In this document: positions 1 to 64,000 of the stretch, piece by piece | Position numbering within the stretch: position 1 is the first letter of the stretch | Layout: each line of letters opens with the position of its first letter | IMG/VR virus record: IMGVR_UViG_3300048591_000348 | Location: 1 to 64,000 of that record | Length of the DNA stretch: 64,000 nucleotides | Direction: 5' to 3' (one strand) | Source: a virus | Notes under the pieces: generated by a model | Databases searched by the model: none | The model's input: the letters and a program-made list of their open reading frames with translations, nothing else | Told to the model about the DNA's origin: nothing | Made by a program: the position numbers and the translations under genes

Positions 1-1815
1 GGCGGGACTCGGCTGCGGGGGGTGAGCCGCTGCCGATGACGGGGGCGGTGGATTGGTGTTGCCTGATGACGGGGGCGGGGCGCCATCGGCCGTGTCCCGG
101 CCGTGGTGACCACCCAATGGCCCCATAAGACCGCCGAACAGGGCGCCAGCGGCGCCCGCTTCGATCATCTTTGTACCAAGGTTTGGATCGAGCGGCTTGC
201 CGGTGCCATAGGACGCGGCGACGTCGCCGATCGCCTCTTGGATTGCCTCGGTGATGCCTTCGGTCGCCATGCCGGTTGCGACGCCCTTGGCGCCGGTCTT
301 CAGCATCGATTCTTTGACCGGCTTACTCAGTGCACGCTTGGCGACCTCTTCTGCGGTTTCTTTCCCGAACCGTCTTACGAGCGCCGATCCAACCTTACCG
401 GGGAGGATGGAATCGAGGGCAGCGATCGCCGCTCCGCCGACGAACGCCGACGATGGCGCGACGGCGTTCGGGTCTTTCTCTTTGATGTTGGATTGCGTCT
501 CGCCAGTCGACATGACGAACCCCGGCGCGAACGCACCGATGATGCCGCCAATTGGTCCGCCGACAAGTGTTCCAAGCGCGGCGCCGCCAAGCATAGGCGC
601 CATGATCGGAATCTGGCTTCCGATCATTTCCTTCGCCCACTGCGTGAAGTCGCCGACGCTGCCGATCTTCGTAAACTCGGCCGCATTGCCGTAAGCCTTG
701 GCTTCCTCGTCGTTGCGTTCCCGCCCGGCCTTGCCGAAGTCCGTAAGAGCCTTGCTGCCGGTAGCCTCGCCAGCGGCTTCTACGCCAGCGTAAAGCATGC
801 CCTGCATCTGATCGACGCCACGCCCGAAGGCATCGGAGAATGTGACCGGCTTCGGCTCGCCCTTCTGAGTCGGCTGGTCACCATCGATCGTGAACCCCGG
901 CGGGGGAGGCGGCGTGGCTTCCCGCGCAACGGGAGATGCCTGCATGGGGGTGGGTCCATCGAGCGTGAACCCCGGCGGGAGAGGCGGCAGGCTTTCCCCG
1001 GAAACGGGATCTGTCTGCACGAGGATGTCGTTATCGAGCGTGAACCCCGGCGGGAGAAGCGGCAGTGCGTCCGGCTTTGGCCCGCCCAAGGCCATTCTCG
1101 TGTCGCCGCCTCCGAACCTGGCGACCTTATTCTCCCACATCTTCACAAAGTCGCGGCTCGATATGTTGTTCACATCGCCGAATGTACGCCGCATGTCGGT
1201 CGGGACGTTGCCCCATATCGCCTTCTTGGCCCAGTTTGCGCCCTTCTGCCGTCCCTCTGCCGTCGAGAACATATTCTGCCAGGCCGGCGCGTCCGGGTTG
1301 CGCCAGTGCGCATCGGCGCCGCCAACGCCCTGCTGGTGGATCAGATAAAGCTCCGCCGCCGACGGCTCCCGCCCATACCTGCGCGCGAAATCAGCGCTCT
1401 CGGCCTTCAGTTTCAGAGCTGCGGCGCCGGCGTTGGCTGTGGGGTCATAGATGTCGCCCTGCCCGCCATGGCGCGCAAACTCACCATCCGAAAGCTGGAA
1501 CAGCCCCTTGTAGCTACCCGTCCTGGTGCGCGGGTTGCCACTGGATTCGATCGCGGCGAACGTCGACAGGATGTTCCGGTCGAGACCATATTTCGATGCG
1601 GCTTCATCGAGAACGTCGTCGATCTCGGGAGCGAACCGGCGACCACGCGGCGCCGTCACGGATGGGGTGGGCTGGATCTTGTCGGATCTTAGCCCCGACA
1701 AGTCCGGCACAACCGGAATCTGAGCGATGGCGGGCACGCCGAGGTCCGGCTCGTCCAGGGAATAGCCGGGCGGCAACGGCGGCAAGGTGCCGTCGAAGAG
1801 GTCATCGGTTGCCAT
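1..1815 (-). CDS. Giant virion protein, N-terminal lytic transglycosylase part (3' end outside window)
   Basis: The frame is open from the ATG at 1815 to the window edge, so at least 605 residues are seen and the C-terminus is missing. Residues about 65-150 resemble a soluble lytic transglycosylase: FAAIESSGNP carries the catalytic-type Glu and is followed by GLFQLSDGEF. This fits local digestion of peptidoglycan during DNA ejection. Downstream come several copies of a LPPGFTLD motif, then a Gly/Ala-rich segment (about 370-450) that could cross or associate with membrane. Very long ejection proteins of this kind are typical of podoviruses. It is the last gene visible in the late operon; on a circular genome the lysis genes at 64-61 kb would follow. 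The family assignment is good; the total length is unknown. Confidence 0.8.
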   Translation of the reverse strand, partial: MATDDLFDGTLPPLPPGYSLDEPDLGVPAIAQIPVVPDLSGLRSDKIQPTPSVTAPRGRRFAPEIDDVLDEAASKYGLDRNILSTFAAIESSGNPRTRTGSYKGLFQLSDGEFARHGGQGDIYDPTANAGAAALKLKAESADFARRYGREPSAAELYLIHQQGVGGADAHWRNPDAPAWQNMFSTAEGRQKGANWAKKAIWGNVPTDMRRTFGDVNNISSRDFVKMWENKVARFGGGDTRMALGGPKPDALPLLPPGFTLDNDILVQTDPVSGESLPPLPPGFTLDGPTPMQASPVAREATPPPPPGFTIDGDQPTQKGEPKPVTFSDAFGRGVDQMQGMLYAGVEAAGEATGSKALTDFGKAGRERNDEEAKAYGNAAEFTKIGSVGDFTQWAKEMIGSQIPIMAPMLGGAALGTLVGGPIGGIIGAFAPGFVMSTGETQSNIKEKDPNAVAPSSAFVGGAAIAALDSILPGKVGSALVRRFGKETAEEVAKRALSKPVKESMLKTGAKGVATGMATEGITEAIQEAIGDVAASYGTGKPLDPNLGTKMIEAGAAGALFGGLMGPLGGHHGRDTADGAPPPSSGNTNPPPPSSAAAHPPQPSPA

Positions 1816-1869
1816 TAGATTCTCGTGATCGAGTTGAAGACGGAGAAGGAAGGGGTGGCGCCGAAAATC

Positions 1870-3006
1870 TTATTGAAACGGCTCCCACCGACCGTTCTGG
1901 AAGATCATCTTTTGGCCGTTAGGGCCGGTTGCCGTTGGCGGCTTGGCGCTCGGAGCGGCTGGCGTCTGCCCCTGGCCGCTATAGTAGCGTTCAAGCTGCT
2001 TTACCTTTTTCTCGACCGCAGCTTCTATCTCGGCCGGCCCCATCATGCCGTTTTTGTTCAGTTTGTCGATGTGCTGGGTAACTTGGTCTTGGAGCTTGAT
2101 CTTGTTCTCGAGCGACAGGTGGCCGGCGCGGGATTGCATGATCTTGTCGATCGCCGCCCGGTTGTTAACCGCGGTCTCGCTCTCCTTGCGGGTCTGGTCG
2201 CGCGTTTTAAGCCCAAGCTCCTTCTCGGATCGAGCGTCCTTGCGAACCTCGATTCCCTGATCAAACTTGAGCTTCTGGCTCGCGAGATCGGCGGCAGCCT
2301 TCTCCTTATCGCGCTTGCGCACATCATCGACCGCACCGGTCCAACCAGCGCCGAATGCTCCGACGCCCTGGCCTCGAGGGTTGTTGACGTTCATCGCGGC
2401 CCCTCGCATGGCCCCGTGCAGGATGTCGGCGATGGCGTTGGCTGTCGGATCACTCTTCATCCCGGACAACAGTTCCATAAGGCCGGGTTGCTGGGCGGGC
2501 TGCATAGAGCCCCGGTATTCTGGCGCCGGTCGCATTGGTGGAATCACGCGAAGGTCGGACGGGGACGCGGAGGTTGGTTGCTGCGATCCCCCCTCGAACA
2601 TTGCCCTTGCCTTTGCCTGATCAGAAACAGGATCGGGCATTGATCCGATTGTCGTCCCCGGAATGCTTGATGGCTTTGCGGGCTGCACGCCGGTCTGGGA
2701 TGAAGGGCCGGATGATGCGGGTGCGGTTATCGGACCAATCGGATCGAGCGTAGATGGATCCTGCCGCGCTCTCGCAAAGGCTTCGCGGAGCATGTTGGTA
2801 AGGGGATTATCCATCGCCTTGCCAATCGGATCGAACCCACCACCAGCTTCTCCTTCCGGAACCAATTGCTTCCTTAGCACCTCTCGATTCTTCAATGCCT
2901 GAGCGACGCTTCCTTGTGAGGTCTTCGGCGGCTCTGGATTGGCGAATGCAATCTCCGGATCAGACGCAGGATTGAGGGTGCTAAGCACTATCTGCCACGG
3001 GTTCAT
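1870..3006 (-). CDS. Putative internal virion protein
   Basis: 378 residues, hydrophilic and largely low-complexity. Pro/Ser/Gly-rich stretches fill the first half, and a charged, probably coiled-coil segment (about 225-330, many Lys/Glu/Asp) fills the second. There is no signal peptide and no recognisable enzyme motif. It lies between the giant transglycosylase protein and another virion-like protein. That position suits an ejection or internal core protein of a podovirus, but this is inference from position and composition. Confidence 0.6.
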   Translation of the reverse strand: MNPWQIVLSTLNPASDPEIAFANPEPPKTSQGSVAQALKNREVLRKQLVPEGEAGGGFDPIGKAMDNPLTNMLREAFARARQDPSTLDPIGPITAPASSGPSSQTGVQPAKPSSIPGTTIGSMPDPVSDQAKARAMFEGGSQQPTSASPSDLRVIPPMRPAPEYRGSMQPAQQPGLMELLSGMKSDPTANAIADILHGAMRGAAMNVNNPRGQGVGAFGAGWTGAVDDVRKRDKEKAAADLASQKLKFDQGIEVRKDARSEKELGLKTRDQTRKESETAVNNRAAIDKIMQSRAGHLSLENKIKLQDQVTQHIDKLNKNGMMGPAEIEAAVEKKVKQLERYYSGQGQTPAAPSAKPPTATGPNGQKMIFQNGRWEPFQ

Positions 3007-3018
3007 GCATCAATCTCC

Positions 3019-3912
3019 TCAGATCTTGGTCGCGGCCGTACCGAGGGCAGATCCGAGGATGCTAAGCCACGGGCTGGTTCCGCCTTCTTGGGTGTTGGAT
3101 GTCGTCTTGTCCGTCGGCGTGCCCTGCAGCAAGCTCATCAGCCACGAGGTGCTGTTCTTGTCCCAGTCTCGGCCTTCAAGGAACGTGTTGTAGTCGAAGG
3201 TCTTTGCCGCGGTGTTTTGGGTGTCCTGATATTGGCCCGCGCTCAACAGCCGCTGGAGCCAGTCCTTCTGCTGGTTGTCGAGAGCCTGCGCCCCCGTCAT
3301 CTGACGGCCAAGAGCGCCCTCGGCAAGCTGCGCATTCGTCGTGCCGGCGCTAAGCGCGCGTGCCAGATCGGATTGCCGGCTCGCGACCGCATCCCGGAAT
3401 GCCTGCGACATATATTGTGCGGAGGTGTCGCCGATGGCGGTCGCTTCATTCCGGTTGATGCCATTCTCGACGATGCCGTGGCGCGCATCGCCGAATGAAC
3501 CGGACGCTGTGGCGCTGGACTTGGCCCGGTTTCGTGCCGCGTCGGCCGCCTCGCTGATCTTCCGAAGCGCCGGCGTCAAGGCGGCATCGGTGTACTTGTT
3601 CATATGCTTGTCGATGCCTTCGCCGTCGAAGATCCCCTCGGTCGAGACCGACTGGGCCGGCGCGGACATATAGCCTGTAATAGCGTCGGTCGATCCGCCC
3701 CCGCCGCCCGTGATCCAGTCGCGAAGCCCTTGGAACGCGGATCGAGAATCCTCCGACGTGCCGCCGTAAGGATTGGCGCCGGTATAGGCCGTGTACCCCT
3801 GAGACGCGATGTCGGACGCTTTCTCTGCCGTGCCCTTGGCAAGGTCCGTCAGCCAGGAAGGTAGTGACGTCGTGCTCTTCGTAGTGACCGGCTTGGCGCT
3901 GAACATGCTCAT
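3019..3912 (-). CDS. Putative internal virion/tail protein
   Basis: 297 residues, rich in Ala, Ser, Thr and Gly. The N-terminus MFSAKPVTTKSTTSLPSW leads into a Gly-rich linker (GGGGG near residue 76) and an Ala-rich helical middle. No catalytic motif is visible. The start overlaps the stop of the GNAT gene by four bases (ATGA), which shows translational coupling in the late operon. Proteins of this type sit next to GNAT genes in podovirus tail regions, so a virion role is likely but unproven. Confidence 0.6.
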   Translation of the reverse strand: MSMFSAKPVTTKSTTSLPSWLTDLAKGTAEKASDIASQGYTAYTGANPYGGTSEDSRSAFQGLRDWITGGGGGSTDAITGYMSAPAQSVSTEGIFDGEGIDKHMNKYTDAALTPALRKISEAADAARNRAKSSATASGSFGDARHGIVENGINRNEATAIGDTSAQYMSQAFRDAVASRQSDLARALSAGTTNAQLAEGALGRQMTGAQALDNQQKDWLQRLLSAGQYQDTQNTAAKTFDYNTFLEGRDWDKNSTSWLMSLLQGTPTDKTTSNTQEGGTSPWLSILGSALGTAATKI

Positions 3913-4388
3913 GATGTTTTGTTCCCGCTTAGAGACAGGGTGTACCCGATCGGCACGAACCCTGCTGTTTGCATGACGAGCGTCGTCGCCGTGCTCTTGG
4001 GGCGACGATCTGGATTGGTCATGGATACGAACAGTAACTTGTTGCGGGCTTGCGCCTCGGACTTGGCGGCCTTCAGGAGGGCAACGCCGACGTCCTTGGC
4101 CCGGTGGGCCGGATCGACCCAGAACCAGGCATCATTCAGGAACGTGGCGTCGGCGTACCAGAACGCAAGCTCGGTCAGTGCCAGCGTGCCGACAGGCTTT
4201 CCGCCGATGCGCGCAACCCAGCACATGTCCTCGCACATGGTGCTGAATGCCGCGTCGGCCGCCTTCTCGGGATTGAACGGCGCATACCCACCCGACGCAT
4301 GCAGTGCAATCAGCATGTCGAGGATTTCGCCGAATGCAGCCTCGTCGTTTTTTGCCCGTGAAACTGTTAGTCGCGCCCGCCTGCTCAT
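3909..4388 (-). CDS. GNAT-family N-acetyltransferase
   Basis: 159 residues with the GNAT layout: a beta strand GKPVGTLALTEL, then NDAWFWVDPAHRAKDVGVALL with the acetyl-CoA binding R-x-x-G/A-like loop (AHRAKDVGVALL), and a C-terminal segment ending GFVPIGYTLSLS. GNAT genes embedded in podovirus structural operons are common; their substrate is usually unknown. It is coupled to the next gene by a four-base overlap. The fold call is firm; the acetylated target cannot be read from the sequence. Confidence 0.8.
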   Translation of the reverse strand: MSRRARLTVSRAKNDEAAFGEILDMLIALHASGGYAPFNPEKAADAAFSTMCEDMCWVARIGGKPVGTLALTELAFWYADATFLNDAWFWVDPAHRAKDVGVALLKAAKSEAQARNKLLFVSMTNPDRRPKSTATTLVMQTAGFVPIGYTLSLSGNKTS

Positions 4389-4426
4389 GCCCCCACCCCT
4401 TGCCTATCCCCGCCCCGGTCAGATCC

Positions 4427-4918
4427 TCACCTCAATACGGTGAGGACAACGGCGCAGCGCGTGATCGTCGACGCAGAGTCGACTGAGAATCGCAGCGTGT
4501 CGCCTTCCGCAATCGCCGTGGTCCAGCCGGTGAGTGCGGAACTGTTGGATCTGTCGTCGCTTGATATCGTCGGCTTGTCTCCGGCGCAGATCGAGGATGC
4601 GGGCGGATAGTCCGCATAGGCCGCCTTCTTGATGTCGACGACAATGCTGCCGGTCTGGTCCGCGAGGAGCGTCACGGCGACAATCGTGCAGGCAAACGGC
4701 ACGAGAACGTCACCCTTGTCTCCCGTGCCGATCGCCGACCCGCCGCCGTCGATCGTCCAGGCGATCGTGCTCTTGCGCAAGCCGCCGTATCGCCGTTCGA
4801 TATCGGCGGGAGTATCGATATGGCTCGCGGTGCACAATTCGGTCACTCGCTTGATCAGCCATTCAAGCCGGCCGGGCGCGTCGAAAGGAGCGGCAGGGTT
4901 GGAAGCAACTGGCCTCAA
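4427..4918 (-). CDS. Hypothetical virion-associated protein
   Basis: 163 residues. The N-terminal part is charged and helical (RLEWLIKRVTELC); the rest is beta-rich with repeated Ile/Val strands (VPFACTIVAVTLLADQ, GSIVVDIKK). This fits a fibre- or decoration-like domain. Its start overlaps the stop of the 591-residue tail protein by four bases. No family was recognised with certainty. Confidence 0.55.
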   Translation of the reverse strand: MRPVASNPAAPFDAPGRLEWLIKRVTELCTASHIDTPADIERRYGGLRKSTIAWTIDGGGSAIGTGDKGDVLVPFACTIVAVTLLADQTGSIVVDIKKAAYADYPPASSICAGDKPTISSDDRSNSSALTGWTTAIAEGDTLRFSVDSASTITRCAVVLTVLR

Positions 4919-6690
4919 CGTCGTGCTCCGTTTCTGCCGATCTCGAGATTGACGATGCCCAGACGATAGTCGCCCCCGCGCACGTTCGAACGAACCGTCA
5001 TCCCGAAGTGGCGCCCCTCCACCCGGCAGTCGCCGATTTCGTCGGTCGGCGCCATGGTAACGATCTGCTCATCACGGATCGAGGGAGAGTTGGGGCGCTC
5101 TTTTGTGTAAATCTCGTAGGTAAGATCGCCGACCTGTCGCTGGCAATCCGGGACCAAGCCCATCACGTCCACGTTCGACTCGCTGCGCTCGATGGCGTAC
5201 AGGCCGAAGGTGATGTAGCTTTCCATGGCTTCGCCGTCGGCATCCACGCCGGTGCCATGTGAATAGACCACGCCGGCGTCATCCACGAGCAACATGGAAC
5301 TTTCCGCCGAGCGATACGGCGTTCCGCCCGTGCGCTCGAGCGTACCTACGGTCCAGCTATAGACGCCATCGAGCGTCACGTCGACGTAGCTGTCTGGCTC
5401 CGTGTGGCCAGTCGAGCAATAATGCCAGCGCACCTGGCCCTGGTTCTGGTCGTAAATGCAGAACGCCTTGGTAACTTGCGCCTTGTCCATGCGGCTCGTG
5501 ACGTAGTCCAGGACGTCGTCCGCGTTCGGGATGCTCTGGACGCCGGCCGCGTACATATGGAAGCCATCTCCCGACCACCAGAAGGCGACGCCGGAAACCC
5601 TTGCAAAGGCCAGCGGACCGATCAGCCCGCAGTGAGTGCCGACAAGCCGGGAATCGTAGATGAAGTCTGAGCCGGTGAACTGGAACAGGTAGACGCTGGT
5701 GTCGGACCAGACGAGATTGATCCCGTCCGACAGGGGCGTGCCGTTGACGAGTCTGGATCCAGACTGAAGCGTCCGTATGTTGGCAGTATTCGATGTGGAT
5801 GGCGTCCAGTCGGTCGGGTCGTCCTGATCCGGCCAGCGCACCGTCATCGGCGTCGTGCCGTCCGCCCCCGCCCCGAGAGCAAAAACAAACCGCTCGCCCG
5901 TGACGAACATCGCCCGGCAGTAGGCCGGGGCGCCGCTCAGAGTCTCGGCCCGATCGTCGGTCGCCTCTTCCCAGAAATAGATCGTCTTCCCGTATGGAGA
6001 CGCCATGAGATCGTTGCCGTACTCGACCACGGACCAGAATCTAATCTCGGTCGGAATGCCGTCGGCTCGCGGCGTGCTCCATGTGCTGGCGCCCCACTTG
6101 CCTGCTCCCCAACCAAGGCCGACGACTCCGCCTGTCGTTCCGACATTGATCTGGTACGCGGCCTCGACCACGGCCCCGCCGCCCGTGGCATCGGACGTTG
6201 CGGCGGTGGAGTGCTCGATGATGTAATGATCTGGATCGACCACGCTGACGATCTGGTATTCCCCATCGATGGTGATGCCGCCGACGGCTGTCGCATCATC
6301 GAAGGTGACATAGTCGCCGTTGTCCGCACCATGGGTCGTGTGCGTCACGATTACGGCATGTGATCCGTTTTCAGTCTCGAACGGGTCTGCGCCGAGCGTG
6401 ACCGTTGTCCGTATCGGAGTGATGTCAGTTAGCGCGTCGTCGCCGGCCAAGGCATAGAGCTTGAGATGTGTGCCGAATGCGGCATTGGTGTTGCCGTACT
6501 TGTTCGACCACGACACGGCGCCTCGACAGATGCCGAGTAGAGCTTCTGGCACAAAGCGCACCCATCCCGACCATTTCTCGGGCTTGCCCTTGTAAAACCG
6601 GACCTTGTCGCCGTCCGTAAAGCGCCCCTTCGCGGCATTCGGGCTGTCGGTGCGGACGATGCCTGGCGGGATTTCGAGCGGGATCAGCAT
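4915..6690 (-). CDS. Tail hub / DNA stabilisation-like protein
   Basis: 591 residues. The N-terminus MLIPLEIPPGIVRTDSP followed by GRFTDGDKVRFYKGKPEK is typical of a podovirus protein group at the neck/tail, similar in outline to P22 gp10-like packaged-DNA stabilisation proteins. The remainder is beta-rich with many aromatic and Gly residues, as in a propeller or tail-nozzle protein. It starts three bases after the collar-fibre gene stop. Role in sealing or extending the tail is inferred from position and N-terminal resemblance. Confidence 0.65.
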   Translation of the reverse strand: MLIPLEIPPGIVRTDSPNAAKGRFTDGDKVRFYKGKPEKWSGWVRFVPEALLGICRGAVSWSNKYGNTNAAFGTHLKLYALAGDDALTDITPIRTTVTLGADPFETENGSHAVIVTHTTHGADNGDYVTFDDATAVGGITIDGEYQIVSVVDPDHYIIEHSTAATSDATGGGAVVEAAYQINVGTTGGVVGLGWGAGKWGASTWSTPRADGIPTEIRFWSVVEYGNDLMASPYGKTIYFWEEATDDRAETLSGAPAYCRAMFVTGERFVFALGAGADGTTPMTVRWPDQDDPTDWTPSTSNTANIRTLQSGSRLVNGTPLSDGINLVWSDTSVYLFQFTGSDFIYDSRLVGTHCGLIGPLAFARVSGVAFWWSGDGFHMYAAGVQSIPNADDVLDYVTSRMDKAQVTKAFCIYDQNQGQVRWHYCSTGHTEPDSYVDVTLDGVYSWTVGTLERTGGTPYRSAESSMLLVDDAGVVYSHGTGVDADGEAMESYITFGLYAIERSESNVDVMGLVPDCQRQVGDLTYEIYTKERPNSPSIRDEQIVTMAPTDEIGDCRVEGRHFGMTVRSNVRGGDYRLGIVNLEIGRNGARR

Positions 6691-6692
6691 GC

Positions 6693-7958
6693 CTATGCGC
6701 CCGCAAAGATGATGTAATTCAGGATGATCGTCGGCTGGACGTTGTTGTGAGAATTGCCCGATCCGGTGTTGCCCGTCGAGCCGGAAACCGAGTGGCTATG
6801 ATCTCCAGCATATCCCGTGGAGTACGATGACCCGCTCCCAGCGACGACATTGCCGACGGTGCCACCGGAATAGATCTGTCCAGTCGTATAATAGTAAGCA
6901 TGAGTGTGACCGCCACCATAGGAGATCGTCAGCGAACTACCTGTGTGCGAGTGGGATGGAAGCTCCGCCGTTGCGAGCTGATGCGTTTCGGCGCCACCAA
7001 CGGCGCCGAGTGTATCGCCATCGAGCCCACCGCTTTGCCCCGTGAGTCGGTTGGCGCTCGTCCCGCCCATGTCGTCCTGTCCGGCGACGACACGTCCGCG
7101 CATGTCCGGCAGGGTGAACGTCGTGGAGCCGTTGCCGATGCCGTAGGTTACCCCGATGGTATCGAAGAGCACTTCATAGGTCGACCGTGAGATGTCCTGG
7201 CCGTAGCAGAGCAGCCACCCCGACGGCGCGCTTGCCCCGGCGAACGGCACCACGGTCCCGATGGGCAGCGCGGGCGGCGGCGCACTCCCACGCTGGTAGA
7301 GGTAGACCATGGCATTGCCGCTTGAATCGGACGCGACGACGAACGTATCACCAGACTTCGCGGCGATGTTCTTGCCGCCGGGCAGAGCGAGCGTGGTGCC
7401 ATTGTGGACGATCTTGAAGTCGCCAGCTGCCCGGACATACCTGCGCCGGTTGACGCCCGTGCCGAAGCTCGTGATGGTTGTCGTTCCCGAGATCGCCACG
7501 AACTCTGATGCCGCCCCGAGGATATCGGTCGTGGCGGCGCTCGCGATGGTAATTTCGGCTGTCTCTGCCGGCGGAGGGTTTCCATACGTGATGTCAGTGC
7601 CATCGCAAAAGATCAGGCACGTGCTGCCCTGGGTGATGGCGACTCCGGGCTGGCCGGACACTTTTGCTGTAACGGAATAGTCGCCCGTGGTGGCGTTCTC
7701 GATGATCCACGAGCCACCCCGGCCCGAGAACGTGATGGTCGCATGGGAGGACAATGTCCCGGTAACCGAGATCGCGTTGACGATCTCTTGGCTGCCGGAG
7801 AGCGACGTGTTGCCGCCCGTTGTCGAGATGGACGTGACGCTGCCGAATTTGCTGTCGATTGTGGTCAGGTTGACGTTCTCGATCACGCCCCACGTATTGT
7901 TGTTCCCGCCCGGCGTCTGAATTGTGAGTTTCAGATGCGAGGATTGCGTGTCTGCCAT
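6693..7958 (-). CDS. Tail fibre with phage tail-collar domain
   Basis: 421 residues. After a beta-rich stalk, residues about 225-300 form a classic phage tail-collar domain: PIGTVVPFAG, SGWLLCYGQ and FTLPDMRGRVVAGQDD. This is followed by a His/Gly/Ser-rich segment (ELPSHSHTGSS, DHSHSVSG) and the usual end VQPTIILNYIIFAGA. Such proteins form short receptor-binding tail fibres. A terminator lies just upstream (7973-7994), so this gene may begin a transcription sub-unit or depend on antitermination. Confidence 0.88.
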   Translation of the reverse strand: MADTQSSHLKLTIQTPGGNNNTWGVIENVNLTTIDSKFGSVTSISTTGGNTSLSGSQEIVNAISVTGTLSSHATITFSGRGGSWIIENATTGDYSVTAKVSGQPGVAITQGSTCLIFCDGTDITYGNPPPAETAEITIASAATTDILGAASEFVAISGTTTITSFGTGVNRRRYVRAAGDFKIVHNGTTLALPGGKNIAAKSGDTFVVASDSSGNAMVYLYQRGSAPPPALPIGTVVPFAGASAPSGWLLCYGQDISRSTYEVLFDTIGVTYGIGNGSTTFTLPDMRGRVVAGQDDMGGTSANRLTGQSGGLDGDTLGAVGGAETHQLATAELPSHSHTGSSLTISYGGGHTHAYYYTTGQIYSGGTVGNVVAGSGSSYSTGYAGDHSHSVSGSTGNTGSGNSHNNVQPTIILNYIIFAGA

Positions 7959-7972
7959 CTTGGGCTCTCAAC

Positions 7973-7994
7973 AAAAAAGCCGCCCGGAGGCGGC
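7973..7994 (-). terminator. Rho-independent terminator
   Basis: On the minus strand a GC stem (GCCGCC pairing with GGGCGGC, short TCC loop) is followed directly by TTTTTT. It sits between the 201-residue head-tail gene and the collar-fibre gene, inside the late operon. Confidence 0.8.
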
Positions 7995-8018
7995 TCGTTG
8001 TGTGGGATGCACGTCCGG

Positions 8019-8624
8019 TTAGACGTACTGATTTGTGCGCCACATCTCATTCGTGGCGTTCGCGGTTTCGATCGATCGCATCATCAAGGCGAGATAAGAC
8101 GGCGCCGCATCCGACTTCGCATGCTCGAACCCCTTGGCCATGCAGGCGTAGCGAAGCAATGATGGGTATCGGCTCGTCAGCCAATTGGTTGTGTTGGCGC
8201 CGGATAGTGGCTCCGGCTGGCGGTAGAACATCAGCGTGCCGGAGTATGCTGCACTCGGCAGGACGTCGACGTAGGCGGTCTCGCCGATGATTGCCCAGCG
8301 CGATGGCGTCCCGGTTGGTAGCGTTCCGCTGCTGTCGCGGAACTCGCCGAGCAAGCCTTCGTGGACGAAAGGCAGATCGCTTCCCCATTGATCGGGACGA
8401 AAGCCGATTGGATCAAGGAATCGCGTCGGTAGGCTTGTCGTCTGCGATCCCGCTGCGAAGGTAAGAACTTCGCGCGCGGTCATTTCTCGGACGCGGAGAT
8501 ATTGATAGATGTCGGCTTGGGCTTCGGCCAGGATCTCAGCGACGGGCAGGTCGCCTCGGTTGATCCAGTTGCTGATCGAGCCTAGTATAGATTTGCTTCC
8601 GACGAGCGTCGTATAGTCTGCCAC
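8019..8624 (-). CDS. Putative head-tail adaptor protein
   Basis: 201 residues, mostly helical, starting MADYTTLVGSKSILGSISNW, with an alpha-helical core around IYQYLRVREMTAREVL and a C-terminal helix ending near NEMWRTNQYV. Size, position between minor head proteins and tail genes, and the FYRQPEPLSGANTTNWL segment followed by YPSLLRYACMAKGFEHA are typical of podovirus neck adaptors. It is followed by a terminator and preceded by a TTGACA-containing intergenic region. Confidence 0.6.
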   Translation of the reverse strand: MADYTTLVGSKSILGSISNWINRGDLPVAEILAEAQADIYQYLRVREMTAREVLTFAAGSQTTSLPTRFLDPIGFRPDQWGSDLPFVHEGLLGEFRDSSGTLPTGTPSRWAIIGETAYVDVLPSAAYSGTLMFYRQPEPLSGANTTNWLTSRYPSLLRYACMAKGFEHAKSDAAPSYLALMMRSIETANATNEMWRTNQYV

Positions 8625-8644
8625 TGGCTTCCGCCTTTAGTTTA

Positions 8645-8712
8645 GTGATCAAAGCAGTCGCGTCGCGTGTCAAGCGCTAGCTTGATTTGTTGGCGCGACA
8701 ATTTGTCTCGCG
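8645..8712 (-). promoter_or_regulatory. Candidate late-operon internal promoter and hairpins
   Basis: The 90-base gap before the adaptor gene holds, on the minus strand, a perfect -35 (TTGACA, plus positions 8668-8673) with a weak -10 (GATCAC) 17 bases downstream. It also holds a CAAGC-GCTA-GCTTG hairpin (8671-8684) and a larger GC-rich hairpin at 8690-8712. The -10 is poor, so this is only a candidate. Confidence 0.35.
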
Positions 8713-8714
8713 CC

Positions 8715-9110
8715 CTAGTCCTGCTCGATCTTCGACGGGAAGACCGGAACAGGCACTGGTTCCGTACGAATGCCAACCGACACCTCGAGACGCTTCAGAG
8801 CGTCCTTCAGATCGGCCATGAACTGATCTCGCGCGAGACGAGAACGAAATTCCGGGCCGCGGTGCTCGGCCTTCTCCTCCGACGTGCGGGCCAGGCGCAG
8901 CAACTGCTCCGCCAGCCTGCGGGCATCGTCCGGCGCCGCGAACTCGAGCGTGATCGTTGCCGACCCGAGCGATGCGATGATGGATGGATTGTCCTGCCGC
9001 CCGTAGTCGCCGATCATTGCGGCGACTTCGAACTCGCCGGAAAGGCCGACGCCAGTCTCGAAAGCCTCGAGATCGTCGGATTGGAGTGTGATGCGTCCGT
9101 TCGCGAGCAT
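8715..9110 (-). CDS. Hypothetical late protein
   Basis: 131 residues from the ATG at 9110 (MLANGRITLQSDDLEAF). An N-terminal beta-rich half is followed by a charged helical C-terminal half (DDARRLAEQLLRLAR, DQFMADLKDALKRLEV). No motif was recognised. It sits one base after the stop of the neighbouring late gene, so it belongs to the same operon; probably a head or neck component. Confidence 0.55.
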   Translation of the reverse strand: MLANGRITLQSDDLEAFETGVGLSGEFEVAAMIGDYGRQDNPSIIASLGSATITLEFAAPDDARRLAEQLLRLARTSEEKAEHRGPEFRSRLARDQFMADLKDALKRLEVSVGIRTEPVPVPVFPSKIEQD

Positions 9111-9111
9111 A

Positions 9112-9690
9112 TTATTCGGGCTCCCGTAGCACATCGCGACGCGCCTCGTTCGCGGTGATCTTGCCCTGCGCGATCAGGAACTCGACCGCGTCGTCGCGTT
9201 CTGAGACATTGCGCCCGAACTCGGCCTTGATGGCCTTGCGCACCTCGCCCCAAAGATATTCCTTCTGCCCTCGCGCCCAGGCGAGAAGATCCACACCATG
9301 GCTGGCTGCGGCAGGTGTGGGGTTTGGTCCGGCCGGCTTGCTGGTCCGTTTTGCGGCGCGGTCATTGAACTTGAACTGCGCTTCCTTCAGGGCCTCGATG
9401 ATCGCGGACTTCGTGCCGGGGCACGACTGCCCAAGGGTCCGCGTTGCGCTCGACCGAAACGCCGGCCAAGTCAATGTGTCGGCTTGCGCCAGAAGATCGG
9501 CGACCGTCATGGGCTCGACGTTAGGGTCGGCAGGCTCGCCTTCACTGGCCTCCGCTGGCGCGCCGATCAAATTCTCATGGGCATCATAGAAGCGCCCATC
9601 CTGCTCGAAGAAGGCCGGGACGTTGCTGCCGTCCGGGATGAATGGGTCGCCGGCGAGCTTTCCGTAAGGACGGGACTTGTTGAGTCGCAT
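9112..9690 (-). CDS. Hypothetical late protein
   Basis: 192 residues when started at MRLNKSRPYGKL (9690), which has a GGGGGA Shine-Dalgarno ten bases upstream. Longer starts would read back into an intergenic hairpin. The N-terminal part (DPFIPDGSNVPAFFEQDGRF) looks like a short beta domain. The C-terminal third is helical and charged (KAIKAEFGRNVSERDDAVE). Function unknown; the position suggests head assembly or completion. Confidence 0.55.
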   Translation of the reverse strand: MRLNKSRPYGKLAGDPFIPDGSNVPAFFEQDGRFYDAHENLIGAPAEASEGEPADPNVEPMTVADLLAQADTLTWPAFRSSATRTLGQSCPGTKSAIIEALKEAQFKFNDRAAKRTSKPAGPNPTPAAASHGVDLLAWARGQKEYLWGEVRKAIKAEFGRNVSERDDAVEFLIAQGKITANEARRDVLREPE

Positions 9691-9711
9691 TATCCAGTAA
9701 TCCCCCATTGA

Positions 9712-9737
9712 TGCTGCCGGCATCTTTGCCGGCAGCA
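9712..9737 (-). other. Intergenic hairpin
   Basis: An 11-bp inverted repeat (TGCTGCCGGCA and its complement, 4-base loop) lies between two late genes. There is no U-tract on the minus strand, so it is more likely an RNA processing or stability element than a terminator. Confidence 0.5.
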
Positions 9738-9752
9738 TGCGTCTTCTATGCC

Positions 9753-9950
9753 TTAGCGATCCCGGCTCTTCCGAGCGGGCTTGTCGCCGTCGCCCTGCTT
9801 CAACGAATGCGAAAGATCCTTCGGACCGCCCGCGAATGAACGGCCGTGCAGAGCCTCCTTGCCGCCCTTCTCGCCATCCGAGGACCGATCCGGGCCGGTC
9901 TCGCTCATGATCTTCTGGCCGCGCGCGGCGTTCTCGCTGTCTCGTGCCAT
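9753..9950 (-). CDS. Small hydrophilic late protein
   Basis: 65 residues beginning MARDSENAARGQKIMSE, very polar (Lys, Arg, Asp, Ser, Gly) and probably disordered. It lies between two late genes on the same strand. No function can be assigned; possibly a small head-associated protein. Confidence 0.5.
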   Translation of the reverse strand: MARDSENAARGQKIMSETGPDRSSDGEKGGKEALHGRSFAGGPKDLSHSLKQGDGDKPARKSRDR

Positions 9951-9982
9951 AGTCTTGGTTTCCTTTCCGTGGGCCTGCGGCC

Positions 9983-10219
9983 TCAGTAGCTGTCGTCGAA
10001 GTCCATCATCCCGTCGTACTCTCGGAACACCTCCTCGATATTCCTTGCCCGATCGGGAGAGACGAACATCGGATAGTCCGGCACGCGTGGGCGCCGGGCA
10101 TGCACCGTGTAGCCGTCCCGACTGATATCGCCGGTCTCGGCAGGATAGAGATCTCGTGTCTCGTCCGGACGAGCAAACGGCGCCCGGCAATTCCGATTGG
10201 GATCGCGGTAGCCTGCCAT
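9983..10219 (-). CDS. Hypothetical small late protein
   Basis: 78 residues beginning MAGYRDPNRNCRAPFARP, with an acidic C-terminus (REYDGMMDFDDSY). Its start shares one base with the stop of the preceding 132-residue gene, so the two are translated together. No known motif. Confidence 0.5.
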   Translation of the reverse strand: MAGYRDPNRNCRAPFARPDETRDLYPAETGDISRDGYTVHARRPRVPDYPMFVSPDRARNIEEVFREYDGMMDFDDSY

Positions 10220-10617
10220 CAGTCTTGCCAGTCGACGACGCAGAAGAATGTGCCGATGCCCGCCGCCGCGTCATCCACGATCGTCATCACGACGGCCGTA
10301 TCCTTCGGGATGTCCGGCTGCACCATCAGCGCATTGAAGCCGCTGCTGCCTTCGGCGTTGTCGATGCGGACCGACTTCGGCGTGTCGAGTGCCAGCGCAC
10401 CCATAGCAAGCTCCTCGCCGTAAGCATCAGGATCCGACCCCGTGCCGATTGCGAGCGTGCAATCCGCCGTGAACGCCTCGGTCACGCCCTCGACGCCGTA
10501 ATCCCAAAGGCGTCCATTCTTGCCTTTCGGGCCTCGGATGGTGAAAGTCTCGTTGCCGTTGTTGCCGGCATCGAAGTAAAAATCGTACTTGATGCGGTTC
10601 GGGTTGTCGTAAGACAT
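10219..10617 (-). CDS. Putative capsid decoration / minor head protein
   Basis: 132 residues, beta-rich and acidic, beginning MSYDNPNRIKYDFYFDAG and ending VVMTIVDDAAAGIGTFFCVVDWQD. It lies immediately after the major capsid gene, where decoration or head-completion proteins are usually encoded. The role is inferred from position, size and composition. Confidence 0.55.
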   Translation of the reverse strand: MSYDNPNRIKYDFYFDAGNNGNETFTIRGPKGKNGRLWDYGVEGVTEAFTADCTLAIGTGSDPDAYGEELAMGALALDTPKSVRIDNAEGSSGFNALMVQPDIPKDTAVVMTIVDDAAAGIGTFFCVVDWQD

Positions 10618-10703
10618 CGCGGGTTTCCTTGTCAGGCGGAGGGGAGAGTATCCGCGATGCTCGGCTTCAAGGCATCGCGGATTCGCTGTTGTGTTGACGC
10701 GGC

Positions 10704-11702
10704 TTACGCGGCGCTATCCCACTTCACGATGCGCGCCTGGCTGGCATCCGAGTGGAAGAGGCCGAAGCCGCCGAGGAAGTACCAGGCGATGCCGTTCGAT
10801 CGGCCGTAGTCGCCCGGCAGCTTGCCTCGGATCTCCTCCGGAATAACGATGGCCTCGTTGACCGTGTCGCCGCCCATAACGAACATCCACGACGACTTAC
10901 CATTATTCCAGGTGTCGGCCGTGCGGGTGTAGGGGTCGAACGTTGTCGAGTCGTTGGCGCCGCCCTTCGGAATGAAGGTCTGCTCAACGAAGCGGCACCC
11001 CTCATAGCGACCGACCTCGCCATTGTAGATGTCGGCCATGCCCTCGCCGGTGTACTGCTTCAGCGTCTCCAGATCGTTCTTGAACGGGCGATACGTGGTC
11101 GGATGGCTGATGGCAACGTAGTCATCATCCCGCGCGCCGGGGATGTTGCGCTCACGCATGTCATCAACGATCGCCTTGATGTGACCAACGCCCATCGCGA
11201 CGTTGTTGGTCGCAGCCGCGGCGCCGTTTTCCGTGATCGTGACCGACGAGGTCGACGTTCCCGACGTCGGGACGGCACGGAGCGGTGTGGCGTCGAACTG
11301 GTCGAAGCATTCGATGTCGAACGCCTTGCGCGCATCGTTCTTGAGCTGCTTGTTGACGATGGCGAGCACGTCGTGCTTCGCCAGCATCGTCACCTTGCCC
11401 GTGATCGGCACGGAGTTGCCGAACTCCGTAACAGTGAGAGATGCCTGCCTGACGGTGCCCGACGTCTCCGGCATGGGCTGCAACTCATTCAGGCGACGGC
11501 CCTGCGTCGACACGTCAGAGTAGACGTTCCAGAAGTGCTTCTCGCCGCGATGCAGGCCCTTTTCCATGGCACTGGGATCGGGCTCACAGAGCTGGCGAAA
11601 CCGCGTCATGGGCTGGAGGCTCATGCGCAGCGTGTCCGAGAGCTCGTCGGCATACATGTAGCCGCCGTCCTCATTGGTCTCCCACTTGACTGAAGTCGAC
11701 AT
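10704..11702 (-). CDS. Major capsid protein (N4-gp56-like)
   Basis: 332 residues from MSTSVKWETNEDGGYMYA (11702), preceded by an AAGGAGAAAG Shine-Dalgarno. The layout (SDTLRMSLQPMTRFRQLCEP, GKVTMLAKHDVLAIVNKQL, ISHPTTYRPFKND, C-terminal GLFHSDASQARIVKWDS) is that of the N4-gp56 family of HK97-fold capsid proteins found in podoviruses. It follows the scaffold-like gene and precedes a decoration-like gene. A run of nine C on the coding strand sits just upstream of the ribosome site. Confidence 0.82.
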   Translation of the reverse strand: MSTSVKWETNEDGGYMYADELSDTLRMSLQPMTRFRQLCEPDPSAMEKGLHRGEKHFWNVYSDVSTQGRRLNELQPMPETSGTVRQASLTVTEFGNSVPITGKVTMLAKHDVLAIVNKQLKNDARKAFDIECFDQFDATPLRAVPTSGTSTSSVTITENGAAAATNNVAMGVGHIKAIVDDMRERNIPGARDDDYVAISHPTTYRPFKNDLETLKQYTGEGMADIYNGEVGRYEGCRFVEQTFIPKGGANDSTTFDPYTRTADTWNNGKSSWMFVMGGDTVNEAIVIPEEIRGKLPGDYGRSNGIAWYFLGGFGLFHSDASQARIVKWDSAA

Positions 11703-11773
11703 TATTTTCTTTCTCCTTGCGGGGGGGGGGTAGTGGGCTGCTGCCGGTGGGCACCGCAGCACCGATCACAGCT

Positions 11774-12925
11774 TCAGCTTGCAAACCCTCGTTGACGTCG
11801 CATGTCCGCGACGACTTCGGCTCGGGTCTTCGGCTTCGGCTGAGATTGCTGATTGCGCACGCTCGCAGGGCGAGGCTGTGCGCCGAGTTGTCGCTTGCGG
11901 TCGACGCGCTGCTGGATCGTCGCCTGCTGGTCCTGGATTCGAGGCTGGCCTTTCGCCTGCAAAAGGGGTCTGAACTTGGTCGCGATCTCCGAGCCGACCT
12001 TGTCGAAGATCGCGCCGTAGCCACGCATCTGCCTGCCAGTGATCCTGGCCTGCTGGTGCATCTCCATGAGCTGGTCTGGCGTTGCCCTGGCGAGATCTTT
12101 TTCGGGGACGCCAGCCTTAACAAGATCCTCTCGCAATTCGGCATTGAGCCGGCGGATCGACGTATCGAGGAGATCGGGGTCATCGACGACGCCAGAGAAC
12201 TTCTCGCGGAATGACGTGGCCGCGGACGACAGCTCGCCGACGATGCGATCCCGCGCGATGTGCGACTGCACCACCTGGGCGACGTCGTCCGACTTGAGAC
12301 CGGCGTTCTGCTTGTTTGCGCCAATAAGCTCGATCAATTCCGCGAGCGCTTCCCGCCCTTCGGCCCGATCGCCGATCTGGATTCTCTCGACGATTTCCTC
12401 GAGGCGAGCATGGTCAACGGCCGGTGCGGCTGGCGCCTCTTCTGGATCGTCCTGGCCGTCGTCCTCCGCCGCCTCATTCGCGGGACGAGCGGCGCCGGAT
12501 CGAATTGATTTCACTTCCTCGACCAGCGTCCTCGCGGCCTCGATCAGGGCATTGCTTGCCTCGATCGAAGGATCGGGCTTTGCGGCGGCTGGAGGCGCCA
12601 CAGAGCGTGCGGCAGGAGCTTCCGCCTTTTGGGCGACGGGCGCATCATCGACGGGCTCGTCGGCGCCACGGTCGAGATCGTCGCTATCGTCGTCATCGGA
12701 ATCGGCCTTGCCCAATTGCTTGTCGCGGGCTTTCCGATACTGGAGGACGGCCCGCTCGCGAGCGCTGAGCGACGGCTCGGCCTCGTCTGACTCTGCGTCG
12801 GAATAGTCTTCAGCGCCCGCATTGATGTCGGGCGCGCCGGCATCCGCCTGATTAAGGTCGTCCTCGACCTCTGGCATAGTATCCGTTGCGGCGGCTTCGT
12901 CTCTAGCTAAGGTCTTGGTAATCAC
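11774..12925 (-). CDS. Scaffold-like acidic protein
   Basis: 383 residues. The N-terminal half is very acidic and low-complexity (DDDDSDDLDRGADEP). A helical middle contains the likely coiled coils VDHARLEEIVERIQIGD and AEGREALAELIEL, and the end is Gln/Arg-rich and basic. Acidic disorder with helices and a basic tail, placed directly upstream of the capsid gene, is typical of phage scaffolding proteins. The start overlaps the end of the 116-residue gene upstream. Confidence 0.65.
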   Translation of the reverse strand: MITKTLARDEAAATDTMPEVEDDLNQADAGAPDINAGAEDYSDAESDEAEPSLSARERAVLQYRKARDKQLGKADSDDDDSDDLDRGADEPVDDAPVAQKAEAPAARSVAPPAAAKPDPSIEASNALIEAARTLVEEVKSIRSGAARPANEAAEDDGQDDPEEAPAAPAVDHARLEEIVERIQIGDRAEGREALAELIELIGANKQNAGLKSDDVAQVVQSHIARDRIVGELSSAATSFREKFSGVVDDPDLLDTSIRRLNAELREDLVKAGVPEKDLARATPDQLMEMHQQARITGRQMRGYGAIFDKVGSEIATKFRPLLQAKGQPRIQDQQATIQQRVDRKRQLGAQPRPASVRNQQSQPKPKTRAEVVADMRRQRGFAS

Positions 12926-13253
12926 GCGATGCCTCTTGGATCATTTGATCTGCGACTTCCGAGCTTTCGATCGCGCCCATCGCCCATGCGCGAACATGGA
13001 GATAAGAACTGATGATGTTCTGCTCCCGAAGGATGGCGATCGGATCTGTCGGCTCGATCGCCATCAACCTGGTTAGCGCCCCTATGGCGAGGTTGCGTTG
13101 CGATTGCACGTAGCGGGCGAACGTCGTGTTCTCGGTCAGGTCTATTTCGACTTGCACCCCTTCGGCGCGCGTTCTCTCGTAGTCGGCGCGCTCTTCCATC
13201 CGAGTGATGGCGTCGCTGTAAAATTCCTCTTCCTCTTCAAGTCCTGCGGGCAC
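12903..13253 (-). CDS. Hypothetical protein between portal and scaffold genes
   Basis: About 116 residues from a GTG at 13253; an ATG at 13199 is an alternative. Helical and charged: EEEEEFYSDAITRMEERADYER, FARYVQSQRNLAIGAL, YLHVRAWAMGAIESSEVADQ. It overlaps the scaffold-like gene start by 23 bases. The role is probably head assembly, by position only. Confidence 0.5.
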   Translation of the reverse strand: MPAGLEEEEEFYSDAITRMEERADYERTRAEGVQVEIDLTENTTFARYVQSQRNLAIGALTRLMAIEPTDPIAILREQNIISSYLHVRAWAMGAIESSEVADQMIQEASRDYQDLS

Positions 13254-13257
13254 TGGT

Positions 13258-15669
13258 TCATCCCATCGTCGGAACAGCGGCAGACGGCTGCACAGCGGCG
13301 GCGCCACCTGCCGTCGTCTCTAGAGCTGTGACTTTCTGCGTGAGAACGCCGATATGACTGATCAACTGCTCTATAAGCTGGGCGATTCCTGGTTCTGTTT
13401 CCAGATTCGAAACATTGTTACCTGTCACTCCCTGCTGTTGATGTTGCCCAAGCTGCAACATTCTGTAGTGCTCCGCAGCTTCGGCGGCCGCCCCACGCAT
13501 CGGATTCACGGGGCTGGTGCGCACGCCGGTCAATCCTTTCGACAGGTCGTGCTGCGCCACGCGCCCCGTCCACTCGATCTCCGAAGATGTGATGGCCGCA
13601 TCGTTGTCTGCCGCCGACTGCCGCTCACCCGAGCGGATCGCCTCGAGTTTGATCTCGGCTTCACGGGCAAAGCGCTCTTTATCCGCCTCTATCTTGGCCA
13701 TGCGAGCCTCGAAATCTTTCATGACCTTGATCATCTCGGGCGGAGGCTCGGGCTGATCTGGCTCGCCGAACTCGAAGAAGCGACGCCCGTCGCGGAATCC
13801 GGCGGCCCCCATCACTTCTTCGATGATGCTTTCGACATTGATCGAGATGCCGCGGGCCTTGGCCTCCGGCAGAATCGGGGCCAGCATCTCGAAGGCGTAT
13901 TTCAGCTTTTGGAGCTTTTGAATCGGATCGATTGAGCCGATGCCGGCGTTGACGCGGATCGTGAGATCGCACTGCTCGAAGTCGTCGATGCTCGGCATGT
14001 ACTCATAGCGCAGCCACACCCGCGACTTTTGACCCGCAATGGCGAGGATCTTCTCGTCGGACTCGTAGTACCTCACGAGATGCGCGAGCTGCCGGATGAC
14101 GGGCTCGACCCAGGTTTCGATCCAGACGCGGAGATCGAACTCTGACACGGACGTGGCGGCCCGTGACATCAAATTCATGCCGCCCACTGTCTCATTCATC
14201 TGGCGGGACTGCTGGACGCTGGACGTCGAGAAGACGCCGGCCAACTCGTCGAAGTTGCTGTTGGCGATCGCCGTTTCCTGGAACGCCTGCCCGCTTGGGC
14301 CTGGCGTCGGCACGAGATCGACGTCGTCCATATCCTGGACCATAAGAATGGTTTCAGGCTGGCCACGGCGCTGGAGTGCCTGCAAATCGACTTGCTTGCC
14401 GCGCTTCGCTTTGACCAGCGGCGAGATCGAGCGCTTCAGAACATCGAGTCGCAGGTTCGTGATGTCATTAATCTCGAGCTGCAACGGCTGCCAGCTTTCA
14501 ACCGGCGACTGCGGGAACACGCGGTGTGTATCGAGCTGGGCCATACCCATCTGATACGGCCTCCCGCCGCCTTGCTCGGGGTAGGCGTCGATCGTCTCTC
14601 GGATCTCAGATATGACGGCGTATTGACCGACCGACCAGAAATGCCAGTCGCGGCCTGCGATGCGGACAAAGTTCTCCTGAATCCAGATGACATCGAGATC
14701 GCCGCCTGCGCGGGACGCATCCTCGAATCGATCCCCCCCGCCTTCACGGACTCGTCGAGCGCTGCTGCGATCCTGATCCAGGCGCCCCTTGCGCAGTGTG
14801 GCGTCGCTGACGTTCTGCTTCCAGATCGTCTCGCCGCGCTTGCCGGCACTCTTGAGCATCGCGCGGACGTCGGACAATCCCATGGGGATGCGAGCGGAGA
14901 ACCATCTCCCGTGCTGGACCGGCGAATACCATGGAGCGGCCGGATCGATCATCACGTTCTCGATCGGGTAGAGATCGATCATGGGGCGGTCTTTGGTAAT
15001 CCGCATGATCGGCTCGAATCGCTGAGTCATCATGATCTGACCGAGATCGTCGATCATTTCCGCGCCCGTTCGCGGATCGATCAGAGGCTCCTCGATTGTC
15101 CGATCCTGACCAGTGTCAACCTCCTCGTACTCCCAGAACTGCTTCGTAACGCAGACGCCGGTGAGCTGACTATCGAGACAGGCGCCCATCGCAATCATGA
15201 ACCACGGCACGCCGGTGCTTAGATTGGAGTTTTGAAGCCGGTGTTCCAGATCAGCCTTGATGACCGAGGCCGTGGCCCGCTGTTGGGGATCGTCTTCATG
15301 CGTCGCGGATATAGACGTCACGTCTTCAGTGGAGAACAGGGAGCCAGCGGCCGCAGCGAGGTTCTTTCGGACGGCTGAGCGAGTCTTGGGGACGAACAGG
15401 CGGGAGCGCCCGCGGAATGCCGGCTGATGGTACTTCGACTCTGCCGCGTGCGTATTCTGCCAGGCGCGGTAGGACCGGGCGAGGCTGGGCTCGACGGACT
15501 TGGTTTGGTACTCTCGGCTGATCGTCTCCGATCTCGATATGATTGCGAGCAAGTCTTGTTCGGACGGGATTGTGTATTCCTCGTCCGTCATGTTCGGCTC
15601 GGTCGGCGTGGCGCCGCCGTCCACTCCCGAGCGATCGGGCGGCTGGGGGTCGAAGCGGTCGTACGCCAT
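13258..15669 (-). CDS. Portal protein
   Basis: 803 residues, the length of large podovirus portals. N-terminal acidic arm, then SRSYRAWQNTHA-like and FRGRSRLFVPKTRSAVRKNLAAAA, a central wing/stem (RPMIDLYPIENVMIDP, DITNLRLDVLKRSISPLVKAKRG) and a long helical C-terminus (about residues 650-800) with coiled-coil and Gln-rich segments. Portals form the dodecameric DNA entry ring, bind terminase, and anchor the tail. Gene order (terminase, fibres, portal, scaffold, capsid) supports the call. Confidence 0.8.
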   Translation of the reverse strand: MAYDRFDPQPPDRSGVDGGATPTEPNMTDEEYTIPSEQDLLAIISRSETISREYQTKSVEPSLARSYRAWQNTHAAESKYHQPAFRGRSRLFVPKTRSAVRKNLAAAAGSLFSTEDVTSISATHEDDPQQRATASVIKADLEHRLQNSNLSTGVPWFMIAMGACLDSQLTGVCVTKQFWEYEEVDTGQDRTIEEPLIDPRTGAEMIDDLGQIMMTQRFEPIMRITKDRPMIDLYPIENVMIDPAAPWYSPVQHGRWFSARIPMGLSDVRAMLKSAGKRGETIWKQNVSDATLRKGRLDQDRSSARRVREGGGDRFEDASRAGGDLDVIWIQENFVRIAGRDWHFWSVGQYAVISEIRETIDAYPEQGGGRPYQMGMAQLDTHRVFPQSPVESWQPLQLEINDITNLRLDVLKRSISPLVKAKRGKQVDLQALQRRGQPETILMVQDMDDVDLVPTPGPSGQAFQETAIANSNFDELAGVFSTSSVQQSRQMNETVGGMNLMSRAATSVSEFDLRVWIETWVEPVIRQLAHLVRYYESDEKILAIAGQKSRVWLRYEYMPSIDDFEQCDLTIRVNAGIGSIDPIQKLQKLKYAFEMLAPILPEAKARGISINVESIIEEVMGAAGFRDGRRFFEFGEPDQPEPPPEMIKVMKDFEARMAKIEADKERFAREAEIKLEAIRSGERQSAADNDAAITSSEIEWTGRVAQHDLSKGLTGVRTSPVNPMRGAAAEAAEHYRMLQLGQHQQQGVTGNNVSNLETEPGIAQLIEQLISHIGVLTQKVTALETTAGGAAAVQPSAAVPTMG

Positions 15670-15683
15670 TGTCGGATCCTCGT

Positions 15684-16106
15684 TCAGCTAGGCATGATGA
15701 TGCGCGGCCGATTCATCGGATTGGCGGCGCGAGCATGAAGGAAGTGGTCGAGACGGAAACCGGAGCGGGGGACGTTGTGGCGCTCGAGTAGCTCGCCCCC
15801 TGCGCGCACGACGCTGCGCAGTCCAGGATCGCTCTTGAGGCGATCGATGTGGAGCACAAAGCGTTGATTGCGCCTCATGATGATCGGCAGGGAGATGAAG
15901 GCGACGCCCTGCGCGTGACTGACCTCTACCATCCAGGGATGGGACGGATAGTGCCGCTCCAGAATCTCGGCGATCTGTTTGGTCAGCGCGAGGTCGTAGG
16001 CGACGTGCGGATCGTGATTGCCGTCGGACCCGGTCGCGTCATACTCGACGGTTCGCCGTGTGAAGCCGTTGATCTTCCGGCTCTGGATAGTGTAGTTGGC
16101 GTGCAT
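15684..16106 (-). CDS. Hypothetical late protein
   Basis: 140 residues, with a mixed alpha/beta N-terminal part (MHANYTIQSRKINGFTRRTVEYD) and a basic C-terminus ending NPMNRPRIIMPS. It lies upstream of the portal gene. No motif was recognised. A terminator lies just upstream at 16119-16154. Confidence 0.5.
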   Translation of the reverse strand: MHANYTIQSRKINGFTRRTVEYDATGSDGNHDPHVAYDLALTKQIAEILERHYPSHPWMVEVSHAQGVAFISLPIIMRRNQRFVLHIDRLKSDPGLRSVVRAGGELLERHNVPRSGFRLDHFLHARAANPMNRPRIIMPS

Positions 16107-16118
16107 TGACCTTTCCCC

Positions 16119-16154
16119 AAAAAGAAACGGCCCGAGAACGATGTGCTCGGGCCG
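16119..16154 (-). terminator. Rho-independent terminator
   Basis: On the minus strand a perfect 9-bp stem (CGGCCCGAG/CTCGGGCCG, 9-base loop) is followed by TTTCTTTTT. It closes the unit containing the 16182-16742 gene. Confidence 0.85.
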
Positions 16155-16181
16155 ATCAACGTCAACGATGTCGAACGTGCG

Positions 16182-16742
16182 TTAGGAAGTTGCGGCCGGC
16201 GACGCGACGTTGCCGGTGTGAAGCAGATGGCCGCTGATGGCCCACTGCGTGTTGGAGATCGCCGTAAGACGGAAGAACCCGCCCGCCAGCCAGCCGTCCG
16301 TTACGGCGTTCATGTCAATCGCCACATGCGATGATCCGTTGAACGCTGCCGCGGTTGTCGTCAGTCCGGTATCGCCATCGTCCATCAGGATGCTGCCGAC
16401 GATGTAGTCGCCAGACACGCATTCAACGCGATGTCCGACCGACGTCGGCGTTCCCGCGATGATGAAGTCGAACGTCAGCCCTGCCTCAGCGGCGGGGAGC
16501 GTGAACTTTGCGCCGTCGGCCTTGTCGAAGACGCAAAGCGCCCCGCTCTGTGCCGCCGTGAGAACAACCGCGGCTCCGTCGGCGACGATGCTACGGCGCT
16601 GCTGCGCCTGACCACTGGCATTCGCGAGAACGGTCGAGTAGCCGCCATTGACGAGCTTGACTTCGCCTGCTCCCGGATCGTGCTCGATCCAGGAGGATCG
16701 ATCGGATGCGAGCCAGATTTTGTTAGGGCCTTTGAACGACAT
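16182..16742 (-). CDS. Putative surface/decoration protein in its own operator-controlled unit
   Basis: 186 residues, beta-rich (VEVKL-type strands, FTLPAAEAGLTFDFIIAGTP, DMNAVTDGWLAGGFFRLTAI), resembling phage beta-domain virion proteins. It is unusual in being flanked by a candidate promoter with operator upstream (16799-16828) and a terminator downstream (16119-16154). It could therefore be transcribed on its own within the late region and be under repressor control. Whether it is a virion protein or a lysogeny-expressed protein cannot be decided from sequence. Confidence 0.55.
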   Translation of the reverse strand: MSFKGPNKIWLASDRSSWIEHDPGAGEVKLVNGGYSTVLANASGQAQQRRSIVADGAAVVLTAAQSGALCVFDKADGAKFTLPAAEAGLTFDFIIAGTPTSVGHRVECVSGDYIVGSILMDDGDTGLTTTAAAFNGSSHVAIDMNAVTDGWLAGGFFRLTAISNTQWAISGHLLHTGNVASPAATS

Positions 16743-16798
16743 AGGGGATTCCTTCAGTCCTGTTGCTTCTCATTTGTAGACCGACGCAGAACACCCCT

Positions 16799-16828
16799 TG
16801 AATACCCGAATGTTGCGATTTTAGCAAC
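16799..16828 (-). promoter_or_regulatory. Promoter overlapped by 17-bp operator
   Basis: Minus strand: -35 TTGCTA (plus 16822-16827), 17-base spacer, -10 TATTCA (plus 16799-16804). The operator palindrome GTTGCGATTTTAGCAAC (16812-16828) covers the -35 and part of the spacer. The same motif recurs at six other places in the window. Confidence 0.6.
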
Positions 16829-16832
16829 GACG

Positions 16833-17228
16833 CTACCGGGCGACGATCTTCCCGCCCTGATCGTAGACGTGCGTAACGAAACTCAGCCCCGCGGCCGACC
16901 GGCCCTCTCGCCAGCGGTCTATAACCGCGTCGATCTCTTTGTCGGAGAGATCGATCAGCCGCATGTCGAACGGCTTCCTGTGATCCGGGATCGGCCGGAT
17001 GACAGGATTTTTCCTGCTCCCGACGGCCTCACTCGCCTTGTGCGGCATCTGGCCGAATACAATGCCTTCGTAGCGTTCGCTCGTGGAATGCACGAGCATG
17101 AATTGAGTGCTTCGATCGCCAGAAATGATCAGTTGCAGCCCCGCCATTCGCCCGGAGACTCGATCCCACTGGGCGATCTTCCTCGCCCTGAATTGCGCGA
17201 TCTTGTCCGGATCGCCGTCGATCAACAT
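16833..17228 (-). CDS. Hypothetical protein in tail fibre region
   Basis: 131 residues starting MLIDGDPDKIAQFRARKIAQW. A mixed fold with a beta hairpin (GLQLIISGDRSTQFMLVHST) and a terminal helix. It follows the tail fibre assembly gene and precedes the operator-controlled unit. No family was recognised. Confidence 0.5.
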   Translation of the reverse strand: MLIDGDPDKIAQFRARKIAQWDRVSGRMAGLQLIISGDRSTQFMLVHSTSERYEGIVFGQMPHKASEAVGSRKNPVIRPIPDHRKPFDMRLIDLSDKEIDAVIDRWREGRSAAGLSFVTHVYDQGGKIVAR

Positions 17229-17241
17229 CTGAGCGTGCCGC

Positions 17242-17721
17242 CTACGGCCAGGCGATGGCCGGCAATTCGCCGATCAGATCGGCAATGCTCGGCTGTGTGC
17301 GCTGGCCATCCTGGACGGCCGCCAACTGCGCGTAGGCATACGTCCAGACGGCATCGCGCCAAGCACAGAATGCTGCGGCATCGGCTTGCCAAGCTGGAAT
17401 AGTTGAGCCAACATATGATGCGCAAGTGGCAGCGTCGTTATAGCTGCGGCTCTTCACTGTAGATTCGACGTGCGCTTGAATTGCAGCGCCGTAGTCGGCC
17501 TCAGTCAGCGGGGGAATCTCGGGGATCACCTCCACGCGGCTGCCGCCCTGCCAGCGAAAGCGCCCCGGAAACTCGCAGAATGCTGCGTGATGTTCTGGGG
17601 AGATTTCAATCGCCTGGGCGGGAATTGCCGGGTGCCTCCCCGCCTCGCCAGGTGGATAAATGACATCATTCCAGAACCCGGTCGGATTGCCGACATCGTC
17701 AAAGAGCGCATAGATTTGCAT
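17242..17721 (-). CDS. Tail fibre assembly-type protein (DUF4376-like)
   Basis: 159 residues from MQIYALFDDVGNPTGFW. The C-terminal half matches the phage tail fibre assembly pattern: VESTVKSRSYNDAATCASY, AFCAWRDAVWTYAYAQL, and a QPSIADLIGELPAIAWP ending. These proteins chaperone or cap the fibre encoded next door, here the 549-residue fibre immediately upstream (one base between). The family assignment is good. Confidence 0.75.
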   Translation of the reverse strand: MQIYALFDDVGNPTGFWNDVIYPPGEAGRHPAIPAQAIEISPEHHAAFCEFPGRFRWQGGSRVEVIPEIPPLTEADYGAAIQAHVESTVKSRSYNDAATCASYVGSTIPAWQADAAAFCAWRDAVWTYAYAQLAAVQDGQRTQPSIADLIGELPAIAWP

Positions 17722-17722
17722 G

Positions 17723-19372
17723 TTAGTACCCATTTGCCACCCACATCACCCTGAAATTGTTGCTTATTATTGAGGTCTGGATAGTGAATCCGCTTGTGGT
17801 TTGCGAGTAAATATCCACGCGACTACTCACTGATGCGTCTCCATTGCAAACTACAGGGACACCTTTCGTCGGAAACGCGACGGGATACGAAACTGATGCG
17901 CGCCCGCTGCCGTCTGTCGTCACCAGGCTGTTGCCGAATTGAAGTATGTGGCCATTCGGGAACGAGGACCACTCAGTCGCTCCGGAGCCACTACGATTGC
18001 CCTTATAATAATAATCAAGCTCACCTTTTGACATATAGCATAGGAACCACGCCCCCCATGAACCGCTTTGGCGAATGCGACGCCACAGCTTAGTGTCTGA
18101 GGACGACGCCGTACTGAATTGGTGTAGCGTCTGCGTCACCCAGTCGGGATGTTGCGCCTCGACAGATCCAATCCACCAGCCCGCCCCAGGGCCATTGGTG
18201 GCATCCTCTGCTGTGTACCAGCCGGTCGATGTCGCGCTATTCCAATCCGTGATAGTAGGGTCGAACACACCCAAGTTCCTGCGCGCTAGAGCGATGTCAT
18301 CCACGTCCGATAGATTGTTCGCGCCCAGCATGTCGCCGGCTCCGGCCGGGGCGGCCCAAGTCCCGTCGGACTTAAGATACTTGTTCGCAGCTGCATCTCC
18401 AGCGGTCGGAGCGGGGACCAACCCTTTAGTGCCCCCCGAACCGGTATCGCCTACGAACGCACTGAGGAGTGCCGTTTGCGCGCCAGCATTGGCAGCACCG
18501 ACGATGCTCCTTCCCGCCGCCGTGAAATCTGCGGTCGAGAACGTGTCAGAACCTGTCGCATAGATGACCTTGTCCGCGGCCGTCGATACGCCAGCAAGAG
18601 CCGTCAGCGTGGCATCGATGGGCTGGAATGCAGCGTTGGCCGCAGCTATTGAATAGAAGTCGGTGCCTGCTTCGAGATCGAGCAGCGTCCGCATAGCAGC
18701 GTAGTTCGCCGCCGTGACTAGAGAGACACCATTTGCGGATGCGCCTGCCAGTGAGCTTAATGTCGAACTGTAAGCCTGGACTACGCTGCCGATCCCGGAT
18801 GCCATCACGGCGCCGGCAGCGGCGACGTTGGTAGCATCAGTGACGTCGGCACCGTCTTCAATGTTGAGGAGCCCCCGAATAGCTGCATAGTTGGCAGCAG
18901 CGACGAGAGACTTTCCGTTCTCGCTCGGATTGACTGCCGCCCATTCATCGAGATTGGCCGCGTAGGCTTGAACGTCCGCGCCGATCTCGATGCCGAGGTT
19001 GTCCCTTGCCTGTGACGCGTCCTGCACGTCGGATAAGTTGTTAATCGCGGCGAGGCCGCCAAGGGGGATCGCCAGCGGTCCCGATACGTAATTGCTCCCA
19101 TCAAAGTAGATGACGTCGTGCTGATGCGGCGTTTGGATTTGAGAGATGTCGCGAAGATAGGGATGCAATCTCCCTAGCGGCAGCGTGCCGGCCGAAAGAT
19201 CCGATGCCGATCCTGACGAGGCGACGCTTGCGAGCTGAGACGCGATGTAATCCCGGATCGCTTCCCGCGAGAATGCACTCGGCCGCACGTCGCTCGCATG
19301 CTTCCCGCCAACCAGCCACGCTCCAGCCGGGAACACATCCTGCTGGACTTCATCGCTTAGTTCGATGCCCAC
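17723..19372 (-). CDS. Tail fibre protein with pyocin-knob-like and gp53-like C-terminus
   Basis: 549 residues. The N-terminal anchor part (to about 90) is followed by Ala-rich repeats of the form ALAGVS/LLDLEAGTD and NLSDVQDASQARDNLGI (about 110-125 and again about 350-365). Then comes a knob-like stretch (NSATSTGWYTAEDATNGPG, SWGAWFLCYM) and a beta-rich tip ending FTIQTSIISNNFRVMWVANGY. This is the likely receptor-binding fibre. Its assembly protein follows. Confidence 0.82.
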   Translation of the reverse strand: MGIELSDEVQQDVFPAGAWLVGGKHASDVRPSAFSREAIRDYIASQLASVASSGSASDLSAGTLPLGRLHPYLRDISQIQTPHQHDVIYFDGSNYVSGPLAIPLGGLAAINNLSDVQDASQARDNLGIEIGADVQAYAANLDEWAAVNPSENGKSLVAAANYAAIRGLLNIEDGADVTDATNVAAAGAVMASGIGSVVQAYSSTLSSLAGASANGVSLVTAANYAAMRTLLDLEAGTDFYSIAAANAAFQPIDATLTALAGVSTAADKVIYATGSDTFSTADFTAAGRSIVGAANAGAQTALLSAFVGDTGSGGTKGLVPAPTAGDAAANKYLKSDGTWAAPAGAGDMLGANNLSDVDDIALARRNLGVFDPTITDWNSATSTGWYTAEDATNGPGAGWWIGSVEAQHPDWVTQTLHQFSTASSSDTKLWRRIRQSGSWGAWFLCYMSKGELDYYYKGNRSGSGATEWSSFPNGHILQFGNSLVTTDGSGRASVSYPVAFPTKGVPVVCNGDASVSSRVDIYSQTTSGFTIQTSIISNNFRVMWVANGY

Positions 19373-19375
19373 CGA

Positions 19376-19651
19376 TCAGCCCTCGCTCCAGATGATAGGT
19401 TGCCCGTTCCAGTCGAGTGGGATGCCGTGCCACGTCAGCCCGTTCACATGGACCGTTTCCGGCGCATAGACTGATCGGCGCTTGTAATGCCCCTTGAACA
19501 CTCGCCGATGTCCCTCGTGCGTGCGATCGTCCTCGCCGCCGCTCGGCCCATCAAACTGATATTCGGTGACGTATTCCGACTCTATCGTGTGGCTCGGATT
19601 CGACCGCACCACGAGATCGATCCAGGAATATTCGCGGACTTGCGTTGCCAT
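19376..19651 (-). CDS. Hypothetical tail-region protein
   Basis: 91 residues from MATQVREYSWIDLVVRSN. A small beta-rich protein with many aromatic residues and a WNGQPIIWSEG end. Located between a 101-residue gene and the tail fibre. Function unknown; probably a tail component. Confidence 0.55.
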   Translation of the reverse strand: MATQVREYSWIDLVVRSNPSHTIESEYVTEYQFDGPSGGEDDRTHEGHRRVFKGHYKRRSVYAPETVHVNGLTWHGIPLDWNGQPIIWSEG

Positions 19652-19658
19652 GGCTGGC

Positions 19659-19964
19659 CTACCCCTCTTGATCGATATCGATCGGCGGATTGCGGGACGA
19701 CAGAGCGGCGGAGACGGCATCCGGATCGACGGGCTCGGCATCAACCGAGCGCCGGATCAGGTTGGCGCTCTTGATCGTGGCCGGACGGACGATCGTTATT
19801 CCGTGGCGCGACGTGACTTCAAGCACTGGATTCTGCGGCCAGCCGAGATCGATCTCTGTCACGGGCGTCGCGCTCCAGTCGACGGCGTCGAGCGCCGCGC
19901 GATGGGCATCGACGAATTGAGCGGGGAGCTTGTATGTGACTGAGATTGAGGATCGTCGCATCAT
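19659..19964 (-). CDS. Hypothetical tail-region protein
   Basis: 101 residues from MMRRSSISVTYKLPAQFVDAH, an alpha/beta protein with an acidic tail (DIDQEG). Its start overlaps the zinc-ribbon gene stop by four bases. No motif was recognised. Confidence 0.55.
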   Translation of the reverse strand: MMRRSSISVTYKLPAQFVDAHRAALDAVDWSATPVTEIDLGWPQNPVLEVTSRHGITIVRPATIKSANLIRRSVDAEPVDPDAVSAALSSRNPPIDIDQEG

Positions 19965-20290
19965 GCGCCTTTGAATTTTTGTGTCTTGCCGCAGTTTATG
20001 CAGTAGACGCGCCTGTTCGTGATGCAAAATACTTGGCACCGGCACTCGCATGTCCAGTGGTTCTCGTCGAAAAACGCGGGCGGCTCGGTGAGCGCCCCGC
20101 GCTGAGACCCGCACTTCGGGCACTCGAGTCCAGTCGTCCATGTCGGCGCCGAGCCGTGCCACTCGTGATCGCAGTTGAGGCAGCGCACCCGCCCCTGGAT
20201 GTGCTCGTCCGCGGGGACCGCGTCCGGCACCAGTGCCGCATCCAGCATGCGCTTCTGCCGGACGACGGGGAGCAGAATGACGTCACCCAT
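19961..20290 (-). CDS. Zinc-ribbon protein
   Basis: 109 residues from the second ATG (20290), which is seven bases after AAGGAG. Cys pairs CLNC, CPKC, CECRC and CINC, with WHGSAPTW between them, point to two zinc ribbons. Placed between TerL and the tail genes. Possibly an accessory packaging or regulatory protein; the metal-binding call is from the Cys pattern only. Confidence 0.6.
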   Translation of the reverse strand: MGDVILLPVVRQKRMLDAALVPDAVPADEHIQGRVRCLNCDHEWHGSAPTWTTGLECPKCGSQRGALTEPPAFFDENHWTCECRCQVFCITNRRVYCINCGKTQKFKGA

Positions 20291-20331
20291 AGGCATTCTC
20301 CTTGGCGACTACAGCCTCGATCTGGCGATAT

Positions 20332-22056
20332 TTAAGCATCGCTGTAGTCCTGCACTCGGTAGCTCTCGAAGACGGCCGCCGGCAGCGGATTCATGTCGTA
20401 CACTCGGGACATGGCATCGATCAGATCGTCGTGAGCGGAGAAGGGGAAGAACGCGAACTCGAGGAAGAACTCGCGCACGAGATCATACAGCTTGCCGTCC
20501 TCGTTCTTTCGACGGAGCGGCTGCATAAGGCGCCAATGCTCGCCGGCCTGCTGCACGCGACGCTCTTCCCTGTGCAGATTTGGATACGGCCTGTAATTGA
20601 TTTGCTCCGATCCCTCGTCGACGCTCCAGGCTGCGCTTTTCGCGCCGTCGGCTGCGGACGGATGCCAGACGCGCGCCGGAATGAAGAAGCCGCCTAGCCG
20701 GAAGTCAGGCTCCAGGCGCTCCACTCTGAATTTCTTGCTCTCTCGCCCCACCTGCCCAGTCCAATTCAGCTCGGTGATCGAGAAGTGATGCCCGTCGACT
20801 CGCATCTGCTCTGCAAAATACTCGTCGTCCGATTGCTGGCCGAAGCGCTCGTATCCGACAGAAACAGTCTGGACTCCCGGCATCGTCGACCATCTCTTGT
20901 GCAGCTCGGAGAGACGCTTCCATCTTTCGGAGAGCGGCATTCGATGGCAGTACCCGTCGAGCAAGTATTTATTGCTATTCGGATCTATGCCGATCACAAC
21001 GAGCGCTGTCCGATCGCTCGTCGCACTCCTGCCGCGCGATGGATCGCCCATGATATAGACGTTCATCATCGACGGGCGCACCCAGTACGGGCGCAGCCAT
21101 GACGTTCTGAACATATTCTCCCGGCCGGCGATCGGATTCTGTAGGAATTGCGCCGCGATCGTCGATCGCATCTCCTTCTTGGCCGTCTCCCAAGCCTCCG
21201 CCGAAAGAAAGACCGGGCTTCCCTCCAGCGTGCCATCATCCGTCGCTGGATGCAGTCTCGGCTTCGCGACACCGTTCTCGATCAACTGGCCGTAGCTATC
21301 GGCGTAGTGATACCGCGTGCCTACCATTCGCCGCCGCGTCTTCTCGCCAATCCCGATCGGGAACGAGAGTTCGGTCCGCTCCGTCGCCTTGGCGATTTGC
21401 TCGGGGTTTGTGACGTTTCGCTCAGTGATGATGTCGTCGTAAAACAGGAATGGAAAGTGTTTCCCGGTGGGCAGCGCGTCGATCAGGCCATGCGCCTCGA
21501 ACGTCGCCTCGCGGAAGTTGCCTTGTCTCCGTATGATCAGCCCGTTGTCGAGCGACCACATCGAAGACTCTACTCTAGGATTTTGATATAGAGCGTCTGC
21601 ATAAGTCTTCTTCAGCGCCTCGTTGCCCTCAAGCTCATCTTTGATTTGCTGCAAGAACGGCCGTGCCAGGCTCTTGTTGTTGGAAAATATACAAATGCGC
21701 GTCTCGGGATCGACAAGGGCTTCCTGGATCGCGCCGGCGAATGTGGCTAAACTACTCTTGTAATGATACCGACTCCACAAATCCAAGTGGCCGTCCGGTT
21801 CGATCTCGATCTCCCGCGCGCGATCATAGATCCACGGATGGATGCCATCGATGCGATTCAGGAGTCCCGTGAACAAAAAGAACCTGTCGTTGCAGCCCAA
21901 CAGCGCCAGCTCTGCGGGCTGTAGCCTCGGCACCGCCGCTGCGTAGAACTCCATCGCTTCCGAGAATGAAAGATACGGGAGTTTGTTCGTAATCAGAGAT
22001 ACGAGACTAGGACTCGCGCCTTTGGCGTAGCGCTCTGCGCGCAAAGGGCGGGACAC
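20332..22056 (-). CDS. Terminase large subunit
   Basis: 574 residues from a GTG (22056). The ATPase part has a Walker A-like RYHYKSS (about 96-102) and Walker B FLFYDD (about 203-208) followed by TE. The nuclease part has GDPSRGRSATSD (338-348) and HDDLIDA (542-548), giving the acidic residues of the RNase H-like fold. It packages DNA through the portal. TerS lies 1.1 kb upstream, separated by four small genes, an unusual gap. Confidence 0.9.
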   Translation of the reverse strand: MSRPLRAERYAKGASPSLVSLITNKLPYLSFSEAMEFYAAAVPRLQPAELALLGCNDRFFLFTGLLNRIDGIHPWIYDRAREIEIEPDGHLDLWSRYHYKSSLATFAGAIQEALVDPETRICIFSNNKSLARPFLQQIKDELEGNEALKKTYADALYQNPRVESSMWSLDNGLIIRRQGNFREATFEAHGLIDALPTGKHFPFLFYDDIITERNVTNPEQIAKATERTELSFPIGIGEKTRRRMVGTRYHYADSYGQLIENGVAKPRLHPATDDGTLEGSPVFLSAEAWETAKKEMRSTIAAQFLQNPIAGRENMFRTSWLRPYWVRPSMMNVYIMGDPSRGRSATSDRTALVVIGIDPNSNKYLLDGYCHRMPLSERWKRLSELHKRWSTMPGVQTVSVGYERFGQQSDDEYFAEQMRVDGHHFSITELNWTGQVGRESKKFRVERLEPDFRLGGFFIPARVWHPSAADGAKSAAWSVDEGSEQINYRPYPNLHREERRVQQAGEHWRLMQPLRRKNEDGKLYDLVREFFLEFAFFPFSAHDDLIDAMSRVYDMNPLPAAVFESYRVQDYSDA

Positions 22057-22062
22057 GGCGTG

Positions 22063-22311
22063 TCAGATCCCCTCTCTCGTCCGCCCGGACATATGGCTTG
22101 CCGCTGCCTCGCGTCCGATCTCTGTCGGAATGATGAGGCCGCGCTCGCCAGCAACAAGCCCGGCCGCGACGAGCCGGAGCCATGATACCGGATCGCCGGG
22201 GATCGGGCTGTTGATCGGCCCGATGCACACGCGTCCGGCGCCATCGATCGTGCCGTGTCCGGCCTCGGTCAGCCGGGCGAGCATGCTGCGCTGGATGTGC
22301 GTCGGAGTCAT
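22063..22311 (-). CDS. Small winged-helix-like protein
   Basis: 82 residues. The pattern RSMLARLTEAGHGTI, then PVSWLRLVAAGLVAGERGLIIPTEIGREAA resembles a compact winged helix. It overlaps its upstream neighbour by four bases and lies seven bases before TerL. Function unknown; DNA binding is a guess from the helix/wing pattern. Confidence 0.5.
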   Translation of the reverse strand: MTPTHIQRSMLARLTEAGHGTIDGAGRVCIGPINSPIPGDPVSWLRLVAAGLVAGERGLIIPTEIGREAAASHMSGRTREGI

Positions 22312-22667
22312 TTGGACACCCGCGCCTTCTTTGCGGAGCGGGCTGCCTTGACGGACGCGGGCTCCTGGACGGCCGGCGCCCTCGCCTGTGCATCCGCCGC
22401 CATCTTCGCCGCCTGGATCAGCGCCATCGCTGCCGGCTCGATCTTCGGCAGCGCGAACAGCGCCTCTGGCGTCTCCTTGACTTGCGTATTCGCGTGAAAC
22501 AGGTGCTCCCGATCCGATCCATCCTCGCCGCGGGACTTCATCGACGTCACCCCGCCGATAAAAAGCATCGTGATCCCCTTCTCGTCCACGCGTTTCATCG
22601 ACAGAATGGCGGCGAGATTGATGAATGCCGGGCTTCCGTCCGGCGCCGTGGCCTTAATCCAGTGCAT
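22308..22667 (-). CDS. Hypothetical protein
   Basis: 119 residues: a small beta domain at the N-terminus (MHWIKATAPDGSPAFINL, GITMLFIGGVTSMKS), then an Ala-rich helix and a basic Lys/Ala tail (SVKAARSAKKARVSK) that could bind nucleic acid. It sits in the four-gene insert between TerS and TerL. Confidence 0.5.
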   Translation of the reverse strand: MHWIKATAPDGSPAFINLAAILSMKRVDEKGITMLFIGGVTSMKSRGEDGSDREHLFHANTQVKETPEALFALPKIEPAAMALIQAAKMAADAQARAPAVQEPASVKAARSAKKARVSK

Positions 22668-22670
22668 TGT

Positions 22671-22910
22671 CTATTCCTTCCCCCGAAGAACGCCTGGCGC
22701 GCCCCGAATCGCGGCAAGCAGGCGAAGATAGGCGATTACGGCACCAGGCGGTCGGGCTCTTCCCGTCGTCCAGCTGCTGACCGTGCTCGGATGCACTCCG
22801 ACGCGACGCGCGAGATCCGCACTGGACAGGCCGCACGCGCCGAGCAAATTCGGGAAATCCGAATACTGGCTCGGGAAATCCTTTGCGTTTCGCAAAGTCG
22901 CGCGCGGCAT
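22671..22910 (-). CDS. XRE-family HTH regulator
   Basis: 79 residues from MPRATLRNAKDF. The helix-turn-helix LSSADLARRVGVHPSTVSSW is clear, followed by a short helix RPPGAVIAYLRLLAAI. Start and upstream stop overlap (TGATG). It lies in the small cluster transcribed from the operator-controlled promoter at 23.1 kb, so it may act on late or terminase expression. Confidence 0.7.
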   Translation of the reverse strand: MPRATLRNAKDFPSQYSDFPNLLGACGLSSADLARRVGVHPSTVSSWTTGRARPPGAVIAYLRLLAAIRGAPGVLRGKE

Positions 22911-23104
22911 CAATCGTCGCTCCGCATCAGCCGGATCGCGTCCCGCAGAGCGTACCGACACGTCTCATTCGGCACGCGCTCGACCGCGGTGCGCCAAGCG
23001 TTGCGTTCGTCCGACCGGCCGTATGCGACGCCAACGACGTAGCCGCAGACGGACAGGACGACGCTGATCGCGACGACATCAATGACTGATTCCCGGCGCC
23101 TCAT
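22910..23104 (-). CDS. Small membrane protein
   Basis: 64 residues with one transmembrane segment (VIDVVAISVVLSVCGYVVGVA, about 7-27) after a basic MRRRES start, then a charged tail. The -10 of a candidate promoter ends only eight bases before its ATG, so the message may be leaderless. Function unknown. Confidence 0.5.
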   Translation of the reverse strand: MRRRESVIDVVAISVVLSVCGYVVGVAYGRSDERNAWRTAVERVPNETCRYALRDAIRLMRSDD

Positions 23105-23112
23105 GGCTGGCC

Positions 23113-23142
23113 AGTATCGCGACTTGTTGCGTTTTTCGCAAC
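23113..23142 (-). promoter_or_regulatory. Promoter overlapped by 17-bp operator
   Basis: Minus strand: -35 TTGCGA (plus 23136-23141), 17-base spacer, -10 GATACT (plus 23113-23118). The perfect palindrome GTTGCGTTTTTCGCAAC (23126-23142) overlaps the -35, as at 16.8 kb. Only 8 bases separate -10 and the ATG at 23104. Confidence 0.6.
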
Positions 23143-23170
23143 AACTGCCTGCACGACAGTGCTCTCGCGC

Positions 23171-23869
23171 TCAGTGCATCTTGTTTGCAGGCTTGCCCTT
23201 GGCGGCGCTGCCTGCGAACCGCGCGGCGACTTCCGCCAGATGATCCTCGCCCGTCGCCTGCGGGATCTGGGCGGTTTCGATCGGACCGCCATCCTTCCCG
23301 GTGTGCTCCATTGCGACACGATCGCCATAGATTTTCGGGAGCGCCTTGGAAAGCAGCCACTTGCGCGTGTCGATGCGGATGCGCGTGCGCTCCAGCGACT
23401 CTTTCCGCGGGACCAGCCGCACGCTGCCATCCTTATCAACGGTCTCCATGTAGTCGTTCACAGAATTGTCCGCGATATCAACGAGCTGATCCGCCATCCG
23501 CAAATAGCCGACCTCCCGCGCGCGCACGTATTGATTGCTGAACGGATGGGCCGGATTTGACGCCCATCCCAGCACTGCGTCTTCTCGCGGCATGCCTGGC
23601 CGCTTGCAGATAGACGTCAACGTGTGCCCTCGAGAGAGCATCTTGCAGAGTGCTTTGCCGAGCGGGATTGAGTACAGCGTGCGGCGCTTCCTGCGCTTTG
23701 CTGTCGTCTTTTTTTTCGCCGCGATCTCCGCTGCCGGCACGATTGGCGGAGTGATCTCGGCCTTAGTCTCCTCGAGATCCTTGCCTTCCGATCGAGCTTC
23801 AGCGCGGGCTGCGGCCCGCTTGATTGCTTCGGCGGAGACTTTTGGTGCTTTTGCTCTGCGTGATGCCAT
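23171..23869 (-). CDS. Terminase small subunit-like protein
   Basis: 232 residues. A basic, Lys/Arg/Ala-rich N-terminus (about 1-65) precedes a core GMPREDAVLGWASNPAHPFSNQYVRAREVGY, which looks like the HTH of small terminases. A helical part (RTRIRIDTRKWLLSKALPKIYGDRV) follows, with a C-terminal tail. The stretch RTRIRIDTRKWLLSK...YGD is characteristic of phage terminase small subunits. It recognises the packaging start. Confidence 0.78.
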   Translation of the reverse strand: MASRRAKAPKVSAEAIKRAAARAEARSEGKDLEETKAEITPPIVPAAEIAAKKKTTAKRRKRRTLYSIPLGKALCKMLSRGHTLTSICKRPGMPREDAVLGWASNPAHPFSNQYVRAREVGYLRMADQLVDIADNSVNDYMETVDKDGSVRLVPRKESLERTRIRIDTRKWLLSKALPKIYGDRVAMEHTGKDGGPIETAQIPQATGEDHLAEVAARFAGSAAKGKPANKMH

Positions 23870-23945
23870 GGATTGATAGCAGGGCGGCCCTACCGGGCGC
23901 CCTTTCGTGCTCTCCCCTGGTGATGATCTTGTGTTGATTTGTCTC

Positions 23946-24224
23946 TTATACGTTCTCTATCTCAAGAGCCCGACTAAGCGGGATGTTGAGGGCCTTTGCT
24001 TTGCTCTGGGCTCGGCGAATGGCTGACTGACGATCGCTGAGCGGGTCCGGCCTGGCCTGCGATCTTGCTCGCTGCGCCGGCTGGATGTACGCATCGTATC
24101 TTGCGTTGTTCCTGTTGCGAGCCGTATTGATTTGGCTCCTCCGGCACGGCCGGCAGACGCTGCCTGGCCGTCCGCTTGGCGCCGGGATCAAATCCCGCGT
24201 CGCGCCGCAATGCTTGCATGACAT
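23946..24224 (-). CDS. Small zinc-finger protein
   Basis: 92 residues with MSCKHCGATRDL and SVCRPCRRSQ, two Cys pairs 20 residues apart, followed by a basic Asn/Arg-rich region. This resembles the zinc site of HNH/endonuclease VII-type proteins but lacks a visible His-Asn-His core. Probably a nucleic-acid binding protein next to TerS. Confidence 0.55.
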   Translation of the reverse strand: MSCKHCGATRDLIPAPSGRPGSVCRPCRRSQINTARNRNNARYDAYIQPAQRARSQARPDPLSDRQSAIRRAQSKAKALNIPLSRALEIENV

Positions 24225-24232
24225 GGCGATGC

Positions 24233-24484
24233 CTATTTGCCCTTCGGACTATTGATCGGCCTGAGTTGGCCTGGCTGGGATGTGTGCGTGATTTGAGCGG
24301 GACTGATATAGACGGCGCCCATGCCGAGGCACGTAAGCCCGAACTTTGGTGCCGCCGGGCGCTCTCGATTGAGGATTCCCTCGATTAGATCGTCCATCTT
24401 GCTGGCGTGGAGGACGCGCCCCTCCTCCTCGGACTGATCGAAGATTGCTTCGCGGATTTTCTTGGCGAGATCGCTGTTGTTCAT
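24233..24484 (-). CDS. Hypothetical protein
   Basis: 83 residues from MNNSDLAKKIREAIF (24484). A run of seven G six bases upstream serves as the ribosome site. Helical N-terminal half, then a region ending QLRPINSPKGK. Function unknown. First gene after the terminator at 24571-24604. Confidence 0.55.
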   Translation of the reverse strand: MNNSDLAKKIREAIFDQSEEEGRVLHASKMDDLIEGILNRERPAAPKFGLTCLGMGAVYISPAQITHTSQPGQLRPINSPKGK

Positions 24485-24570
24485 GATCACCCCCCCTTTT
24501 CAGTGAATGGTGGCCTCACGATCGCTTCTGGCCTGCGGTGCGCTGATTGCGGCTGTGATACTCGGTGAAC

Positions 24571-24604
24571 AAAAAAGGCCGCAGGCTGTGATTTGCCTGC
24601 GGCC
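24571..24604 (-). terminator. Rho-independent terminator
   Basis: On the minus strand a perfect 10-bp stem (GGCCGCAGGC/GCCTGCGGCC, 8-base loop) followed by TTTTTTG. It closes the short RHH/membrane protein operon. Confidence 0.9.
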
Positions 24605-24641
24605 TGCGACGACACGCGCGTCGCGCTCATTCTATAAATCA

Positions 24642-24656
24642 ATATACGTGCGGCGC
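24642..24656 (-). promoter_or_regulatory. ATATACGTGCG element shared with the immunity region
   Basis: The bases AATATACGTGCGGCGC (24641-24656) match, with one change, the -10/operator segment of the Cro-like gene promoter at 50127-50142. On the minus strand they give TATATT, a good -10, but no -35 is visible 16-18 bases upstream. Possibly a second site for the immunity-region regulator. Confidence 0.35.
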
Positions 24657-24698
24657 GGGCAAAACGCTAGCTGATGCAATTGCGCATATTGTCGCACC

Positions 24699-24875
24699 CT
24701 ATCTTTGCCTCGCCGCGGCGGCGCACCGCGCCTCTATCGTCGGAGACGTCCCGCCCGGCGACCTTGCATACTCCGCCCGGACGCACTCCTGGTACGGAGA
24801 GAAGTAGATCCAGAGACCTACGCCAGCGAGAATCGCGCTGGCAAGGATAAGGCTCTCGGCAACACGACTATCCAT
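24699..24875 (-). CDS. Small membrane protein
   Basis: 58 residues from MDSRVAESLILASAILAG, one transmembrane segment (about 7-24), then a short exposed tail with two Cys. The ATG lies inside the end of the RHH gene (overlap of 8 bases), so the two are translated together. Function unknown. Confidence 0.5.
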   Translation of the reverse strand: MDSRVAESLILASAILAGVGLWIYFSPYQECVRAEYARSPGGTSPTIEARCAAAARQR

Positions 24876-25035
24876 TCGGACCGCCTTTCGGGAGATAGCC
24901 AATAGACTTAAGATGCGCGATCAGTATGCGATCCACATAAGATGCCACTGAGCGACCGTCCTCCTTAGCCGCCTTCTCGACGGCCGCTTTCGTGGCTTCT
25001 GTCACTCTGATTGAGATAGCGGACGATTTGGCCAT
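24868..25035 (-). CDS. Ribbon-helix-helix (Arc/CopG-like) regulator
   Basis: 55 residues: MAKSSAISIRVTEATKAAVE gives the strand (SAISIRV) and first helix; EDGRSVASYVDRILIAHL gives the second helix. This is a typical RHH DNA-binding dimer. It is the first leftward gene from the divergent 25-kb control region, which carries inverted repeats; autoregulation is likely. It faces a rightward early unit. Confidence 0.75.
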   Translation of the reverse strand: MAKSSAISIRVTEATKAAVEKAAKEDGRSVASYVDRILIAHLKSIGYLPKGGPNG

Positions 25036-25046
25036 GTGTGCACTTT

Positions 25047-25107
25047 ATTGCAATTGACGTTCATTTGCGTCGAGCGCAATATAGTGACAGTTGCACACAA
25101 ATGCAAC
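25047..25107 (-). promoter_or_regulatory. Leftward promoter with two inverted-repeat operators
   Basis: Minus strand: -35 TTGCAT (plus 25101-25106), exactly 17 bases, -10 TATATT (plus 25078-25083), the best promoter match in the late region. GTTGCA-N6-TGCAAC (25090-25107) covers the -35, and TTGCG-N5-CGCAA (25065-25079) lies against the -10. A weaker rightward TTGACG lies at 25054-25059. Confidence 0.65.
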
Positions 25108-25172
25108 GGGCTGAAGAAAGTGAGATCAACACTTTCTCCAGCCCTAACCACAGCGGCCGATCGGAGATCGCC

Positions 25173-25547
25173 ATGGCTGATAGCAACCATACCATCGTTC
25201 AATCCATATCCGAATCTGTAATCAGGGCAGACGCCACGCTCGCGGCAATAAAACAACTGCCATTCGTCCGAGACGCGACGCGTGCCGAGCGCGCAGCCGG
25301 AATGCCGGGGCGCAAATTCTGGGCCGTCGCATCGACTGGGGACTACGCTGCCGATCGCCGTGCCGGTCAGCAGTTTGCTCGCGAGGCATTGGCATTCATG
25401 GTCGCTCACGACTTCCCGGCGCTGCTCGGATGGATCGTGCGGGACATGTGCGCCGAGGATGATGATCGTCACCTGGGCGCAGTCGAGTGCGGCTTCCTGT
25501 CCGCCATCGCCCGCCAGGCCATCGGCGGCGCGCACGCACTTGATTAA
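25173..25547 (+). CDS. Hypothetical early protein
   Basis: 124 residues from the ATG at 25173, chosen because GGAG lies seven bases upstream; the frame is also open further 5'. Mostly helical, with a conserved-looking WIVRDMCAEDDDRHLGAVECGFLSAI segment in the C-terminal half. First rightward gene from the divergent promoter region; opposite in direction to the RHH gene. No family recognised. Confidence 0.55.
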   Translation: MADSNHTIVQSISESVIRADATLAAIKQLPFVRDATRAERAAGMPGRKFWAVASTGDYAADRRAGQQFAREALAFMVAHDFPALLGWIVRDMCAEDDDRHLGAVECGFLSAIARQAIGGAHALD

Positions 25548-25565
25548 TATTTTGCGCCTCAATAT

Positions 25566-25787
25566 ATGGAGCGCATGGCGAACCAGAACGCGAACAACAA
25601 TCCTCGGGGGCCAGGCCGCCCGAGGATTGCGCCGGCAGATGAGTCGGCCCAAATCAACCTGAGACTCACAAAGACCCAGCTCGATTGGCTGTCAGACGAG
25701 TCTCGGCGGCAGGGGCAGTCGGGGCGGACGGCGGTCATTCGTCGCCTAATCGACGACGCGATGGCTACCTACGGCCGGAAGAGATAG
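25566..25787 (+). CDS. Ribbon-helix-helix-like DNA-binding protein
   Basis: 73 residues (69 if started at the second ATG, 25575, which has GGAG just before it). A Pro/Arg/Asn-rich N-terminus (PRGPGRPRIAP, AT-hook-like GRPR) is followed by an RHH pattern: AQINLRLTKTQLDWLSDES and RTAVIRRLIDDAM. Probably a small regulator of this early unit. Confidence 0.65.
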   Translation: MERMANQNANNNPRGPGRPRIAPADESAQINLRLTKTQLDWLSDESRRQGQSGRTAVIRRLIDDAMATYGRKR

Positions 25788-25803
25788 ACAAAAAAGCGCA
25801 ATT

Positions 25804-25868
25804 ATCACGATTTTGTGATCAATGTTCTTTTGTTGTTCTGTTTTGGGGCTCATAAACTATGGTATAAT
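25804..25868 (+). promoter_or_regulatory. Extended -10 promoter with upstream inverted repeat
   Basis: TGG-TATAAT (25860-25868) is a consensus -10 with the TGn extension; no good -35 is seen, as expected for such promoters. The inverted repeat ATCAC-GATTTT-GTGAT (25804-25819) lies about 40 bases upstream. Its centre CGATTTTG is shared with the 17-bp operator family. Drives the small-gene cluster to 29.9 kb. Confidence 0.6.
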
Positions 25869-25982
25869 GATTCTCAAGACGCGACGATCGGGATGCCCAA
25901 GCGCTGGACGCAAGGACTTCTGACCGACGAGCGCAGGGAAACGGCTCGCATTGTTCCTGGGCACCTCCCTAATTGAGACCGA

Positions 25983-26016
25983 TCCCTGTGACGTGGGGCT
26001 ACCTACGGCACAGGGA
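25983..26016 (+). other. Hairpin masking a ribosome binding site
   Basis: TCCCTGTG (25983-25990) pairs with CACAGGGA (26009-26016). The AGGGAG Shine-Dalgarno of the gene starting at 26026 lies in the 3' arm, so this hairpin could limit translation. Confidence 0.45.
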
Positions 26017-26025
26017 GTGAGAGAC

Positions 26026-26307
26026 ATGGCACGACGCAAAGCTGTGCAGTCTGGCAACGCGGTGACGACGCAATCGGCATCGTGGAAAAGCCTTCTCGGG
26101 GCCGTCGCTTTCGGGCGCGGGTTCAAGGAGGTGCACGCCGGCCTGCCCTTCAATTCTGACGCCATCGAGTCGCGATGGCATTGGCACTACGAGCGCGGGC
26201 GCCTCTTCGGTGTGGTCTACAAGGGCCAACTCAAGGAGGGGCGCACGGTTCTCCGGGCGGCAATCTACGCCGCTCAGATCGCCTACCGCGACAAGGTGTT
26301 CACCTAA
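26026..26307 (+). CDS. Hypothetical early protein
   Basis: 93 residues from MARRKAVQSGNAVTTQS; AGGGAG lies eight bases upstream. The core SLLGAVAFGRGFKEVHAG then YERGRLFGVVYKGQLK suggests a small mixed fold; a terminal helix is Ala-rich. First gene after the extended -10 promoter. Not recognised. Confidence 0.6.
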   Translation: MARRKAVQSGNAVTTQSASWKSLLGAVAFGRGFKEVHAGLPFNSDAIESRWHWHYERGRLFGVVYKGQLKEGRTVLRAAIYAAQIAYRDKVFT

Positions 26308-26311
26308 TGCC

Positions 26312-26329
26312 GAGGCCCTTCGGGGCCTC
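26312..26329 (+). repeat. Leader hairpin 1 (GAGGCCC-type)
   Basis: GAGGCCC-TTCG-GGGCCTC, followed by ACCTC. It stands 63 bases before the next ATG. Similar hairpins precede the next genes at nearly the same distance. Confidence 0.6.
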
Positions 26330-26392
26330 ACCTCACAGGGATCGGTTGACCATCGCCTTCTGCGTGAGGCTTCACGCTAGGAGGACTGGGAA

Positions 26393-26710
26393 ATGAACGT
26401 CATCGACGTAACGATCAATGATCGTGAAATTCCGGCCGGCAAGGTCTTGATCGCCAAGAGCAAGCCCGAGGGCGAGCCTTTCGCCAGAGAGCACGAGCTG
26501 GACAGCAAGATCGGCTGGAAGAACTCGGATCTGGGGCGCCCTCGGCAAGTTCGGCTGGTAGGCCGGGTTGCTGGGTGGAACCTCGCCGGGTCGATGCTGC
26601 GGTGGGACAATGGCGCTTACGGCGTCATCTGGGACATCGACGGATCGAGGCACGGTCGCTGGTACAAGAAGTTCGAGGAAGCGGTCGAGCACTTCAATCG
26701 CATCCCTTGA
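26393..26710 (+). CDS. Hypothetical early protein
   Basis: 105 residues from MNVIDVTINDREIPAGKVL, with TAGGAGGACTGGGAA upstream as a strong ribosome site. Beta-rich: GKVLIAKSKP, RQVRLVGRVAGW, YGVIWDIDGS, ending in a helix EEAVEHFNRIP. Unknown family. Its leader carries hairpin 1 and a second perfect hairpin (GCGTGA-GGCT-TCACGC). Confidence 0.6.
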   Translation: MNVIDVTINDREIPAGKVLIAKSKPEGEPFAREHELDSKIGWKNSDLGRPRQVRLVGRVAGWNLAGSMLRWDNGAYGVIWDIDGSRHGRWYKKFEEAVEHFNRIP

Positions 26711-26716
26711 ACCTCC

Positions 26717-26734
26717 GAGGCCCATACGGGCCTC
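26717..26734 (+). repeat. Leader hairpin 2 (GAGGCCC-type)
   Basis: GAGGCCC-ATAC-GGGCCTC followed by ACCCC; same stem as hairpin 1 with a changed loop. It ends 65 bases before the ATG at 26800. A second long-range stem (CCGAAGG with CCTTCGG) lies in between, next to the GGAGGG ribosome site. Confidence 0.6.
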
Positions 26735-26799
26735 ACCCCGAAGGCGATGAATATCCCATCATTCCATGAGGGCATCCTGCCCTTCGGAGGGAATGACAA

Positions 26800-27147
26800 A
26801 TGCAAACATTGTCTTTGAGGCTGACGCATTCCTACGTCGGGACATGGCAGCACCTGGACAAGTGGGAGGGTCTGGGCTCGATCGATGAGATCGGCTCAAG
26901 AGAACTCCCGCTGAACGAGGAACAGGAGAACGATCACTGCGAGCCGAAAGGCCGCGAAGTGTTCTGCCTCGTCACTTCGGAAGCCGAGGATGCGAAGATC
27001 ATCTGCGCGCTTCACGACACCTACACCCAATGGGGTTGCTCGCACGAATACGACTGCTGCGGCTGCCGGAGCTACACGGCTCAGGACGTCAAGCGGGTGA
27101 CGGGCAATCTCTGGCGGGTCGAGGTCTGGTCCTCTCGGAACTACTAA
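26800..27147 (+). CDS. Hypothetical early protein, Cys-rich end
   Basis: 115 residues. The N-terminal half is acidic; the C-terminal half has GCSHEYDCCGCRSY, four closely spaced Cys and a His that could hold a metal, then a beta strand NLWRVEVWSSRNY. No family recognised. Part of the evenly spaced small-gene cluster. Confidence 0.58.
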   Translation: MQTLSLRLTHSYVGTWQHLDKWEGLGSIDEIGSRELPLNEEQENDHCEPKGREVFCLVTSEAEDAKIICALHDTYTQWGCSHEYDCCGCRSYTAQDVKRVTGNLWRVEVWSSRNY

Positions 27148-27153
27148 CCTCCA

Positions 27154-27176
27154 AGGCACCCGGCAACGGGTGTCCT
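27154..27176 (+). repeat. Leader hairpin 3
   Basis: AGG-C-ACCCG pairs with CGGGT-G-CCT (one bulged T, GCAA loop). It stands 59 bases before the ATG at 27236. It matches the others in position but only partly in sequence. Confidence 0.45.
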
Positions 27177-27235
27177 CATGGGATGATGGGAAATTCCCCG
27201 AGACCTTCGCTGGCAGTGAGCCGACGCGGAGGAAG

Positions 27236-27445
27236 ATGATGACCAGGGACAAGGAATTGAACCTGATCTGGAAACACACGCACCCGGACTTTCGCGGGAA
27301 GATCGACGGCAAGCGATACGTCCTATGCTGGATTGAAGGCAGCGGGACATGCAGCGTGCCACTCGAAAGCCTTCCCGAGAAAGAGCACCAATCAAAGTTG
27401 GGCTACGCTCAACGACGGGAGGCGCGGGGCGAGCGCGGATACTGA
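27236..27445 (+). CDS. Hypothetical early protein
   Basis: 69 residues from MMTRDKELNLIWKHTHPDF (two adjacent ATGs), with GCGGAGGAAG upstream. A small basic/acidic protein with GKRYVLCWIEGSGTCSVPLE, probably a beta-rich core. Not recognised. Confidence 0.55.
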   Translation: MMTRDKELNLIWKHTHPDFRGKIDGKRYVLCWIEGSGTCSVPLESLPEKEHQSKLGYAQRREARGERGY

Positions 27446-27449
27446 TTAT

Positions 27450-27473
27450 GGGTTGCCCGGGAGACCGGGCTGC
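27450..27473 (+). repeat. Leader hairpin 4
   Basis: GCCCGG-GAGA-CCGGGC with extra pairs outside. It ends 62 bases before the ATG at 27536, in line with hairpins 1-3. Confidence 0.5.
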
Positions 27474-27535
27474 CTGCCAAGGTCTCGGGAAACTGTGCCT
27501 CCTGATGGGCGATCCTGCCCTACCGGGAGAGCGAC

Positions 27536-27649
27536 ATGGCCAAGTTTCACTTCATCGCCGTTCCGCTGATCAAGATCGAGCGCGGCCCCTACTGGGGACG
27601 CGGCAGCCCGGACGTTGTTGCCGTCCCTGCGAACAAACTGCAACCCTGA
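27536..27649 (+). CDS. Very small hypothetical protein
   Basis: 37 residues (MAKFHFIAVPLIKIERGPYW...), with CGGGAGAG four bases upstream of the ATG. Short but preceded by the same type of leader as its neighbours, which supports translation. Confidence 0.45.
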   Translation: MAKFHFIAVPLIKIERGPYWGRGSPDVVAVPANKLQP

Positions 27650-27759
27650 GCCTACTGGCCCGCCCCGAGAAATCGGCAAGCGGGGCTGAGGTGGTAGAGA
27701 CAGAGGCGCGGCGGCTAAACGTCACCCGCAATGACGACTAGCACAGGGAGACAGATGAT

Positions 27760-28068
27760 ATGGCCGGCAAGCCCTCAATCCCCGCGGGCGTGCATCGTCG
27801 CATCCGGCAACTCCACTCTCGCGGCATGACGCAGAGCGCCATTGCCGAGGCCGTCGGATGCTCAAGATATACCGTGTGCAAGGCGATCAATCCGGATTTC
27901 GCGGAGCAAGAGCGGCAACGTCACCGCCGCATGGGCCGCGATCGCTATGTCGCCCGGAAAGACGATCCCGACTATATCTCTTATCAGAGTGCCTGGAACA
28001 CCACGCCAGAGCGGCTGCGCAAAGTGCGCGAGGGCATGCGGCGACTCCGGAAATCCAGACAGGCATGA
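27760..28068 (+). CDS. HTH-type small protein
   Basis: 102 residues. HRRIRQLHSRGMTQSAIAEAVGCSRYTVCKAINPDF is a resolvase/homeodomain-like helix-turn-helix. The second half is Arg-rich (RHRRMGRDRYVARK) and could contact DNA. CAGGGAG lies upstream of the ATG. A probable regulator or recruiter within the early cluster. Confidence 0.65.
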   Translation: MAGKPSIPAGVHRRIRQLHSRGMTQSAIAEAVGCSRYTVCKAINPDFAEQERQRHRRMGRDRYVARKDDPDYISYQSAWNTTPERLRKVREGMRRLRKSRQA

Positions 28069-28090
28069 GCACGCCCATCAGGGCAATCCT

Positions 28091-28180
28091 CGCCTCCCAG
28101 CCGAAAGGCCGCGGGAGGCGAAGCGCGTAGAAGACCATGAAACTAACAGAGGCCGGTTGCTGGCTAGAGCGACCGGCCTC
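28091..28180 (+). repeat. Two strong hairpins before a small gene
   Basis: CGCCTCCC/GGGAGGCG (28091-28098 with 28113-28120) and GAGGCCGGT/ACCGGCCTC (28149-28157 with 28172-28180). No U-tract follows either, so they look like RNA processing or stability elements in the leader of the 56-residue gene. Confidence 0.5.
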
Positions 28181-28209
28181 CTTGTGCGCGTCGAGACGGA
28201 GCACTCAGG

Positions 28210-28380
28210 ATGCACCCATATCTCTACACGCTGGAAGTATTCCGTAACGGAGAGTGGATCGTTGTCAAGAGCGGGCTTTCCGCAACTCTCGCTGCCTTTG
28301 GATCAGCACTAGCGATGCTCAAAGAGCCGGGAGAACTGTGGAGAGCTGTTAGAGAGGACGGCGACGTTTTCTACCCGTGA
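28210..28380 (+). CDS. Small hypothetical protein
   Basis: 56 residues starting MHPYLYTLEVFRNGEWIVVK, with GGAGCACTCAGG upstream. A short beta hairpin and a helix (ATLAAFGSALAMLK) end in ELWRAVREDGDVFYP. Resembles small phage accessory proteins in outline; function unknown. Confidence 0.5.
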   Translation: MHPYLYTLEVFRNGEWIVVKSGLSATLAAFGSALAMLKEPGELWRAVREDGDVFYP

Positions 28381-28459
28381 CCAATGCGTGAGCTTGTAAG
28401 GAATGCTTACAGGTTCGTCCCGCGCGCCCTGCCAGCGACAACAGCAGGAGAAAGCGCCC

Positions 28460-28594
28460 ATGCCCGACATCACGATCAAACGGTATGACGGATGGTGGTA
28501 TTGCCTCGTGAATGGCCAACGCGAACGCTTTGGCTATTCGACGGTCGCAGGCGCCATAGATCGGTACTACGCGATCGTAGAAGGCTGGATCTGA
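28460..28594 (+). CDS. Small hypothetical protein
   Basis: 44 residues from MPDITIKRYDGWWYCLVNGQ, with CAGGAG upstream. A tight beta-type protein with many aromatic residues. Function unknown. Confidence 0.5.
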   Translation: MPDITIKRYDGWWYCLVNGQRERFGYSTVAGAIDRYYAIVEGWI

Positions 28595-28604
28595 CCGGCT
28601 GGGC

Positions 28605-28620
28605 GAGGCTTTCGGGCCTC
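28605..28620 (+). repeat. Leader-type hairpin 5
   Basis: GAGGC with GCCTC, followed by ACCTC as in hairpin 1. It stands 173 bases before the next gene, so its spacing differs from the other four. Confidence 0.45.
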
Positions 28621-28730
28621 ACCTCGCTCGCAGGGCGCGCGGGATTTTTTGCAAAGGCCGAAACCATTGCCATCCGGCTGTGGTCGCGGAGTAATTCTCC
28701 GCCTGAAGATGGCCACTTTAGATCGACACC

Positions 28731-28774
28731 GGCCCACCTCGGGCCTCGGTGCGGCAAACACCGAGAGGTGGGCC
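28731..28774 (+). other. Long hairpin before the membrane protein gene
   Basis: GGCCCACCT pairs with AGGTGGGCC (28731-28739, 28766-28774), enclosing CTCGGTG/CACCGAG (28745-28751, 28759-28765). About 16 base pairs with one bulge, ending 19 bases before the ATG at 28794. Possible translation or processing control. Confidence 0.5.
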
Positions 28775-28793
28775 AGAGTCAAGACTGATCACA

Positions 28794-29867
28794 ATGCACA
28801 CATCTAGCACACGATGGCGAATCTCGCCACTGGGGTGGATCGCGCTATCCCTCGGGATCGCGGCCGAATCCGCCTCAAACGCGCTCCGAGCCTACGGGCT
28901 TGGTGCGTTCCTCGATCGCTTCGCGGTACACATCCAGGGGCACACGGTCTCGCTTGCGGGGTCCGTCCTAGTGCTGGCCGCCATCGCGATCTCACTCGCC
29001 CAGGCCAGAGCGGCCTGGGTCGCGCTCTCCCCAGGGCGCCCCATCAGTCAGCGTATCGTAGCGGGCTTCGCAGCCGCACTACTCGTCTCGATCTCGATCA
29101 CGGCCCTTGCTTCTCATGTTCTCGATGCGCAACGAGCCAAGGGCGGTAGAGAGACAGCGGCCAGTCAATCGTACAGTAGAGCGAAGGCTGCGCACGACAA
29201 AGTCGTCGCCGAAATGCAATCGCTTGGCGAGACGCGTCCAGTATCCGTGATCCAGGCCGAGATTGCCTCGGCCCAGATCGACATGGTTGTGTGGCGTCGA
29301 TCGGCCCAATGCAGTGACATCAGTCGCGAGGACACAAAAAAACTCTGCGGGCCAATCCTCACGCTTTACAAGGAGCGTGGCGCCGCCGCACGCAAGCTCG
29401 AGCTTGAACCCGAAGTCGCGCATCTGCGGGAACAACTCTCAAGCATGACGCCGCCCGTCGAAGCCAAGACGGCTTCGGAGGAAGCGATGTCCATGTGGTG
29501 GGCGTGGATCATGGGACTCGGCGTGGTGTATCTCGCCACATTCGGATCCGTGATTTACGCCAACGAAGTAACAGTCACAGAGCGGGAGCTTCCAAACCTT
29601 CCGCCACCGCCCTCAGCAAAGATCGTGGAAGACGACAGCCCGCCATCCGGCGGCGAATGCCGTCCGAAGACGAGAGAGGAAGCACTCGCCGACCTGCGGC
29701 AGCTTCTGAAGGCGGGACACAGCCCGCCGTCTCAGGAGTGGCTTAGGGCGCGCTGGCAGGTGGGCTCAAAAGGCACGGTCTCAAAATGGCTTCGCCTTTG
29801 GGAGGACACTGCTCAGATGCCGGGGAGCCGGATGGTCGAAGGGCGCTGCAAGACCGTAGTCGCGTAA
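28794..29867 (+). CDS. Membrane protein with C-terminal HTH-like domain
   Basis: 357 residues from MHTSSTRWRISPLGW. Three to four membrane segments: about 10-30, 48-66 (SLAGSVLVLAAIAISLA), 85-105 (IVAGFAAALLVSISITALA) and 237-258 (WWAWIMGLGVVYLATFGSVI). Between the last two is a helical, coiled-coil-like region. The C-terminal about 60 residues (ALADLRQLLKAGHSPPSQEWLRARW, GTVSKWLRLWED) look like a helix-turn-helix. A membrane-tethered regulator is one reading. It ends at a strong terminator. Confidence 0.6.
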   Translation: MHTSSTRWRISPLGWIALSLGIAAESASNALRAYGLGAFLDRFAVHIQGHTVSLAGSVLVLAAIAISLAQARAAWVALSPGRPISQRIVAGFAAALLVSISITALASHVLDAQRAKGGRETAASQSYSRAKAAHDKVVAEMQSLGETRPVSVIQAEIASAQIDMVVWRRSAQCSDISREDTKKLCGPILTLYKERGAAARKLELEPEVAHLREQLSSMTPPVEAKTASEEAMSMWWAWIMGLGVVYLATFGSVIYANEVTVTERELPNLPPPPSAKIVEDDSPPSGGECRPKTREEALADLRQLLKAGHSPPSQEWLRARWQVGSKGTVSKWLRLWEDTAQMPGSRMVEGRCKTVVA

Positions 29868-29874
29868 GCATTAG

Positions 29875-29908
29875 GGCCGCCACGGGAAACCGTGAGCGGC
29901 CTTTTTTT
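29875..29908 (+). terminator. Rho-independent terminator of the rightward early unit
   Basis: GGCCGC-CACGG-GAAA-CCGTG-A-GCGGCC followed by TTTTTTT. It ends the rightward unit and faces the leftward operon end at 29930. Confidence 0.95.
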
Positions 29909-29929
29909 GTTTCTGCCAGCGCGACATGC

Positions 29930-30481
29930 CTACGCCGCCCTAACAGCCGCTCCCACCGACCCATCGAGGTCGCGGTCGATCGTTGCCAGCGCCCGCCGGA
30001 TCCTCACAATAGACGCCAAACTCGCGTTCGGCTTTGTCGCCACTCTGATCCGCTCGTCGGACCATCCCTTGGCATAGACGTACCGGCCCGTTTTGATTTG
30101 CCCATGACGCATCAGCAGCAGCGTCGCCTTCGCACAGTCGACGTTCGTGAGGCGAGCGGATCTCGATCCCCTGGTAGTCGGCGGTTGCTCCGCAAGATCC
30201 GGGAACAAATCAATCGTCTCGGATGATTGCAGCATGGATTCCGCCTCGGCCTTGTCCGCCCCGATCTTGCGAAGCGCCCGCCGCACGCGACCAACAACCC
30301 CAGCGACGTCATGCTTCGACGCAGAGCGACTGAAATAAACACGCTCGACAGCCTCGCCCAGCGCAAGAACCGCTTCGCCTGCGCGATCCGACGTGCGCCA
30401 TGATAGCGTCACGCCGAGAGGAATGTACCGAGATATCTCACTCGTTATCGCGTCGCGGATCTTGCGTTCGGCAGCGAGCAT
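29930..30481 (-). CDS. Hypothetical protein at the end of the early left operon
   Basis: 183 residues, helical, beginning MLAAERKIRDAITSEISRY, with a C-terminal part VRIRRALATIDRDLDG. It contains WRTSDRAGEAVLALGEAVERVYF and LLLMRHGQIKTGRYVYAKGW. No motif was identified. Last gene of the leftward early operon, converging on the 29.9-kb terminator. Confidence 0.55.
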   Translation of the reverse strand: MLAAERKIRDAITSEISRYIPLGVTLSWRTSDRAGEAVLALGEAVERVYFSRSASKHDVAGVVGRVRRALRKIGADKAEAESMLQSSETIDLFPDLAEQPPTTRGSRSARLTNVDCAKATLLLMRHGQIKTGRYVYAKGWSDERIRVATKPNASLASIVRIRRALATIDRDLDGSVGAAVRAA

Positions 30482-31689
30482 TATAGTAGCTCCATCTGGC
30501 GCATCTCAGGGGTTGCCTCTGGCGCGGGCTCGTAATTCCAGCTCAGCTCGGAGAGCGCGGTACGCTGCCGCTGCAGCCAGCGGGACCACGCCATTGCCGG
30601 TGGCTCGCAGCCGGTCGGCTCGAGCTGCAGCGATCCAGGCGTCGGGATCGTCCAACACCGCGGCCAGCCCATCAGCCACTCGACGAACTCGGGGGAGAGC
30701 CGGAGCGAGGAGGGGCTCGTTATCGATGATTTTGGCCCATCGCTCGCGCTCTCCGGGTCCGGGCGGATAGAGGGGCAGTCGAAAGCCTCCGCCTGGCCCT
30801 CTATCGTCAACCGCTTGGCTTTCGTTCCCGGATCGCGGGTATATCCGCCGCGAACGGTTCGTGGCGCCTTCCAGAGGTGCTCGACGAAGTTCGGCAGTTG
30901 TTGACCGCGCTCCGAACCCGCGTTTCTCCGGTCCTGACTGTCCTGGCTGTTCGGCGCCCGCCAATCCCTCGATGCCGGTGTCGGCCAATCTCTTTTCGCG
31001 GTCGCTTCCAAAGCCCATTCCGCATCCGCAACCTTCGCCGCAATCGTCAACGGCATCCCTGCACCATTGCCGTTGATGCCCATCGCCTTCAGCGCGACCT
31101 GGCGCGCCCTGAAGGTTTCCGGCGACTCGTCGTCGTTCGTCAGTGCCGCCGACGGCGTGGGCCAAGATAAAGATCCGCTCGCGCTCGTGGCTCGCGCCCG
31201 TTTCTGCCGCGCTCTGTAATCGCGCCGCAATCTCGAAACCAAGGCGCGATAGCTCTCTGTGGACGACGTCGAAGCCGAGGCTGAGATGTCCGCCGACGTT
31301 CTCGAGGAATACCCACTGCGGCCGGACCTGGACGATGATCCGCCGGACGTGCGGCCAGAGGTGGCGCTCGTCGCGCGCGCCAAGCCGCTTGCCTGCGGTC
31401 GAGAACGGCTGGCACGGGAAGCCCGCAGTGAGGATATCCACGCATCCACGCCAGCGTCGGCCATCGAAGGTTTTGATGTCGTCCCAGATAGGAGCTTGAC
31501 CCAGGGCCTGATCCGCCATCCTGGCCACGAGAGTGGCCGCAGCGAAGGCTTCCCGCTCGACGTAACACACAGTGCGATAGCGAGGCTCGGCGATGTGCAG
31601 CCCGAGGTCGAGACCTCCGACGCCCGAGCATAGGGAGAGCCCAAGGAGGTCTCCGGCTTGAGATGCGGAGGAATGTGGAGCCACGCCAT
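30481..31689 (-). other. Overlapping open frame within the cytosine methyltransferase gene
   Basis: A 402-codon frame, offset from the methyltransferase. Its second half has protein-like stretches (DWPTPASRDW, FVEWLMGWPRCWT) similar to proteins often annotated beside dcm genes. The first 190 codons are Ser-rich and look like an out-of-frame reading. WPTPAS is exactly the shifted reading of the methyltransferase residues LADTG, and EWLMGWP that of RVADGLA. Probably a shadow; a real overlapping gene is not excluded. Confidence 0.25.
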
Positions 31690-31699
31690 CGACCGTCAC
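30506..31699 (-). CDS. DNA cytosine-5 methyltransferase
   Basis: 397 residues from a GTG (31699) that overlaps the upstream stop by four bases and has a run of eight G just upstream. All key C5 motifs are visible: I LSLCSGVGGLDLGL, IV AGFPCQPFSTAGKR with catalytic Cys, VI FLENV, VIII-like ERERIFILAHA, and X RLRATGNGVVPLAAA. It methylates cytosine in double-stranded DNA; the recognition sequence is not predictable. Likely protects phage DNA against host restriction. Most of it overlaps another open frame on the same strand (30481-31689). Confidence 0.92.
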   Translation of the reverse strand: MTVDGVAPHSSASQAGDLLGLSLCSGVGGLDLGLHIAEPRYRTVCYVEREAFAAATLVARMADQALGQAPIWDDIKTFDGRRWRGCVDILTAGFPCQPFSTAGKRLGARDERHLWPHVRRIIVQVRPQWVFLENVGGHLSLGFDVVHRELSRLGFEIAARLQSAAETGASHERERIFILAHAVGGTDERRRVAGNLQGAPGRAEGDGHQRQWCRDAVDDCGEGCGCGMGFGSDREKRLADTGIEGLAGAEQPGQSGPEKRGFGARSTTAELRRAPLEGATNRSRRIYPRSGNESQAVDDRGPGGGFRLPLYPPGPGERERWAKIIDNEPLLAPALPRVRRVADGLAAVLDDPDAWIAAARADRLRATGNGVVPLAAAAAYRALRAELELRARARGNP

Positions 31700-31956
31700 C
31701 CCGCCCCCCCCTGCTCCGAAAGAGCTGCTTCTAATCCGATTAGAACCTCTTCCAGCGCCTGCCGCGAAACGCCCACTTCGCATCCGTCCATATCCAACTG
31801 GCGCTGGTTATGCTTGAGATTGTCGATTGCGCCTTTGTAAATACCATCGATGTAAGCGAGGCGAGCCTCCAGGCGTTCGATGGCCATGCCGCGGCGATCC
31901 ATCTCAGCCACGATCTCGTCGATGCTGGATTGGCGGGAAATGTTGATAATGCTCAT
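31696..31956 (-). CDS. Small coiled-coil protein
   Basis: 86 residues from MSIINISRQSSIDEIVAEM, chosen because CAGGAG lies upstream. Helical throughout (MAIERLEARLAYIDGIYKGAIDNL, QALEEVLIGLEAALSEQ). Coupled by overlap to the methyltransferase, so they may be co-expressed. Function unknown. Confidence 0.55.
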   Translation of the reverse strand: MSIINISRQSSIDEIVAEMDRRGMAIERLEARLAYIDGIYKGAIDNLKHNQRQLDMDGCEVGVSRQALEEVLIGLEAALSEQGGAG

Positions 31957-31957
31957 G

Positions 31958-32215
31958 TTATTCGGCTCCTGTTGGTCCATCGAATCCGTCCGGCCGCAAG
32001 TCCGAGGGAACGGGTTTTTTTGGTGGATCGGGGATCGGCATCCAGCCGTATGGCTCGTGATTCGGATGCACCGGGCCGTTGGCCCACGTCCACCGCTGCT
32101 GCCCCGTGTCCTCATCGATCAGCATAATCGCTTCGCCAACGACATTTTTAGATGTCGCGAGGAGGACGAATGTGTCTTCCGGAGCGGTATCTATTGATCT
32201 CCAAAATCCAAGCAT
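31958..32215 (-). CDS. DUF551-like protein
   Basis: 85 residues from MLGFWRSIDTAPEDTFVLLA. The pattern WRSIDTAPED, then PYGWMPIPDPPKKP matches phage DUF551-type proteins (W-x-P-I/L-P-x-P-P end). Function of the family is unknown; common in phage early regions. Confidence 0.6.
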   Translation of the reverse strand: MLGFWRSIDTAPEDTFVLLATSKNVVGEAIMLIDEDTGQQRWTWANGPVHPNHEPYGWMPIPDPPKKPVPSDLRPDGFDGPTGAE

Positions 32216-32222
32216 ATCTCCG

Positions 32223-32606
32223 TTAACCTCCCGTATTTTCCCGGCTTTCCAGATTTGCATCAATCTTGCCGATCCCGCCGACCATCCAGCACGGCGGTCT
32301 CGGAATATCGGATCTTGTCGGTCGCCACAAATGCAAGCAATTCGGGTGGTCGTTGATGTGGTCCCGCGACGGGACGTGCAACTGCATTACGGTCGCGTCA
32401 GGACCGAAGAATAGATTTTTGATTGCCGACATTTCCGGCCAGTTCGGGCACCGGTTCTTCCTGGATACGCTTACGTGCTCCCATCCTGCGCCAACGGACG
32501 CAATTATCCTCAGTTTGCCTCCATCGATCGGCGACGGAATCTCGAACGCTCCGCACGTGTCGTCGCCGACCCACCCGTAGTGGCGAACAATTTCTGGGCC
32601 GCGCAT
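32223..32606 (-). CDS. Conserved phage hypothetical protein (DUF7694-like)
   Basis: 127 residues if started at the ATG 32606; a TTG further upstream is possible. The series GWEHVSVSRKNRCPNWPEMS, FFGPDATVMQLHVP, HPNCLHLWRP and CWMVG is a recurrent phage protein pattern. Function unknown. Confidence 0.6.
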   Translation of the reverse strand: MRGPEIVRHYGWVGDDTCGAFEIPSPIDGGKLRIIASVGAGWEHVSVSRKNRCPNWPEMSAIKNLFFGPDATVMQLHVPSRDHINDHPNCLHLWRPTRSDIPRPPCWMVGGIGKIDANLESRENTGG

Positions 32607-32625
32607 ACGATAAGCATCTAGTTTA

Positions 32626-32967
32626 TTAAGATCTCTCAATCTCCCCTCCCCTTGCCTTGGCGAGAGCGGTCTCTGCATTTTTCCAGACGTCTCGTAATTC
32701 GTCAGGAACTTCGCCGCCCTTCGCAAGCTGCCAATTCCTATATGCTAGGCATCCGCGAAGCGCTTCTAGAAGCTCAGGCGCGGCAGCCACGAGAGACGCA
32801 TTTGCCTCGCCTTCCGGATACGCTTCGCATTCAATCTCGACGACGACTTGGGCAAGGCCGTAATGCCTGCGAGGGCCATCTGGCGATGAGATGCCGATGT
32901 AACCGGGGGCGGATTCGCAACCCGAATCCAGGCGCCATGGCCCTGGCGTATATGCTGCCTTCTTCAT
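32626..32967 (-). CDS. TPGPW-type phage protein
   Basis: 113 residues from MKKAAYTPGPWRLDSG. TPGPW at the N-terminus and ANASLVAAAPELLEALRGCL in the second half are hallmarks of a widespread small phage protein family of unknown role. The ATG lies inside the stop codon of the IS transposase; AGGAGAACTC upstream is intact, so the insertion spared its ribosome site but cut it from its former upstream sequence. Confidence 0.7.
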   Translation of the reverse strand: MKKAAYTPGPWRLDSGCESAPGYIGISSPDGPRRHYGLAQVVVEIECEAYPEGEANASLVAAAPELLEALRGCLAYRNWQLAKGGEVPDELRDVWKNAETALAKARGGEIERS

Positions 32968-33431
32968 CAAGAGTTCTCCTGCCGGATACCCCGGCGTTTA
33001 GGCCGGGGAGGAGGCAGGCCCCCGCCCGTGCCGCTTGCTCTCTGCTGTTCCACGTACTGGCGGATGATCGAGATCGGGGCGCCGCCGCACGATGCCGCGA
33101 AGTAGCTGGCGCTCCAAAGGACGCCCTTGACGTACCTCCCACTAATCTCCGGCCGCATGCGGCGCAGACGATAACTCGACGCACCTTTGAGGCTGTTGAC
33201 CAGTTTGGAGATGGAGACCTTGGGCGGATACTCGACCAGGAGGTGCACGTGGTCGTCCTCGCCGTCGCACTCGATTAACTTGGCCTCAAAGTCCCGGCAG
33301 ACCTTCGCGAAGATTTCCCGAAGGTCTCGGATGGCCAGATCGCTCAGCACGTCGCGGCGGTATTTCGTGACGAAGACCAGATGCACATGAAGCGCAAAAA
33401 CACAATGTCTGCCGGTTCGATATGGTTGCAT
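32967..33431 (-). CDS. tnpA: IS200/IS605 transposase TnpA (Y1 HUH)
   Basis: 154 residues. HVHLVFVTKYRRDVLSD opens the protein; DHVHLLVEYPP holds the His-hydrophobic-His metal site; SIIRQYVEQQ holds the catalytic Tyr. It cuts and joins single-stranded DNA at the element ends. The C-terminal tail reads into the end hairpin. The frame is intact, so the element may be active. Confidence 0.9.
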   Translation of the reverse strand: MQPYRTGRHCVFALHVHLVFVTKYRRDVLSDLAIRDLREIFAKVCRDFEAKLIECDGEDDHVHLLVEYPPKVSISKLVNSLKGASSYRLRRMRPEISGRYVKGVLWSASYFAASCGGAPISIIRQYVEQQRASGTGGGLPPPRPKRRGIRQENS

Positions 33432-34560
33432 GATGCCCTCAGACCAGATAGAATTGAGGCCATGATGCTCACCTACAAATACCGGGTCAAGGACGCATCG
33501 ACGAAGCGTTGGCTTCGTCGATATGCGTGGGCATCCAACCAAGTCTGGAACTACTGCAACCAGATCCAGCGCGAGGCTGAAACGAGATGGAAGGCCGGGC
33601 GCGCTTCTCGATGGCCGAGCGCATTCGACCTGATCAAACTTTGCACCGGAAGCGGCGCTGATCTCGGTCTGCATTCCGACACCGTCCAGACCATCTGCCG
33701 GGAGTACGCTGCGAAGCGTGATGCCAACCGAGGGCATCTGCGCTGGCGCGCAAGCGGCGGCCCGAAGCGGTCGCTCGGATGGGTTCCGTTTATCCCGCGC
33801 GCCATAAAAGTCGACGGGGATTGCGTCCGTTATCTTAAGCGCAACTTCCGTTTCTGGAAATCCCGCGAAATCGGCGGCGTGATCAAAGCCGGGGCGTTCG
33901 TCGAGGATGCGCGCGGGCGCTGGTATGTCTGTTTTCAGTGCGACGTCGCGGATGATTTGCCGACCGGCACGGGCGAGATCGGCATTGACCTCGGACTCAA
34001 AACGCTTGCCGTCTGCACCGATGGAACCGACGTCCCCGCGCTTCGCCACTATCGCCGTTATGAGGCCCAACTTGCCGTTGCTCAGCGCGCCAAGAACAAA
34101 CGCCGTGTCCGCTCGATCCACGCCAAGATCGCCAATGCTCGGCGCCATCACCTTCACGAAGCGAGCACGAAGATCGCTCGCGAAAACGCACTCATCGTCG
34201 TCGGCAATGTGAACGCGGCCAAACTCGCAAAGACTCGGATGGCTAAATCCGTGCTCGACGCGAGTTGGTCGATGTTCCGGAACATGCTCGAATACAAGGC
34301 CAGAAGGCACCGAGCACGTTTTATCGAAGCCGACGAACGATGGACGTCCCGAACGTGCTCGAACTGCGGGACCATTCCCGACAGTAGTCCGAAAGGTATG
34401 GGCGCGCTCGGAGTAAGACACTGGGTTTGCTCTGGCTGCGGTTGCTCGCATGATCGCGACGTGAATGCTGCTCGGAACATTCTTAGGGTCGGGGCGGAAC
34501 GTCGCCCTCCAGCCGTGGAAATCCCCGTCCTTTAGGGCGGGGAAGACGTTAATGCTTTGC
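32975..34560. mobile_element. IS200/IS605-family insertion with divergent tnpA and tnpB
   Basis: Two divergent genes, HUH transposase (minus) and TnpB (plus), lie between similar subterminal hairpins: CCCCGGC-GTTTAG-GCCGGGG at 32989-33008 and CCCCGTCC-TTTA-GGGCGGGG at 34523-34542. These are typical imperfect palindromes recognised by Y1 transposases. Exact ends are not fixed by the sequence alone. The element sits in the leftward early operon between the TPGPW gene and the 34606 gene, with no coding sequence visibly broken. Confidence 0.8.
33462..34535 (+). CDS. tnpB: TnpB, RNA-guided nuclease of the IS605 element
   Basis: 357 residues. RuvC parts: GIDLGLKTLAV (Asp176), NALIVVGNVNAAKL (about 243-255), and HDRDVNAARNI (Asp333). 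Zinc finger CSNCG (299-302) with CSGCG (323-326). At the usual RuvC-II Glu there is Gly248. Members of this subgroup instead carry a Glu just before the zinc finger, here Glu292 in ADERWTSRTCS. The guide RNA is expected to overlap the gene's 3' end and right-end hairpin. Confidence 0.88.
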   Translation: MMLTYKYRVKDASTKRWLRRYAWASNQVWNYCNQIQREAETRWKAGRASRWPSAFDLIKLCTGSGADLGLHSDTVQTICREYAAKRDANRGHLRWRASGGPKRSLGWVPFIPRAIKVDGDCVRYLKRNFRFWKSREIGGVIKAGAFVEDARGRWYVCFQCDVADDLPTGTGEIGIDLGLKTLAVCTDGTDVPALRHYRRYEAQLAVAQRAKNKRRVRSIHAKIANARRHHLHEASTKIARENALIVVGNVNAAKLAKTRMAKSVLDASWSMFRNMLEYKARRHRARFIEADERWTSRTCSNCGTIPDSSPKGMGALGVRHWVCSGCGCSHDRDVNAARNILRVGAERRPPAVEIPVL

Positions 34561-34605
34561 CCTTGGCGTCATCTTGAGTGATAGATTGCCGTTGTCCGTA
34601 TGCCT

Positions 34606-34803
34606 CTAGCCTGAATGCCTTTTCTCCAGGTTCGCGAGAACGGCCGCGGTTGAGCTTTCCTGCCAAGTTTTGCCGCCGCGTCTGGATGTATGTTCCCGCA
34701 TTCCCTCGGAAAACCCCTCTATATACGCGCGCCGCACAAGATCCCGCAGATGCCGGACCTCGTCGGCTGTTAATTCGCAACAAACATCGTGTTTCTGCCT
34801 CAC
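34606..34803 (-). CDS. Small hypothetical protein
   Basis: 65 residues (MRQKHDVCCELTADEVRHLRDLVRRAYIEG...), helical and basic. It lies upstream of the IS in the same operon and overlaps its neighbour by four bases. Function unknown. Confidence 0.5.
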   Translation of the reverse strand: MRQKHDVCCELTADEVRHLRDLVRRAYIEGFSEGMREHTSRRGGKTWQESSTAAVLANLEKRHSG

Positions 34804-35081
34804 GGTATGCTCCGCCTTTGCTTCTCGAGATCTCGCTCCGATCGTTTAATCAGCAGATACCTGATGCGATCCAGTGCGTGCTCAATGCACTTTGACCTGG
34901 CCGCTTCCCGTGTGAACTTGTTGCCGCGAACGACGTTGCCAATGCCTACAACTCCCTCGCTGTTCTTCAGCACGACTACAACAGCGTCTCCGATCACAAT
35001 CTCTGTTGCCTCGGCGATGTGATATTTCGCGAGGAGGCGATCTTCGGATAGGATCGATTCGACCGAATGCGGAGTCAGCAT
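34800..35081 (-). CDS. Hypothetical early protein
   Basis: 93 residues (MLTPHSVESILSEDRLLAKY). A beta-rich middle (EIVIGDAVVVVLKNSEGVVGIGNVV) is followed by a basic helix. A seven-G tract precedes the ATG. Its start overlaps the wHTH gene. Not recognised. Confidence 0.55.
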   Translation of the reverse strand: MLTPHSVESILSEDRLLAKYHIAEATEIVIGDAVVVVLKNSEGVVGIGNVVRGNKFTREAARSKCIEHALDRIRYLLIKRSERDLEKQRRSIP

Positions 35082-35362
35082 GCGCCCCCCCTCCCCTCAC
35101 TGAGCGGCCGCAAGCTCTTTGTCTCATCGTCGAACATGAAATACTCGAATAGAGGCTTAATTCGCCTGGTGACGACAATGCTCCTGCTCCTCGCCGGTAC
35201 GAATGTGAGGTAGTCCTGCTCTTGGAGCGCCGCCAGAATCGTGCTAATTCCGCTTTTGCTGGCCAGACCCAGGAACTTCTGGATCTCACCGTAGGACACT
35301 TGATGGCCTGCGGACTGCCGCTCCTGAACAAAGATCAATACTTTTCGCTGAACCCTCGTCAC
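35075..35362 (-). CDS. LexA-like winged-helix DNA-binding protein
   Basis: 95 residues. MTRVQRKVLIFVQERQSAGHQVSYGEIQKFLGLASKSGISTILAAL follows the LexA N-terminal winged-helix pattern (SYGEIQKFLGLASKSGISTI as recognition region). There is no protease domain. Could read LexA-type boxes or phage operators. Confidence 0.65.
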   Translation of the reverse strand: MTRVQRKVLIFVQERQSAGHQVSYGEIQKFLGLASKSGISTILAALQEQDYLTFVPARSRSIVVTRRIKPLFEYFMFDDETKSLRPLSEGRGGAC

Positions 35363-35880
35363 CTTCTCAGCCTCCTCTGGGCATGGCGCATAATGCGCTG
35401 GTTTCTCATCTCGCTTGAGAATGCCTCGACCACTTCACCACCAGCGCGAAGATCGCGAATGGCCTCGTTCAGCATCTCCCCCCACACTTCCCGCCACTCG
35501 GGAAGATCGACCCATGTATTGTTCAGTAGGCGCAATTCTGGATCGCTGCCGACGAGCCTGGCGTAAAGGGCACTCTTGAGACGCGACGCATGTGCATCCG
35601 ACATCGTCCAGACGTGCTCCAAGAGCGTCACGAACGGTTGGTCTTTGGATCCCTCCCAATGCTCAGAAACAGTTTTTGATGGAGCGCGCGCAGGGTCCGT
35701 AGCGGTGCGCAAGCGAACCGGCCAATGAAGTGTATTGGCCTTCTGAAACCGCACGGGCTGTGCTGGGCCGATCAAACAAACTGCGACGTACCCCAGGTCC
35801 CTCTCGGCCTCGCGGAACCCTCGGTCGCGCTTTGGCTGCCCATCAAAGTAGGACACGATGCGATCAAGATCGCGGCGCAT
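35359..35880 (-). CDS. Hypothetical early protein
   Basis: 173 residues (MRRDLDRIVSYFDGQPKRDRG). Mixed fold; the second half is helical (AHASRLKSALYARLVGS, WREVWGEMLNEAIRDL). A six-G tract lies nine bases upstream of the ATG. It overlaps the wHTH gene by four bases. No motif recognised. Confidence 0.5.
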   Translation of the reverse strand: MRRDLDRIVSYFDGQPKRDRGFREAERDLGYVAVCLIGPAQPVRFQKANTLHWPVRLRTATDPARAPSKTVSEHWEGSKDQPFVTLLEHVWTMSDAHASRLKSALYARLVGSDPELRLLNNTWVDLPEWREVWGEMLNEAIRDLRAGGEVVEAFSSEMRNQRIMRHAQRRLRR

Positions 35881-35884
35881 GCGC

Positions 35885-37030
35885 TCACACCCCCCTTAGC
35901 TTTGCCAGCTTGTTTCTGTTCCGTACTTCGACGATACGCTCTTCAGCCCGAAGCCGCGGTCGATTGCCGGCAGCAACCAAACTGCAAATCGTCTCTCTGT
36001 AGATCTGTTGTGCCCGCTGCCATGACCGATTGATCTCGTTGCCGATAGCCAGCCACGTGCGAGGCGGCGACAGCATCCTGGCGCGCAGCACAACCATTTC
36101 CCGGTCTCGGGGCGCCACTTCCGAGAACCATCCCATGACCACATCAAAATCCGCCCAGTCATGCGGCGTCGGGACGAGTGGCGGCACCCAGTCATCCCCC
36201 CGTGACTGCTCGCCGTAGACATCAACCCATGTCAGCTTGAGGTCGGCGAGAACCGCCGCATTGCTCCGCTGCCTTCGGATGTCCGTCGGTAGGCTGCGCT
36301 CAAGAATGAGGTGCCGCATGATGCGCGCCTCGCCGTGCTCGCGGGATACGGCACCCATCGGCTCGTAAACAACCCGCGTCACGTCGCGCCACCATTGGAC
36401 GATGGCACCCCGTGCCCCTCCCGTTCCATGCGTGGGCACCCCGTGCCCAACCCCGTGTTTATGCGTGGGCACCCCGTGCCCAACAGTGGGCACCCCGTGC
36501 CCAACGGTGGGCACCCCGTGCCCAACGGTGGGCACCCCGTGCCCAACGGTGGGCACCCCGTGCCCAACGGTGGGCACCCCGTGCCCAACGGTGGGCACCC
36601 CGTGCCCAACGGTGGGCACCCCGTGCCCCGTGTGGGCACTTGGTGTCATGTCATCCCACGCGTCGTCCCATGCCCCGTCATCACGCGAATAGTCGGCACG
36701 GGCTGCCTCACGCCATTCTTCCATCTCGGCGGCCGCGTTGGCCGCATCGAACGACATGCCGCCGATGCTTCCAATTCTCGGCCGGACTTCGACGCGGATG
36801 GGCTCGGGCTCGATGCCATTCTGCCATCGCCACTGCGTCGCATCGCAAGGCTGCCACGCCTCGACCCTGGCGCGCAGCGGCTTCAATTCGCGGCCGCGGA
36901 TCTCATGCCAATGCCGGCGCCCCTTCTTGTCGACGTCGCCGACGGCATCGACGACGTATCCCGGCCAGCGCACGCGAACGCGCACACGGCCGGCAGGAAG
37001 ATCCTCGATCCTGTACCAATGATGGTTCAC
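35885..37030 (-). CDS. Protein with GHGVPTV tandem repeats
   Basis: 381 residues from a GTG at 37030 (TGAGG upstream). The N-terminal domain (NHHWYRIEDLPAGRVRVRVRWP) is followed by an acidic linker. Nine GHGVP units (eight spaced exactly 7 residues) fall at about 135-200. The C-terminal region is helical and ends with a probable helix-turn-helix (RTWLAIGNEINRSWQRAQQIYRETI). The C-terminal part resembles DNA-binding regulators. The repeats are encoded by a 21-bp hairpin minisatellite. Confidence 0.55.
   Translation of the reverse strand: MNHHWYRIEDLPAGRVRVRVRWPGYVVDAVGDVDKKGRRHWHEIRGRELKPLRARVEAWQPCDATQWRWQNGIEPEPIRVEVRPRIGSIGGMSFDAANAAAEMEEWREAARADYSRDDGAWDDAWDDMTPSAHTGHGVPTVGHGVPTVGHGVPTVGHGVPTVGHGVPTVGHGVPTVGHGVPTVGHGVPTHKHGVGHGVPTHGTGGARGAIVQWWRDVTRVVYEPMGAVSREHGEARIMRHLILERSLPTDIRRQRSNAAVLADLKLTWVDVYGEQSRGDDWVPPLVPTPHDWADFDVVMGWFSEVAPRDREMVVLRARMLSPPRTWLAIGNEINRSWQRAQQIYRETICSLVAAGNRPRLRAEERIVEVRNRNKLAKLRGV
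36432..36628 (-). repeat. 21-bp tandem hairpin array
   Basis: GTGGGCACCCCGTGCCC starts at 36432 and then at 36465, 36486, 36507, 36528, 36549, 36570, 36591 and 36612: eight in strict 21-bp register plus one 33 bp away. Each unit holds the perfect palindrome GGGCAC-CCC-GTGCCC. The array is in frame and codes for GHGVPTV. A lone near copy (14 of 15 bases) lies at 41295-41308. Confidence 0.95.
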
Positions 37031-37038
37031 AGCGAGCC

Positions 37039-37392
37039 TCAACTGCTTGCGCAGATTAGAGGACGCTTTCCGGCAGGACGACGAGGCATGCCTTTCCTGC
37101 GCCAGACCGCCCGTACTGCCGCGGCAGAGATCCCGAGTTCGGTCGCGATAACCGCCGACGACTTCTCCGGCGTCGTGGCCGCGATGATGCGAGCATACCC
37201 GACCACTTCTCGCGATATTTTCTTCGGTGCTGGGGCTCCGCCACGACCAAGCGCCGCATCCTGCTTCTTGCGCGCCCGCCATGATTTCTTGCTGCGGTCG
37301 GAACGCTTCCTCGGCGACATGCGGAAGCGTCTTTTTGCAGGTGTGGCATGCTCCTCGACATGAAGGTCGGGGCTTCCAAGTGGTTTAGGCAT
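37039..37392 (-). CDS. HTH-type DNA-binding protein
   Basis: 117 residues from MPKPLGSPDLHVEEHATPA, which has AGGA five bases upstream. Very basic N-terminal half (Arg/Lys/Ser), then a helix-turn-helix: TPEKSSAVIATELGISAAAVRAVWRRKGMP. Upstream lies a repeat-rich control region (37393-37772). Confidence 0.6.
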   Translation of the reverse strand: MPKPLGSPDLHVEEHATPAKRRFRMSPRKRSDRSKKSWRARKKQDAALGRGGAPAPKKISREVVGYARIIAATTPEKSSAVIATELGISAAAVRAVWRRKGMPRRPAGKRPLICASS

Positions 37393-37422
37393 ATGTTCCT
37401 GATCCCATCGAGATGTCGGCCC

Positions 37423-37517
37423 CTGTTTCACGGATGGCAGGGACCGCACGACTTGCCTGGCCCATGTTTCACGCCCGTGTTTCATGCTCTGTTTCACGGA
37501 TGGCAGGGACCGCACGA
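37423..37517 (-). repeat. 29-bp direct repeat with iteron-like GTGAAACA units
   Basis: An identical 29-base sequence occurs at 37423-37451 and 37489-37517, 66 bp apart. On the minus strand, TGAAAC units lie within both copies and twice more between them (about 37466-37472 and 37479-37485). Confidence 0.75.
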
Positions 37518-37534
37518 TACGACTCTCTCATGTT

Positions 37535-37551
37535 GTTTCGATTTTGGCAAC
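37535..37551 (-). promoter_or_regulatory. 17-bp operator
   Basis: GTTTCGATTTTGGCAAC on the plus strand, i.e. GTTGCCAAAATCGAAAC read leftward. It is identical to the site at 49179-49195. It lies upstream of the 117-residue HTH gene. TTGCCA could act as -35, but no good -10 follows. Confidence 0.6.
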
Positions 37552-37772
37552 ATCAATAGGTGCCAGGCAAAATATGTTTCGGTTTTCTGGCGGCGGACGT
37601 GCGAAAGCGCACCGGGAGACGCCCCCGGTGTTCCTGGATCTCTCTGCATTTTTGCGAGACCGTCTCTCCGGCTGTCACGCCTGCGCCCTAGAGTGGAAGG
37701 CGGCGTTCCCTTGGCGGATCTTGCTGAACGTCGTTTCCGCCCGATCTCCTAAGTCCCCAACAAGGGGAGACG

Positions 37773-38060
37773 CTAGGCGAGCGCTCCCTCTCCCTCGGCC
37801 CAGACTTTGCCGAGCGGCGTGTCGTCGCCCATGCGGAGCGCGTGGAGATAGGTGGCGAGAACCGCCTCCTCTTCATCGCGCTCGGTCTTTGACTTGCGAC
37901 GCAATCCGAGAACCTTTCGGATGATCTTGGGATCGAACCCTTCCGCCTTCGCCTCAAGCAGCTTGTCCCGAAAATCGGCGCTGAGGGCTTGTCGCTCCTC
38001 TTCGATCCGCTCCAGCTGCTCGATGAATTGGCGAAGTTGTGCTTGGGTTGAGGCTTGCAT
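37773..38060 (-). CDS. gapR: GapR-family nucleoid protein (DUF2312)
   Basis: 95 residues. QLRQFIEQLERIEEERQALSADF is the long first helix of GapR; LLEAKAEGFDPKIIRKVLGLRRK is the diagnostic centre; ERDEEEAVLATYLHAL is the last helix. Caulobacter GapR clamps overtwisted DNA ahead of forks and stimulates topoisomerases, so a phage copy may help phage replication or bias host replication. Encoded in the same operon as the origin and GcrA homologue. Family assignment is secure; gene symbol by homology. Confidence 0.9.
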   Translation of the reverse strand: MQASTQAQLRQFIEQLERIEEERQALSADFRDKLLEAKAEGFDPKIIRKVLGLRRKSKTERDEEEAVLATYLHALRMGDDTPLGKVWAEGEGALA

Positions 38061-38128
38061 TGATATCCCCCGGCCTATCGGCCGCTACCGTCTCGTTAGT
38101 TTGCTTGGTGCTCCGCGGAATGCCGACG

Positions 38129-38329
38129 CTACGCCGTGTCTCGCGGTTTGGCATCCTGCGGCAGCCAGTAAGCCATGGGGCGCCCGTCCCCCGTGTCGAT
38201 GTAGCCATCCGGCGCCCTTGGCTCATTGTCATTGGCGCCCCCGGCCGCACGCTCCTTTGCTCGCTTCTCTGCGGCTTCCCGCTTCAAGCGAGCATCCCAT
38301 CGCGCGATGATTTCGGCAGGGGTTGCCAC
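38129..38329 (-). CDS. Small basic hypothetical protein
   Basis: 66 residues (MATPAEIIARWDARLKREAAEKRAKE...). A charged helix is followed by GYIDTGDGRPMAYWLPQ. Three bases from the upstream stop. Function unknown. Confidence 0.5.
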   Translation of the reverse strand: MATPAEIIARWDARLKREAAEKRAKERAAGGANDNEPRAPDGYIDTGDGRPMAYWLPQDAKPRDTA

Positions 38330-38332
38330 GGA

Positions 38333-38851
38333 TTAAGCGACGGCCTCCTCGGCTTCGCCTTCCTCGTCGTCGTCCGTCTCTTCTTCATCGACGGCGAGAT
38401 GTTCGATCACATCGTCGGGCAACAGCAAGCTGGCCAGAAGCTGTTTACCGTTGATCTCGAGGACGACATCGTCATCGTAAAGTGGGACGCCCGATATCGC
38501 GCATCGCGCGGCATCTCCGTCCCCATTGTCGACGATCGCGCCGCCTGGAGCCTCGTCATAAGCGCGGCATGCGATCTCGCTTGCCATGATCAGCTTACCG
38601 AGTCGCGGGTCTTCGACAAGAATCTTTTCCCGCTCGCCGTCGTACCATTTTCTGGTTTCATCCTGGCGACGCCTGTATTCTTCGCTTAGAGCCTCCATCT
38701 CACTGCGCTGATCATTCGTCAGATCTTTGCTTGAGATCTGTACCTTCCAGTATTCTTCGCGCGCCGCTTCTGCGATTACGAACAATCGCGCGGCTTCCTC
38801 TCGCTCGTCTCTGTCGGGCACTAAGGCCGCGTAGTCGGATTGATCTCTCAC
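38333..38851 (-). CDS. Hypothetical acidic coiled-coil protein
   Basis: 172 residues from a GTG at 38851 that overlaps the stop of the 47-residue gene. Helical core (EREEAARLFVIAEAAREEYWKVQ, RRRQDETRKWYDGERE), a Cys/beta part (ARCAISGVPLYDDDVVLEI) and a very acidic tail (DEEETDDDEEGEAEE). Possibly a DNA mimic or a partner of nucleic-acid proteins; this is only a compositional guess. Confidence 0.55.
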   Translation of the reverse strand: MRDQSDYAALVPDRDEREEAARLFVIAEAAREEYWKVQISSKDLTNDQRSEMEALSEEYRRRQDETRKWYDGEREKILVEDPRLGKLIMASEIACRAYDEAPGGAIVDNGDGDAARCAISGVPLYDDDVVLEINGKQLLASLLLPDDVIEHLAVDEEETDDDEEGEAEEAVA

Positions 38852-38991
38852 CCCTTTTTCCCTCGCCTTACGACGCGCACGCGTTTTGAATTGCGTTGCC
38901 TGATCTTCTCGGAAACGGACTGCTTCCGCTTGCCGCGAACAATCTTTCCGTCTTTGCCTATGCAAAACGATTTGCCGAGGCGAGCGCTCAT
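38848..38991 (-). CDS. Very small basic protein
   Basis: 47 residues beginning MSARLGKSFCIGKDGKIVRG, with about 35% Lys/Arg (KRKQSVSEKIRQRNSKRVRV). Its ATG overlaps the MT-A70 gene stop (ATGA) and its stop overlaps the next GTG. This end-to-end coupling supports translation. Probably nucleic-acid binding. Confidence 0.5.
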   Translation of the reverse strand: MSARLGKSFCIGKDGKIVRGKRKQSVSEKIRQRNSKRVRVVRRGKKG

Positions 38992-39608
38992 GCTGAAGCC
39001 TCATCGAACATACCTGCCTGATCCCCGAACGACTCCCATGTGGGCCGTGTTTCGCGCGAGAACACATCGGCAGCCCGTCCGAACGGAATGAGTTGGCGTG
39101 CCATCTCATAGGCTTCATCGGGCTTCCGAGAGTGCTCTCTTGCCCTCGCCAGGATTGCTGATCGCACGGATTTCGACTGCGTTCGGATCCGGCCAATCTT
39201 TCCGATCAGAAACAGCTCGTGGGCCCCTCGCAGCACATAGCCAGTACCGAAGCCGACTTTCCCATTCTTCGTCGTCTTCACCCATGCGCCACTCGTGACG
39301 AATTTGAAGCCCCAATCCTCCAGTATTCTGATCTGCTGCTGGATCCCCGGTGCGGTGCACCACATCCACAAAAGCATGCCGTCCTTGTGGGCGAGATCTT
39401 TCACCGGCAATGCCGCGATCTCGTCCATCGTCATGGTTCGATACTTGGCTTGCGGTGACTTCCCACATCCTTTCTCAGAGAATGTTCGAAAGCGCCATGC
39501 GGGATCGATCATCGCGAGCGAATATGCACCAGGCTCAAGGTCACCGAACGGCCAGTTCGGAAAGCGACAGTCTTCACTGAAGAGATCTTCCTGGCGCAGA
39601 TCGATCAC
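38988..39608 (-). CDS. MT-A70-type DNA adenine methyltransferase
   Basis: 206 residues. AMIDPAWRFRTFSEKGCG is the catalytic motif (D-P-A-W in place of DPPW). LLWMWCTAPGIQQQIRILEDWGFKFVT and a RGAHELFLIG strand follow, as in phage MT-A70 enzymes. The usual second Pro is Ala here. It probably makes N6-methyladenine in phage DNA. Coupled by four bases to the 355-residue methyltransferase. Confidence 0.85.
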   Translation of the reverse strand: MIDLRQEDLFSEDCRFPNWPFGDLEPGAYSLAMIDPAWRFRTFSEKGCGKSPQAKYRTMTMDEIAALPVKDLAHKDGMLLWMWCTAPGIQQQIRILEDWGFKFVTSGAWVKTTKNGKVGFGTGYVLRGAHELFLIGKIGRIRTQSKSVRSAILARAREHSRKPDEAYEMARQLIPFGRAADVFSRETRPTWESFGDQAGMFDEASA

Positions 39609-40672
39609 TCTGCATGCTCCATCACGTCCAGCAGACCACCGCGATCCCTGCCAAGCCGTCGCTCGGCCATAGCTGCGTATTCAGGGTTCAGCTCGATAAG
39701 GATCGCATTCCTCTGCAGCCGATCAGCTACAAGGGCCGTCGTTCCTGACCCGCCAAAGGGATCGAGAACCATCCCTCCCTTCGGACAACCGGCCTTGATA
39801 CAGATTTCTGGTAGCTCCGGTGGAAACGTTGCGAAGTGGGCTTCAGCAAATGGGGCTGTGGCAATCGTCCAAACTGAGCGCCGGTTGCGCCCATTTGCCA
39901 TTTGCTCTGCCCTTCCCATGGAATCCCATCGCTCGTTGAACCCTTGATGTTTCCTCTCGTGGCCTCGCCGGCGCTCGGGCAATTTTATGGTCTCATTCTT
40001 ACCGACGCGCTTGTTGCCTATTTGGGTGCGTGGCCCAGGTGTGCCACCGACATAGGATCCGCCACGAAAACCCATGGCGTCTTCGTTGCCTGAGCGCATC
40101 TCACGGACAGCATCGGCGTCGTAGAAGTAGCGCTCCGACTTTGTCATCAGGAACACGTACTCGTGTGATTTCGTGGGTCGATCGCGAATGCTTTCCGGCA
40201 TTGGATTCGGCTTTGACCAGATGATGTCAGACCGCAACCACCAGCCGTCATCCTGAAGCGCGAACGCGAGACGCCATGGCAGGCCCATCAGGTCTTTCGG
40301 TTTCAAACCCGGTGTCCGCTTAAGACTTCCCGTGTTAATTCCCCTTGGCGCCGCGTAAACTTGTCTACCACTGAGCTTCGATGCTGGACCGGGCGTTTCT
40401 CCGCGCGATTGCGCGCCCCATGATCCTGCGTAGGCATCGCCGTAATTGAGCCAGAGTGTGCCATCCGCGCGCAGAACACGGCGGATCTCGCCAAACACCG
40501 CAACAAGCCGATCGATATGCTCAAGCAGAGTTGGTTCACTGCCAATCTGGCCTTCAACGCCATAATCGCGCAGACCCCAGTACGGCGGGCTCGTCACGAC
40601 GCAATGCACCGACTCGCTGGGCAACTGGCGCAGACCGTCCATAACGTCGGCTTGAATAATTCTTACGGTCAT
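39605..40672 (-). CDS. DNA methyltransferase (N4-cytosine or N6-adenine, SPPY type)
   Basis: 355 residues. VVTSPPYWGLRDYGV is motif IV, at the N-terminus; GGMVLDPFGGSGTTALVADRLQRNAILIELNP near the end is the SAM motif I. This order is that of the beta class, the same class as CcrM, though there is no evidence for GANTC specificity. Central part LKPKDLMGLPWRLAFALQDDGWW with SKPNPMPES is typical of phage enzymes. Together with the neighbouring MT-A70 enzyme it forms a modification pair. Confidence 0.9.
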   Translation of the reverse strand: MTVRIIQADVMDGLRQLPSESVHCVVTSPPYWGLRDYGVEGQIGSEPTLLEHIDRLVAVFGEIRRVLRADGTLWLNYGDAYAGSWGAQSRGETPGPASKLSGRQVYAAPRGINTGSLKRTPGLKPKDLMGLPWRLAFALQDDGWWLRSDIIWSKPNPMPESIRDRPTKSHEYVFLMTKSERYFYDADAVREMRSGNEDAMGFRGGSYVGGTPGPRTQIGNKRVGKNETIKLPERRRGHERKHQGFNERWDSMGRAEQMANGRNRRSVWTIATAPFAEAHFATFPPELPEICIKAGCPKGGMVLDPFGGSGTTALVADRLQRNAILIELNPEYAAMAERRLGRDRGGLLDVMEHAE

Positions 40673-41172
40673 AACTCTTCCCTCGCGAACTCACCGAAAG
40701 CAACACGGGCCGCCTGGGCGTAAGCTTTGGCCGCGGCGTCTCTCGTTTTGAACTGCCCGACGTGCTTCGTTCGACCAGAGACCGTGATTTTGGCTATCCA
40801 CCGTTGTTCTCTCTGACTGAAGTGCACGCCCCGCACGCCAGATCTACTCGACTTGCGCGGTGGCTGATTGGCGTGGTTCTGCGTGATGGTTGCTTCTCTC
40901 AAATTGTCGATTCGGTTATCCGACCGGTTCCCATTCTTGTGATCGATGGTGTACTCGGGCCAAACACCATAGGTGATCAACCACGCGAGCCTGTGACCGC
41001 GATAGCGGCGGTGAAGGACGAAAATGTCCCAGTAGCCGTTACTAGCCAGACTGCCAGCAATCTGGCCTGCCGACACTCGGCCACGGCTTTTGCGCCAACG
41101 GAGCTCGCCAGTAAGAGGATCGTAAGCAAGCAGGTGGCGCGCTTCATCGGCGTTGATGATGCGGACGGTCAC
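40669..41172 (-). CDS. HNH homing-type endonuclease with AP2-like DNA-binding domain
   Basis: 167 residues from a GTG at 41172. HNH core: HRLAWLITYGVWPEYTIDHKNGNRSDNRIDNLRE, with DHKNGNR..N..NL as in phage homing nucleases. C-terminal AP2 domain: GVRGVHFSQREQRWIAKITV. Its first residues MTVRIINAD mirror those of the next gene (MTVRIIQAD). Probably a mobile gene inserted at the methyltransferase. Confidence 0.9.
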   Translation of the reverse strand: MTVRIINADEARHLLAYDPLTGELRWRKSRGRVSAGQIAGSLASNGYWDIFVLHRRYRGHRLAWLITYGVWPEYTIDHKNGNRSDNRIDNLREATITQNHANQPPRKSSRSGVRGVHFSQREQRWIAKITVSGRTKHVGQFKTRDAAAKAYAQAARVAFGEFAREEL

Positions 41173-41540
41173 ACACCACCCCCGAACCGCTGTCGATAAT
41201 GATCCAGCCTCTGCTCGAATGCCCTGCCATCGTCATCTTCCATTGCCCCGGGCGGAGGAACGCCAACGAATTGCCGAGGCACTGGCGGTGGTGTGGCACG
41301 GGGTGCCCCGTGGTCTATCTGGTGGCCAGATTGATTGTCAGATTGGCGGTCATGGGCTGCCACGGGCTGAGGCACCAGATGTCTGAATGCGGAGAGAAAT
41401 GCCGCGTCAGCATCGGCCTTTCTGGACAGTGCGTTGATAATTTCAACGAGCGCATCGCCGGATGCCTCATGGACACGCCGCGCCTCCTGGTAAAGATCGG
41501 CCAGCTTGGAATAGATGATCGATGGATCATGCTCCGGCAT
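41169..41540 (-). CDS. Hypothetical early protein
   Basis: 123 residues from MPEHDPSIIYSKLADLYQE. Helical N-terminal half; Pro-rich middle (RATPPPVPRQFVGVPPPG) and a final helix. The start lies inside the end of the preceding HTH gene. Function unknown. Contains the isolated copy of the GGGCACCCCGTGCC palindrome. Confidence 0.5.
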   Translation of the reverse strand: MPEHDPSIIYSKLADLYQEARRVHEASGDALVEIINALSRKADADAAFLSAFRHLVPQPVAAHDRQSDNQSGHQIDHGAPRATPPPVPRQFVGVPPPGAMEDDDGRAFEQRLDHYRQRFGGGV

Positions 41541-41829
41541 TCGTAATCTCCATAGCGGATTTATTGGCGGCATCCCGGCGGTCCGCCTTATGCGATGCTT
41601 TCCATGCGCGCGACCTGGCCCTGATCCTCTCCCTGTAACGAGGATCCGACGCCCACAATTCGTGGTGCCGCCGCCGGTATCTCTCTAACTCTCGATCTCG
41701 CTGGGTAAACCACCTTTGCCGGACCACCCTGACATACGACGGGTGACAGTCGACGACGGTCGCGATGTCTCGGTTTGAAAGTGTTCCATCCCTAATCAAC
41801 TCTTGTATTTGCTTTGATTTGGAGAGCAT
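41527..41829 (-). CDS. HTH-type DNA-binding protein
   Basis: 100 residues. MLSKSKQIQELIRDGTLSNRDIATVVDCHPSYVRVVRQRW is a homeodomain-like helix-turn-helix of the kind that recurs in rhizobial phage regulators. The remainder is very Arg-rich. Likely a regulator. Confidence 0.65.
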   Translation of the reverse strand: MLSKSKQIQELIRDGTLSNRDIATVVDCHPSYVRVVRQRWFTQRDRELERYRRRHHELWASDPRYRERIRARSRAWKASHKADRRDAANKSAMEITNAGA

Positions 41830-41908
41830 ACCACCACCGTTGCAATTCGCCCCTCTGAATTGAGATCTCGGCGTGAGATCTCAAGTCGGAACGGCCTATT
41901 GCCAATGT

Positions 41909-41940
41909 GGCCGCCTCGGGAGCGTGATCCCGAGGCGGCC
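41909..41940 (-). terminator. Strong hairpin, possible terminator
   Basis: A perfect 12-bp stem (GGCCGCCTCGGG/CCCGAGGCGGCC, 8-base loop) after the porin and its small partner gene. No U-tract follows on the minus strand, so termination is uncertain. Confidence 0.5.
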
Positions 41941-41979
41941 GAGTGCCGAGAAAAACTGGAGAGAGTTAAACTCGTCGAC

Positions 41980-42078
41980 TTACCATCCGCCTGGAAGCAG
42001 CATCGCCACCCCGACAAGGCCAACGATGGAGGCAACCAGAATGACGATGTCGGCTTTGGAGATTTCGTTGCTGTCCAT
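41980..42078 (-). CDS. Tiny membrane protein
   Basis: 32 residues: MDSNEISKADIVILVASIVG... with one hydrophobic segment of about 20 residues. It begins two bases after the porin stop and ends before a strong hairpin, so the two form one unit. Possible porin accessory or toxin-like peptide; the function is not known. Confidence 0.5.
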   Translation of the reverse strand: MDSNEISKADIVILVASIVGLVGVAMLLPGGW

Positions 42079-42079
42079 C

Positions 42080-43246
42080 TCAGAACTTAATCCTTACGCC
42101 AGCCATTCCAACGGATGCGTCCAGGCCGCCGCCGATGTCGTATGACCGATACGAAACGAACGCATCGAGAGCCGCAGCGTCGATGCTCTGCACGATGCCG
42201 AGCCCCCAGAAGTCAGAGTCGACGTTCGCCGTCTTCAACTGATGGTCCGCGTACTCGGCATAGACCGCCGTGTTTCCCATGCCGAAGAAGTTGCGAGACA
42301 GGCCGCCACGGAGATGCCACATCTGAATATCGCCCCAGAGAGGGTGATCATCCTGGTGGCCGCCGGCGACATTGAGGAACACGCCAGTTGCGACATGCAG
42401 CATCGAGATGGACCCGGTCAGAGTCTTCATGTCGCTCATGCCGAACCCGTCGAGATTCTCGACGCGGTAGCCAAGCCCAGCAGCGAGCCGCACGCCACCG
42501 AACTCGCCAGCGTAGCGCAACGCAACGTCATAGAGATCGTCCCCTGACGCTGTCTGACCGCCGCCCCAAGACGCCGACCCCTTGAAGCCGGCAAGCTCTG
42601 GCGTGTCGTACCGAAGGACTTCCGCTCGTCCGCCGTCGAAGCCAACGGGATTGACGATTCCGAGCCCAATTCCGGGGAGGCCGGAATAGGTCCACATCGG
42701 CTCGGCCGAGAGCGGCAGGGACGCGATGTTGGTGTTAGAGAGATCAATCTCAGCGATCCCGTCCGTCGCCGTCGATGTCCGGCCAATGCTGACGCGGCCG
42801 ACGGAAGAATCCAACCACGCCACCGAGTGGCGTACGGTCATGTCGTTAACCATGCTGCCGGCGCCGAGCAGGCCGCCCGCAGTTTCGTCGATGCCCAGCT
42901 CGATCATGAACCCGGCCTTCATTGTCGGACTGATCGTCGCCTCCCCTGAGAAGCGAAGCTTGGTGCCGCTGTTGGGGTTGTCGATGATGCGCCCCTTGCC
43001 GTCACCGGGCAAACCGCTTAGATCGTTCCACAAAATTGCTTTGCTGACCTCGCCGGAGATCGTCAGCCTGACCTTGCGATTGCCCTTCCTGGCGACGGTC
43101 GCCTCGAGCTCTGCCACGCGCTCTTCGAGGTCCGCGCAGCAATCCCCCCCGAGGTCGGCGGCCTTCGCCGCGGGCATGTAGGCGTATCCGCCAATCGCGG
43201 CGGCGGCGGCGATACCACCGCCGATCAGCCAATTCTTCATAGCCAT
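42080..43246 (-). CDS. Outer-membrane porin (phage-borne)
   Basis: 388 residues. Signal peptide MAMKNWLIGGGIAAAAAIGG with cleavage after AKA (about residue 29). CADLEERVAELEATV follows, a coiled coil like those of alphaproteobacterial porins. Then come many beta strands (KVRLTISGEVSKAIL, KLRFSGEATISP) ending in Phe (AGVRIKF), the outer-membrane assembly signal. It has its own promoter with operator. A lysogenic-conversion role, such as changing surface receptors, is likely by analogy with the phage porin Lc of lambdoid phages. Confidence 0.85.
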   Translation of the reverse strand: MAMKNWLIGGGIAAAAAIGGYAYMPAAKAADLGGDCCADLEERVAELEATVARKGNRKVRLTISGEVSKAILWNDLSGLPGDGKGRIIDNPNSGTKLRFSGEATISPTMKAGFMIELGIDETAGGLLGAGSMVNDMTVRHSVAWLDSSVGRVSIGRTSTATDGIAEIDLSNTNIASLPLSAEPMWTYSGLPGIGLGIVNPVGFDGGRAEVLRYDTPELAGFKGSASWGGGQTASGDDLYDVALRYAGEFGGVRLAAGLGYRVENLDGFGMSDMKTLTGSISMLHVATGVFLNVAGGHQDDHPLWGDIQMWHLRGGLSRNFFGMGNTAVYAEYADHQLKTANVDSDFWGLGIVQSIDAAALDAFVSYRSYDIGGGLDASVGMAGVRIKF

Positions 43247-43305
43247 GTTGGTTTGGTCCCTGATGGGCAGCATTACGCTTGCACGCGAACGCACCACTGG
43301 CCGCT

Positions 43306-43369
43306 GTGGCCATTAATCGAAACGATTCGTAGCGCTAGATATGTATTGTTTCGATTTTGGGAACAAGAG
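43306..43369 (-). promoter_or_regulatory. Porin promoter with operator
   Basis: Minus strand: TTGTTC, 17 bases, CATATC, with operator GTTCCCAAAATCGAAAC (plus 43348-43364) filling the spacer. A second, imperfect site (GTTTCGATTAATGG on the minus strand, about 43306-43322) lies downstream. The 210-base gap before the porin holds no gene. Confidence 0.55.
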
Positions 43370-43454
43370 AGGTAAGCTTAATTATGAGATCCCGCAAGGC
43401 CGCGTTGCCGTTCGGCACCAGCATTGCGGGCAGGCCAGAGCCCTGGTCGCGTCG

Positions 43455-43964
43455 CTAACGCGACGTCAGCCGCAGATCCTTGATGAACGTCCACCACGGA
43501 TCTCTATTCGGCATCTTCGGTTGCGTGGCGACGGCGGTTGATTGCGGCGCGAGCTTCCGGCACGCGGCCCAAGCCGCCCGCAAATCACGAACGGAGACAG
43601 ACCTGAGAACGATCCTGGGATCAGAACCCTCGTCGATCAGTTGCGCGTTGCGCAGTGATTCATCGAGCACGTATCGCCAGAACTCTACCTCCGACAATCT
43701 CTCGATCGCGTCCGTGCTGTTCTGTTTCTTGATCCACTCGACGTGGGCCTTGATTGCGGCCTCGATCTGCTGCTGACGTGTCATGCGCTTGAAAGTGGCC
43801 TCGTCCTGGTTCGAGCGGACACGGGATGCGGCGTTGAACGCAGGTGTGCCCCCATCGGAGCTTGCCCCCGGAGCATCCTCCGTCCGTGGGCGGGCGACCC
43901 GCCCTCCGGATTTGCTGACAACAGGCACGGTCCTGGATGAAGGCTGACGTCGAATGGATCGCAT
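43455..43964 (-). CDS. Hypothetical early protein
   Basis: 169 residues. An Arg/Ser-rich disordered N-terminus (1-55) is followed by a helical domain: RQQQIEAAIKAHVEWIKKQ, EVEFWRYVLDESLRNAQLID, SVRDLRAAWAACRKLAPQS. It follows the DnaA-like gene. No known motif; a replication accessory role is possible. Confidence 0.5.
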   Translation of the reverse strand: MRSIRRQPSSRTVPVVSKSGGRVARPRTEDAPGASSDGGTPAFNAASRVRSNQDEATFKRMTRQQQIEAAIKAHVEWIKKQNSTDAIERLSEVEFWRYVLDESLRNAQLIDEGSDPRIVLRSVSVRDLRAAWAACRKLAPQSTAVATQPKMPNRDPWWTFIKDLRLTSR

Positions 43965-43977
43965 GTTGCGCTCGGCC

Positions 43978-44469
43978 TCAAGGATTGATGATGATTTCGC
44001 CGGACGCGTTGATCGAGCCGTGGATTGATTTGGGCGCCGACTTCGATGCGCGAGCTGTAGATGGAGACGGAGATGGAGACGGAGATGGAGGCGGAGGCGG
44101 AGCGGGCACCCTGTCTCCCCCCACGCCAGCGAGGATTGCTGTGGCGACCTCTTCCATACGAGCCATGTACGTCCCGCGAACGCCGCCCTGCTGAATCAAT
44201 TTCTCTGCGGCTCTGAGACCCGACGTCACCGTCGAATGATCTCGTCCGCCCAGCGCGCGCCCGATCCGAACATGCCCCAGCCCCTCGCGCTTCGCGATCC
44301 TCATCACTACGAACCTGGCGGAAACGACGTCTTGCGACTTGCCTTCCCCGAGCAGGATTGATTTTTCGATATGGCTGGCCTTCGCCACGGCGCCGATGAT
44401 CTGCTGCATGAGCAACGCGCGGATCTGTCCCGGCTTTGTGTGAGGCTGTGCAATGCGATCGTTTTCCAT
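43978..44469 (-). CDS. DnaA domain IV-type DNA-binding protein
   Basis: 163 residues. SQDVVSARFVVMRIAKREGLG, then RIGRALGGRDHSTVTSGLRAAEKL reproduce the DnaA C-terminal DNA-box-binding domain, including the GGRDHSTV signature. No AAA+ domain is present. The tail has a SPSPSPSPS linker and a short end. It could bind DnaA boxes (a near-consensus one lies at 47547-47555) to act at the phage origin or to titrate host boxes. Confidence 0.85.
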   Translation of the reverse strand: MENDRIAQPHTKPGQIRALLMQQIIGAVAKASHIEKSILLGEGKSQDVVSARFVVMRIAKREGLGHVRIGRALGGRDHSTVTSGLRAAEKLIQQGGVRGTYMARMEEVATAILAGVGGDRVPAPPPPPSPSPSPSPSTARASKSAPKSIHGSINASGEIIINP

Positions 44470-44472
44470 TTC

Positions 44473-45333
44473 CTAAGTCCCCGTTGCTTCGTGAATGGCA
44501 TGAATGGCCACGGCGGATTTCCACGCATCGAACACGTCGCTATCCCCGTTTGCGACCCACACATCGACCTCTCGCTTTCGCGTGGATAGCGGAGCCCGGT
44601 TTTGCGTTGTTTGCAGATGGTATCCGTCACGAGACTCCCAGGGGCGGCCATTGACGATGTAGCTCTGTCGCCATTTCTCGTCCCGAACGACGAGGGACGC
44701 GCCGTATTTCATGCCAGGCAGAATGAACCCAATGCGGACATCACTGATCAGGAGTGCCCCACAACTTCTGTCCCGCGCGACATAGACGTGCTGCCCCCAA
44801 AGCGCGGTCTCATTGCCTATGATCTCAGCGCCGGGGAACCTGCGCATCACCTCAGCACGAACAATGGCGATAGCCTTCGCCTTCATCCGCACCATGCGTT
44901 TGCGCTCAGCCGTCTCGCGATCGTGGCATGCCTTGTTGCAGAAGATTGAACCGGGATTCGGCTCATACGGATCGCAGATCGGCAGCGTCAGATCAGGCCC
45001 ATATTCCCGATCGAGCCCGTAATCTAGATAAGTATAGTGACCGGTATAAGGATCGCTCGTTCCAATAGCGCCATGGTCGATCTTGACGCCACAGCCATGA
45101 CACTCGACCCACCAGCCTTCATCGATGAGTTCAAGTCCGGGAACCGGGCCTGGTGCATGCTTGTCCCATCGCGCCCTTCGCATCGCTCTGATGCCGGCGA
45201 TGAACCGGTCTCCGTCACCGTGCTCATTGGCCCATAGGCGCTTCGCTTCGATCGACGATTTTGCGAAGATGATCTCGGAGTCTTCCGGATCGCCATTGCC
45301 GTCGACAAAGTAGCATCTCAACGAGGCTATCAT
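44473..45333 (-). CDS. Hypothetical zinc-binding protein
   Basis: 286 residues. Cys/His pairs CHGCGVKIDHG and FCNKACHDRETAERKR suggest a metal site in the middle third. The rest is beta-rich (YVARDRSCGALLISDVRIGF). Overlaps GcrA's stop by four bases. Function unknown; encoded between the GcrA- and DnaA-like genes. Confidence 0.55.
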   Translation of the reverse strand: MIASLRCYFVDGNGDPEDSEIIFAKSSIEAKRLWANEHGDGDRFIAGIRAMRRARWDKHAPGPVPGLELIDEGWWVECHGCGVKIDHGAIGTSDPYTGHYTYLDYGLDREYGPDLTLPICDPYEPNPGSIFCNKACHDRETAERKRMVRMKAKAIAIVRAEVMRRFPGAEIIGNETALWGQHVYVARDRSCGALLISDVRIGFILPGMKYGASLVVRDEKWRQSYIVNGRPWESRDGYHLQTTQNRAPLSTRKREVDVWVANGDSDVFDAWKSAVAIHAIHEATGT

Positions 45334-45950
45334 TCCGTTCGCTCCAATTCCCTCTCAGAAGGCCGCTGAGCGCCTTCCTCATCTTTGGCTACATCGGGTC
45401 GTAATTTTTCATTCTGCCCGTCCTGCGCAAACCTCGGGCGATCTACGGGCATTCCAGGGCGGTCCATCGGGGCGCGGGAGATTTTTGCGCAATCCTCGCA
45501 GTACGAGAGGCCAATAACCCGCGCCTCGCCGCAAAACCGAAACGTCTCCGTCCCCGGCATCCCGACCGGCCATCGGCAGTGGCGGTCTTCCAGCTGATCG
45601 AACGTGACCAGCTTCGCCGGATCGAAGTCCCTCCCGGAGCGATCGACATACGGCTCGACCGGGATCGGAGCGGACCGCGGCGCCGCCCGGTACGACGGCG
45701 AAGACGGCGAAGACGGCGACGGCGTGGCTGCCTGGCTGTAGCGCCTCGTCGGGATCGACGTCTTCGCCCGCCTTGGTACGCGCCCCTCGGAATTGATCCT
45801 CATCCGGTGCAGCCTGGAGATCACCGCGTTTCGCGTCAGCGCGATCCCGAATTTCAAGTTCGCGATGTTCGCGACCTGGCTGGCCGACTTGCCGGACTTC
45901 CATTCCGAGATCAGAAGTTCGACCAGGCCGGGGGTTTCCCAAACGGACAT
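45330..45950 (-). CDS. gcrA: GcrA-family cell cycle regulator
   Basis: 206 residues. The N-terminal domain WKSGKSASQVANI, then ALTRNAVISRLHRMRI, is the GcrA helix-turn-helix. A Pro/Ser-rich linker (about 75-115) leads to the C-terminal RNA polymerase-binding part HCRWPVGMPGTETFRFCGE with SYCEDCAK. In Caulobacter GcrA binds sigma70 RNA polymerase and activates promoters with methylated GANTC. A phage copy may redirect host transcription or read phage methylation marks. Slightly longer than host GcrA (about 170). Confidence 0.92.
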   Translation of the reverse strand: MSVWETPGLVELLISEWKSGKSASQVANIANLKFGIALTRNAVISRLHRMRINSEGRVPRRAKTSIPTRRYSQAATPSPSSPSSPSYRAAPRSAPIPVEPYVDRSGRDFDPAKLVTFDQLEDRHCRWPVGMPGTETFRFCGEARVIGLSYCEDCAKISRAPMDRPGMPVDRPRFAQDGQNEKLRPDVAKDEEGAQRPSERELERTE

Positions 45951-46723
45951 CAGCCGACCTCCCGCTTGGCTTCGGCGGCAAGGCGGTCCCGATCGCTCTG
46001 CCGTCCCTTGATGCGCCGATCGATCTCGTGGTCGACCCGCATCCCGGCGAGGAGATCTATTCGACCAGAAACATGATCCGCCAACACCTCGCGATGGACC
46101 GCGATCTTCTCGCCAATCTGAGCCATCGACCGGGCGAACGCCCAGCCTCCGCGCAGGCAGTGGGCATAGGCCCGATCAGCTTCCTGCGCCTGCACCCGGC
46201 AGTGATCGACCTCGGTCCGCGTGACCGTGGGCCACGCCAAGTCGCCGTCGATGGTCCGCTCGATCGTCTTGAGCGACGCCTTTGCCGTCTCGCTCGGCAT
46301 CCGCCCGTGCTCGACGATCCAGCCGTAGAGGGCGGTAACCCAACCCTCGGCGGCCGCCCGCCTCCCCATCGGGCCGCGGATCAGTTCCAGCGCCAGCCGC
46401 TTCCGGTGCCACGATCCCGGCTGTGTCGAGTTATCGCCGTCGAGCGGAAGCTCGCGGCGCTTGTCCTCAGCCGCGATGTCGTCGCAGATTTTCCGAATTG
46501 TCCCCGGCAGGGGGAACCTGCGGTCCGTCCCAGTCCATGTGTTGAGGATCTTGTCCGCAGCCCGCTTGACGACGTCGTCGCCGAACGGCCGGATCGTCTG
46601 CCCGATGGACGCGACCCAGGCTTCCTCCTTCGCCGCCCGGTTAGGGTCGCCCAGCGCGATCGGAACGTTGAAATGCACCCGCAGGGTCGTAATGAAATTC
46701 GCGATTGCGTCGATTGTCGCCAT
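45950..46723 (-). CDS. Putative replication accessory protein
   Basis: 257 residues starting MATIDAIANFITTLRVHFNV. RRFPLPGTIRKICDDIAAE is a pattern seen in phage proteins encoded after O-like initiators. The rest is helical with a Trp/Tyr-rich middle (GWVTALYGWIVEHGRMP). Helicase loader or primosome role is inferred from position only. Its ATG is preceded by a seven-G tract that also codes the end of the initiator. Confidence 0.5.
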   Translation of the reverse strand: MATIDAIANFITTLRVHFNVPIALGDPNRAAKEEAWVASIGQTIRPFGDDVVKRAADKILNTWTGTDRRFPLPGTIRKICDDIAAEDKRRELPLDGDNSTQPGSWHRKRLALELIRGPMGRRAAAEGWVTALYGWIVEHGRMPSETAKASLKTIERTIDGDLAWPTVTRTEVDHCRVQAQEADRAYAHCLRGGWAFARSMAQIGEKIAVHREVLADHVSGRIDLLAGMRVDHEIDRRIKGRQSDRDRLAAEAKREVG

Positions 46724-46726
46724 GGC

Positions 46727-47965
46727 TCACGCCCCCCCGCTCAGCTTCGCGGCAAGGATCCGCTTGGTGCGTTCGATTTCTTCCTCCGGCTTGCCGTTGA
46801 TGGCCGCCGCGCCCGCGCTGAGACGCGACGCGACCGACTGCCGATCCCGCGCTTCTCTGGCCGCCTGTGCCCGACGTTGGTTGACGTCGCCCATGATCGA
46901 CCGGGCGAGAAAGTTGGCGATCTTGGATGGCAGGACTTTTTCCGGGCGCTGCCCGTTCTCGATCTCAAGACCCCATTGCATTGCGTGCGCAACGCAGAAA
47001 TCGCGAACCTCGGTCGCCGTGAGCCCAGAGTTGATCGTCTGCATTCGGATGCCCGAGACGTAGATCGCAAACGCCGCATGTCGGATCGTCTCGCCGTTGG
47101 CATAGACGCCGTGCCCGATGTGGGCCTCCCCAGCGAGAGGGGGCGGGTAATTGGCAGGCGCTGGCCCGCCTTCGCTCGCGTCCGCGCTAGTATCAGTTCT
47201 CACAGTAGTTTCTTTACTAGTTACTGTGCCAACTGGGGATCTGACATCAGAAGTGACGTCACTTGGGGATGTGACGTCAGATGGAGATCTGACATCAGAA
47301 CCCAAATTTGTGTCTTCACTATCGTTCGGCCTACTAGATATAGTTTTGATGTCAGGCTGGCATCTGACGTCAGATCCCCATCTGACGTCAGATGGGTGCA
47401 TGACGTCAGATGGGTGGGTGATGTCAGATAGGTGCATGACATCAGGATGGTGGATGATGTCAGATGGAGAGGTGACATTAAGCACGCGATTTCTGCGCGC
47501 CTGCGCAATGGGATGAGGTCTCAGCGGAGTAGTGCGCTGGGACATTATCCACTGCGTGACGATATCCTGTAGCTCGGCTTGTCTTTGCTTTCGCAGGGCG
47601 TAATGCGCGAGCGCCCTCCCTCCCCCTTCCGGGGCGCGCCTCGCTACGACGAGGTACCCCAACGCAACAAGTTCGGAGAGCGTGTTCCTGATGCCTTGGT
47701 CCGTGTACCCCTGGTCCGGGTAGCCGTCTATGTTGTAGCGCCGGAGGGCGGCGGCGATGGTTTTGTGCCCAGGATAAGCGGTGCCGGTTGACGAGTTTAT
47801 GTGACCAATAACTTCGGCGAGAACACGCAAATGGCGCCGATCCAATCGCGGGTCACGCACCGCCTCCATGATTACCTCCTTCATTGTCAGGAGAAGGTTC
47901 TCTTTGCTCTCGTTCACAAAGTCGTCGAAGGTCGGCCCGCCATTGTGCCCAATCTGGTCGGTCAT
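46727..47965 (-). CDS. Lambda O-like replication initiator with internal origin
   Basis: 412 residues from ATG with GGAGGCGAGCT upstream. The N-terminal winged-helix domain (about 40-125): RHLRVLAEVIGHINSSTG, YPGHKTIAAALRRY, IRNTLSELVALGYLVVARR. Residues about 165-245 consist of SDV/SDI repeats (HPSDVMHPSDVRWGSDV), the protein reading of DNA iterons. The C-terminal part is helical. In lambda, O binds iterons inside its own gene; the layout here is the same. First replication gene of the early operon. Confidence 0.8.
   Translation of the reverse strand: MTDQIGHNGGPTFDDFVNESKENLLLTMKEVIMEAVRDPRLDRRHLRVLAEVIGHINSSTGTAYPGHKTIAAALRRYNIDGYPDQGYTDQGIRNTLSELVALGYLVVARRAPEGGGRALAHYALRKQRQAELQDIVTQWIMSQRTTPLRPHPIAQARRNRVLNVTSPSDIIHHPDVMHLSDITHPSDVMHPSDVRWGSDVRCQPDIKTISSRPNDSEDTNLGSDVRSPSDVTSPSDVTSDVRSPVGTVTSKETTVRTDTSADASEGGPAPANYPPPLAGEAHIGHGVYANGETIRHAAFAIYVSGIRMQTINSGLTATEVRDFCVAHAMQWGLEIENGQRPEKVLPSKIANFLARSIMGDVNQRRAQAAREARDRQSVASRLSAGAAAINGKPEEEIERTKRILAAKLSGGA
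47201..47555. other. Candidate replication origin: 18-bp iterons and DnaA box
   Basis: The core TGA(C/T)(G/A)TCA starts at 47347, 47365, 47383, 47401, 47419, 47437, 47455 and (one mismatch) 47473: eight units at exactly 18 bp. A second group starts at 47242, 47254, 47272 and 47290. Between the groups (47299-47346) and left of them (47190-47235) the DNA is AT-richer. TTATCCACT (47547-47555) differs from the DnaA box by one base. All inside the initiator gene, as in lambda. Confidence 0.82.
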
Positions 47966-48048
47966 AGCTCGCCTCCAATATTCCCGAGGAAACCGGGTAT
48001 TGCGGGCAAGGCGCGCTTGTTCTCGGGTGGAAAATCACATAGATACAT
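47962..48048 (-). CDS. Very small leader-type ORF
   Basis: 28 residues (MYLCDFPPENKRALPAIPGF...), with AGGAG six bases upstream and a four-base overlap with the initiator start. Could couple translation to the initiator. Evidence is limited to the ribosome site and overlap. Confidence 0.35.
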   Translation of the reverse strand: MYLCDFPPENKRALPAIPGFLGNIGGEL

Positions 48049-48153
48049 ATCTGTCTCCTGCTTCTTCATGGGTGGGGAAGCTGGTCCCGCTGGGCGGCGG
48101 GCTACTGATCTCTGCTTAGAAAGGCCCCGGCTCGTCTCGCCGGGGCTTTTTTT
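48046..48153 (+). ncRNA. Candidate OOP-like antisense RNA
   Basis: On the plus strand, opposite to all genes here, TTGTTC (48017-48022), 17 bases, TAGATA (48040-48045) could start a transcript that ends at a strong terminator (48124-48153), about 100 bases. It lies just before the O-like gene, the place and orientation of lambda oop RNA. The promoter is weak. Confidence 0.4.
48124..48153 (+). terminator. Rho-independent terminator, plus strand
   Basis: GCCCCGGC-TCGTCTC-GCCGGGGC followed by TTTTTTT. On the minus strand the stem is followed only by CTTTCT. No plus-strand gene precedes it, which suggests an untranslated RNA. Confidence 0.85.
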
Positions 48154-48218
48154 GCCCAACGCAGCGGCTACTGAACGCTCCCGAGTTACGGAGCGCTGTC
48201 GATCGACGGTTTTCTCAA

Positions 48219-48234
48219 GTTTCCCATGGGAAAC
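48219..48234. promoter_or_regulatory. 16-bp perfect palindrome
   Basis: GTTTCCCATGGGAAAC, in the gap between the 240-residue gene and the initiator. It resembles the ends of the 17-bp operator (GTTTC/GGAAAC) but lacks its centre. Possibly a regulator site for the replication genes. Confidence 0.4.
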
Positions 48235-48337
48235 ATCGTGTTACTTGATCGGAAACGATGCGGGCGCATCGCCTCGAAGACGCGCAGCAAGAACCGTTTC
48301 GCACCCCAACAGGCTCGATCGTCGATGATGGGGCACG

Positions 48338-49060
48338 TTACGCAACCTTGCGGCTCGGCAGCTCTGGCCATGGGATATCGTTCGCCTCGGTTTCCGCGTC
48401 GAGAACCGTCCACCGCCAGGATCGCTTGCGAGACGCCCCCTTTTTTCCGCGGTATCGTCGATCGCTGCGCGTCTTGGTAATGTCGTTTGAAAGCCTCTCG
48501 AGGGCTGGCCGGAAGACGCTAGGAGAGATCGGCCCCAGCTCTTCCGCCTCGAAAAATTCGCTACACAACTCGCCGAACTCCTCGTGGGAATAGGTGCCGC
48601 ACCGATCCGCCATCCTGACCCACTCGACAAAGCGCTCCGCCACCGCATCGACGTCGATCTTCGACCTGACTCGCTCGCCGTTCGACCGGGTCGACGACGA
48701 TGGTTTTGGCGACTGGCGTGGCGCAGGAACGGGCGCAACGGTTGTTTCGATTTCGGAGATCCGTTCATCTTCCAGCGCATCGGACTGCGACCAGCCGTTC
48801 AACTCGATCATGGACAGGCGTATCTCTGCCAGCCAGTCCGGATCGCTGATCGGCTCACTGATCCATGCCTCGAACGCTTCCATGCTCTTGTTTTCCGGGC
48901 GCAAGCCCGGGTTCTTGAGGCAGGCCCGTTGATATGACGTGCCGGCGCCAGACCGAAGCTGCGCGCAAGATGCTGCGGCGTTTTCAGTCGGCGCCGGCGC
49001 GCGCCCCCCCATAGAGCGCAGCCCAACGCGGCGGCCGAATAGCCGGTCCGCTAGGCCCAT
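48338..49060 (-). CDS. First gene of the early left operon, unknown
   Basis: 240 residues from ATG 49060 (AAAGGGACC upstream). Basic N-terminal third, Pro/Ser-rich linker (APRQSPKPSSSTRSNG, about 110-125), then a helical domain: DAVAERFVEWVRMADRCGTYSHEEFGELCSEFFE with SPSVFRPALERLSND. The last domain resembles phage proteins placed between repressor and replication genes. It occupies the position of cro/cII in lambda; possibly a regulator. Confidence 0.55.
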   Translation of the reverse strand: MGLADRLFGRRVGLRSMGGRAPAPTENAAASCAQLRSGAGTSYQRACLKNPGLRPENKSMEAFEAWISEPISDPDWLAEIRLSMIELNGWSQSDALEDERISEIETTVAPVPAPRQSPKPSSSTRSNGERVRSKIDVDAVAERFVEWVRMADRCGTYSHEEFGELCSEFFEAEELGPISPSVFRPALERLSNDITKTRSDRRYRGKKGASRKRSWRWTVLDAETEANDIPWPELPSRKVA

Positions 49061-49178
49061 ATCCACGGTCCCTTTTGATTTTCCTGACGCGCCTGGAAAT
49101 GGGGGCGCATGCAACTGCGCGCGCCCCAAGTCCAGGGAGGAAGCTCCGACTCCCGGCATTCGGAAGTCTCATCATCTT

Positions 49179-49269
49179 GTTGCCAAAATCGAAACGTGAT
49201 GTCAATGCAGATAGGCAGCGTTGTGTATTTGGCAAGCCTACGTGGCGCTCAAGGTACGAAAATCGAAAC
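49179..49269. promoter_or_regulatory. Immunity operators and early left promoter
   Basis: Two copies of the 17-bp operator: GTTGCCAAAATCGAAAC (49179-49195) and GGTACGAAAATCGAAAC (49253-49269). Between them a minus-strand promoter TTGCCA, 16 bases, TATCTG (plus 49230-49235, 49208-49213) and a further TTGACA (plus 49200-49205) drive the leftward operon. The repressor gene starts at 49334. This is a classical two-operator switch arrangement. Confidence 0.72.
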
Positions 49270-49333
49270 ATGCGCACCGCGCGCGTTGGTGCTAGACCGA
49301 GACAGTAAGCAGTAAAGCGTGGAGACGAGAACG

Positions 49334-49888
49334 ATGGACAAGCCGGATAGAGACGTGATCGCCCTGTGGATGGAGGATGCTCTGCGGAGAAAGCCGCATC
49401 TGTCGCAATCGGGGCTGGCAGACCGGCTTGGGAGTCATCGATCCAAAGTCACCAAGATGCTGAACGGCAGCCGGAAAGTGAGCGGTCTAGAGCTTCCGAT
49501 CATCGAGACTTACCTCGAGGAGGTCAGCCCTTTATCCGGGATAGATGTCGTGGGGATCATATCATCCGCGTGGTATGAGACCGGCACCGAACCGAGGGTC
49601 GCGGAGCGCATCCCGAGGTCGCATTACGCCAAGCCATTGCATCAATGCGCGTTTCTGGTGCAGTCGGACATGCCCATGATTAGGGCCGGCGATGGCGATA
49701 TCGCGATCGGCGTCGCCGTGAATGCCGACAATCAGCCGATCCGGGGCGATCTGGTTGTTTGTCGGCAAAGCAGGGGCGGGCTGCACAACCTGTCCGTTGG
49801 GCGATACGTGAGCCAGAAAGAGATAGAAGGCATTCGTGGGGCGGCCGACATCGTGGCCGTCCTCGTCGAGATCAGACGACGGCCTTGA
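49334..49888 (+). CDS. CI-type repressor 1
   Basis: 184 residues from ATG 49334 (GGAG nine bases upstream). N-terminal HTH: LSQSGLADRLGSHRSKVTKMLNGSRK. C-terminal domain with DMPMIRAGDGDIAIGVAV and IRGDLVVCRQSRGGLHNL resembles the S24/LexA fold. The catalytic Ser-Met and the Lys are not clear, so it may not self-cleave. It divergently faces the early left operon across two operators. Probably the main maintainer of lysogeny. Confidence 0.78.
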   Translation: MDKPDRDVIALWMEDALRRKPHLSQSGLADRLGSHRSKVTKMLNGSRKVSGLELPIIETYLEEVSPLSGIDVVGIISSAWYETGTEPRVAERIPRSHYAKPLHQCAFLVQSDMPMIRAGDGDIAIGVAVNADNQPIRGDLVVCRQSRGGLHNLSVGRYVSQKEIEGIRGAADIVAVLVEIRRRP

Positions 49889-50120
49889 CCGACCCAGAGC
49901 GGGGCGGTCGGCCCGGCCGCATCCGCGGCGACGGCCGATCGAGCACGTCCGTGGGCGTGACCCTTCCCCCGCTCAGCTCGTAGATTTTCGCGATCCTCTC
50001 CGGATTCGGAGGCATGGAGCCGTTGATCCAGCGGCGCACCGTGCTTTCGGTGACGCGCATCTGTTCCGCCAGCCAGGCCGGCGATGCTCCTATAGAGTCT
50101 AGCCATTCTCGAATGCGCAT
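49872..50120 (-). CDS. Cro-like HTH protein
   Basis: 82 residues from MRIREWLDSIGASPAWLAEQ. HTH ASPAWLAEQMRVTESTVRRWINGSMPP is XRE-type; the tail is basic and short. It converges on repressor 1 (3' ends overlap 17 bases) and diverges from repressor 2. Only seven bases separate a near-consensus -10 from its ATG. Likely the Cro partner of repressor 2. Confidence 0.72.
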   Translation of the reverse strand: MRIREWLDSIGASPAWLAEQMRVTESTVRRWINGSMPPNPERIAKIYELSGGRVTPTDVLDRPSPRMRPGRPPRSGSVKAVV

Positions 50121-50127
50121 GGCCCAA

Positions 50128-50207
50128 AATATACGTGCGACGCACACGCCAGTCAACAGAATTAACGTGACGCGCAGCTATACATTGATTGAACGATATA
50201 CGTTCAA
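50128..50207. promoter_or_regulatory. Cro-like gene promoter and second-type operator
   Basis: Minus strand: TTGACT (plus 50151-50156), 17 bases, TATATT (plus 50128-50133); the spacer carries GTGCG-T-CGCAC. Further right, TTGAACGATATACGTTCAA (50189-50207) is a perfect 19-bp palindrome of the second operator type. It also contains a leftward TTGAAC, 17 bases, TGTATA. Confidence 0.68.
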
Positions 50208-50282
50208 GATCCGCCTTCCTACTATCGCACTCCCGCGCTAGATGCGCGGTGTGTAGCAACTGGTGGAATTTCGGGCTGCATC

Positions 50283-50855
50283 ATGAATCGAATATTGGAG
50301 CTTCGGCGGGCGGCCGGATTGAGCAGAAAGCAGCTCGGCGACGCGGTTGGCGTCGAGCAAAACACCATTCGTCGGTACGAGACAGGAGAGATCAGCATAT
50401 CTCTTGATATGCTCCAAGCGATTGCGACCGCACTGCGGTGCGACGTTGCGGATCTTATAGCGAGCGACGGCGGCCTTGAAGACGACGTTGCACTGGAGAT
50501 CCCGGCGTTTGGCATGCTGGCGATCACATCGGCGATAGGCAGGCGGGGGCTGAAGATTTATCGGGTACTTACCGATGTCCTTGCAGACGCTGACATAAGG
50601 CGGAGTCATCGGCTGCTCGTCGACGAGAGTAACGAAGCGTGCTCGGCCCGCAAGGCCGGTGACGCGCTGGTTTTGCGCATATCGACGGGGCCACTCCTGT
50701 TGCGGCAATACCTACCGCCTCACCTTCTCGTCACGAACAGGTTTGGCGTCGACAACTCCACCCTCAAGCTGAACGATCGGACGCTGCGCGTCGACGTCGT
50801 TGGCATTGTTATTGAGCCCATAATCGACGGCGGCATCTCCGATACCGCCCACTGA
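50283..50855 (+). CDS. CI-type repressor 2 (XRE)
   Basis: 190 residues. HTH: LSRKQLGDAVGVEQNTIRRYETGEI followed by MLQAIATALRCDVADLI, typical of XRE repressors. The C-terminal half (DIRRSHRLLVDESNEACSARKAGDALVLRI) resembles peptidase S24-like domains without an evident Ser-Lys dyad. Divergent from the Cro-like gene. A second repressor in the same region is unusual. Confidence 0.75.
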   Translation: MNRILELRRAAGLSRKQLGDAVGVEQNTIRRYETGEISISLDMLQAIATALRCDVADLIASDGGLEDDVALEIPAFGMLAITSAIGRRGLKIYRVLTDVLADADIRRSHRLLVDESNEACSARKAGDALVLRISTGPLLLRQYLPPHLLVTNRFGVDNSTLKLNDRTLRVDVVGIVIEPIIDGGISDTAH

Positions 50856-51488
50856 CGGGGGTGTTGGGGCGCGGGGTGGTGATAGCGACAGACGTCCGAT
50901 AACCCCAAAGAACCCGCTTTCAACTCCCGACCACCGCCCGTCCTCGACGATGTCGCGCACGACCCACGGTAAGATCGGTCCAGACCCCACATTGCGCCAT
51001 CTGGCGACGTACTGCCTGCCGATTTCCGCCCCTGTAGCCGTGTCTCGCGTCCAATCCCCTGTTGGCTGTGGCGCGACCCAGAATCGTTTGTGTTGATCGT
51101 TTGCGGCTCGCTTGATGTTCGGCGCCGCTGCGGGTGAGCGATGAGCGCGCACCATCTGGCCGCCTCTAGAGTTTAGGCTGGCCAGAATGACCGAGCCCGC
51201 AACGATGGTTAGATAGCGAACCAGATCCTCGATCGGCGGGGGCGCAATCCCCCATCGGGGCGGTGCGAGCACGATTGCGTGCGCCACTACAGATAGAGCG
51301 GCGCACGCCAACCCGGACAAGATCCCGAACCGAACCGAGCAAATCGCGACAACGAGCATGTACGCGGTCGCGATCCACTCGTTCAAAGCGCCACCACCAA
51401 CAAACAGCGCGCCCGCAGCCGTCACGAGGAGGGTGAGGCTGGCCGGCAAGAGAACATCTTGTTTTACATCGACAGGAATCGGAAACAT
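50712..51488 (-). CDS. Membrane protein with DUF4118-like sensor segment
   Basis: 258 residues from MFPIPVDVKQDVLLPASLT. Four closely spaced membrane helices (about 10-115): LLVTAAGALFVGGGALNEW, IATAYMLVVAICSVRFGIL, SGLACAALSVVAHAIVLAP, YLTIVAGSVILASL. This is the DUF4118 layout of sensor kinases such as KdpD but without a kinase. The cytoplasmic tail contains ARWRNVGSGPILPWVVRDIVEDG. The 3' end overlaps repressor 2 antisense by 144 bases. Could be a superinfection-exclusion or lysogeny gene. Confidence 0.6.
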   Translation of the reverse strand: MFPIPVDVKQDVLLPASLTLLVTAAGALFVGGGALNEWIATAYMLVVAICSVRFGILSGLACAALSVVAHAIVLAPPRWGIAPPPIEDLVRYLTIVAGSVILASLNSRGGQMVRAHRSPAAAPNIKRAANDQHKRFWVAPQPTGDWTRDTATGAEIGRQYVARWRNVGSGPILPWVVRDIVEDGRWSGVESGFFGVIGRLSLSPPRAPTPPSVGGIGDAAVDYGLNNNANDVDAQRPIVQLEGGVVDAKPVRDEKVRR

Positions 51489-51594
51489 CCCCCCCCACGC
51501 ACAAATCCGAACGCCAAACATCCGCCAAGCTTACGCTACGCGGTCGCATCGCGACTATTGCCCGTGGCAATGTGGCGCACTTAAGGCCGCAACA

Positions 51595-51633
51595 CGTTCA
51601 TTATTGACAAATGAACGCGTCACGTTCATTGAT
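51595..51633 (+). promoter_or_regulatory. Recombination operon promoter with operator in spacer
   Basis: TTGACA (51604-51609), 18 bases, ATTGAT. The 19-bp palindrome ATGAACGCGTCACGTTCAT (51611-51629) fills the spacer and a further CGTTCA lies at 51595-51600. Same half-sites and N5 spacing as at 50189-50207. Confidence 0.65.
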
Positions 51634-51665
51634 GGTCCATCGGACGCGACTCGGGGAGGGGAATA

Positions 51666-51959
51666 ATGCAATTTGACTTCCGATACCGATCGGCTGCGGG
51701 GGATCGTGCGTTCATAGACGCCGCAGCCAGTGCTGAGGTGTCTCTCGCGTTCCATGACGAGACGGGGGCAATCGATTTCGACATCGGTCGCATCGCGCTC
51801 AATGGCATCGAGATCGACGAGTGGTCGGGGCTCTATCACGACATCCACGACTACGTCTGCTCGGCATGTTCCGCTGAAATACTCGCTGCCTTGGATCCTA
51901 TCGCCAAAAGAGCGGTGAATGTCCATCGGGCGATCGGGCGCAGCAGACCGTCTGTCTAA
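51666..51959 (+). CDS. Hypothetical first gene of the recombination operon
   Basis: 97 residues (MQFDFRYRSAAGDRAFIDAA). Beta-rich first half, helical second half with CSACSAEILAALDPIAKRAV. GGGGAGGGG lies upstream. No family recognised. Confidence 0.55.
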   Translation: MQFDFRYRSAAGDRAFIDAAASAEVSLAFHDETGAIDFDIGRIALNGIEIDEWSGLYHDIHDYVCSACSAEILAALDPIAKRAVNVHRAIGRSRPSV

Positions 51960-51993
51960 TCAGAAAGCTGATATCTAGATCGGGATAATAGTC

Positions 51994-53040
51994 ATGGCTG
52001 ATGGTAATCAGGAATGGGCTTACTACCGCGCTGCACTTCGCGGTGAATTAGGGCCGATCAAAGAGTCCGACCCACAGACGGGATACTACCGCCACTACAC
52101 CGACAATGAGGTCGCCATTTGGCGCGAAGGCGGCTCGGTCCTGATGTTGGTTGGGACGGAAAATGTTGAAGATCCAATCGACCAAGGTCGCATCTGGATC
52201 TCCTGCGCCAAGAAGCCCGTCAGCTACGATCGGTATGTTGCGAAGCAAGAGACAGGATCTTGGTCGCCTCTTCCCGAAGCGACCGACGAGGCACAGCCCG
52301 GGGCCGGCCACAACAGTGGCAACGTCGATGCCTACATCAAGATGCGTGAGGAACTGCTTGGCGAGGTCAGCGAGTCGTCAGCCTTTTACGCCAAGAACCC
52401 AGTCACCACGAAAGATGACGCTGACCGGGCGCAAGACTGGGGTGACCGTCTAGCGAAGTCGGCCAAGGCCGCGGACAAAATGCGGCTCGAAGAAACGGAG
52501 CCGCTGCGGGCGAAGATCGACGAGATCAACGCCAAGTGGAGCGGCATCATCAAGCCCGCCGAGCGGCAGGCGGCGGATCTTCGAGGGCTGGCACAAACCT
52601 GGGGCAAGGCAGAGGCGGCACGCCTTCGGAAGGAGGCGGAGGAAAAGTCTCGGCGAGAATGGGAGGCGCAGCAGCAGAAGGTGCGCGAAGAGCGCGAGGC
52701 TGCCCGCAAAAAGGCAGAGGAAGAGGCTGCCGCCAAGGGCGAAGATGCGCCGCAGGATGATCTTGGCTTCGACCTGCCGCTCGCGCCGCCCCCGCGGCCG
52801 ACCGTCAAGGCTCCAGACATCAAGCTCGGAACCGGCACCGTTGGCAATCGGCGCAGCGTGAAGACGGCGCCCGTCATGCAGGCTGTCATCGTCAATCTCA
52901 AAGAAGCTGCGCTCTACCTCGTTGAGCAGAACCACCCCGAGCTCGTGGCGCTTGTCCAGAGGCTCGCCGACAAGGGCGCCAAGTCGAAGATGCCGATGCC
53001 CGGCACGCAGCTTGTCGAGAAAGAAGAGACGGCGGCTTAG
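51994..53040 (+). CDS. Coiled-coil protein of the recombination operon
   Basis: 348 residues. N-terminal part (WREGGSVLMLVGTENVED, then GAGHNSG) and a long charged helix (about 120-260; EAEEKSRREWEAQQQKVREERE), followed by a Pro-rich linker and a C-terminal helical domain with VIVNLKEAALYLVEQNHPELVALVQRL. Proteins of this kind precede exonuclease/annealing genes in rhizobial phages. A scaffold or partner for recombination is plausible. Confidence 0.6.
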   Translation: MADGNQEWAYYRAALRGELGPIKESDPQTGYYRHYTDNEVAIWREGGSVLMLVGTENVEDPIDQGRIWISCAKKPVSYDRYVAKQETGSWSPLPEATDEAQPGAGHNSGNVDAYIKMREELLGEVSESSAFYAKNPVTTKDDADRAQDWGDRLAKSAKAADKMRLEETEPLRAKIDEINAKWSGIIKPAERQAADLRGLAQTWGKAEAARLRKEAEEKSRREWEAQQQKVREEREAARKKAEEEAAAKGEDAPQDDLGFDLPLAPPPRPTVKAPDIKLGTGTVGNRRSVKTAPVMQAVIVNLKEAALYLVEQNHPELVALVQRLADKGAKSKMPMPGTQLVEKEETAA

Positions 53041-53053
53041 GGGAGGAAGGCAC

Positions 53054-53347
53054 ATGCGACGCACTTTTGCATACGGAGTCGAGCTTGCCGGCATCGGAGA
53101 AATTTTCGGGAGTTACATCGCCGACTGCGGCGACATCGACCTCATCGAGCTTCCAGACGGCGAGGAAGTGACGATGGATTTGCGCGGCAATGCGAGCCAT
53201 CGCAGTCCGCTCTGCCGGGCACTCGCCGAGGCGGTTTACCGCGAGCTTATGTCATCGCCTGCCGCGGCCATCGAGCAAATCGCGGCAACACAGCCGCACG
53301 AGGACTGGTCGAGCTACGCGCCAGCTACGATTTGGGGGAATCCATGA
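53054..53347 (+). CDS. Hypothetical protein
   Basis: 97 residues from MRRTFAYGVELAGIGEIFG, with GGGGAGGAAGG upstream. Beta-rich first half and helical second half. Its stop overlaps the exonuclease start by four bases. Function unknown. Confidence 0.55.
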   Translation: MRRTFAYGVELAGIGEIFGSYIADCGDIDLIELPDGEEVTMDLRGNASHRSPLCRALAEAVYRELMSSPAAAIEQIAATQPHEDWSSYAPATIWGNP

Positions 53348-54216
53348 GCGCCGTTATCATTGATGCTTCGGGATACATTTACCGCGCTTTCTACGCGCTA
53401 CCACCTATCCAGCGTGGCGATGGGATGCCCACGGGGGCCGTGCTTGGATATTGCAACATGCTGTGGCGTCTGAAGCGTGACTTTGTGACAGCGAGCCATT
53501 TTGCTGTTGTCTTCGACAAGGGGAAGTCGGCAAAGAGAACTGCGATCTATCCGGACTACAAGGCCCAACGGAAACCTCAACCAGAAGAGTTGTTGCAGCA
53601 GTTGGATCTTGTTCGTGATGCCACACGCGCCTTCGGCTTCACAGTCGTGGAGTCTGACGGGGTCGAGGCCGACGATCTCCTGGCGAGTTATGCCGAGGTC
53701 TTCCGCGACAATTTGGACGACGTGACTATCGTCTCTCCGGATAAGGACTTGATCCAGCTCATCCGGGATGGGGTTTCGGTTTTTTGTCCGCTGAAGGGGC
53801 GACTTGTTGGCGTCTCTGACTCTCTCGACAAGTTCGGCGTCCCGCCGCGCCTCTCGGTTGATGCGCAGGCGCTGATTGGAGACCCGACCGACAACATCCC
53901 TGGTGTTCCGTCGATTGGCCCTAAGACGGCCGGGAAGCTGCTAAGTCAGTTCGGCTCCCTGGACAATCTCCTGGCCAATGCCGATGAGGTTCAGCCCGAG
54001 CGATATCGTAGAGCTATTCAAAACAACATCGATCTCGCCTTGTTGAGCAGGACGCTCGCGACTCTCGATCGGGACGTCCCGCTGCCGCTTGCGCTCTCTG
54101 CACTCGAGGCAAAGGACGTCGATGTGGAAACGCTCATGGCTTTTGCGCGTGAGATGGAGTTTGCGAGTTTCGAGGCCGACGTCGCGAAATTCTATCGCAT
54201 CGGAGATGCCGCATGA
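53344..54216 (+). CDS. 5'-3' exonuclease / flap nuclease
   Basis: 290 residues from MSAVIIDASGYIYRAFYALP. The active-site Asp of the FEN fold are visible: IIDASGYIYRAF, VVFDKGKSAKRT (R-x-x-x-P-x-YK follows as IYPDYKAQRK), GVEADDLLAS, VSPDKDLIQL, and the helix-hairpin-helix DPTDNIPGVPSIGPKTAGKLL. Length and motifs match the N-terminal domain of Pol I and T5 D15. Removes RNA primers or processes ends for recombination. Confidence 0.92.
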   Translation: MSAVIIDASGYIYRAFYALPPIQRGDGMPTGAVLGYCNMLWRLKRDFVTASHFAVVFDKGKSAKRTAIYPDYKAQRKPQPEELLQQLDLVRDATRAFGFTVVESDGVEADDLLASYAEVFRDNLDDVTIVSPDKDLIQLIRDGVSVFCPLKGRLVGVSDSLDKFGVPPRLSVDAQALIGDPTDNIPGVPSIGPKTAGKLLSQFGSLDNLLANADEVQPERYRRAIQNNIDLALLSRTLATLDRDVPLPLALSALEAKDVDVETLMAFAREMEFASFEADVAKFYRIGDAA

Positions 54217-55121
54217 GCGATACCGATATTGAAATTCTCGCTCCGGTCGAGAGCAAAGACGAAAGCATGGCGATCTCCCTCGCAAGGGCAGAGATCGATC
54301 AGCAGATTTCCACCGCCAAAGCATATCCGCGGTCTATCGAGAAGGCCGTCAAGGGCATCACGGCGCTTGCTCTGCTCGATGTGGAAACCGCTCAATCCTG
54401 CACTTATGCGCTCCCGAGAGGTGGCAAGCCGATCACCGGCCCGTCTGCACGGTTTGCCGAGATCGTCTTTTCCCAGTGGGGCAACGCTCGGGTGTCTGCC
54501 CGCGTGGTGCATGTGGACAAGACCGATAAGTATATCGAGGCGGAGGGCATCTTCCACGATCTCGAGACGAACACGGCCAGGCGCGCTCTTGTTCGTCGCC
54601 GCATCTCAGACAAGCACGGCCGCGTGCTTAGCGACGACATGATCACCGTCACGGGAAACGCGGCGGCATCTATTGCGTCGCGCAATGCGATCCTTGCCGG
54701 CATCCCTAAAGCGGCCTGGGGGAAGGCATACGACAAGTGTCTTGCTGCTTTGCGTGGGGACGTGAAAACACTCAGTGTCACGCGCGATGAAGCGATGAAG
54801 AATTTCGCCGCATTCGGCGTGACCCCGGAGCAGGTTTTCGCAGCGCTCGACGTTGCCGGGATCGCCGACGTCACGACTGATCACATCGTAACGCTGCGGG
54901 CCATGTTCGCTACGCTCAAGAACGGCGAAGCGACCGTTGAGGAGATGTTTCCGCCGGCGAAAACGGCAAAGCCGTCGATCGCCAAGGGTACGAAGGCGCC
55001 GCCACCGCCTCCCGAGAACGGATCGACCGTTGCCCAGCAGGAGGACGAAGCCCCGACGCGGGCCGCCGCGAAGGTGGCCGTCGTTCGCCGCGTTCCGCCG
55101 CCGCCGCCACCGGCTGAATAG
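54213..55121 (+). CDS. Putative single-strand annealing protein
   Basis: 302 residues. The conserved centre TALALLDVETAQSCTYALPRGGKPITGPSARFAEI, WGNARVSARVV and NAAASIASRNAILAGIPKAAW match a widespread phage family encoded beside exonucleases. The C-terminal about 60 residues are a flexible Pro/Lys tail (PPPPPENGS). Annealing function is inferred from operon context with the exonuclease; the fold is not certain. Confidence 0.6.
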   Translation: MSDTDIEILAPVESKDESMAISLARAEIDQQISTAKAYPRSIEKAVKGITALALLDVETAQSCTYALPRGGKPITGPSARFAEIVFSQWGNARVSARVVHVDKTDKYIEAEGIFHDLETNTARRALVRRRISDKHGRVLSDDMITVTGNAAASIASRNAILAGIPKAAWGKAYDKCLAALRGDVKTLSVTRDEAMKNFAAFGVTPEQVFAALDVAGIADVTTDHIVTLRAMFATLKNGEATVEEMFPPAKTAKPSIAKGTKAPPPPPENGSTVAQQEDEAPTRAAAKVAVVRRVPPPPPPAE

Positions 55122-55132
55122 GGGGGGGTGGG

Positions 55133-55276
55133 ATGCGCATGCTCTCAATCAACACCTTCGACACGCACATTGGATTTTGGCAGGAGAATGCCAACGATCC
55201 CTCCTTTCAGCGCGATATCTACTTGAACGTTCATGCTGTCGAGCTTCTCTCACATCACGGATTGCTAGATGGCTGA
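55133..55276 (+). CDS. Small hypothetical protein
   Basis: 47 residues (MRMLSINTFDTHIGFWQENA...), with an eight-G tract four bases upstream. Its end overlaps the next ATG by eight bases. Probably translated; function unknown. Confidence 0.5.
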   Translation: MRMLSINTFDTHIGFWQENANDPSFQRDIYLNVHAVELLSHHGLLDG

Positions 55277-56273
55277 CAAAACCAGCATAGAGTGGACGCG
55301 CGACCTCGACGGAAACCCTGGTGCGACATGGAACCCGATCACGGGATGCTCGATCGTCTCGCCAGGATGCACAAACTGCTACGCTATGCAGCTCGCCGGC
55401 ACGAGACTGCGTCACCATGAGAGCCGCGCCGGCTTGACGCGCGAGGTCAACGGCAACCACGTCTGGACGGGCGACGTTCGGCTCAACGAGCAGTGGCTGA
55501 CTCAGCCGCTGAAATGGACGCGCCCGCGCCAGATCTTCGTCTGCGCGCACGGCGACCTGTTTCACGAGCACGTGCCCGACGAATGGATCGACCGCGTTTT
55601 CGCGGTGATGGCGCTCTGCCCGCAGCACACGTTTCAGGTGCTCACGAAGCGGTCAGCGCGGATGCGGGAGTACGTTTCCGAGGTTCGCGCAACTTGGGCC
55701 AAGCCAGGCGTCGCGTCGCCGGGCAGCGAGCGCATCCGCTTGCAGATGTGCACCATCAAGGGCGTTGACGAGGACGATTATCAGACTGGTCTCGCTGAGT
55801 GGCCCCTCCCTAACGTCTGGATCGGCGTCAGCGCTGAGGATCAGCGCCGCGCCGACGAGCGCATTCCGGATCTGATCGAAACACCAGCAGCCGTGCGGTT
55901 CGTCAGCGCTGAGCCGCTGCTCGGGCCAATCGAGTTCCGCGATATCTGGGACGGCATCGACGTGTTGCGCCGACGATCTGGAGCAACCCTAGACTGGGTC
56001 ATCGTCGGCGGTGAGAGCGGCCGCAACGCGCGCCCAATGAAGAGAGAGTGGGCCGATAGCATTGTCAGCCAGTGCAAAGACGCTTGCACTCCCGTTTTCG
56101 TGAAGCAGCTAGGCGCCGCCTTCTCGGACGAAACGGACGGGATTGCCGGTGCGTCGTTGCGCGTATCGAGCGAAGCCACAGGCCTCATATCGCGTCGACT
56201 CAATGATCGCAAAGGTGGCGATATGGCCGAATGGCCCGAGGCTCTCCGCGTGAGGGAGATGCCCCATGCGTAA
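55269..56273 (+). CDS. DUF5131 / phage Gp37-Gp68 family protein
   Basis: 334 residues. TSIEWT, WNPITGC, then IVSPGCTNCYAM (three clustered Cys), FVCAHGDLFHEHVPDEWIDRVF, QVLTKRSARM, LPNVWIGVSAEDQ, RFVSAEPLLGPI, and WVIVGGESGRNARPM are the complete family signature. The fold is radical-SAM-like; the substrate is not known. Often found in phage recombination operons. Confidence 0.88.
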   Translation: MADKTSIEWTRDLDGNPGATWNPITGCSIVSPGCTNCYAMQLAGTRLRHHESRAGLTREVNGNHVWTGDVRLNEQWLTQPLKWTRPRQIFVCAHGDLFHEHVPDEWIDRVFAVMALCPQHTFQVLTKRSARMREYVSEVRATWAKPGVASPGSERIRLQMCTIKGVDEDDYQTGLAEWPLPNVWIGVSAEDQRRADERIPDLIETPAAVRFVSAEPLLGPIEFRDIWDGIDVLRRRSGATLDWVIVGGESGRNARPMKREWADSIVSQCKDACTPVFVKQLGAAFSDETDGIAGASLRVSSEATGLISRRLNDRKGGDMAEWPEALRVREMPHA

Positions 56274-56736
56274 CGTCGACGTTATCATTCTGAAGCTCTT
56301 GGGCCTGGGGCGGCTCCAAGTCGATTTCGGCACCGGACTGGTGTACGCGCCTCGATCAAACACGCCATCGAAGCCCATTGGAACGCTGACAAAGAAGGGG
56401 TACCTACGCGCCTGCATCAACTTCAAAGGTCACCAAGTCCACGCGATGGTGCATCGAGTGGTGTGGGTCGCAGCGAATGGTGCTGTGCCCGACGGAATGC
56501 AGATCGATCACCGCAACACGATTAAGACGGACAACCACCCCGACAATCTTGAGGCAGTGCCTCAACCCACGAATATGGCCCGAGCCGCCGCCGCGGGCCT
56601 ATGTCGAGGAAACGGGCGAAAAGACGGAATCCGGGACGCCAAAGGCCGGTTCGGCAAGAAGCACGCCGGCCGCCTTCTCGACGGCCGGGAGTGGAGCGAG
56701 ATGCCAGGTAGGCCCAGCGCCGAGGTGACGGCATGA
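56266..56736 (+). CDS. HNH endonuclease
   Basis: 156 residues. YLRACINFKGHQVHAMVHRVVWVAANGAVPDGMQIDHRNTIKTDN followed by NLEAVPQPTNMARA is the phage HNH pattern (V-H-R..W....G.IP.G..IDH.N....N...NL). Overlaps the previous gene by eight bases and the next by four. Free-standing homing nuclease. Confidence 0.88.
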   Translation: MRNVDVIILKLLGLGRLQVDFGTGLVYAPRSNTPSKPIGTLTKKGYLRACINFKGHQVHAMVHRVVWVAANGAVPDGMQIDHRNTIKTDNHPDNLEAVPQPTNMARAAAAGLCRGNGRKDGIRDAKGRFGKKHAGRLLDGREWSEMPGRPSAEVTA

Positions 56737-57119
56737 CATCCATTTCCCGCCGCGCCATGGGCGTCCGCGATATGCCGGAGGGCGAGCGTCCAATCTCGGA
56801 GCAATTCCGGATCGTTGCTCTGCAATTTGTTGATGCTGACGGTGCCGCAAGTCTCCTCGAAGAACTGAAGACGACGACGCTTGAGAAGATGAAAACGACG
56901 CTCATCGATAGCGAAGGCCAGATGGCCGACAACAAGGCTGAGCGCCTGATCAAGAGCGGAGAGGATTGGTCCGCCTACATCAAAGAAATGGTCTCATCAC
57001 GAACCAAAGCCAACAAACTCAAGCTGCAACTTGAGTATCTGCGAATGCGAGAGCGAGAAGAAGACCGGCTGTCGTGGCTCCAGAGAACCGAGAGCCGAAT
57101 GGGCAGATCCGTCACGTAA
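56733..57119 (+). CDS. Conserved phage helical protein
   Basis: 128 residues. The C-terminal half (SGEDWSAYIKEMVSSRTKANKLKLQLEYLRMRE) is a pattern frequent in phage genomes, thought to be a coiled-coil accessory protein. The function is not established. Confidence 0.65.
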   Translation: MTSISRRAMGVRDMPEGERPISEQFRIVALQFVDADGAASLLEELKTTTLEKMKTTLIDSEGQMADNKAERLIKSGEDWSAYIKEMVSSRTKANKLKLQLEYLRMREREEDRLSWLQRTESRMGRSVT

Positions 57120-57192
57120 CTCTTTGGTCAATCCAACAACGCGCCGGGCTCTCCGCTTCCCGAGCCGGCTGTCAAGGCACCGGCGCGTACTG

Positions 57193-57234
57193 CCGGCGAG
57201 TGGGATCAGAATCTAAGCGCATCCCACTCGCCGG
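57193..57234. other. Perfect 14-bp inverted repeat
   Basis: CCGGCGAGTGGGAT (57193-57206) and its exact complement (57221-57234), 14-base loop, in a 135-base gap between genes. No U-tract. Ends eight bases before AGGAG of the next gene, so it may shape translation start or mRNA processing. Confidence 0.55.
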
Positions 57235-57254
57235 AGCAATCAGGAGCGACGGAC

Positions 57255-57692
57255 GTGGATAAGAGAAAGGTGCCGACATTGCGCCAGATCGCGGCTGCCG
57301 CGGTGGCTCAATTGTTCAAGATACCGCGAGAGCACGCAAAACTCATGACGCCGGATCAGATGCTTTCTCTTGTCCATGTCGATCACGATCCTGTCCCATT
57401 CGCGTTGGCCCGCGATCTCGGTTGGTCACCGGAACAATACAATCATCCAAGCAATCTAACGCTGCGACTGATCAGGGACCACCGGACCAAGACCGCAAGC
57501 AAGGACATCCCGGATCTGGCGAAGACAGATCGTATCAGAACCGAGCACGCCGAGTTCCAGCGCCGGATTCTCGCTAAGGCAGGCGCCGACACGCCAGTTG
57601 GCGCCACTCGAAAGCTGAAACGCAAAATCACGTCACGGCCGTTTAGATCCAAGAGCGCATCAAGTTCGAGGGGGAATAAGTGGAATCGGTGA
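57255..57692 (+). CDS. HNH-like protein
   Basis: 145 residues from a GTG with AGGAG eight bases upstream. HVDHDPVPFALARDLGWSPEQYNHPSNLTLRLIRDHRTKTASKD contains D-H-D-P, N-x-x-L and H-x-x-K-T-x-x-D in the order of HNH-type phage nucleases. Basic C-terminus. Probably a nuclease; the metal site is not complete by eye. Confidence 0.6.
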   Translation: MDKRKVPTLRQIAAAAVAQLFKIPREHAKLMTPDQMLSLVHVDHDPVPFALARDLGWSPEQYNHPSNLTLRLIRDHRTKTASKDIPDLAKTDRIRTEHAEFQRRILAKAGADTPVGATRKLKRKITSRPFRSKSASSSRGNKWNR

Positions 57693-57733
57693 GCGTTGGC
57701 CGCGGTAGATCGCGCGGCAATGGAATAAGCGCC

Positions 57734-57916
57734 ATGCAGAACTACACGCTGGAAGTCCTGTTTCTTGCTTTCTTCTGCATCACCGTCGTGCAGTTGTCTC
57801 TCGTGCTGGTGGTCATGTGGGCTGGCGAGAGATTCGGAGTGTGGCAATCCGCTCCTTATGTCTTGGCCGGGTATGTCGCTGCTTACTGCGCGGTCATCTA
57901 TCTCGTGATGGGGTAA
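57734..57916 (+). CDS. Small membrane protein
   Basis: 60 residues from MQNYTLEVLFLAFFCITVVQ; two membrane helices (about 5-28 and 38-58). A longer start at 57680 is possible. Function unknown. Confidence 0.5.
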   Translation: MQNYTLEVLFLAFFCITVVQLSLVLVVMWAGERFGVWQSAPYVLAGYVAAYCAVIYLVMG

Positions 57917-57921
57917 TCGCC

Positions 57922-58029
57922 ATGGAGCGGCACGAAGTGCTTCTCGGAGAATTTGAGCTTATCCTGGGCCCCCGCGGCAAAGGTGTCGCTGCCCACAACA
58001 TGTTCGCGGAGGACTGCGTCAATGGCTGA
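57922..58029 (+). CDS. Very small hypothetical protein
   Basis: 35 residues (MERHEVLLGEFELILGPRGK...). The stop overlaps the next ATG by eight bases. Evidence is limited to position and coupling. Confidence 0.4.
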   Translation: MERHEVLLGEFELILGPRGKGVAAHNMFAEDCVNG

Positions 58030-58357
58030 CTCTCCGTATATGCTGGTGAAGGATGCGCTATCCACCATTCCCGCGAAAATCTGCGAGAGGCGGTTCCGGA
58101 CCATCGCCAGGAAGATCGGTCGTCATCGTCTGGGCGGAGCTCAGATGATGGTAACATCGGACGATGTCGACGCAATCTTGGAGGCTATGACGTGCTCAAA
58201 CTCAAAAAGAGAAAAGGCAGCCCCTTCTGGCAGATCACGGGAACGGTCGTCACGCCAAGTGCCGCTCAACCCGTCCGCCAAAGCACTGGCACTACTGACT
58301 ACGCACAAGCGTGCGAAGCAGCGTCAGCACTCGAAGCGCGCATCCGCAGAGAGCTGA
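58022..58357 (+). CDS. Excisionase-type HTH protein
   Basis: 111 residues. MADSPYMLVKDALSTIPAKI, then GRHRLGGAQMMVTSDDVDAILEAM matches the short winged HTH proteins placed before integrases in rhizobial phages. The C-terminal part is Ser/Arg/Lys-rich. The last 166 bases also encode the start of the integrase in another frame. Confidence 0.65.
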   Translation: MADSPYMLVKDALSTIPAKICERRFRTIARKIGRHRLGGAQMMVTSDDVDAILEAMTCSNSKREKAAPSGRSRERSSRQVPLNPSAKALALLTTHKRAKQRQHSKRASAES

Positions 58358-59334
58358 CATACGGCAAGGAGAACGAAACATTATTCGCGGAAGCGGCTCA
58401 CGATTACATCGAGGATAAGCAGAACGAAGGGGATGAAGTCTGTTCGCCACGCCTAGCTGATCTTATTAAGGAGGTTGGGACGCGTAAGCTCGCCAGTTTC
58501 TCCAGCGGCGAGGTTCAGGACATCGCCAAGAAGATTTTGCCGAACGGCACTGCATCCACAAGAAACCGGCACGGCATCGCCCCATTCATGGCTGTGTACA
58601 ATTACGCGGTGCTCCGCAACAAGGCGCCACCTATGAAAGTTGAGCGCTTCGAGGAGAAGCCCGCGAAAACCGTATCCGTCGATCGGGCGTGGATTGATGC
58701 GTTTCGGGCAAAGTGCGCCGATCCATACGTAAAAGCCATGTGTCGCCTGATGTTCGAGACTGGCATGCGACTCGGAACAGCGACTGGGCTGACGCGGGCC
58801 ATGATCAACGCGAGCGAGTGCTCGATCGATGTGCCGGCTACGCTCCTGAAGAACGATGAAGATCATTCATTCCCAGTTACGGAATCGATGCTGCACGAGT
58901 TGCAGAACCTTCCCGATATCAAGACATTCAACAAGGAGAGCGGGAAGAGGGACGGCCGCGGTCGCAAGCGCAATCCGGATCTGTTGTTCGGCTTCTCGTA
59001 CAACAGCGGCGTCTACCGACATTGGGACCAGGCATGCACCGATGCGAAGATCACTTACGTTCCGCCACACCAGGCCGGCCGCCACTCGTTTGCAACGGTG
59101 ATGCTGGTTGACAACGAGGTTGACCCCATCACTGTCGCGGAGATAGCAGGCTGGAAAGATCCCAACTTTATGTTGAAAAAATACCCACACGCGAGAAAGG
59201 CGAAGCTACGCGCGGTGGTTGAGAGGGTATCGGGGCAGCCTGTTCCAAAAAGGAAGAAACGCACAAATCTTGCACACAAAGACGGCGTCGCCGAGGGCGA
59301 CAATGTAATAAAACTAAGGAAAAGAGTAGGTTAG
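58192..59334 (+). CDS. int: Tyrosine-family integrase
   Basis: 380 residues from a GTG at 58192. Catalytic residues: Arg193 in ETGMRLGTATGL, His293 and Arg297 in HQAGRHSF, Trp321 in AGWKDP, and Tyr331 in KKYPHA. It recombines the phage attP, directly downstream, with a tRNA-Arg gene in the host. Overlaps the Xis-like gene. Confidence 0.95.
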   Translation: MLKLKKRKGSPFWQITGTVVTPSAAQPVRQSTGTTDYAQACEAASALEARIRRELTYGKENETLFAEAAHDYIEDKQNEGDEVCSPRLADLIKEVGTRKLASFSSGEVQDIAKKILPNGTASTRNRHGIAPFMAVYNYAVLRNKAPPMKVERFEEKPAKTVSVDRAWIDAFRAKCADPYVKAMCRLMFETGMRLGTATGLTRAMINASECSIDVPATLLKNDEDHSFPVTESMLHELQNLPDIKTFNKESGKRDGRGRKRNPDLLFGFSYNSGVYRHWDQACTDAKITYVPPHQAGRHSFATVMLVDNEVDPITVAEIAGWKDPNFMLKKYPHARKAKLRAVVERVSGQPVPKRKKRTNLAHKDGVAEGDNVIKLRKRVG

Positions 59335-59534
59335 ATGGCGCACCCGACAGGATTCGAACCTGTGACCTCTGCCTTCGGAGGGCCGTCGGAATTGACGGTC
59401 CAATCGGCGAAAAGACAAACAAAAACAGCACACTTGATCGATTTTCTGTGATCTTAGCAGGTCGAGAACCTGCGCATAACAGACGTGAACTTGCGTAGAA
59501 CATGGCGGCTTAAGTTGCACACAGATTGCACACA
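59270..59534 (+). repeat. TTGCACACA repeats flanking the attachment core
   Basis: TTGCACACA occurs at 59270-59278 (inside the integrase end), 59515-59523 and 59526-59534, on both sides of the core. Direct repeats this close to attP are typical of integrase arm-binding sites. A GCAGGT-N5-ACCTGC inverted repeat (59457-59473) lies between. Confidence 0.5.
59337..59383 (-). other. attP core: 3' half of tRNA-Arg(CCG)
   Basis: On the minus strand the anticodon loop (CUCCGAA), its 3' stem, the T arm (ACAGG-TTCGAAT-CCTGT) and the acceptor end with CCA are all present. The 5' half does not continue as a tRNA: the left anticodon stem mismatches and there is no D arm. Identity from the anticodon loop to the 3' end is typical for integration in a tRNA. 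Phage genes on both sides show that this is attP. Confidence 0.85.
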
Positions 59535-59618
59535 CCTTTTACGGGTATTTTATTTTCAACGCGACCCATGCGGGCAATTGGTCCGCTCGGATTCGAAATC
59601 GAATGGAAGGGAATAGTA

Positions 59619-60131
59619 GTGGCTCCAGACAACATGACGAAGGAAGAGAGCGACGCGTATCACGGGATACGGGCGGCGATGCAACTGGCGCACTCCACTG
59701 CCGCAAACGCGGGTTGGTACAAAGACCCGGAAACGGGCAAGGACATCGAGCGCAACTTCGGTGAGGTCATTGCGCTGATGCACTCCGAGCTCTCCGAAGC
59801 GCTGGAGTCCGACCGCAAGAGCTTGATGGATGACAAACTGACGGACCGGCCAGGGCAGGAGGTCGAGATTGCGGATACGTTCATCAGGGTAGGTGACACA
59901 TCCATAGCCCGTGGCGAAGACGTGCCGGCGGCTTTCATTGAGGTTGCTCGCCTCCTGCGGCGGCACTCCCTAGCGGAGATCCGGTTCGCTCTCCTTTATT
60001 TCCGCATGGCGGAGACGTGCGCCTATCTCGGATACGACTTGCCCGGCGCCATAGTATCGAAGAACCGCTTCAACAAAAAACGAGCCGACCACCAACTGGC
60101 CAACCGAGCTGCTGGCGGCAAGAAGTATTGA
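59619..60131 (+). CDS. MazG-like nucleotide pyrophosphohydrolase
   Basis: 170 residues from a GTG (GAAGGGAATAGTA upstream); an ATG at 59634 is alternative. NFGEVIALMHSELSEALESDRK carries the E-x-x-E helix and EVEIADTFIRVGDTSIARG the second E-x-x-D helix of all-alpha NTP pyrophosphatases. Likely hydrolyses unusual or alarmone nucleotides. First gene beyond attP. Confidence 0.75.
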   Translation: MAPDNMTKEESDAYHGIRAAMQLAHSTAANAGWYKDPETGKDIERNFGEVIALMHSELSEALESDRKSLMDDKLTDRPGQEVEIADTFIRVGDTSIARGEDVPAAFIEVARLLRRHSLAEIRFALLYFRMAETCAYLGYDLPGAIVSKNRFNKKRADHQLANRAAGGKKY

Positions 60132-60193
60132 GTCGAACCCACTGGCGCCTTGCCCCATCTGGGGTTGCCGAGCCACATTGAGCATGCACTGGG

Positions 60194-60550
60194 ATGTCGT
60201 CCGCAAGCCTTCTCACCGATGCAGCAAGACTTCTGAAGGCTCAGGCAACCGTCGTCGTGGGCCACCTGGCCCTCGATGCCAAAGGACGCCCGTGCGCTCC
60301 CCATACGTCTCGAGCGAAGACGTTCGATGCGCTGGGTGCGCTCTATAGAGTTTGCGGAGTGAAGGTGGAGAAGACAGCCGATAACAGGAATCTTCTAGCA
60401 GCTCTAGCCCATCTCGACTGGGCCGCTGCGCTCCTGCATCACCGGACGATTGTCGGCGTCAATGATGAACTCGGCTTGGATGAGGTGCTTGAATGCTATC
60501 GATCTGCCTATCGAGCGGCGATCGATAGCCCGACGCAAGAGGCTGCGTGA
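60194..60550 (+). CDS. Hypothetical helical protein
   Basis: 118 residues, alpha-helical (ALGALYRVCGVKVEK, LLAALAHLDWAAALLHHR), with a small N-terminal segment. Converges on the NYN operon. No motif recognised. Confidence 0.5.
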   Translation: MSSASLLTDAARLLKAQATVVVGHLALDAKGRPCAPHTSRAKTFDALGALYRVCGVKVEKTADNRNLLAALAHLDWAAALLHHRTIVGVNDELGLDEVLECYRSAYRAAIDSPTQEAA

Positions 60551-60560
60551 CAAGCCTCCC

Positions 60561-60830
60561 CTACCTCTTCAGCCCGAATCTAGCTGCGTCTCTGATCGGC
60601 GCCATCATATTCCGCACCAGATCCCCAAGAGCCATCCATTTGTCTGGTGCCTCCTGAGTGATGCCGTACTCGTAAATCGCTTGCGTCGCATCACTCTCGA
60701 TCTTCTTGAGTGCGGCTTGCGCCTGCACAAGCCGGCGAGCCGTCTCAACTGGTGTTGCGGCCAACTGCGACACGAGTATTTCTTGGGCGTGATATTGCTG
60801 CGACAGATCGCGGTTGGCCGGCGTCTTCAT
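60561..60830 (-). CDS. Hypothetical helical protein
   Basis: 89 residues (MKTPANRDLSQQYHAQEILV). Helical with AAALKK-type segments. Overlaps the NYN gene stop by four bases, so it is its partner. Function unknown. Confidence 0.5.
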   Translation of the reverse strand: MKTPANRDLSQQYHAQEILVSQLAATPVETARRLVQAQAALKKIESDATQAIYEYGITQEAPDKWMALGDLVRNMMAPIRDAARFGLKR

Positions 60831-61381
60831 TCGGCTGCCTCCTTGGCGGGGATGGGCCTCGATATTCCATCGGCGATGTCAGCGACATCGATGAAGACGT
60901 CGGCCTGTCGGCGCATCTCGTCGGAAACCGATGCCGGCTGTGTCTTGATCGTAGAGACAACGGTTACGCGGACACCCTTGGCCTGGATGGCATTTACGAG
61001 GGGCCGAAACTCGCCGCTGCCGGAGAATAGAACGATATGCTCGACCGTATCGGAGATCCGCATCGCGCAGACGGCCAGGTCGACGTCGATGCTCATCCTC
61101 GTGCGGCGAGGGCCGCTCGCGTCCGTGTATTCCCTCACAACCTTGGTGACGGTTGTAAAGCCATTGTAGGCCAGCCAATCGACCAGTGGCTGGAGGGATG
61201 AATACCCCGACTCATCCTCCGTGATCGCCGTGAAGTAATAAGCTCGCACGACGCGGGCCTTGTCTTGGAAGAAGGCGAGCAGCTTCTTGTAGTCCGGGTT
61301 GAGGCCCAGCGCCCGCGTTGTAGAGTGGAAGTTGGCGCCGTCGATTAGGATGGCTACCCGCTCAGTCGGATAGAACGACAT
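60827..61381 (-). CDS. NYN-domain (LabA/DUF88-like) putative nuclease
   Basis: 184 residues from MSFYPTERVAILIDGANFHS. Acidic residues: ILIDGANF (Asp), MSIDVDLAVCAMRI (Asp pair), HIVLFSGSGEFRPLVNAIQAKG where SD/D is replaced by SG, and DVFIDVADI. The fold is the PIN-like NYN RNase. One of the usual acidic residues (the GDxDF position) reads GSGEF. A 17-bp operator lies 35 bases upstream, so it may be repressed in lysogens. Confidence 0.82.
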   Translation of the reverse strand: MSFYPTERVAILIDGANFHSTTRALGLNPDYKKLLAFFQDKARVVRAYYFTAITEDESGYSSLQPLVDWLAYNGFTTVTKVVREYTDASGPRRTRMSIDVDLAVCAMRISDTVEHIVLFSGSGEFRPLVNAIQAKGVRVTVVSTIKTQPASVSDEMRRQADVFIDVADIADGISRPIPAKEAAE

Positions 61382-61415
61382 CGGTGAGTCCCCCAAAATA
61401 TCGTCACATAGATAT

Positions 61416-61432
61416 GTTGCGATTTCGGGAAC
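61416..61432 (-). promoter_or_regulatory. 17-bp operator of the NYN operon
   Basis: GTTGCGATTTCGGGAAC on the plus strand. On the minus strand TATCTA follows at 61408-61413. One more member of the regulon, lying beyond attP from the repressor gene. The rest of the gap 61382-61625 holds no convincing gene. Confidence 0.6.
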
Positions 61433-61625
61433 ATGCCACCAATCCCGGAGAAGTCAAGATACGGAGGCGGAACGGCTCACGACATCGCGGCGCGCGCATC
61501 GGCCTTCGGGCCGTGAGCCCGTGGGGCTTTCGCTTACAGCTTGATGATCGTCCACCAGCCTATGGACGCGCAAGCGAAGGCCAGAACGGCCCAGCCGAAC
61601 CAGCAAGCAATAGATAGGAAGCGGT

Positions 61626-61871
61626 CTACCCTTTGAAAATCCCCCGGAGTAAAGCCGCGGCTATATCTCCGATCCGCTCGGCTTTGACGTTTGTCAGGAG
61701 CCCAGCCCCGAGCAAAGTCGCCACTAGGCCGATTCGGATAAACCAAGCCTTGATCTGCTGCACTTGGTCGTGAAGATCCTCGTGGGAATCTTCCAAATCG
61801 GCGATCATCCTGTCGTGGTGGGACAGGCGTTCGATTGCCCGCCCGAACTCGATCCCGGTCTCCAAGTCCAT
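61626..61871 (-). CDS. XhlA-like / holin-associated membrane protein
   Basis: 81 residues: a coiled-coil N-terminal half (RAIERLSHHDRMIADLEDSHEDLHDQVQQI), then one membrane segment FIRIGLVATLLGAGLLTNV and a short tail. Coiled coil plus TM at the end of a lysis cassette resembles XhlA. Last gene of the cassette. Confidence 0.6.
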   Translation of the reverse strand: MDLETGIEFGRAIERLSHHDRMIADLEDSHEDLHDQVQQIKAWFIRIGLVATLLGAGLLTNVKAERIGDIAAALLRGIFKG

Positions 61872-61911
61872 AGGCAGGATACCTCGCTGGCATCGGCGTC
61901 CCTCGCGACGT

Positions 61912-62175
61912 CTAGGGTTTGTCGTTTGCGCGTTTCACTCCACACTTCTTCGCAACGGCCGCTTCGAGGCGACGGTTGTGCTCTATGGTCTCGGCACTAT
62001 CGACTGTGTCCCAAGTCGAAATCCCGTCGGGCGGATAAAGGCGCCGCATGACGGAGCAGAATGAGTCAGCCTTGATCGATACCGGCTGAATAGGCGTCTT
62101 CGGCGCCGGAGAGGCGCAGCCCGCAAGGATGTAACCCATGGCGGACACACCCAGAATGTAACCCATGGACCTCAT
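61912..62175 (-). CDS. Rz1-like outer-membrane spanin lipoprotein
   Basis: 87 residues. MRSMGYILGVSAMGYILAGC is a lipoprotein signal with lipobox LAGC (Cys20). The mature part is short and ends with STWDTVDSAETIEHNRRLEAAV. Its ATG overlaps the Rz gene stop. Forms a bridge between membranes with Rz for the last lysis step. Confidence 0.75.
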   Translation of the reverse strand: MRSMGYILGVSAMGYILAGCASPAPKTPIQPVSIKADSFCSVMRRLYPPDGISTWDTVDSAETIEHNRRLEAAVAKKCGVKRANDKP

Positions 62176-62480
62176 CACCGCGTCCTCCGCGACCGGCACC
62201 CAAGCGACGCATCGCAGAGCTTTTGCAGTGCAACCATCTCGCCAGGCGTCGGGCCGATGGTATCGGCCGCCGCAATGGCCTCGTCGACCGAGGCATCGAT
62301 CGCCTCGTCGTGGGCACGGGTGATTTCCGCCACGCGGGCATTGCATGCCACGATGCCCGCGTTCCTTTCATTCGCGACGGCGCCGGCAACCATCACTTTC
62401 TCGCGCCCCCACATGATGCCGCCGGCAATCAATGGGCCAATCACGGCCCAAGCAATCAGCGCAAGGCGGGCTGTAATCAC
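62175..62480 (-). CDS. Rz-like inner-membrane spanin
   Basis: 101 residues from a GTG that overlaps the holin-like gene stop. One N-terminal membrane segment (ARLALIAWAVIGPLIAGGIM), then a periplasmic helical region. Paired with the downstream lipoprotein; the two overlap end to end, not nested as in lambda. Confidence 0.7.
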   Translation of the reverse strand: MITARLALIAWAVIGPLIAGGIMWGREKVMVAGAVANERNAGIVACNARVAEITRAHDEAIDASVDEAIAAADTIGPTPGEMVALQKLCDASLGCRSRRTR

Positions 62481-62977
62481 CACGGCACCCAATCGGTTTT
62501 CTGGGCCGTGCTGGCGGCCTGCGTTGTTTTTCGCGCACTGGGAACGGGCCGGCGAGAAACGGCCGCCCCTGGCACCAATTTGGCAGTTGCCCTGGACTTC
62601 AAACGAACGGCCTCGGCCTCGGCTGCCTCCGCCTTGGTTTTCCACGCGCTTGCGGCGCTCTCGGCGTCTTTCGCTCGGCGCTGGGCGACGGCAACGGCTG
62701 CCGACGCCCCCTGCACATCACCCTTGAGTGTAGCGACCTCGGAGCGCAGAGCACGCTTGCCGACAGCGCCCTTGATATGACCCAGCCAGAACCCACCAAC
62801 AAAGGTGAGGCCAACGGCCAGCCAAACCGCAGGAGAAGAAACCACGGCAACGAATGAGCCTTTGATCCTCGTGAAGACCTTTCCAAGCCAGTCCTTCGCA
62901 AATGCCATGATTGAGGCCATGACGACAAAGACGCTCGTCGCGATCGTTCCAATAAGGCCGACGTCACTCTTGTTCAT
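62477..62977 (-). CDS. Holin-like membrane/coiled-coil protein
   Basis: 166 residues from MNKSDVGLIGTIATSVFVVM. Two membrane helices (about 6-28 and 46-66, SSPAVWLAVGLTFVGGFWLG), then a long Ala-rich helix and a basic tail. Placed between amidase and spanins. Holin role by position and topology. Confidence 0.6.
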   Translation of the reverse strand: MNKSDVGLIGTIATSVFVVMASIMAFAKDWLGKVFTRIKGSFVAVVSSPAVWLAVGLTFVGGFWLGHIKGAVGKRALRSEVATLKGDVQGASAAVAVAQRRAKDAESAASAWKTKAEAAEAEAVRLKSRATAKLVPGAAVSRRPVPSARKTTQAASTAQKTDWVPW

Positions 62978-63983
62978 CTTCCGGTCCCTCCGGGAGTTGC
63001 TGCTTGACCTCTGCCAGCTCGACACGCTGGTTGATGTGACGCACGAGAACCACGACGAGCACGGCGATCGTGCCCCAAATCGCCACCTTGCCCAGATTGA
63101 TCTGAAGTGTTCTGGTGAGGCTCATCAGCGGGGCGATCGTGGTTTCAGCCTCTTCCTGGGCCGGCTTCAGGACATGGATGACCTGATCAAGGCCATTGGA
63201 AATCGACTGCCCGATTCCGAATACCAGGTCACACACCCATCCAACGATGACTGCGAGCAGGCTCTTGCCTGACCCGGACTTGGCCAATTCTTGGGTGGGC
63301 GTCGGCTGCGGCGCTGGAACTGGCTCCGCGATCGGCTTCGAGGTTCGCAACGCGACCGGAACGTCGTCCGGGGTCGGCTCGAAGACCGCCTTGCGGATCT
63401 CTTCCATGGGGAAAAGTGGATTCGTGTCGATCTTCCGTCCGGGAGATATCATCCAGTGCGTAACGATCTCGTTGCAGTCAGGGTACTCCTCAACAACCTC
63501 ACGGCAGATTGCGGCAACAGACGCAATCTGTTCCTTTGTGTAGGGGAGCCAATACCCTTCGCCGTGCTCTTTCGTTGCCCGATAGGTGCAGTCGATCAGC
63601 GGAAATTTCTCGATCACCGTCTTGCCGTCGTAGCTCAGCTCGGCATATTCGCCGTTCTTCTTGAGCTTTCCAGGATTGACGATCTCGATCCCGATCGAGC
63701 ACGAGTTGAGGCCCGAGACGCCATTCCATTTCGAGACACCAGCATGGTAGGCGCGCCGGTTGGTCTGCACCATCTGAGTGATGGTGCCGTCTCTCTCGAC
63801 CACGAAATGCGCCGAGACTTTGCACGTCGGTGAGGCGAAGTAGTTGACCGTGGAGAACTTCTTGGTGGATCCCGCCGTGTCGTGGGTAACGATCCATCGG
63901 GGCGCCGCCATCGCGCCGCCGAACGACGTCGCCTTCTTCCACTTCGCGCCGCCGCCTTTCAAGACGCCGTTCTCGATGTCCAT
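62964..63983 (-). CDS. N-acetylmuramoyl-L-alanine amidase endolysin with C-terminal membrane segment
   Basis: 339 residues. Amidase_2 fold: RWIVTHDTAGST (zinc His34), SAHFVVERDGTI, NSCSIGIEIVNPG, and IVTHWMISPGRKIDTNPLFPM with the second His and the Lys/Asp motif. A Pro-rich linker (about 225-245) leads to membrane-associating helices (SLLAVIVGWVCDLVFGIGQ) and a C-terminal TM (IWGTIAVLVVVLVRHI). It cleaves the bond between muramic acid and peptide. Confidence 0.88.
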   Translation of the reverse strand: MDIENGVLKGGGAKWKKATSFGGAMAAPRWIVTHDTAGSTKKFSTVNYFASPTCKVSAHFVVERDGTITQMVQTNRRAYHAGVSKWNGVSGLNSCSIGIEIVNPGKLKKNGEYAELSYDGKTVIEKFPLIDCTYRATKEHGEGYWLPYTKEQIASVAAICREVVEEYPDCNEIVTHWMISPGRKIDTNPLFPMEEIRKAVFEPTPDDVPVALRTSKPIAEPVPAPQPTPTQELAKSGSGKSLLAVIVGWVCDLVFGIGQSISNGLDQVIHVLKPAQEEAETTIAPLMSLTRTLQINLGKVAIWGTIAVLVVVLVRHINQRVELAEVKQQLPEGPEDEQE

Positions 63984-64000
63984 GTGTTGTGTTCCTAGAT

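Follow-up and report, generated by a model that had tools for sequence, protein, structure and literature searches.

We describe here a complete outer-membrane porin encoded by a temperate phage, probably one of alphaproteobacteria, and show by sequence comparison that it groups with the porins of other phages and of prophages, apart from host porins. Judged from the trees, this phage branch is previously undescribed, and two basal chromosomal genes aside, all its members among the matches listed come from phages or prophages; the original observation of one porin thus widens to a phage lineage of porins. We propose that the protein remodels the cell surface during lytic growth and limits re-adsorption or superinfection, a reading to which we assign a probability of roughly 0.42.

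The window, by which we mean the whole stretch of DNA analysed, comprises bases 1-64000 of a 79,919-bp IMG/VR record, and the ends of that record form an exact 127-bp direct terminal repeat, which indicates a complete, circularly assembled genome. The record carries terminase, portal, major capsid, tail and lysis genes together with an integrase and repressor-like genes, and is therefore that of a temperate phage, with no host DNA flanking; the portal is about 31% identical to those of the closest deposited phages, which are Vibrio phages. The porin gene sits in the leftward early region, approximately 6 kb from the repressor region, and this position, together with the terminal repeats and the virion, integrase and repressor genes, establishes that it is truly phage-borne. 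The features of the locus are as follows.

42080..43246, minus strand: porin gene, 388 aa (Porin_4 profile match, AlphaFold2 model, Foldseek match to Omp32)
43160..43246, minus strand: signal peptide, residues 1-29, predicted cut AKA/AD (read from the sequence; low AlphaFold2 confidence there)
43079..43159, minus strand: N-terminal anchor, residues 30-56, ADLGGDCCADLEERVAELEATVARKGN, with an Ala-Asp start; the most conserved part (identity comparison)
42083..43078, minus strand: 16-stranded barrel, residues 57-388, with short extracellular loops and a C-terminal Phe (model and loop comparison)
43346..43365, strand not assigned: phage-wide operator, one copy, some 100 nt upstream of the porin ATG (pattern count)
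41980..42078, minus strand: 32-aa single-span membrane peptide, starting one base past the porin stop
41909..41940, minus strand: strong hairpin with a 13-bp stem and without a T run (z -5.95 for 41890-41975)

The porin reading frame is intact and open across 42080-43297 on the minus strand, and the start is likely the ATG at 43246, with AGGGA about 10 nt upstream. In a profile search the product matches Pfam Porin_4 (E 1.7e-17, 64.7 bits against a cut-off of 27), which is the sole Pfam family reported for it at E-values up to 0.01. The AlphaFold2 model (mean pLDDT 82.7) has 16 long strands, and the top solved structures in a Foldseek search with it are Omp32 and other 16-stranded porins (E ~1e-15). 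The general-porin features found are a 16-stranded barrel, an inward loop L3, a signal peptide and a C-terminal Phe, the last two being read directly from the sequence, as was a short heptad segment. The original prediction of a complete porin with signal peptide, coiled coil, beta strands and C-terminal Phe is borne out, including the secretion signal that it proposed to look for. Cleavage, predicted by eye, would leave a mature N-terminus beginning ADLGG, and members of the phage branch begin with Ala-Asp or Ser-Asp. The G+C content of the gene (62.6%, and 77.6% at third positions) is somewhat higher than that of the early genes (61.0%, and 69.6% with an s.d. of 5.7) and not far out of range. 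No defence-system match was found for the porin.

Neither this porin nor two other members of the branch match anything in 50,697 GenBank phage records, exact peptide words of the porin recover no close relatives in viral contigs, and plasmid matches reach about 33% identity at most. Combining the N-terminal motif with an alignment search yields relatives at about 25 viral loci with 34-45% identity, the viral labels of IMG/VR being predictions. Bacterial genomes hold hundreds of relatives, and among the best 80 nearly all of those with a named family come from Hyphomicrobiaceae or other Hyphomicrobiales, a distribution that makes a Hyphomicrobiaceae-like host likely; the closest host porin, among the matches listed and with loci chosen by similarity to the query, is 43% identical. 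One family-level sample has the porin superfamily in 96 of its 103 genomes, with up to 17 matches per genome, and by these comparisons the phage porin family is a standard porin family of the likely hosts and multicopy there. Such abundance is what a recently captured host porin with no role in the phage would have in its favour, a scarcely credible reading given that identity to any host porin among the matches listed is at most 43%, that the tree contradicts it with a phage-specific branch, and that the reading frame is intact within a conserved early-region synteny. Recent host capture was ruled out on the identity and the tree, and near identity to a host porin with host flanks, which had been named as a sign of it, is not the case in this terminally repeated record without host DNA.

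In a tree of 129 sequences, 21 of the 22 different viral porins form a group (SH-aLRT 99) that includes just three genome sequences. L043, a genome sequence in this viral group, comes from a contig with many genes in common with the window phage, by its sequence a prophage or phage contig. L024_9680 and L087_9857 are basal genome sequences; both have an ordinary host-type porin as neighbour, and genes of the window phage were found near neither. The best matches in the 30 family-sample genomes with the highest scores added one more genome sequence to the branch, L139, which has an integrase and further phage genes beside it. A careful 56-sequence tree, from which one recombined porin (L013) and fragments were omitted, places all 20 phage and prophage rows (18 virus records and two prophages) on one side of a branch with bootstrap/SH-aLRT support of 92/92, and unites them with the two basal chromosomal genes at 100/98; several branches of these trees are long and their inner order is weakly supported.

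The neighbourhood of the gene is also shared among related phages. G013 has homologues of the window genes 45950, 45330 (GcrA-like), the porin, 40669 (HNH), 35885 and 35359 in the same order as in the window, and G011, G016 and G001 have subsets of the porin's early-region neighbours. Their virion modules differ, with portal phrog_1216 in the window phage and G013, portal phrog_156 in G016, terminase phrog_979 in G011 and a contractile sheath in G004. Early-region synteny despite differing virions means that the porin gene has been either long inherited or moved between phages. We also note that OMP_b-brl outer-membrane barrels, one or two each, occur in the porin-bearing phages G002 and G004 (L131:7192-7953, L135:12971-13762 and L136:15697-16479), that one of those in G004 lies directly upstream of the porin, and that the G078 prophage has an OMP_b-brl homologue. 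A 357-aa protein without a Pfam match (28794-29867) is 45-49% conserved in two porin-bearing phage contigs (G001 and G011), and its homologue in G001 adjoins the porin.

The phage porins differ from those of the hosts on one side of the barrel. Measured from strand midpoint to strand midpoint as mapped on the AlphaFold2 model, the extracellular side has a median of 198 residues in phage porins and 234 in host porins, whereas the periplasmic side is equal (103 and 103). The loop difference has p = 0.001 after thinning to <50% identity, and with the shared ancestry of the sequences the shortening counts as one trend and not as many independent events. It is carried by L2, L3, L5, L7 and L8, with a median for the constriction loop L3 of 49 in phage porins and 62 in host porins, and the two basal host genes are intermediate. 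A plausible alternative model is that of a nutrient or permeability gene, in which a more open general pore would increase small-solute uptake by a slow-growing infected cell during lytic growth; the general porin fold and the shorter L3 agree with it, and an early position would suit a metabolic aid. We regard it as a serious rival, though less probable than the surface role, because the hosts are already well supplied with porins of this superfamily, loops that do not form the eyelet (L2, L5, L7 and L8) are shortened too, and the exchange of whole barrels, described below, fits a surface role at least as well.

Conservation is unevenly distributed along the protein. Mean identity among phage porins is 79% in the anchor, 41% in the strands and 29% in the extracellular loops, and host porins show the same pattern, with 87% in the anchor among themselves. 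In L116 (also present in a second assembly as L117), the first 276 nt of the porin, encoding leader and anchor, are 87% identical to those of the related phage L021, and the flanking DNA on both sides is alike too, at about 75-82%. The barrel is of host type, being placed with L087_11609 in the tree, and the last part of the old barrel persists behind it as a 140-codon remnant. The phage barrel of L116 is, on this sequence evidence, replaced by a host-type barrel with the old leader and anchor kept. The L013/L116 porin comes from viral contigs and is placed among host porins in the tree, and its interpretation as host contamination was rejected since the flanks, leader and remnant show barrel replacement. 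A second exchange is likely in L106, which shares its barrel with L105 (84%) and its leader and anchor with L107 (93% over 243 nt). As a separate observation, the porin leader and anchor recur at L105:7459-7818 as a 121-nt copy, fused there to a different membrane reading frame and 97.5% identical to the porin 2.4 kb downstream.

An anchor that is by far the most conserved part and is kept through barrel exchange raises the question of whether the porin serves chiefly to provide further links from outer membrane to peptidoglycan, for instance to keep the cell intact until lysis, and Ala-Asp linkage is known in related bacteria. We consider such a tether very unlikely to be the main role, as host porins have the same anchor, its conservation may only reflect normal porin assembly, and the shorter loops would be left unexplained. 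Shortened loops and exchange of the exposed barrel are best fitted by limitation of progeny binding.

Regulation of the gene is predicted from the 20-base operator TTGTTKCGWTTTYSGSAACA, which matches six times in the window, where shuffled sequence would give 0.06. Every one of the six copies lies upstream of a leftward gene, including those of the early leftward region (49178) and the porin (43346), and they are most simply read as the predicted regulon of the repressor, with two HTH proteins (49334 and 50283) as candidate binders. Both the regulon operator at the porin and the membrane peptide behind it, as originally predicted, are present; no similar peptide was found behind seven related porins examined. 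The strong hairpin proposed to follow the peptide is likewise there, but it has no T run and is therefore not a standard intrinsic terminator, and a terminator scan found none. The separate promoter that had been claimed does not appear in a sigma-70 scan, which gave no consensus match for the porin, although the operator and an intergenic space of about 208 nt point to one. A repeat search found no operator-like repeat upstream of the porins of related phages.

Several other elements of the phage may be mentioned here. Each operator copy has exactly one GANTC within 100 bases, always on the same side and 12-63 bases from the first base of the operator (16747, 23088, 37521, 43324, 49148 and 61386), a pairing that was counted after the fact and may be chance. 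Control of the porin promoter by GcrA/CcrM was set aside, as some operators lie at start codons or within a gene and, judged by eye, GANTC occurs upstream of only about half of the related porins. Relatives of host proteins that regulate the cell cycle and the chromosome are encoded in the early region, namely GapR, MT-A70 and N6/N4 methyltransferases, a DnaA C-terminal domain and GcrA (37773-38060, 38988-39608, 39605-40672, 43978-44469 and 45330-45950), of which the gene at 45330-45950 is GcrA-like; GcrA is already known in phages (phiCbK). An NYN/LabA-like nuclease (60827-61381) has its own operator copy upstream at 61414. About eight units of a 21-base tandem repeat, GTGGGCACCCCGTGCCCAACG, lie inside or beside a leftward early gene at 36429-36659, and 18-base repeats around TGACGTCAGATG at 47254-47482, in gene 46727-47965, give a repeated Ser-Asp-Val protein segment. 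A 4213-aa polyvalent protein at 67085-79726 of the record (L002:7085-19726) has inorganic pyrophosphatase, Strawberry-notch-like helicase and LPD38 domains.

Knowledge of phage-borne porins comes mostly from lambdoid phages, and the lc/NmpC porin of such phages as PA-2 belongs to Pfam Porin_1 (PF00267). The present protein was first proposed as the alphaproteobacterial equivalent of lc; that it is a real phage-borne porin stands, and kinship with lc/NmpC is not supported, the only match being to Porin_4. Both are complete trimer-type porins on temperate phages with a proposed effect on the surface and on phage adsorption, but they differ in family and in hosts, and the window porin lies in the early region with a phage operator, belongs to the phages' own porin lineage and is subject to barrel exchange. 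By analogy with lc, the prophage could express the porin, alter the surface and exclude related phages, as lambdoid phage-borne porins are known to do; the phage is temperate, and members of the branch occur in two prophages, one beside an integrase. Surface conversion of lysogens is nonetheless doubtful, and we judge it quite improbable as the role of the gene, because the operator copy at the predicted promoter, and the placement of the gene in the early region of related phages, lead one to expect silence in a lysogen and early expression in the lytic cycle.

For the favoured role in lytic growth, we envisage that the gene is expressed early after infection or induction, and that the product would be secreted by the host and inserted by the host BAM machinery. 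Host L,D-transpeptidases may then attach the Ala-Asp N-terminus of the protein to peptidoglycan, as happens with barrels of Brucella and Agrobacterium, and the infected cell would display a short-looped porin in exchange for some of the host porins. Fewer receptors would then be available to related phages, and to the progeny of the phage itself, on the infected cell and on debris, and in a lysogen the repressor would probably silence the gene. This role is suggested by the complete temperate phage genome, the phage branch, the early-region synteny and the upstream operator, and by an extracellular side that is shorter with equal periplasmic turns and barrel exchange that keeps leader and anchor. 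Precedents for Ala-Asp linkage, as far as PMC10787603 relays them, and for phages that disable porin receptors (PMC11990801) point the same way by analogy. Against it, the window phage may use a receptor other than a porin, an added porin does not alone remove those of the host, a shorter L3 is also compatible with a wider pore, and the sequence comparisons show no consensus promoter at the porin and no shared operator at the porins of related phages.

Phages that use porins as receptors often encode receptor-disabling proteins that spare progeny from binding to debris (PMC11990801). The proposed purpose here is like that of T5 Llp and T1 Cor (PMC11990801), to deny progeny and related phages the use of outer-membrane protein receptors in lytic growth, and the early region and operator of the window phage are compatible with production at that stage. 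Llp and Cor differ in being small proteins that disable an existing receptor, whereas a 388-residue barrel would act by substitution. The Porin_4 porins of Hyphomicrobiaceae share family, N-terminal anchor and 16-stranded fold with the phage branch, which differs in its shorter extracellular loops and its location in phage genomes. Barrels of Brucella and Agrobacterium are peptidoglycan-linked via an Ala-Asp N-terminus (Godessart et al. 2021, as related in PMC10787603), and on that account they have in common with the phage porin a mature N-terminus that is here predicted from sequence and encoded by a phage gene. Proteins annotated as porins from uncultured Caudovirales phages (BFVD A0A6J5L4P1 and A0A6J5LP82) also show the porin fold in phage sequence and are only 13-18% identical. 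A literature search, mostly excluding subscription papers, found no paper on phage porins of the Hyphomicrobiaceae-type group.

We tentatively extend the proposal to the lineage as a whole, with somewhat less confidence than for the porin itself: temperate phages of Hyphomicrobiaceae and related bacteria may maintain a porin lineage of their own that works as an exchangeable surface cassette, in which leader and peptidoglycan anchor stay constant while barrels are trimmed and swapped, now and then for a host-type barrel, controlling what is displayed to other phages. The lineage is diverse and phage-owned, with a fixed anchor and a changing barrel, and it offers concrete test cases in the phages that may be excluded, the timing of expression and the possible ties of a phage protein to the host cell wall. 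The phage porin branch suggests that viruses rebuild the surface of infected cells, and, if this is true, surface remodelling by a full porin would count as an enduring strategy of phages that infect a large group of environmental bacteria.

Follow-up and report, generated by a model that had tools for sequence, protein, structure and literature searches.

A phage replication origin of the lambda type is predicted, with high probability, to lie inside the initiator gene at positions 46727-47965 of the window, by which we mean the whole 64-kb (64,000-nucleotide) stretch of viral DNA analyzed here. The window belongs to a 79,919-base IMG/VR virus record, which is called linear and is possibly a fragment. 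Its initiator gene lies in a neighborhood encoding a GcrA-family protein, a protein with DnaA domain IV, DNA methyltransferases and a porin, and the presence of GcrA presumably points to an alphaproteobacterial host. The features on which this reading is built are as follows.

46727-47965, - strand: replication initiator gene, 412 amino acids, O-like architecture (open reading frame, profile and homologue matches)
47520-47965, - strand: N-terminal DNA-binding domain, putatively recognizing the iterons (low-confidence model; HTH_36 in the homologue L064)
47347-47480, no strand: iteron block 1, seven exact TGAYRTCA sites and one degenerate site (TGACATTA, 47473), all steps 18 bp
47298-47346, no strand: AT-rich tract 1, candidate unwinding element, directly 3' (gene sense) of block 1
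47242-47297, no strand: iteron block 2, four exact TGAYRTCA sites, steps 12, 18 and 18 bp
47188-47227, no strand: AT-rich tract 2, immediately past block 2 on its 3' side, the 40-mer with the highest AT content in the gene
45950-46723, - strand: 257-amino-acid gene in the position of lambda P, putative helicase loader, directly downstream of the initiator
48338-49159, - strand: upstream 273-amino-acid gene (33% identity to L106:9446-10153, blastp E 1.7e-11)
49872-50156, - strand: gene for a small HTH protein, placed like lambda Cro and syntenic with L106 (blastp E 5.5e-7)

An array of palindromic iterons in the initiator gene

The initiator gene contains 11 exact copies of the palindrome TGAYRTCA, starting at 47242, 47254, 47272, 47290, 47347, 47365, 47383, 47401, 47419, 47437 and 47455, and a degenerate twelfth copy starting at 47473. 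The steps from site to site are 12, 18, 18 and 57 bp, and 18 bp throughout thereafter. A preliminary description of this DNA had reported a 412-codon reading frame with SDV/SDI peptide repeats, eight sites in an 18-bp register and four more at 47242-47297. The reading frame is as described and all array coordinates were right; the spacing of the eight iterons also held, but the eighth copy is degenerate, so that the array consists of 11 exact sites plus one.

Overall, TGAYRTCA occurs 20 times in the 64-kb window, compared to 3.55 occurrences expected from dinucleotide shuffles (largest count, 8), and 11 of these 20 matches are held within about 220 bp. All 11 exact sites and the degenerate copy share one reading frame, in which the exact ones are read as T-GAY-RTC-A. 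The iterons have dyad symmetry, and the outer core is invariant among the exact units of block 1. No DNA relatives of the array were found in the phage collection. A lone extra TGATGTCA is present at 49197-49204, in the divergent intergenic region 49160-49318, and could be an operator or a chance occurrence.

The sites are constrained as DNA

The default reading of an 18-bp repeat within a gene is a repeated hexapeptide. The array could accordingly be an expanded coding minisatellite that specifies a flexible S-D-V/I linker and has no function as DNA, a reading that we consider unlikely. Such repeats are indeed common: in a scan of two large collections, three TGAYRTCA sites at 18-bp steps were found at 15 and 44 loci, in dozens of contigs, and nearly all of these were unrelated coding repeats of the hexapeptide type, so that the 18-bp TGAYRTCA pattern is not diagnostic by itself. 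However, the minisatellite reading does not account for the number of sites. In 2000 synonymous shuffles using the codons of the gene itself, TGAYRTCA occurred 2.34 times on average and at most 7 times, compared to the 11 sites observed; with the codon usage of the phage, the mean fell to 0.89 and the maximum to 5.

Neither does the D-V/I peptide explain the constraint on codon positions. The position following D-V/I is occupied by R, T, M, I or K, but the first base of its codon is always A, and the Ser or Pro codon preceding D ends in T in every exact site; among the genes neighboring the initiator, TCT, AGT and CCT are minority codons. Furthermore, when the seven exact block 1 units are compared in pairs, differences are seen in 0 of 126 comparisons at the six outer core positions and in 122 of 210 (58%) in the 10-bp spacers, a contrast that would not be expected from recent duplication alone. 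Given the excess over the shuffles and the invariant core between diverged spacers, the sites are therefore under selection as DNA, beyond the SDV/SDI peptide. Additionally, other initiators, including lambda O, harbor other palindromes at this place, often at non-codon spacings of 22-24 bp.

The initiator is linked to lambda O by a chain of profiles

The 412-amino-acid protein is composed of an N-terminal winged-helix domain, a linker encoded by the iterons and a C-terminal region. Its match to phrog_270 ("replication initiation protein") was weak (E 0.009, residues 32-141), and no match to PF04492 (Phage_rep_O) was obtained at E 0.1, compared to 5.7e-36 for lambda O. The homologue L065 matched phrog_345 ("replication initiation O-like") with an E value of 4.9e-15, as did lambda O with 5.2e-17, and the homologue L064 matched phrog_270 (E 2.9e-21) and exceeded the Pfam HTH_36 cut-off (31.8 bits). 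Since the only direct match is the weak one to phrog_270 and none was obtained to PF04492, we classify the gene, on profile evidence, as an O-like initiator by a chain of profiles and not as a PF04492 member. The earlier placement of the array inside a replication initiator gene is supported through this chain from L065 and phrog_345 to lambda O. A model of the N-terminal domain built from three sequences had the order helix-helix-helix-strand-strand with a poor mean pLDDT of 58; a fold search with it gave no significant match, and no sequence relative was found among solved structures.

Related initiators carry comparable arrays

With the whole protein as query, no relative turned up in the phages, viral_contigs and genome_contigs collections, nor did one in plasmids with the N-terminal domain as query. 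L065 (also L007; contig 3300033067_000430) was reached via the iteron pattern, and its N-terminal domain is 45% identical to that of the window protein. L064 (3300006805_003822) was reached via an alignment of the window and L065 proteins, independently of any iteron. Further scans added no relatives to these two, which are the only close homologues known.

Both carry comparable arrays within the gene. In L065, TGA[C/G]GTCA or TGACATCA is found at gene nucleotides 446, 464, 482 and 500 and at 560, 578, 596 and 617, that is, with the core of the window, almost exclusively 18-bp steps and two blocks; at the S or P positions of the window, L065 has V, R, S or other residues. At the corresponding place in its gene, L064 carries another palindrome, TTAC-N8-GTAA (TTACC-N6-GGTAA and variants), which is partly in 18-bp register, with three copies at this step. 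A long inverted repeat, CAGTATGTCTGACATTACC / GGTAATGTCAGACATACTG, seemingly encloses this array at about L064:6470-6550. The iteron is thus common to two related initiators, and the third, which is about equally similar, has another one. The protein alignment offers two candidate specificity determinants, namely, residue N94 of the window protein, where L064 has K, and an insertion that L064 lacks. No convincing alignment of the C-terminal halves was obtained among the three proteins: L065 ends in a DnaD-like loader region (phrog_10469), L064 in an end of the phrog_270 type. A DnaB is encoded by L064 itself and a primase-helicase by L065.

We then surveyed 25 initiator ORFs, namely, those of the window, L065, L064 and lambda O and 21 from alphaproteobacterial genomes recovered by their phrog_270 match. 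A palindrome array beating all 60 synonymous shuffles was found in 10 of the 25, a count that includes the window and L065, whose arrays were part of the reason for choosing them; the others are L064, lambda O and six of the 21 unselected ORFs. Lambda O represented the positive control, and its annotated iterons were recovered. None of 66 other ORFs beat all 60 shuffles; most of these came from the same loci, and they include some reading frames that are perhaps not genes. The survey suggests that palindrome arrays within the gene, followed by AT-rich tracts, recur in phage winged-helix initiators, a layout that could help to locate phage origins from sequence. The chromosome of Devosia rhodophyticola harbors an initiator-like gene (L039:161-1014, - strand; phrog_270 E 5e-13) with three 18-bp-spaced copies of TGACGTCA; its N-terminal frame stops just past the array and the remainder is in another frame, indicating a broken gene or a frameshift.

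AT-rich tracts follow the iteron blocks

The AT-richer DNA noted earlier beside the iterons is real in the case of both tracts. Tract 1 has an AT content of 61% as a whole and of about 62% over 47304-47346, its best 40-mer (62.5%) being at the 99.5th percentile of the 80-kb record, and tract 2 reaches 67.5%, at the 99.9th percentile. The two top AT 40-mers of the gene are thus located after block 1 and block 2. Similarly, the top AT 40-mers of L065 follow its two blocks, and L064 has a tract after its single block. In lambda gene O, the iterons end at nucleotide 433 and the most AT-rich 40-mer starts at nucleotide 435. With site patterns set by hand, the AT maximum was located between -15 and +40 nucleotides from a block end in eight of nine initiators scored (exception, L097), an outcome with a chance of 3-13% per initiator. 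However, AT-rich linkers are also present in some initiator ORFs with no detected array, so that this evidence is weaker than it appears, and the placement of the tracts is supporting but not decisive for an origin.

DnaA box and GC skew

The DnaA-like box TTATCCACT, which the preliminary description had put at 47547, is located at 47545-47553 and has one mismatch. Boxes with one mismatch occur 8 times in 64 kb, compared to 5.48 expected, and 19 of 100 shuffles reached 8, so that their frequency is at chance level. A small protein with DnaA domain IV (PF08299; 43978-44469, - strand) is indeed encoded downstream, in the same direction as the initiator, but the suggestion that it acts at the box is without basis given this chance-level frequency. 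We rejected a DnaA-dependent origin, the site having one single-mismatch box that is not significant. A GC-skew peak near 47.4 kb had been proposed as a check. The cumulative skew does dip to a local minimum close to 48 kb, but the direction of the genes probably changes at that point as well, and the minimum is therefore not independent evidence.

The neighboring genes

The 257-amino-acid protein encoded downstream of the initiator had no family match, including to the P family, and no relative in the phage or viral_contigs collections. A weak homologue (30% identity, E 2e-4) was found in L110, where it directly follows a primosomal/initiator-type gene with in-gene repeats. Its position and this weak homologue suggest that the protein may be a helicase loader. 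The 80-kb record yielded no DnaB-type helicase. The order small HTH protein, 273-amino-acid type, initiator and GcrA is common to the window and L106, which is the full L064 contig.

Proposed mechanism and comparison with known origins

In lambda, O dimers bind the iterons and the complex opens the adjoining AT-rich tract, while P binds DnaB and brings in the host helicase (PMC7466680, PMC5043065). We infer a similar course for the window. The N-terminal winged-helix domain would bind each TGAYRTCA palindrome, probably as a dimer, and once the 12 sites are filled, the resulting nucleoprotein complex would melt the AT-rich tract just 3' of each block. Helicase recruitment would follow, through the C-terminal region and the 257-amino-acid protein; we propose that this helicase is the host DnaB because none was found in the phage record. 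The D-V/I recurring every six residues would be a tolerated peptide linker, the array keeping the reading frame because 18 bp corresponds to six codons.

The claim of a lambda-like origin in the initiator gene is supported as far as the order of domain, iterons and AT-rich tract is concerned, which is that of lambda O; its DnaA part is not. As in lambda (NC_001416), inverted-repeat iterons follow the DNA-binding domain in mid-gene, an AT-rich 40-mer comes at once after them, and directly downstream lies a second gene, P in lambda and a putative replication gene in the window. Unlike the four 18-bp iterons of lambda, which are 20-24 bp apart, change frame and have the sequence ATCCCTCAAAACGAGGGA, the window has 12 sites whose 8-bp cores mostly recur every 18 bp in a single frame and form two blocks, both with an AT-rich tract, and its initiator does not match PF04492. 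The Shiga-toxin phages P27 and 933W also have more iterons (six) within the gene, lengthening the O protein, but these are extra lambda-type iterons beside one AT-rich region (PMC7466680), and the window differs from them in iteron sequence, spacing and two-block layout. The phrog_270/phrog_345 initiators of the alphaproteobacterial prophages L076, L078, L079 and L094 are likewise of the winged-helix type with a palindrome array in the gene and an AT-rich tract just 3', but their palindromes differ and their spacings are often 22-23 bp, not a multiple of three. In iteron plasmids, too, repeats bound by the initiator are arrayed beside an AT-rich region; these are mostly direct repeats, bound by monomers, helix-phased and accompanied by DnaA sites (PMC5043065), whereas the window has palindromes within the gene, no significant DnaA box and an 18-bp step that is not a helical multiple. 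A lambda-type origin in the window would extend the lambda arrangement to an uncultivated group of GcrA-encoding phages outside the Pfam family of lambda O, and supplies concrete predictions as to site sequence, site number and melting tracts.

As an alternative to an origin, the sites might serve autoregulation, partition or copy control by binding the initiator or some other regulator. Their palindromic nature would suit a dimeric regulator, and the extra site at 49197 lies in an intergenic region between divergent genes. However, the array is located mid-gene in an initiator, next to AT-rich tracts, and related initiators show the same anatomy, which makes an operator array very unlikely in our judgment.

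The idea of a single origin array needs revision, since two units of iterons and AT-rich tract are present instead of one and a further candidate lies at 36404-36628, in a 465-amino-acid ORF (35885-37282, - strand). This second in-gene array has a 21-bp unit with the palindrome GGGCAC-GGG-GTGCCC, translated as GHGVPTV repeats, and no DNA relatives in the phage collection. Although it comprises about nine near-identical copies, we give hardly any credence to an origin there or elsewhere, as the ORF has no significant family match (only a weak one to DUF6362, E 0.044), the unit is GC-rich and the 99% identity of the copies fits recent expansion as well as function.

Returning to an origin in the initiator gene, a more elaborate form of it is conceivable, though we hold it tentatively and rather doubt it. 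The two units of iterons and AT-rich tract, also seen in L065, could form a tandem origin, in which the 18-bp step would be codon-locked for the gain and loss of sites with the protein kept intact, and the iteron sequence and the C-terminal loader module could have been swapped among relatives at the junction. The two-unit layout may be new; our literature search was short and we claim no priority.

Additional features of the region

A search for sigma-70-like promoters between 47900 and 49400 found none. Between the initiator and the upstream gene, a GC-rich inverted repeat and the T7 run behind it on the + strand (48120-48150) may act as a terminator. GcrA homologues are encoded near the initiator in all three phages (45330-45950 on the - strand of the window, L064:7822-8436 and L065:41-484). 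The record also contains a porin gene (42080-43297, - strand; PF13609, E 1.7e-17) and three DNA methyltransferase genes on the - strand (30506-31783, 38988-39608 and 39605-40672; PF00145, PF05063 MT-A70 and PF01555).
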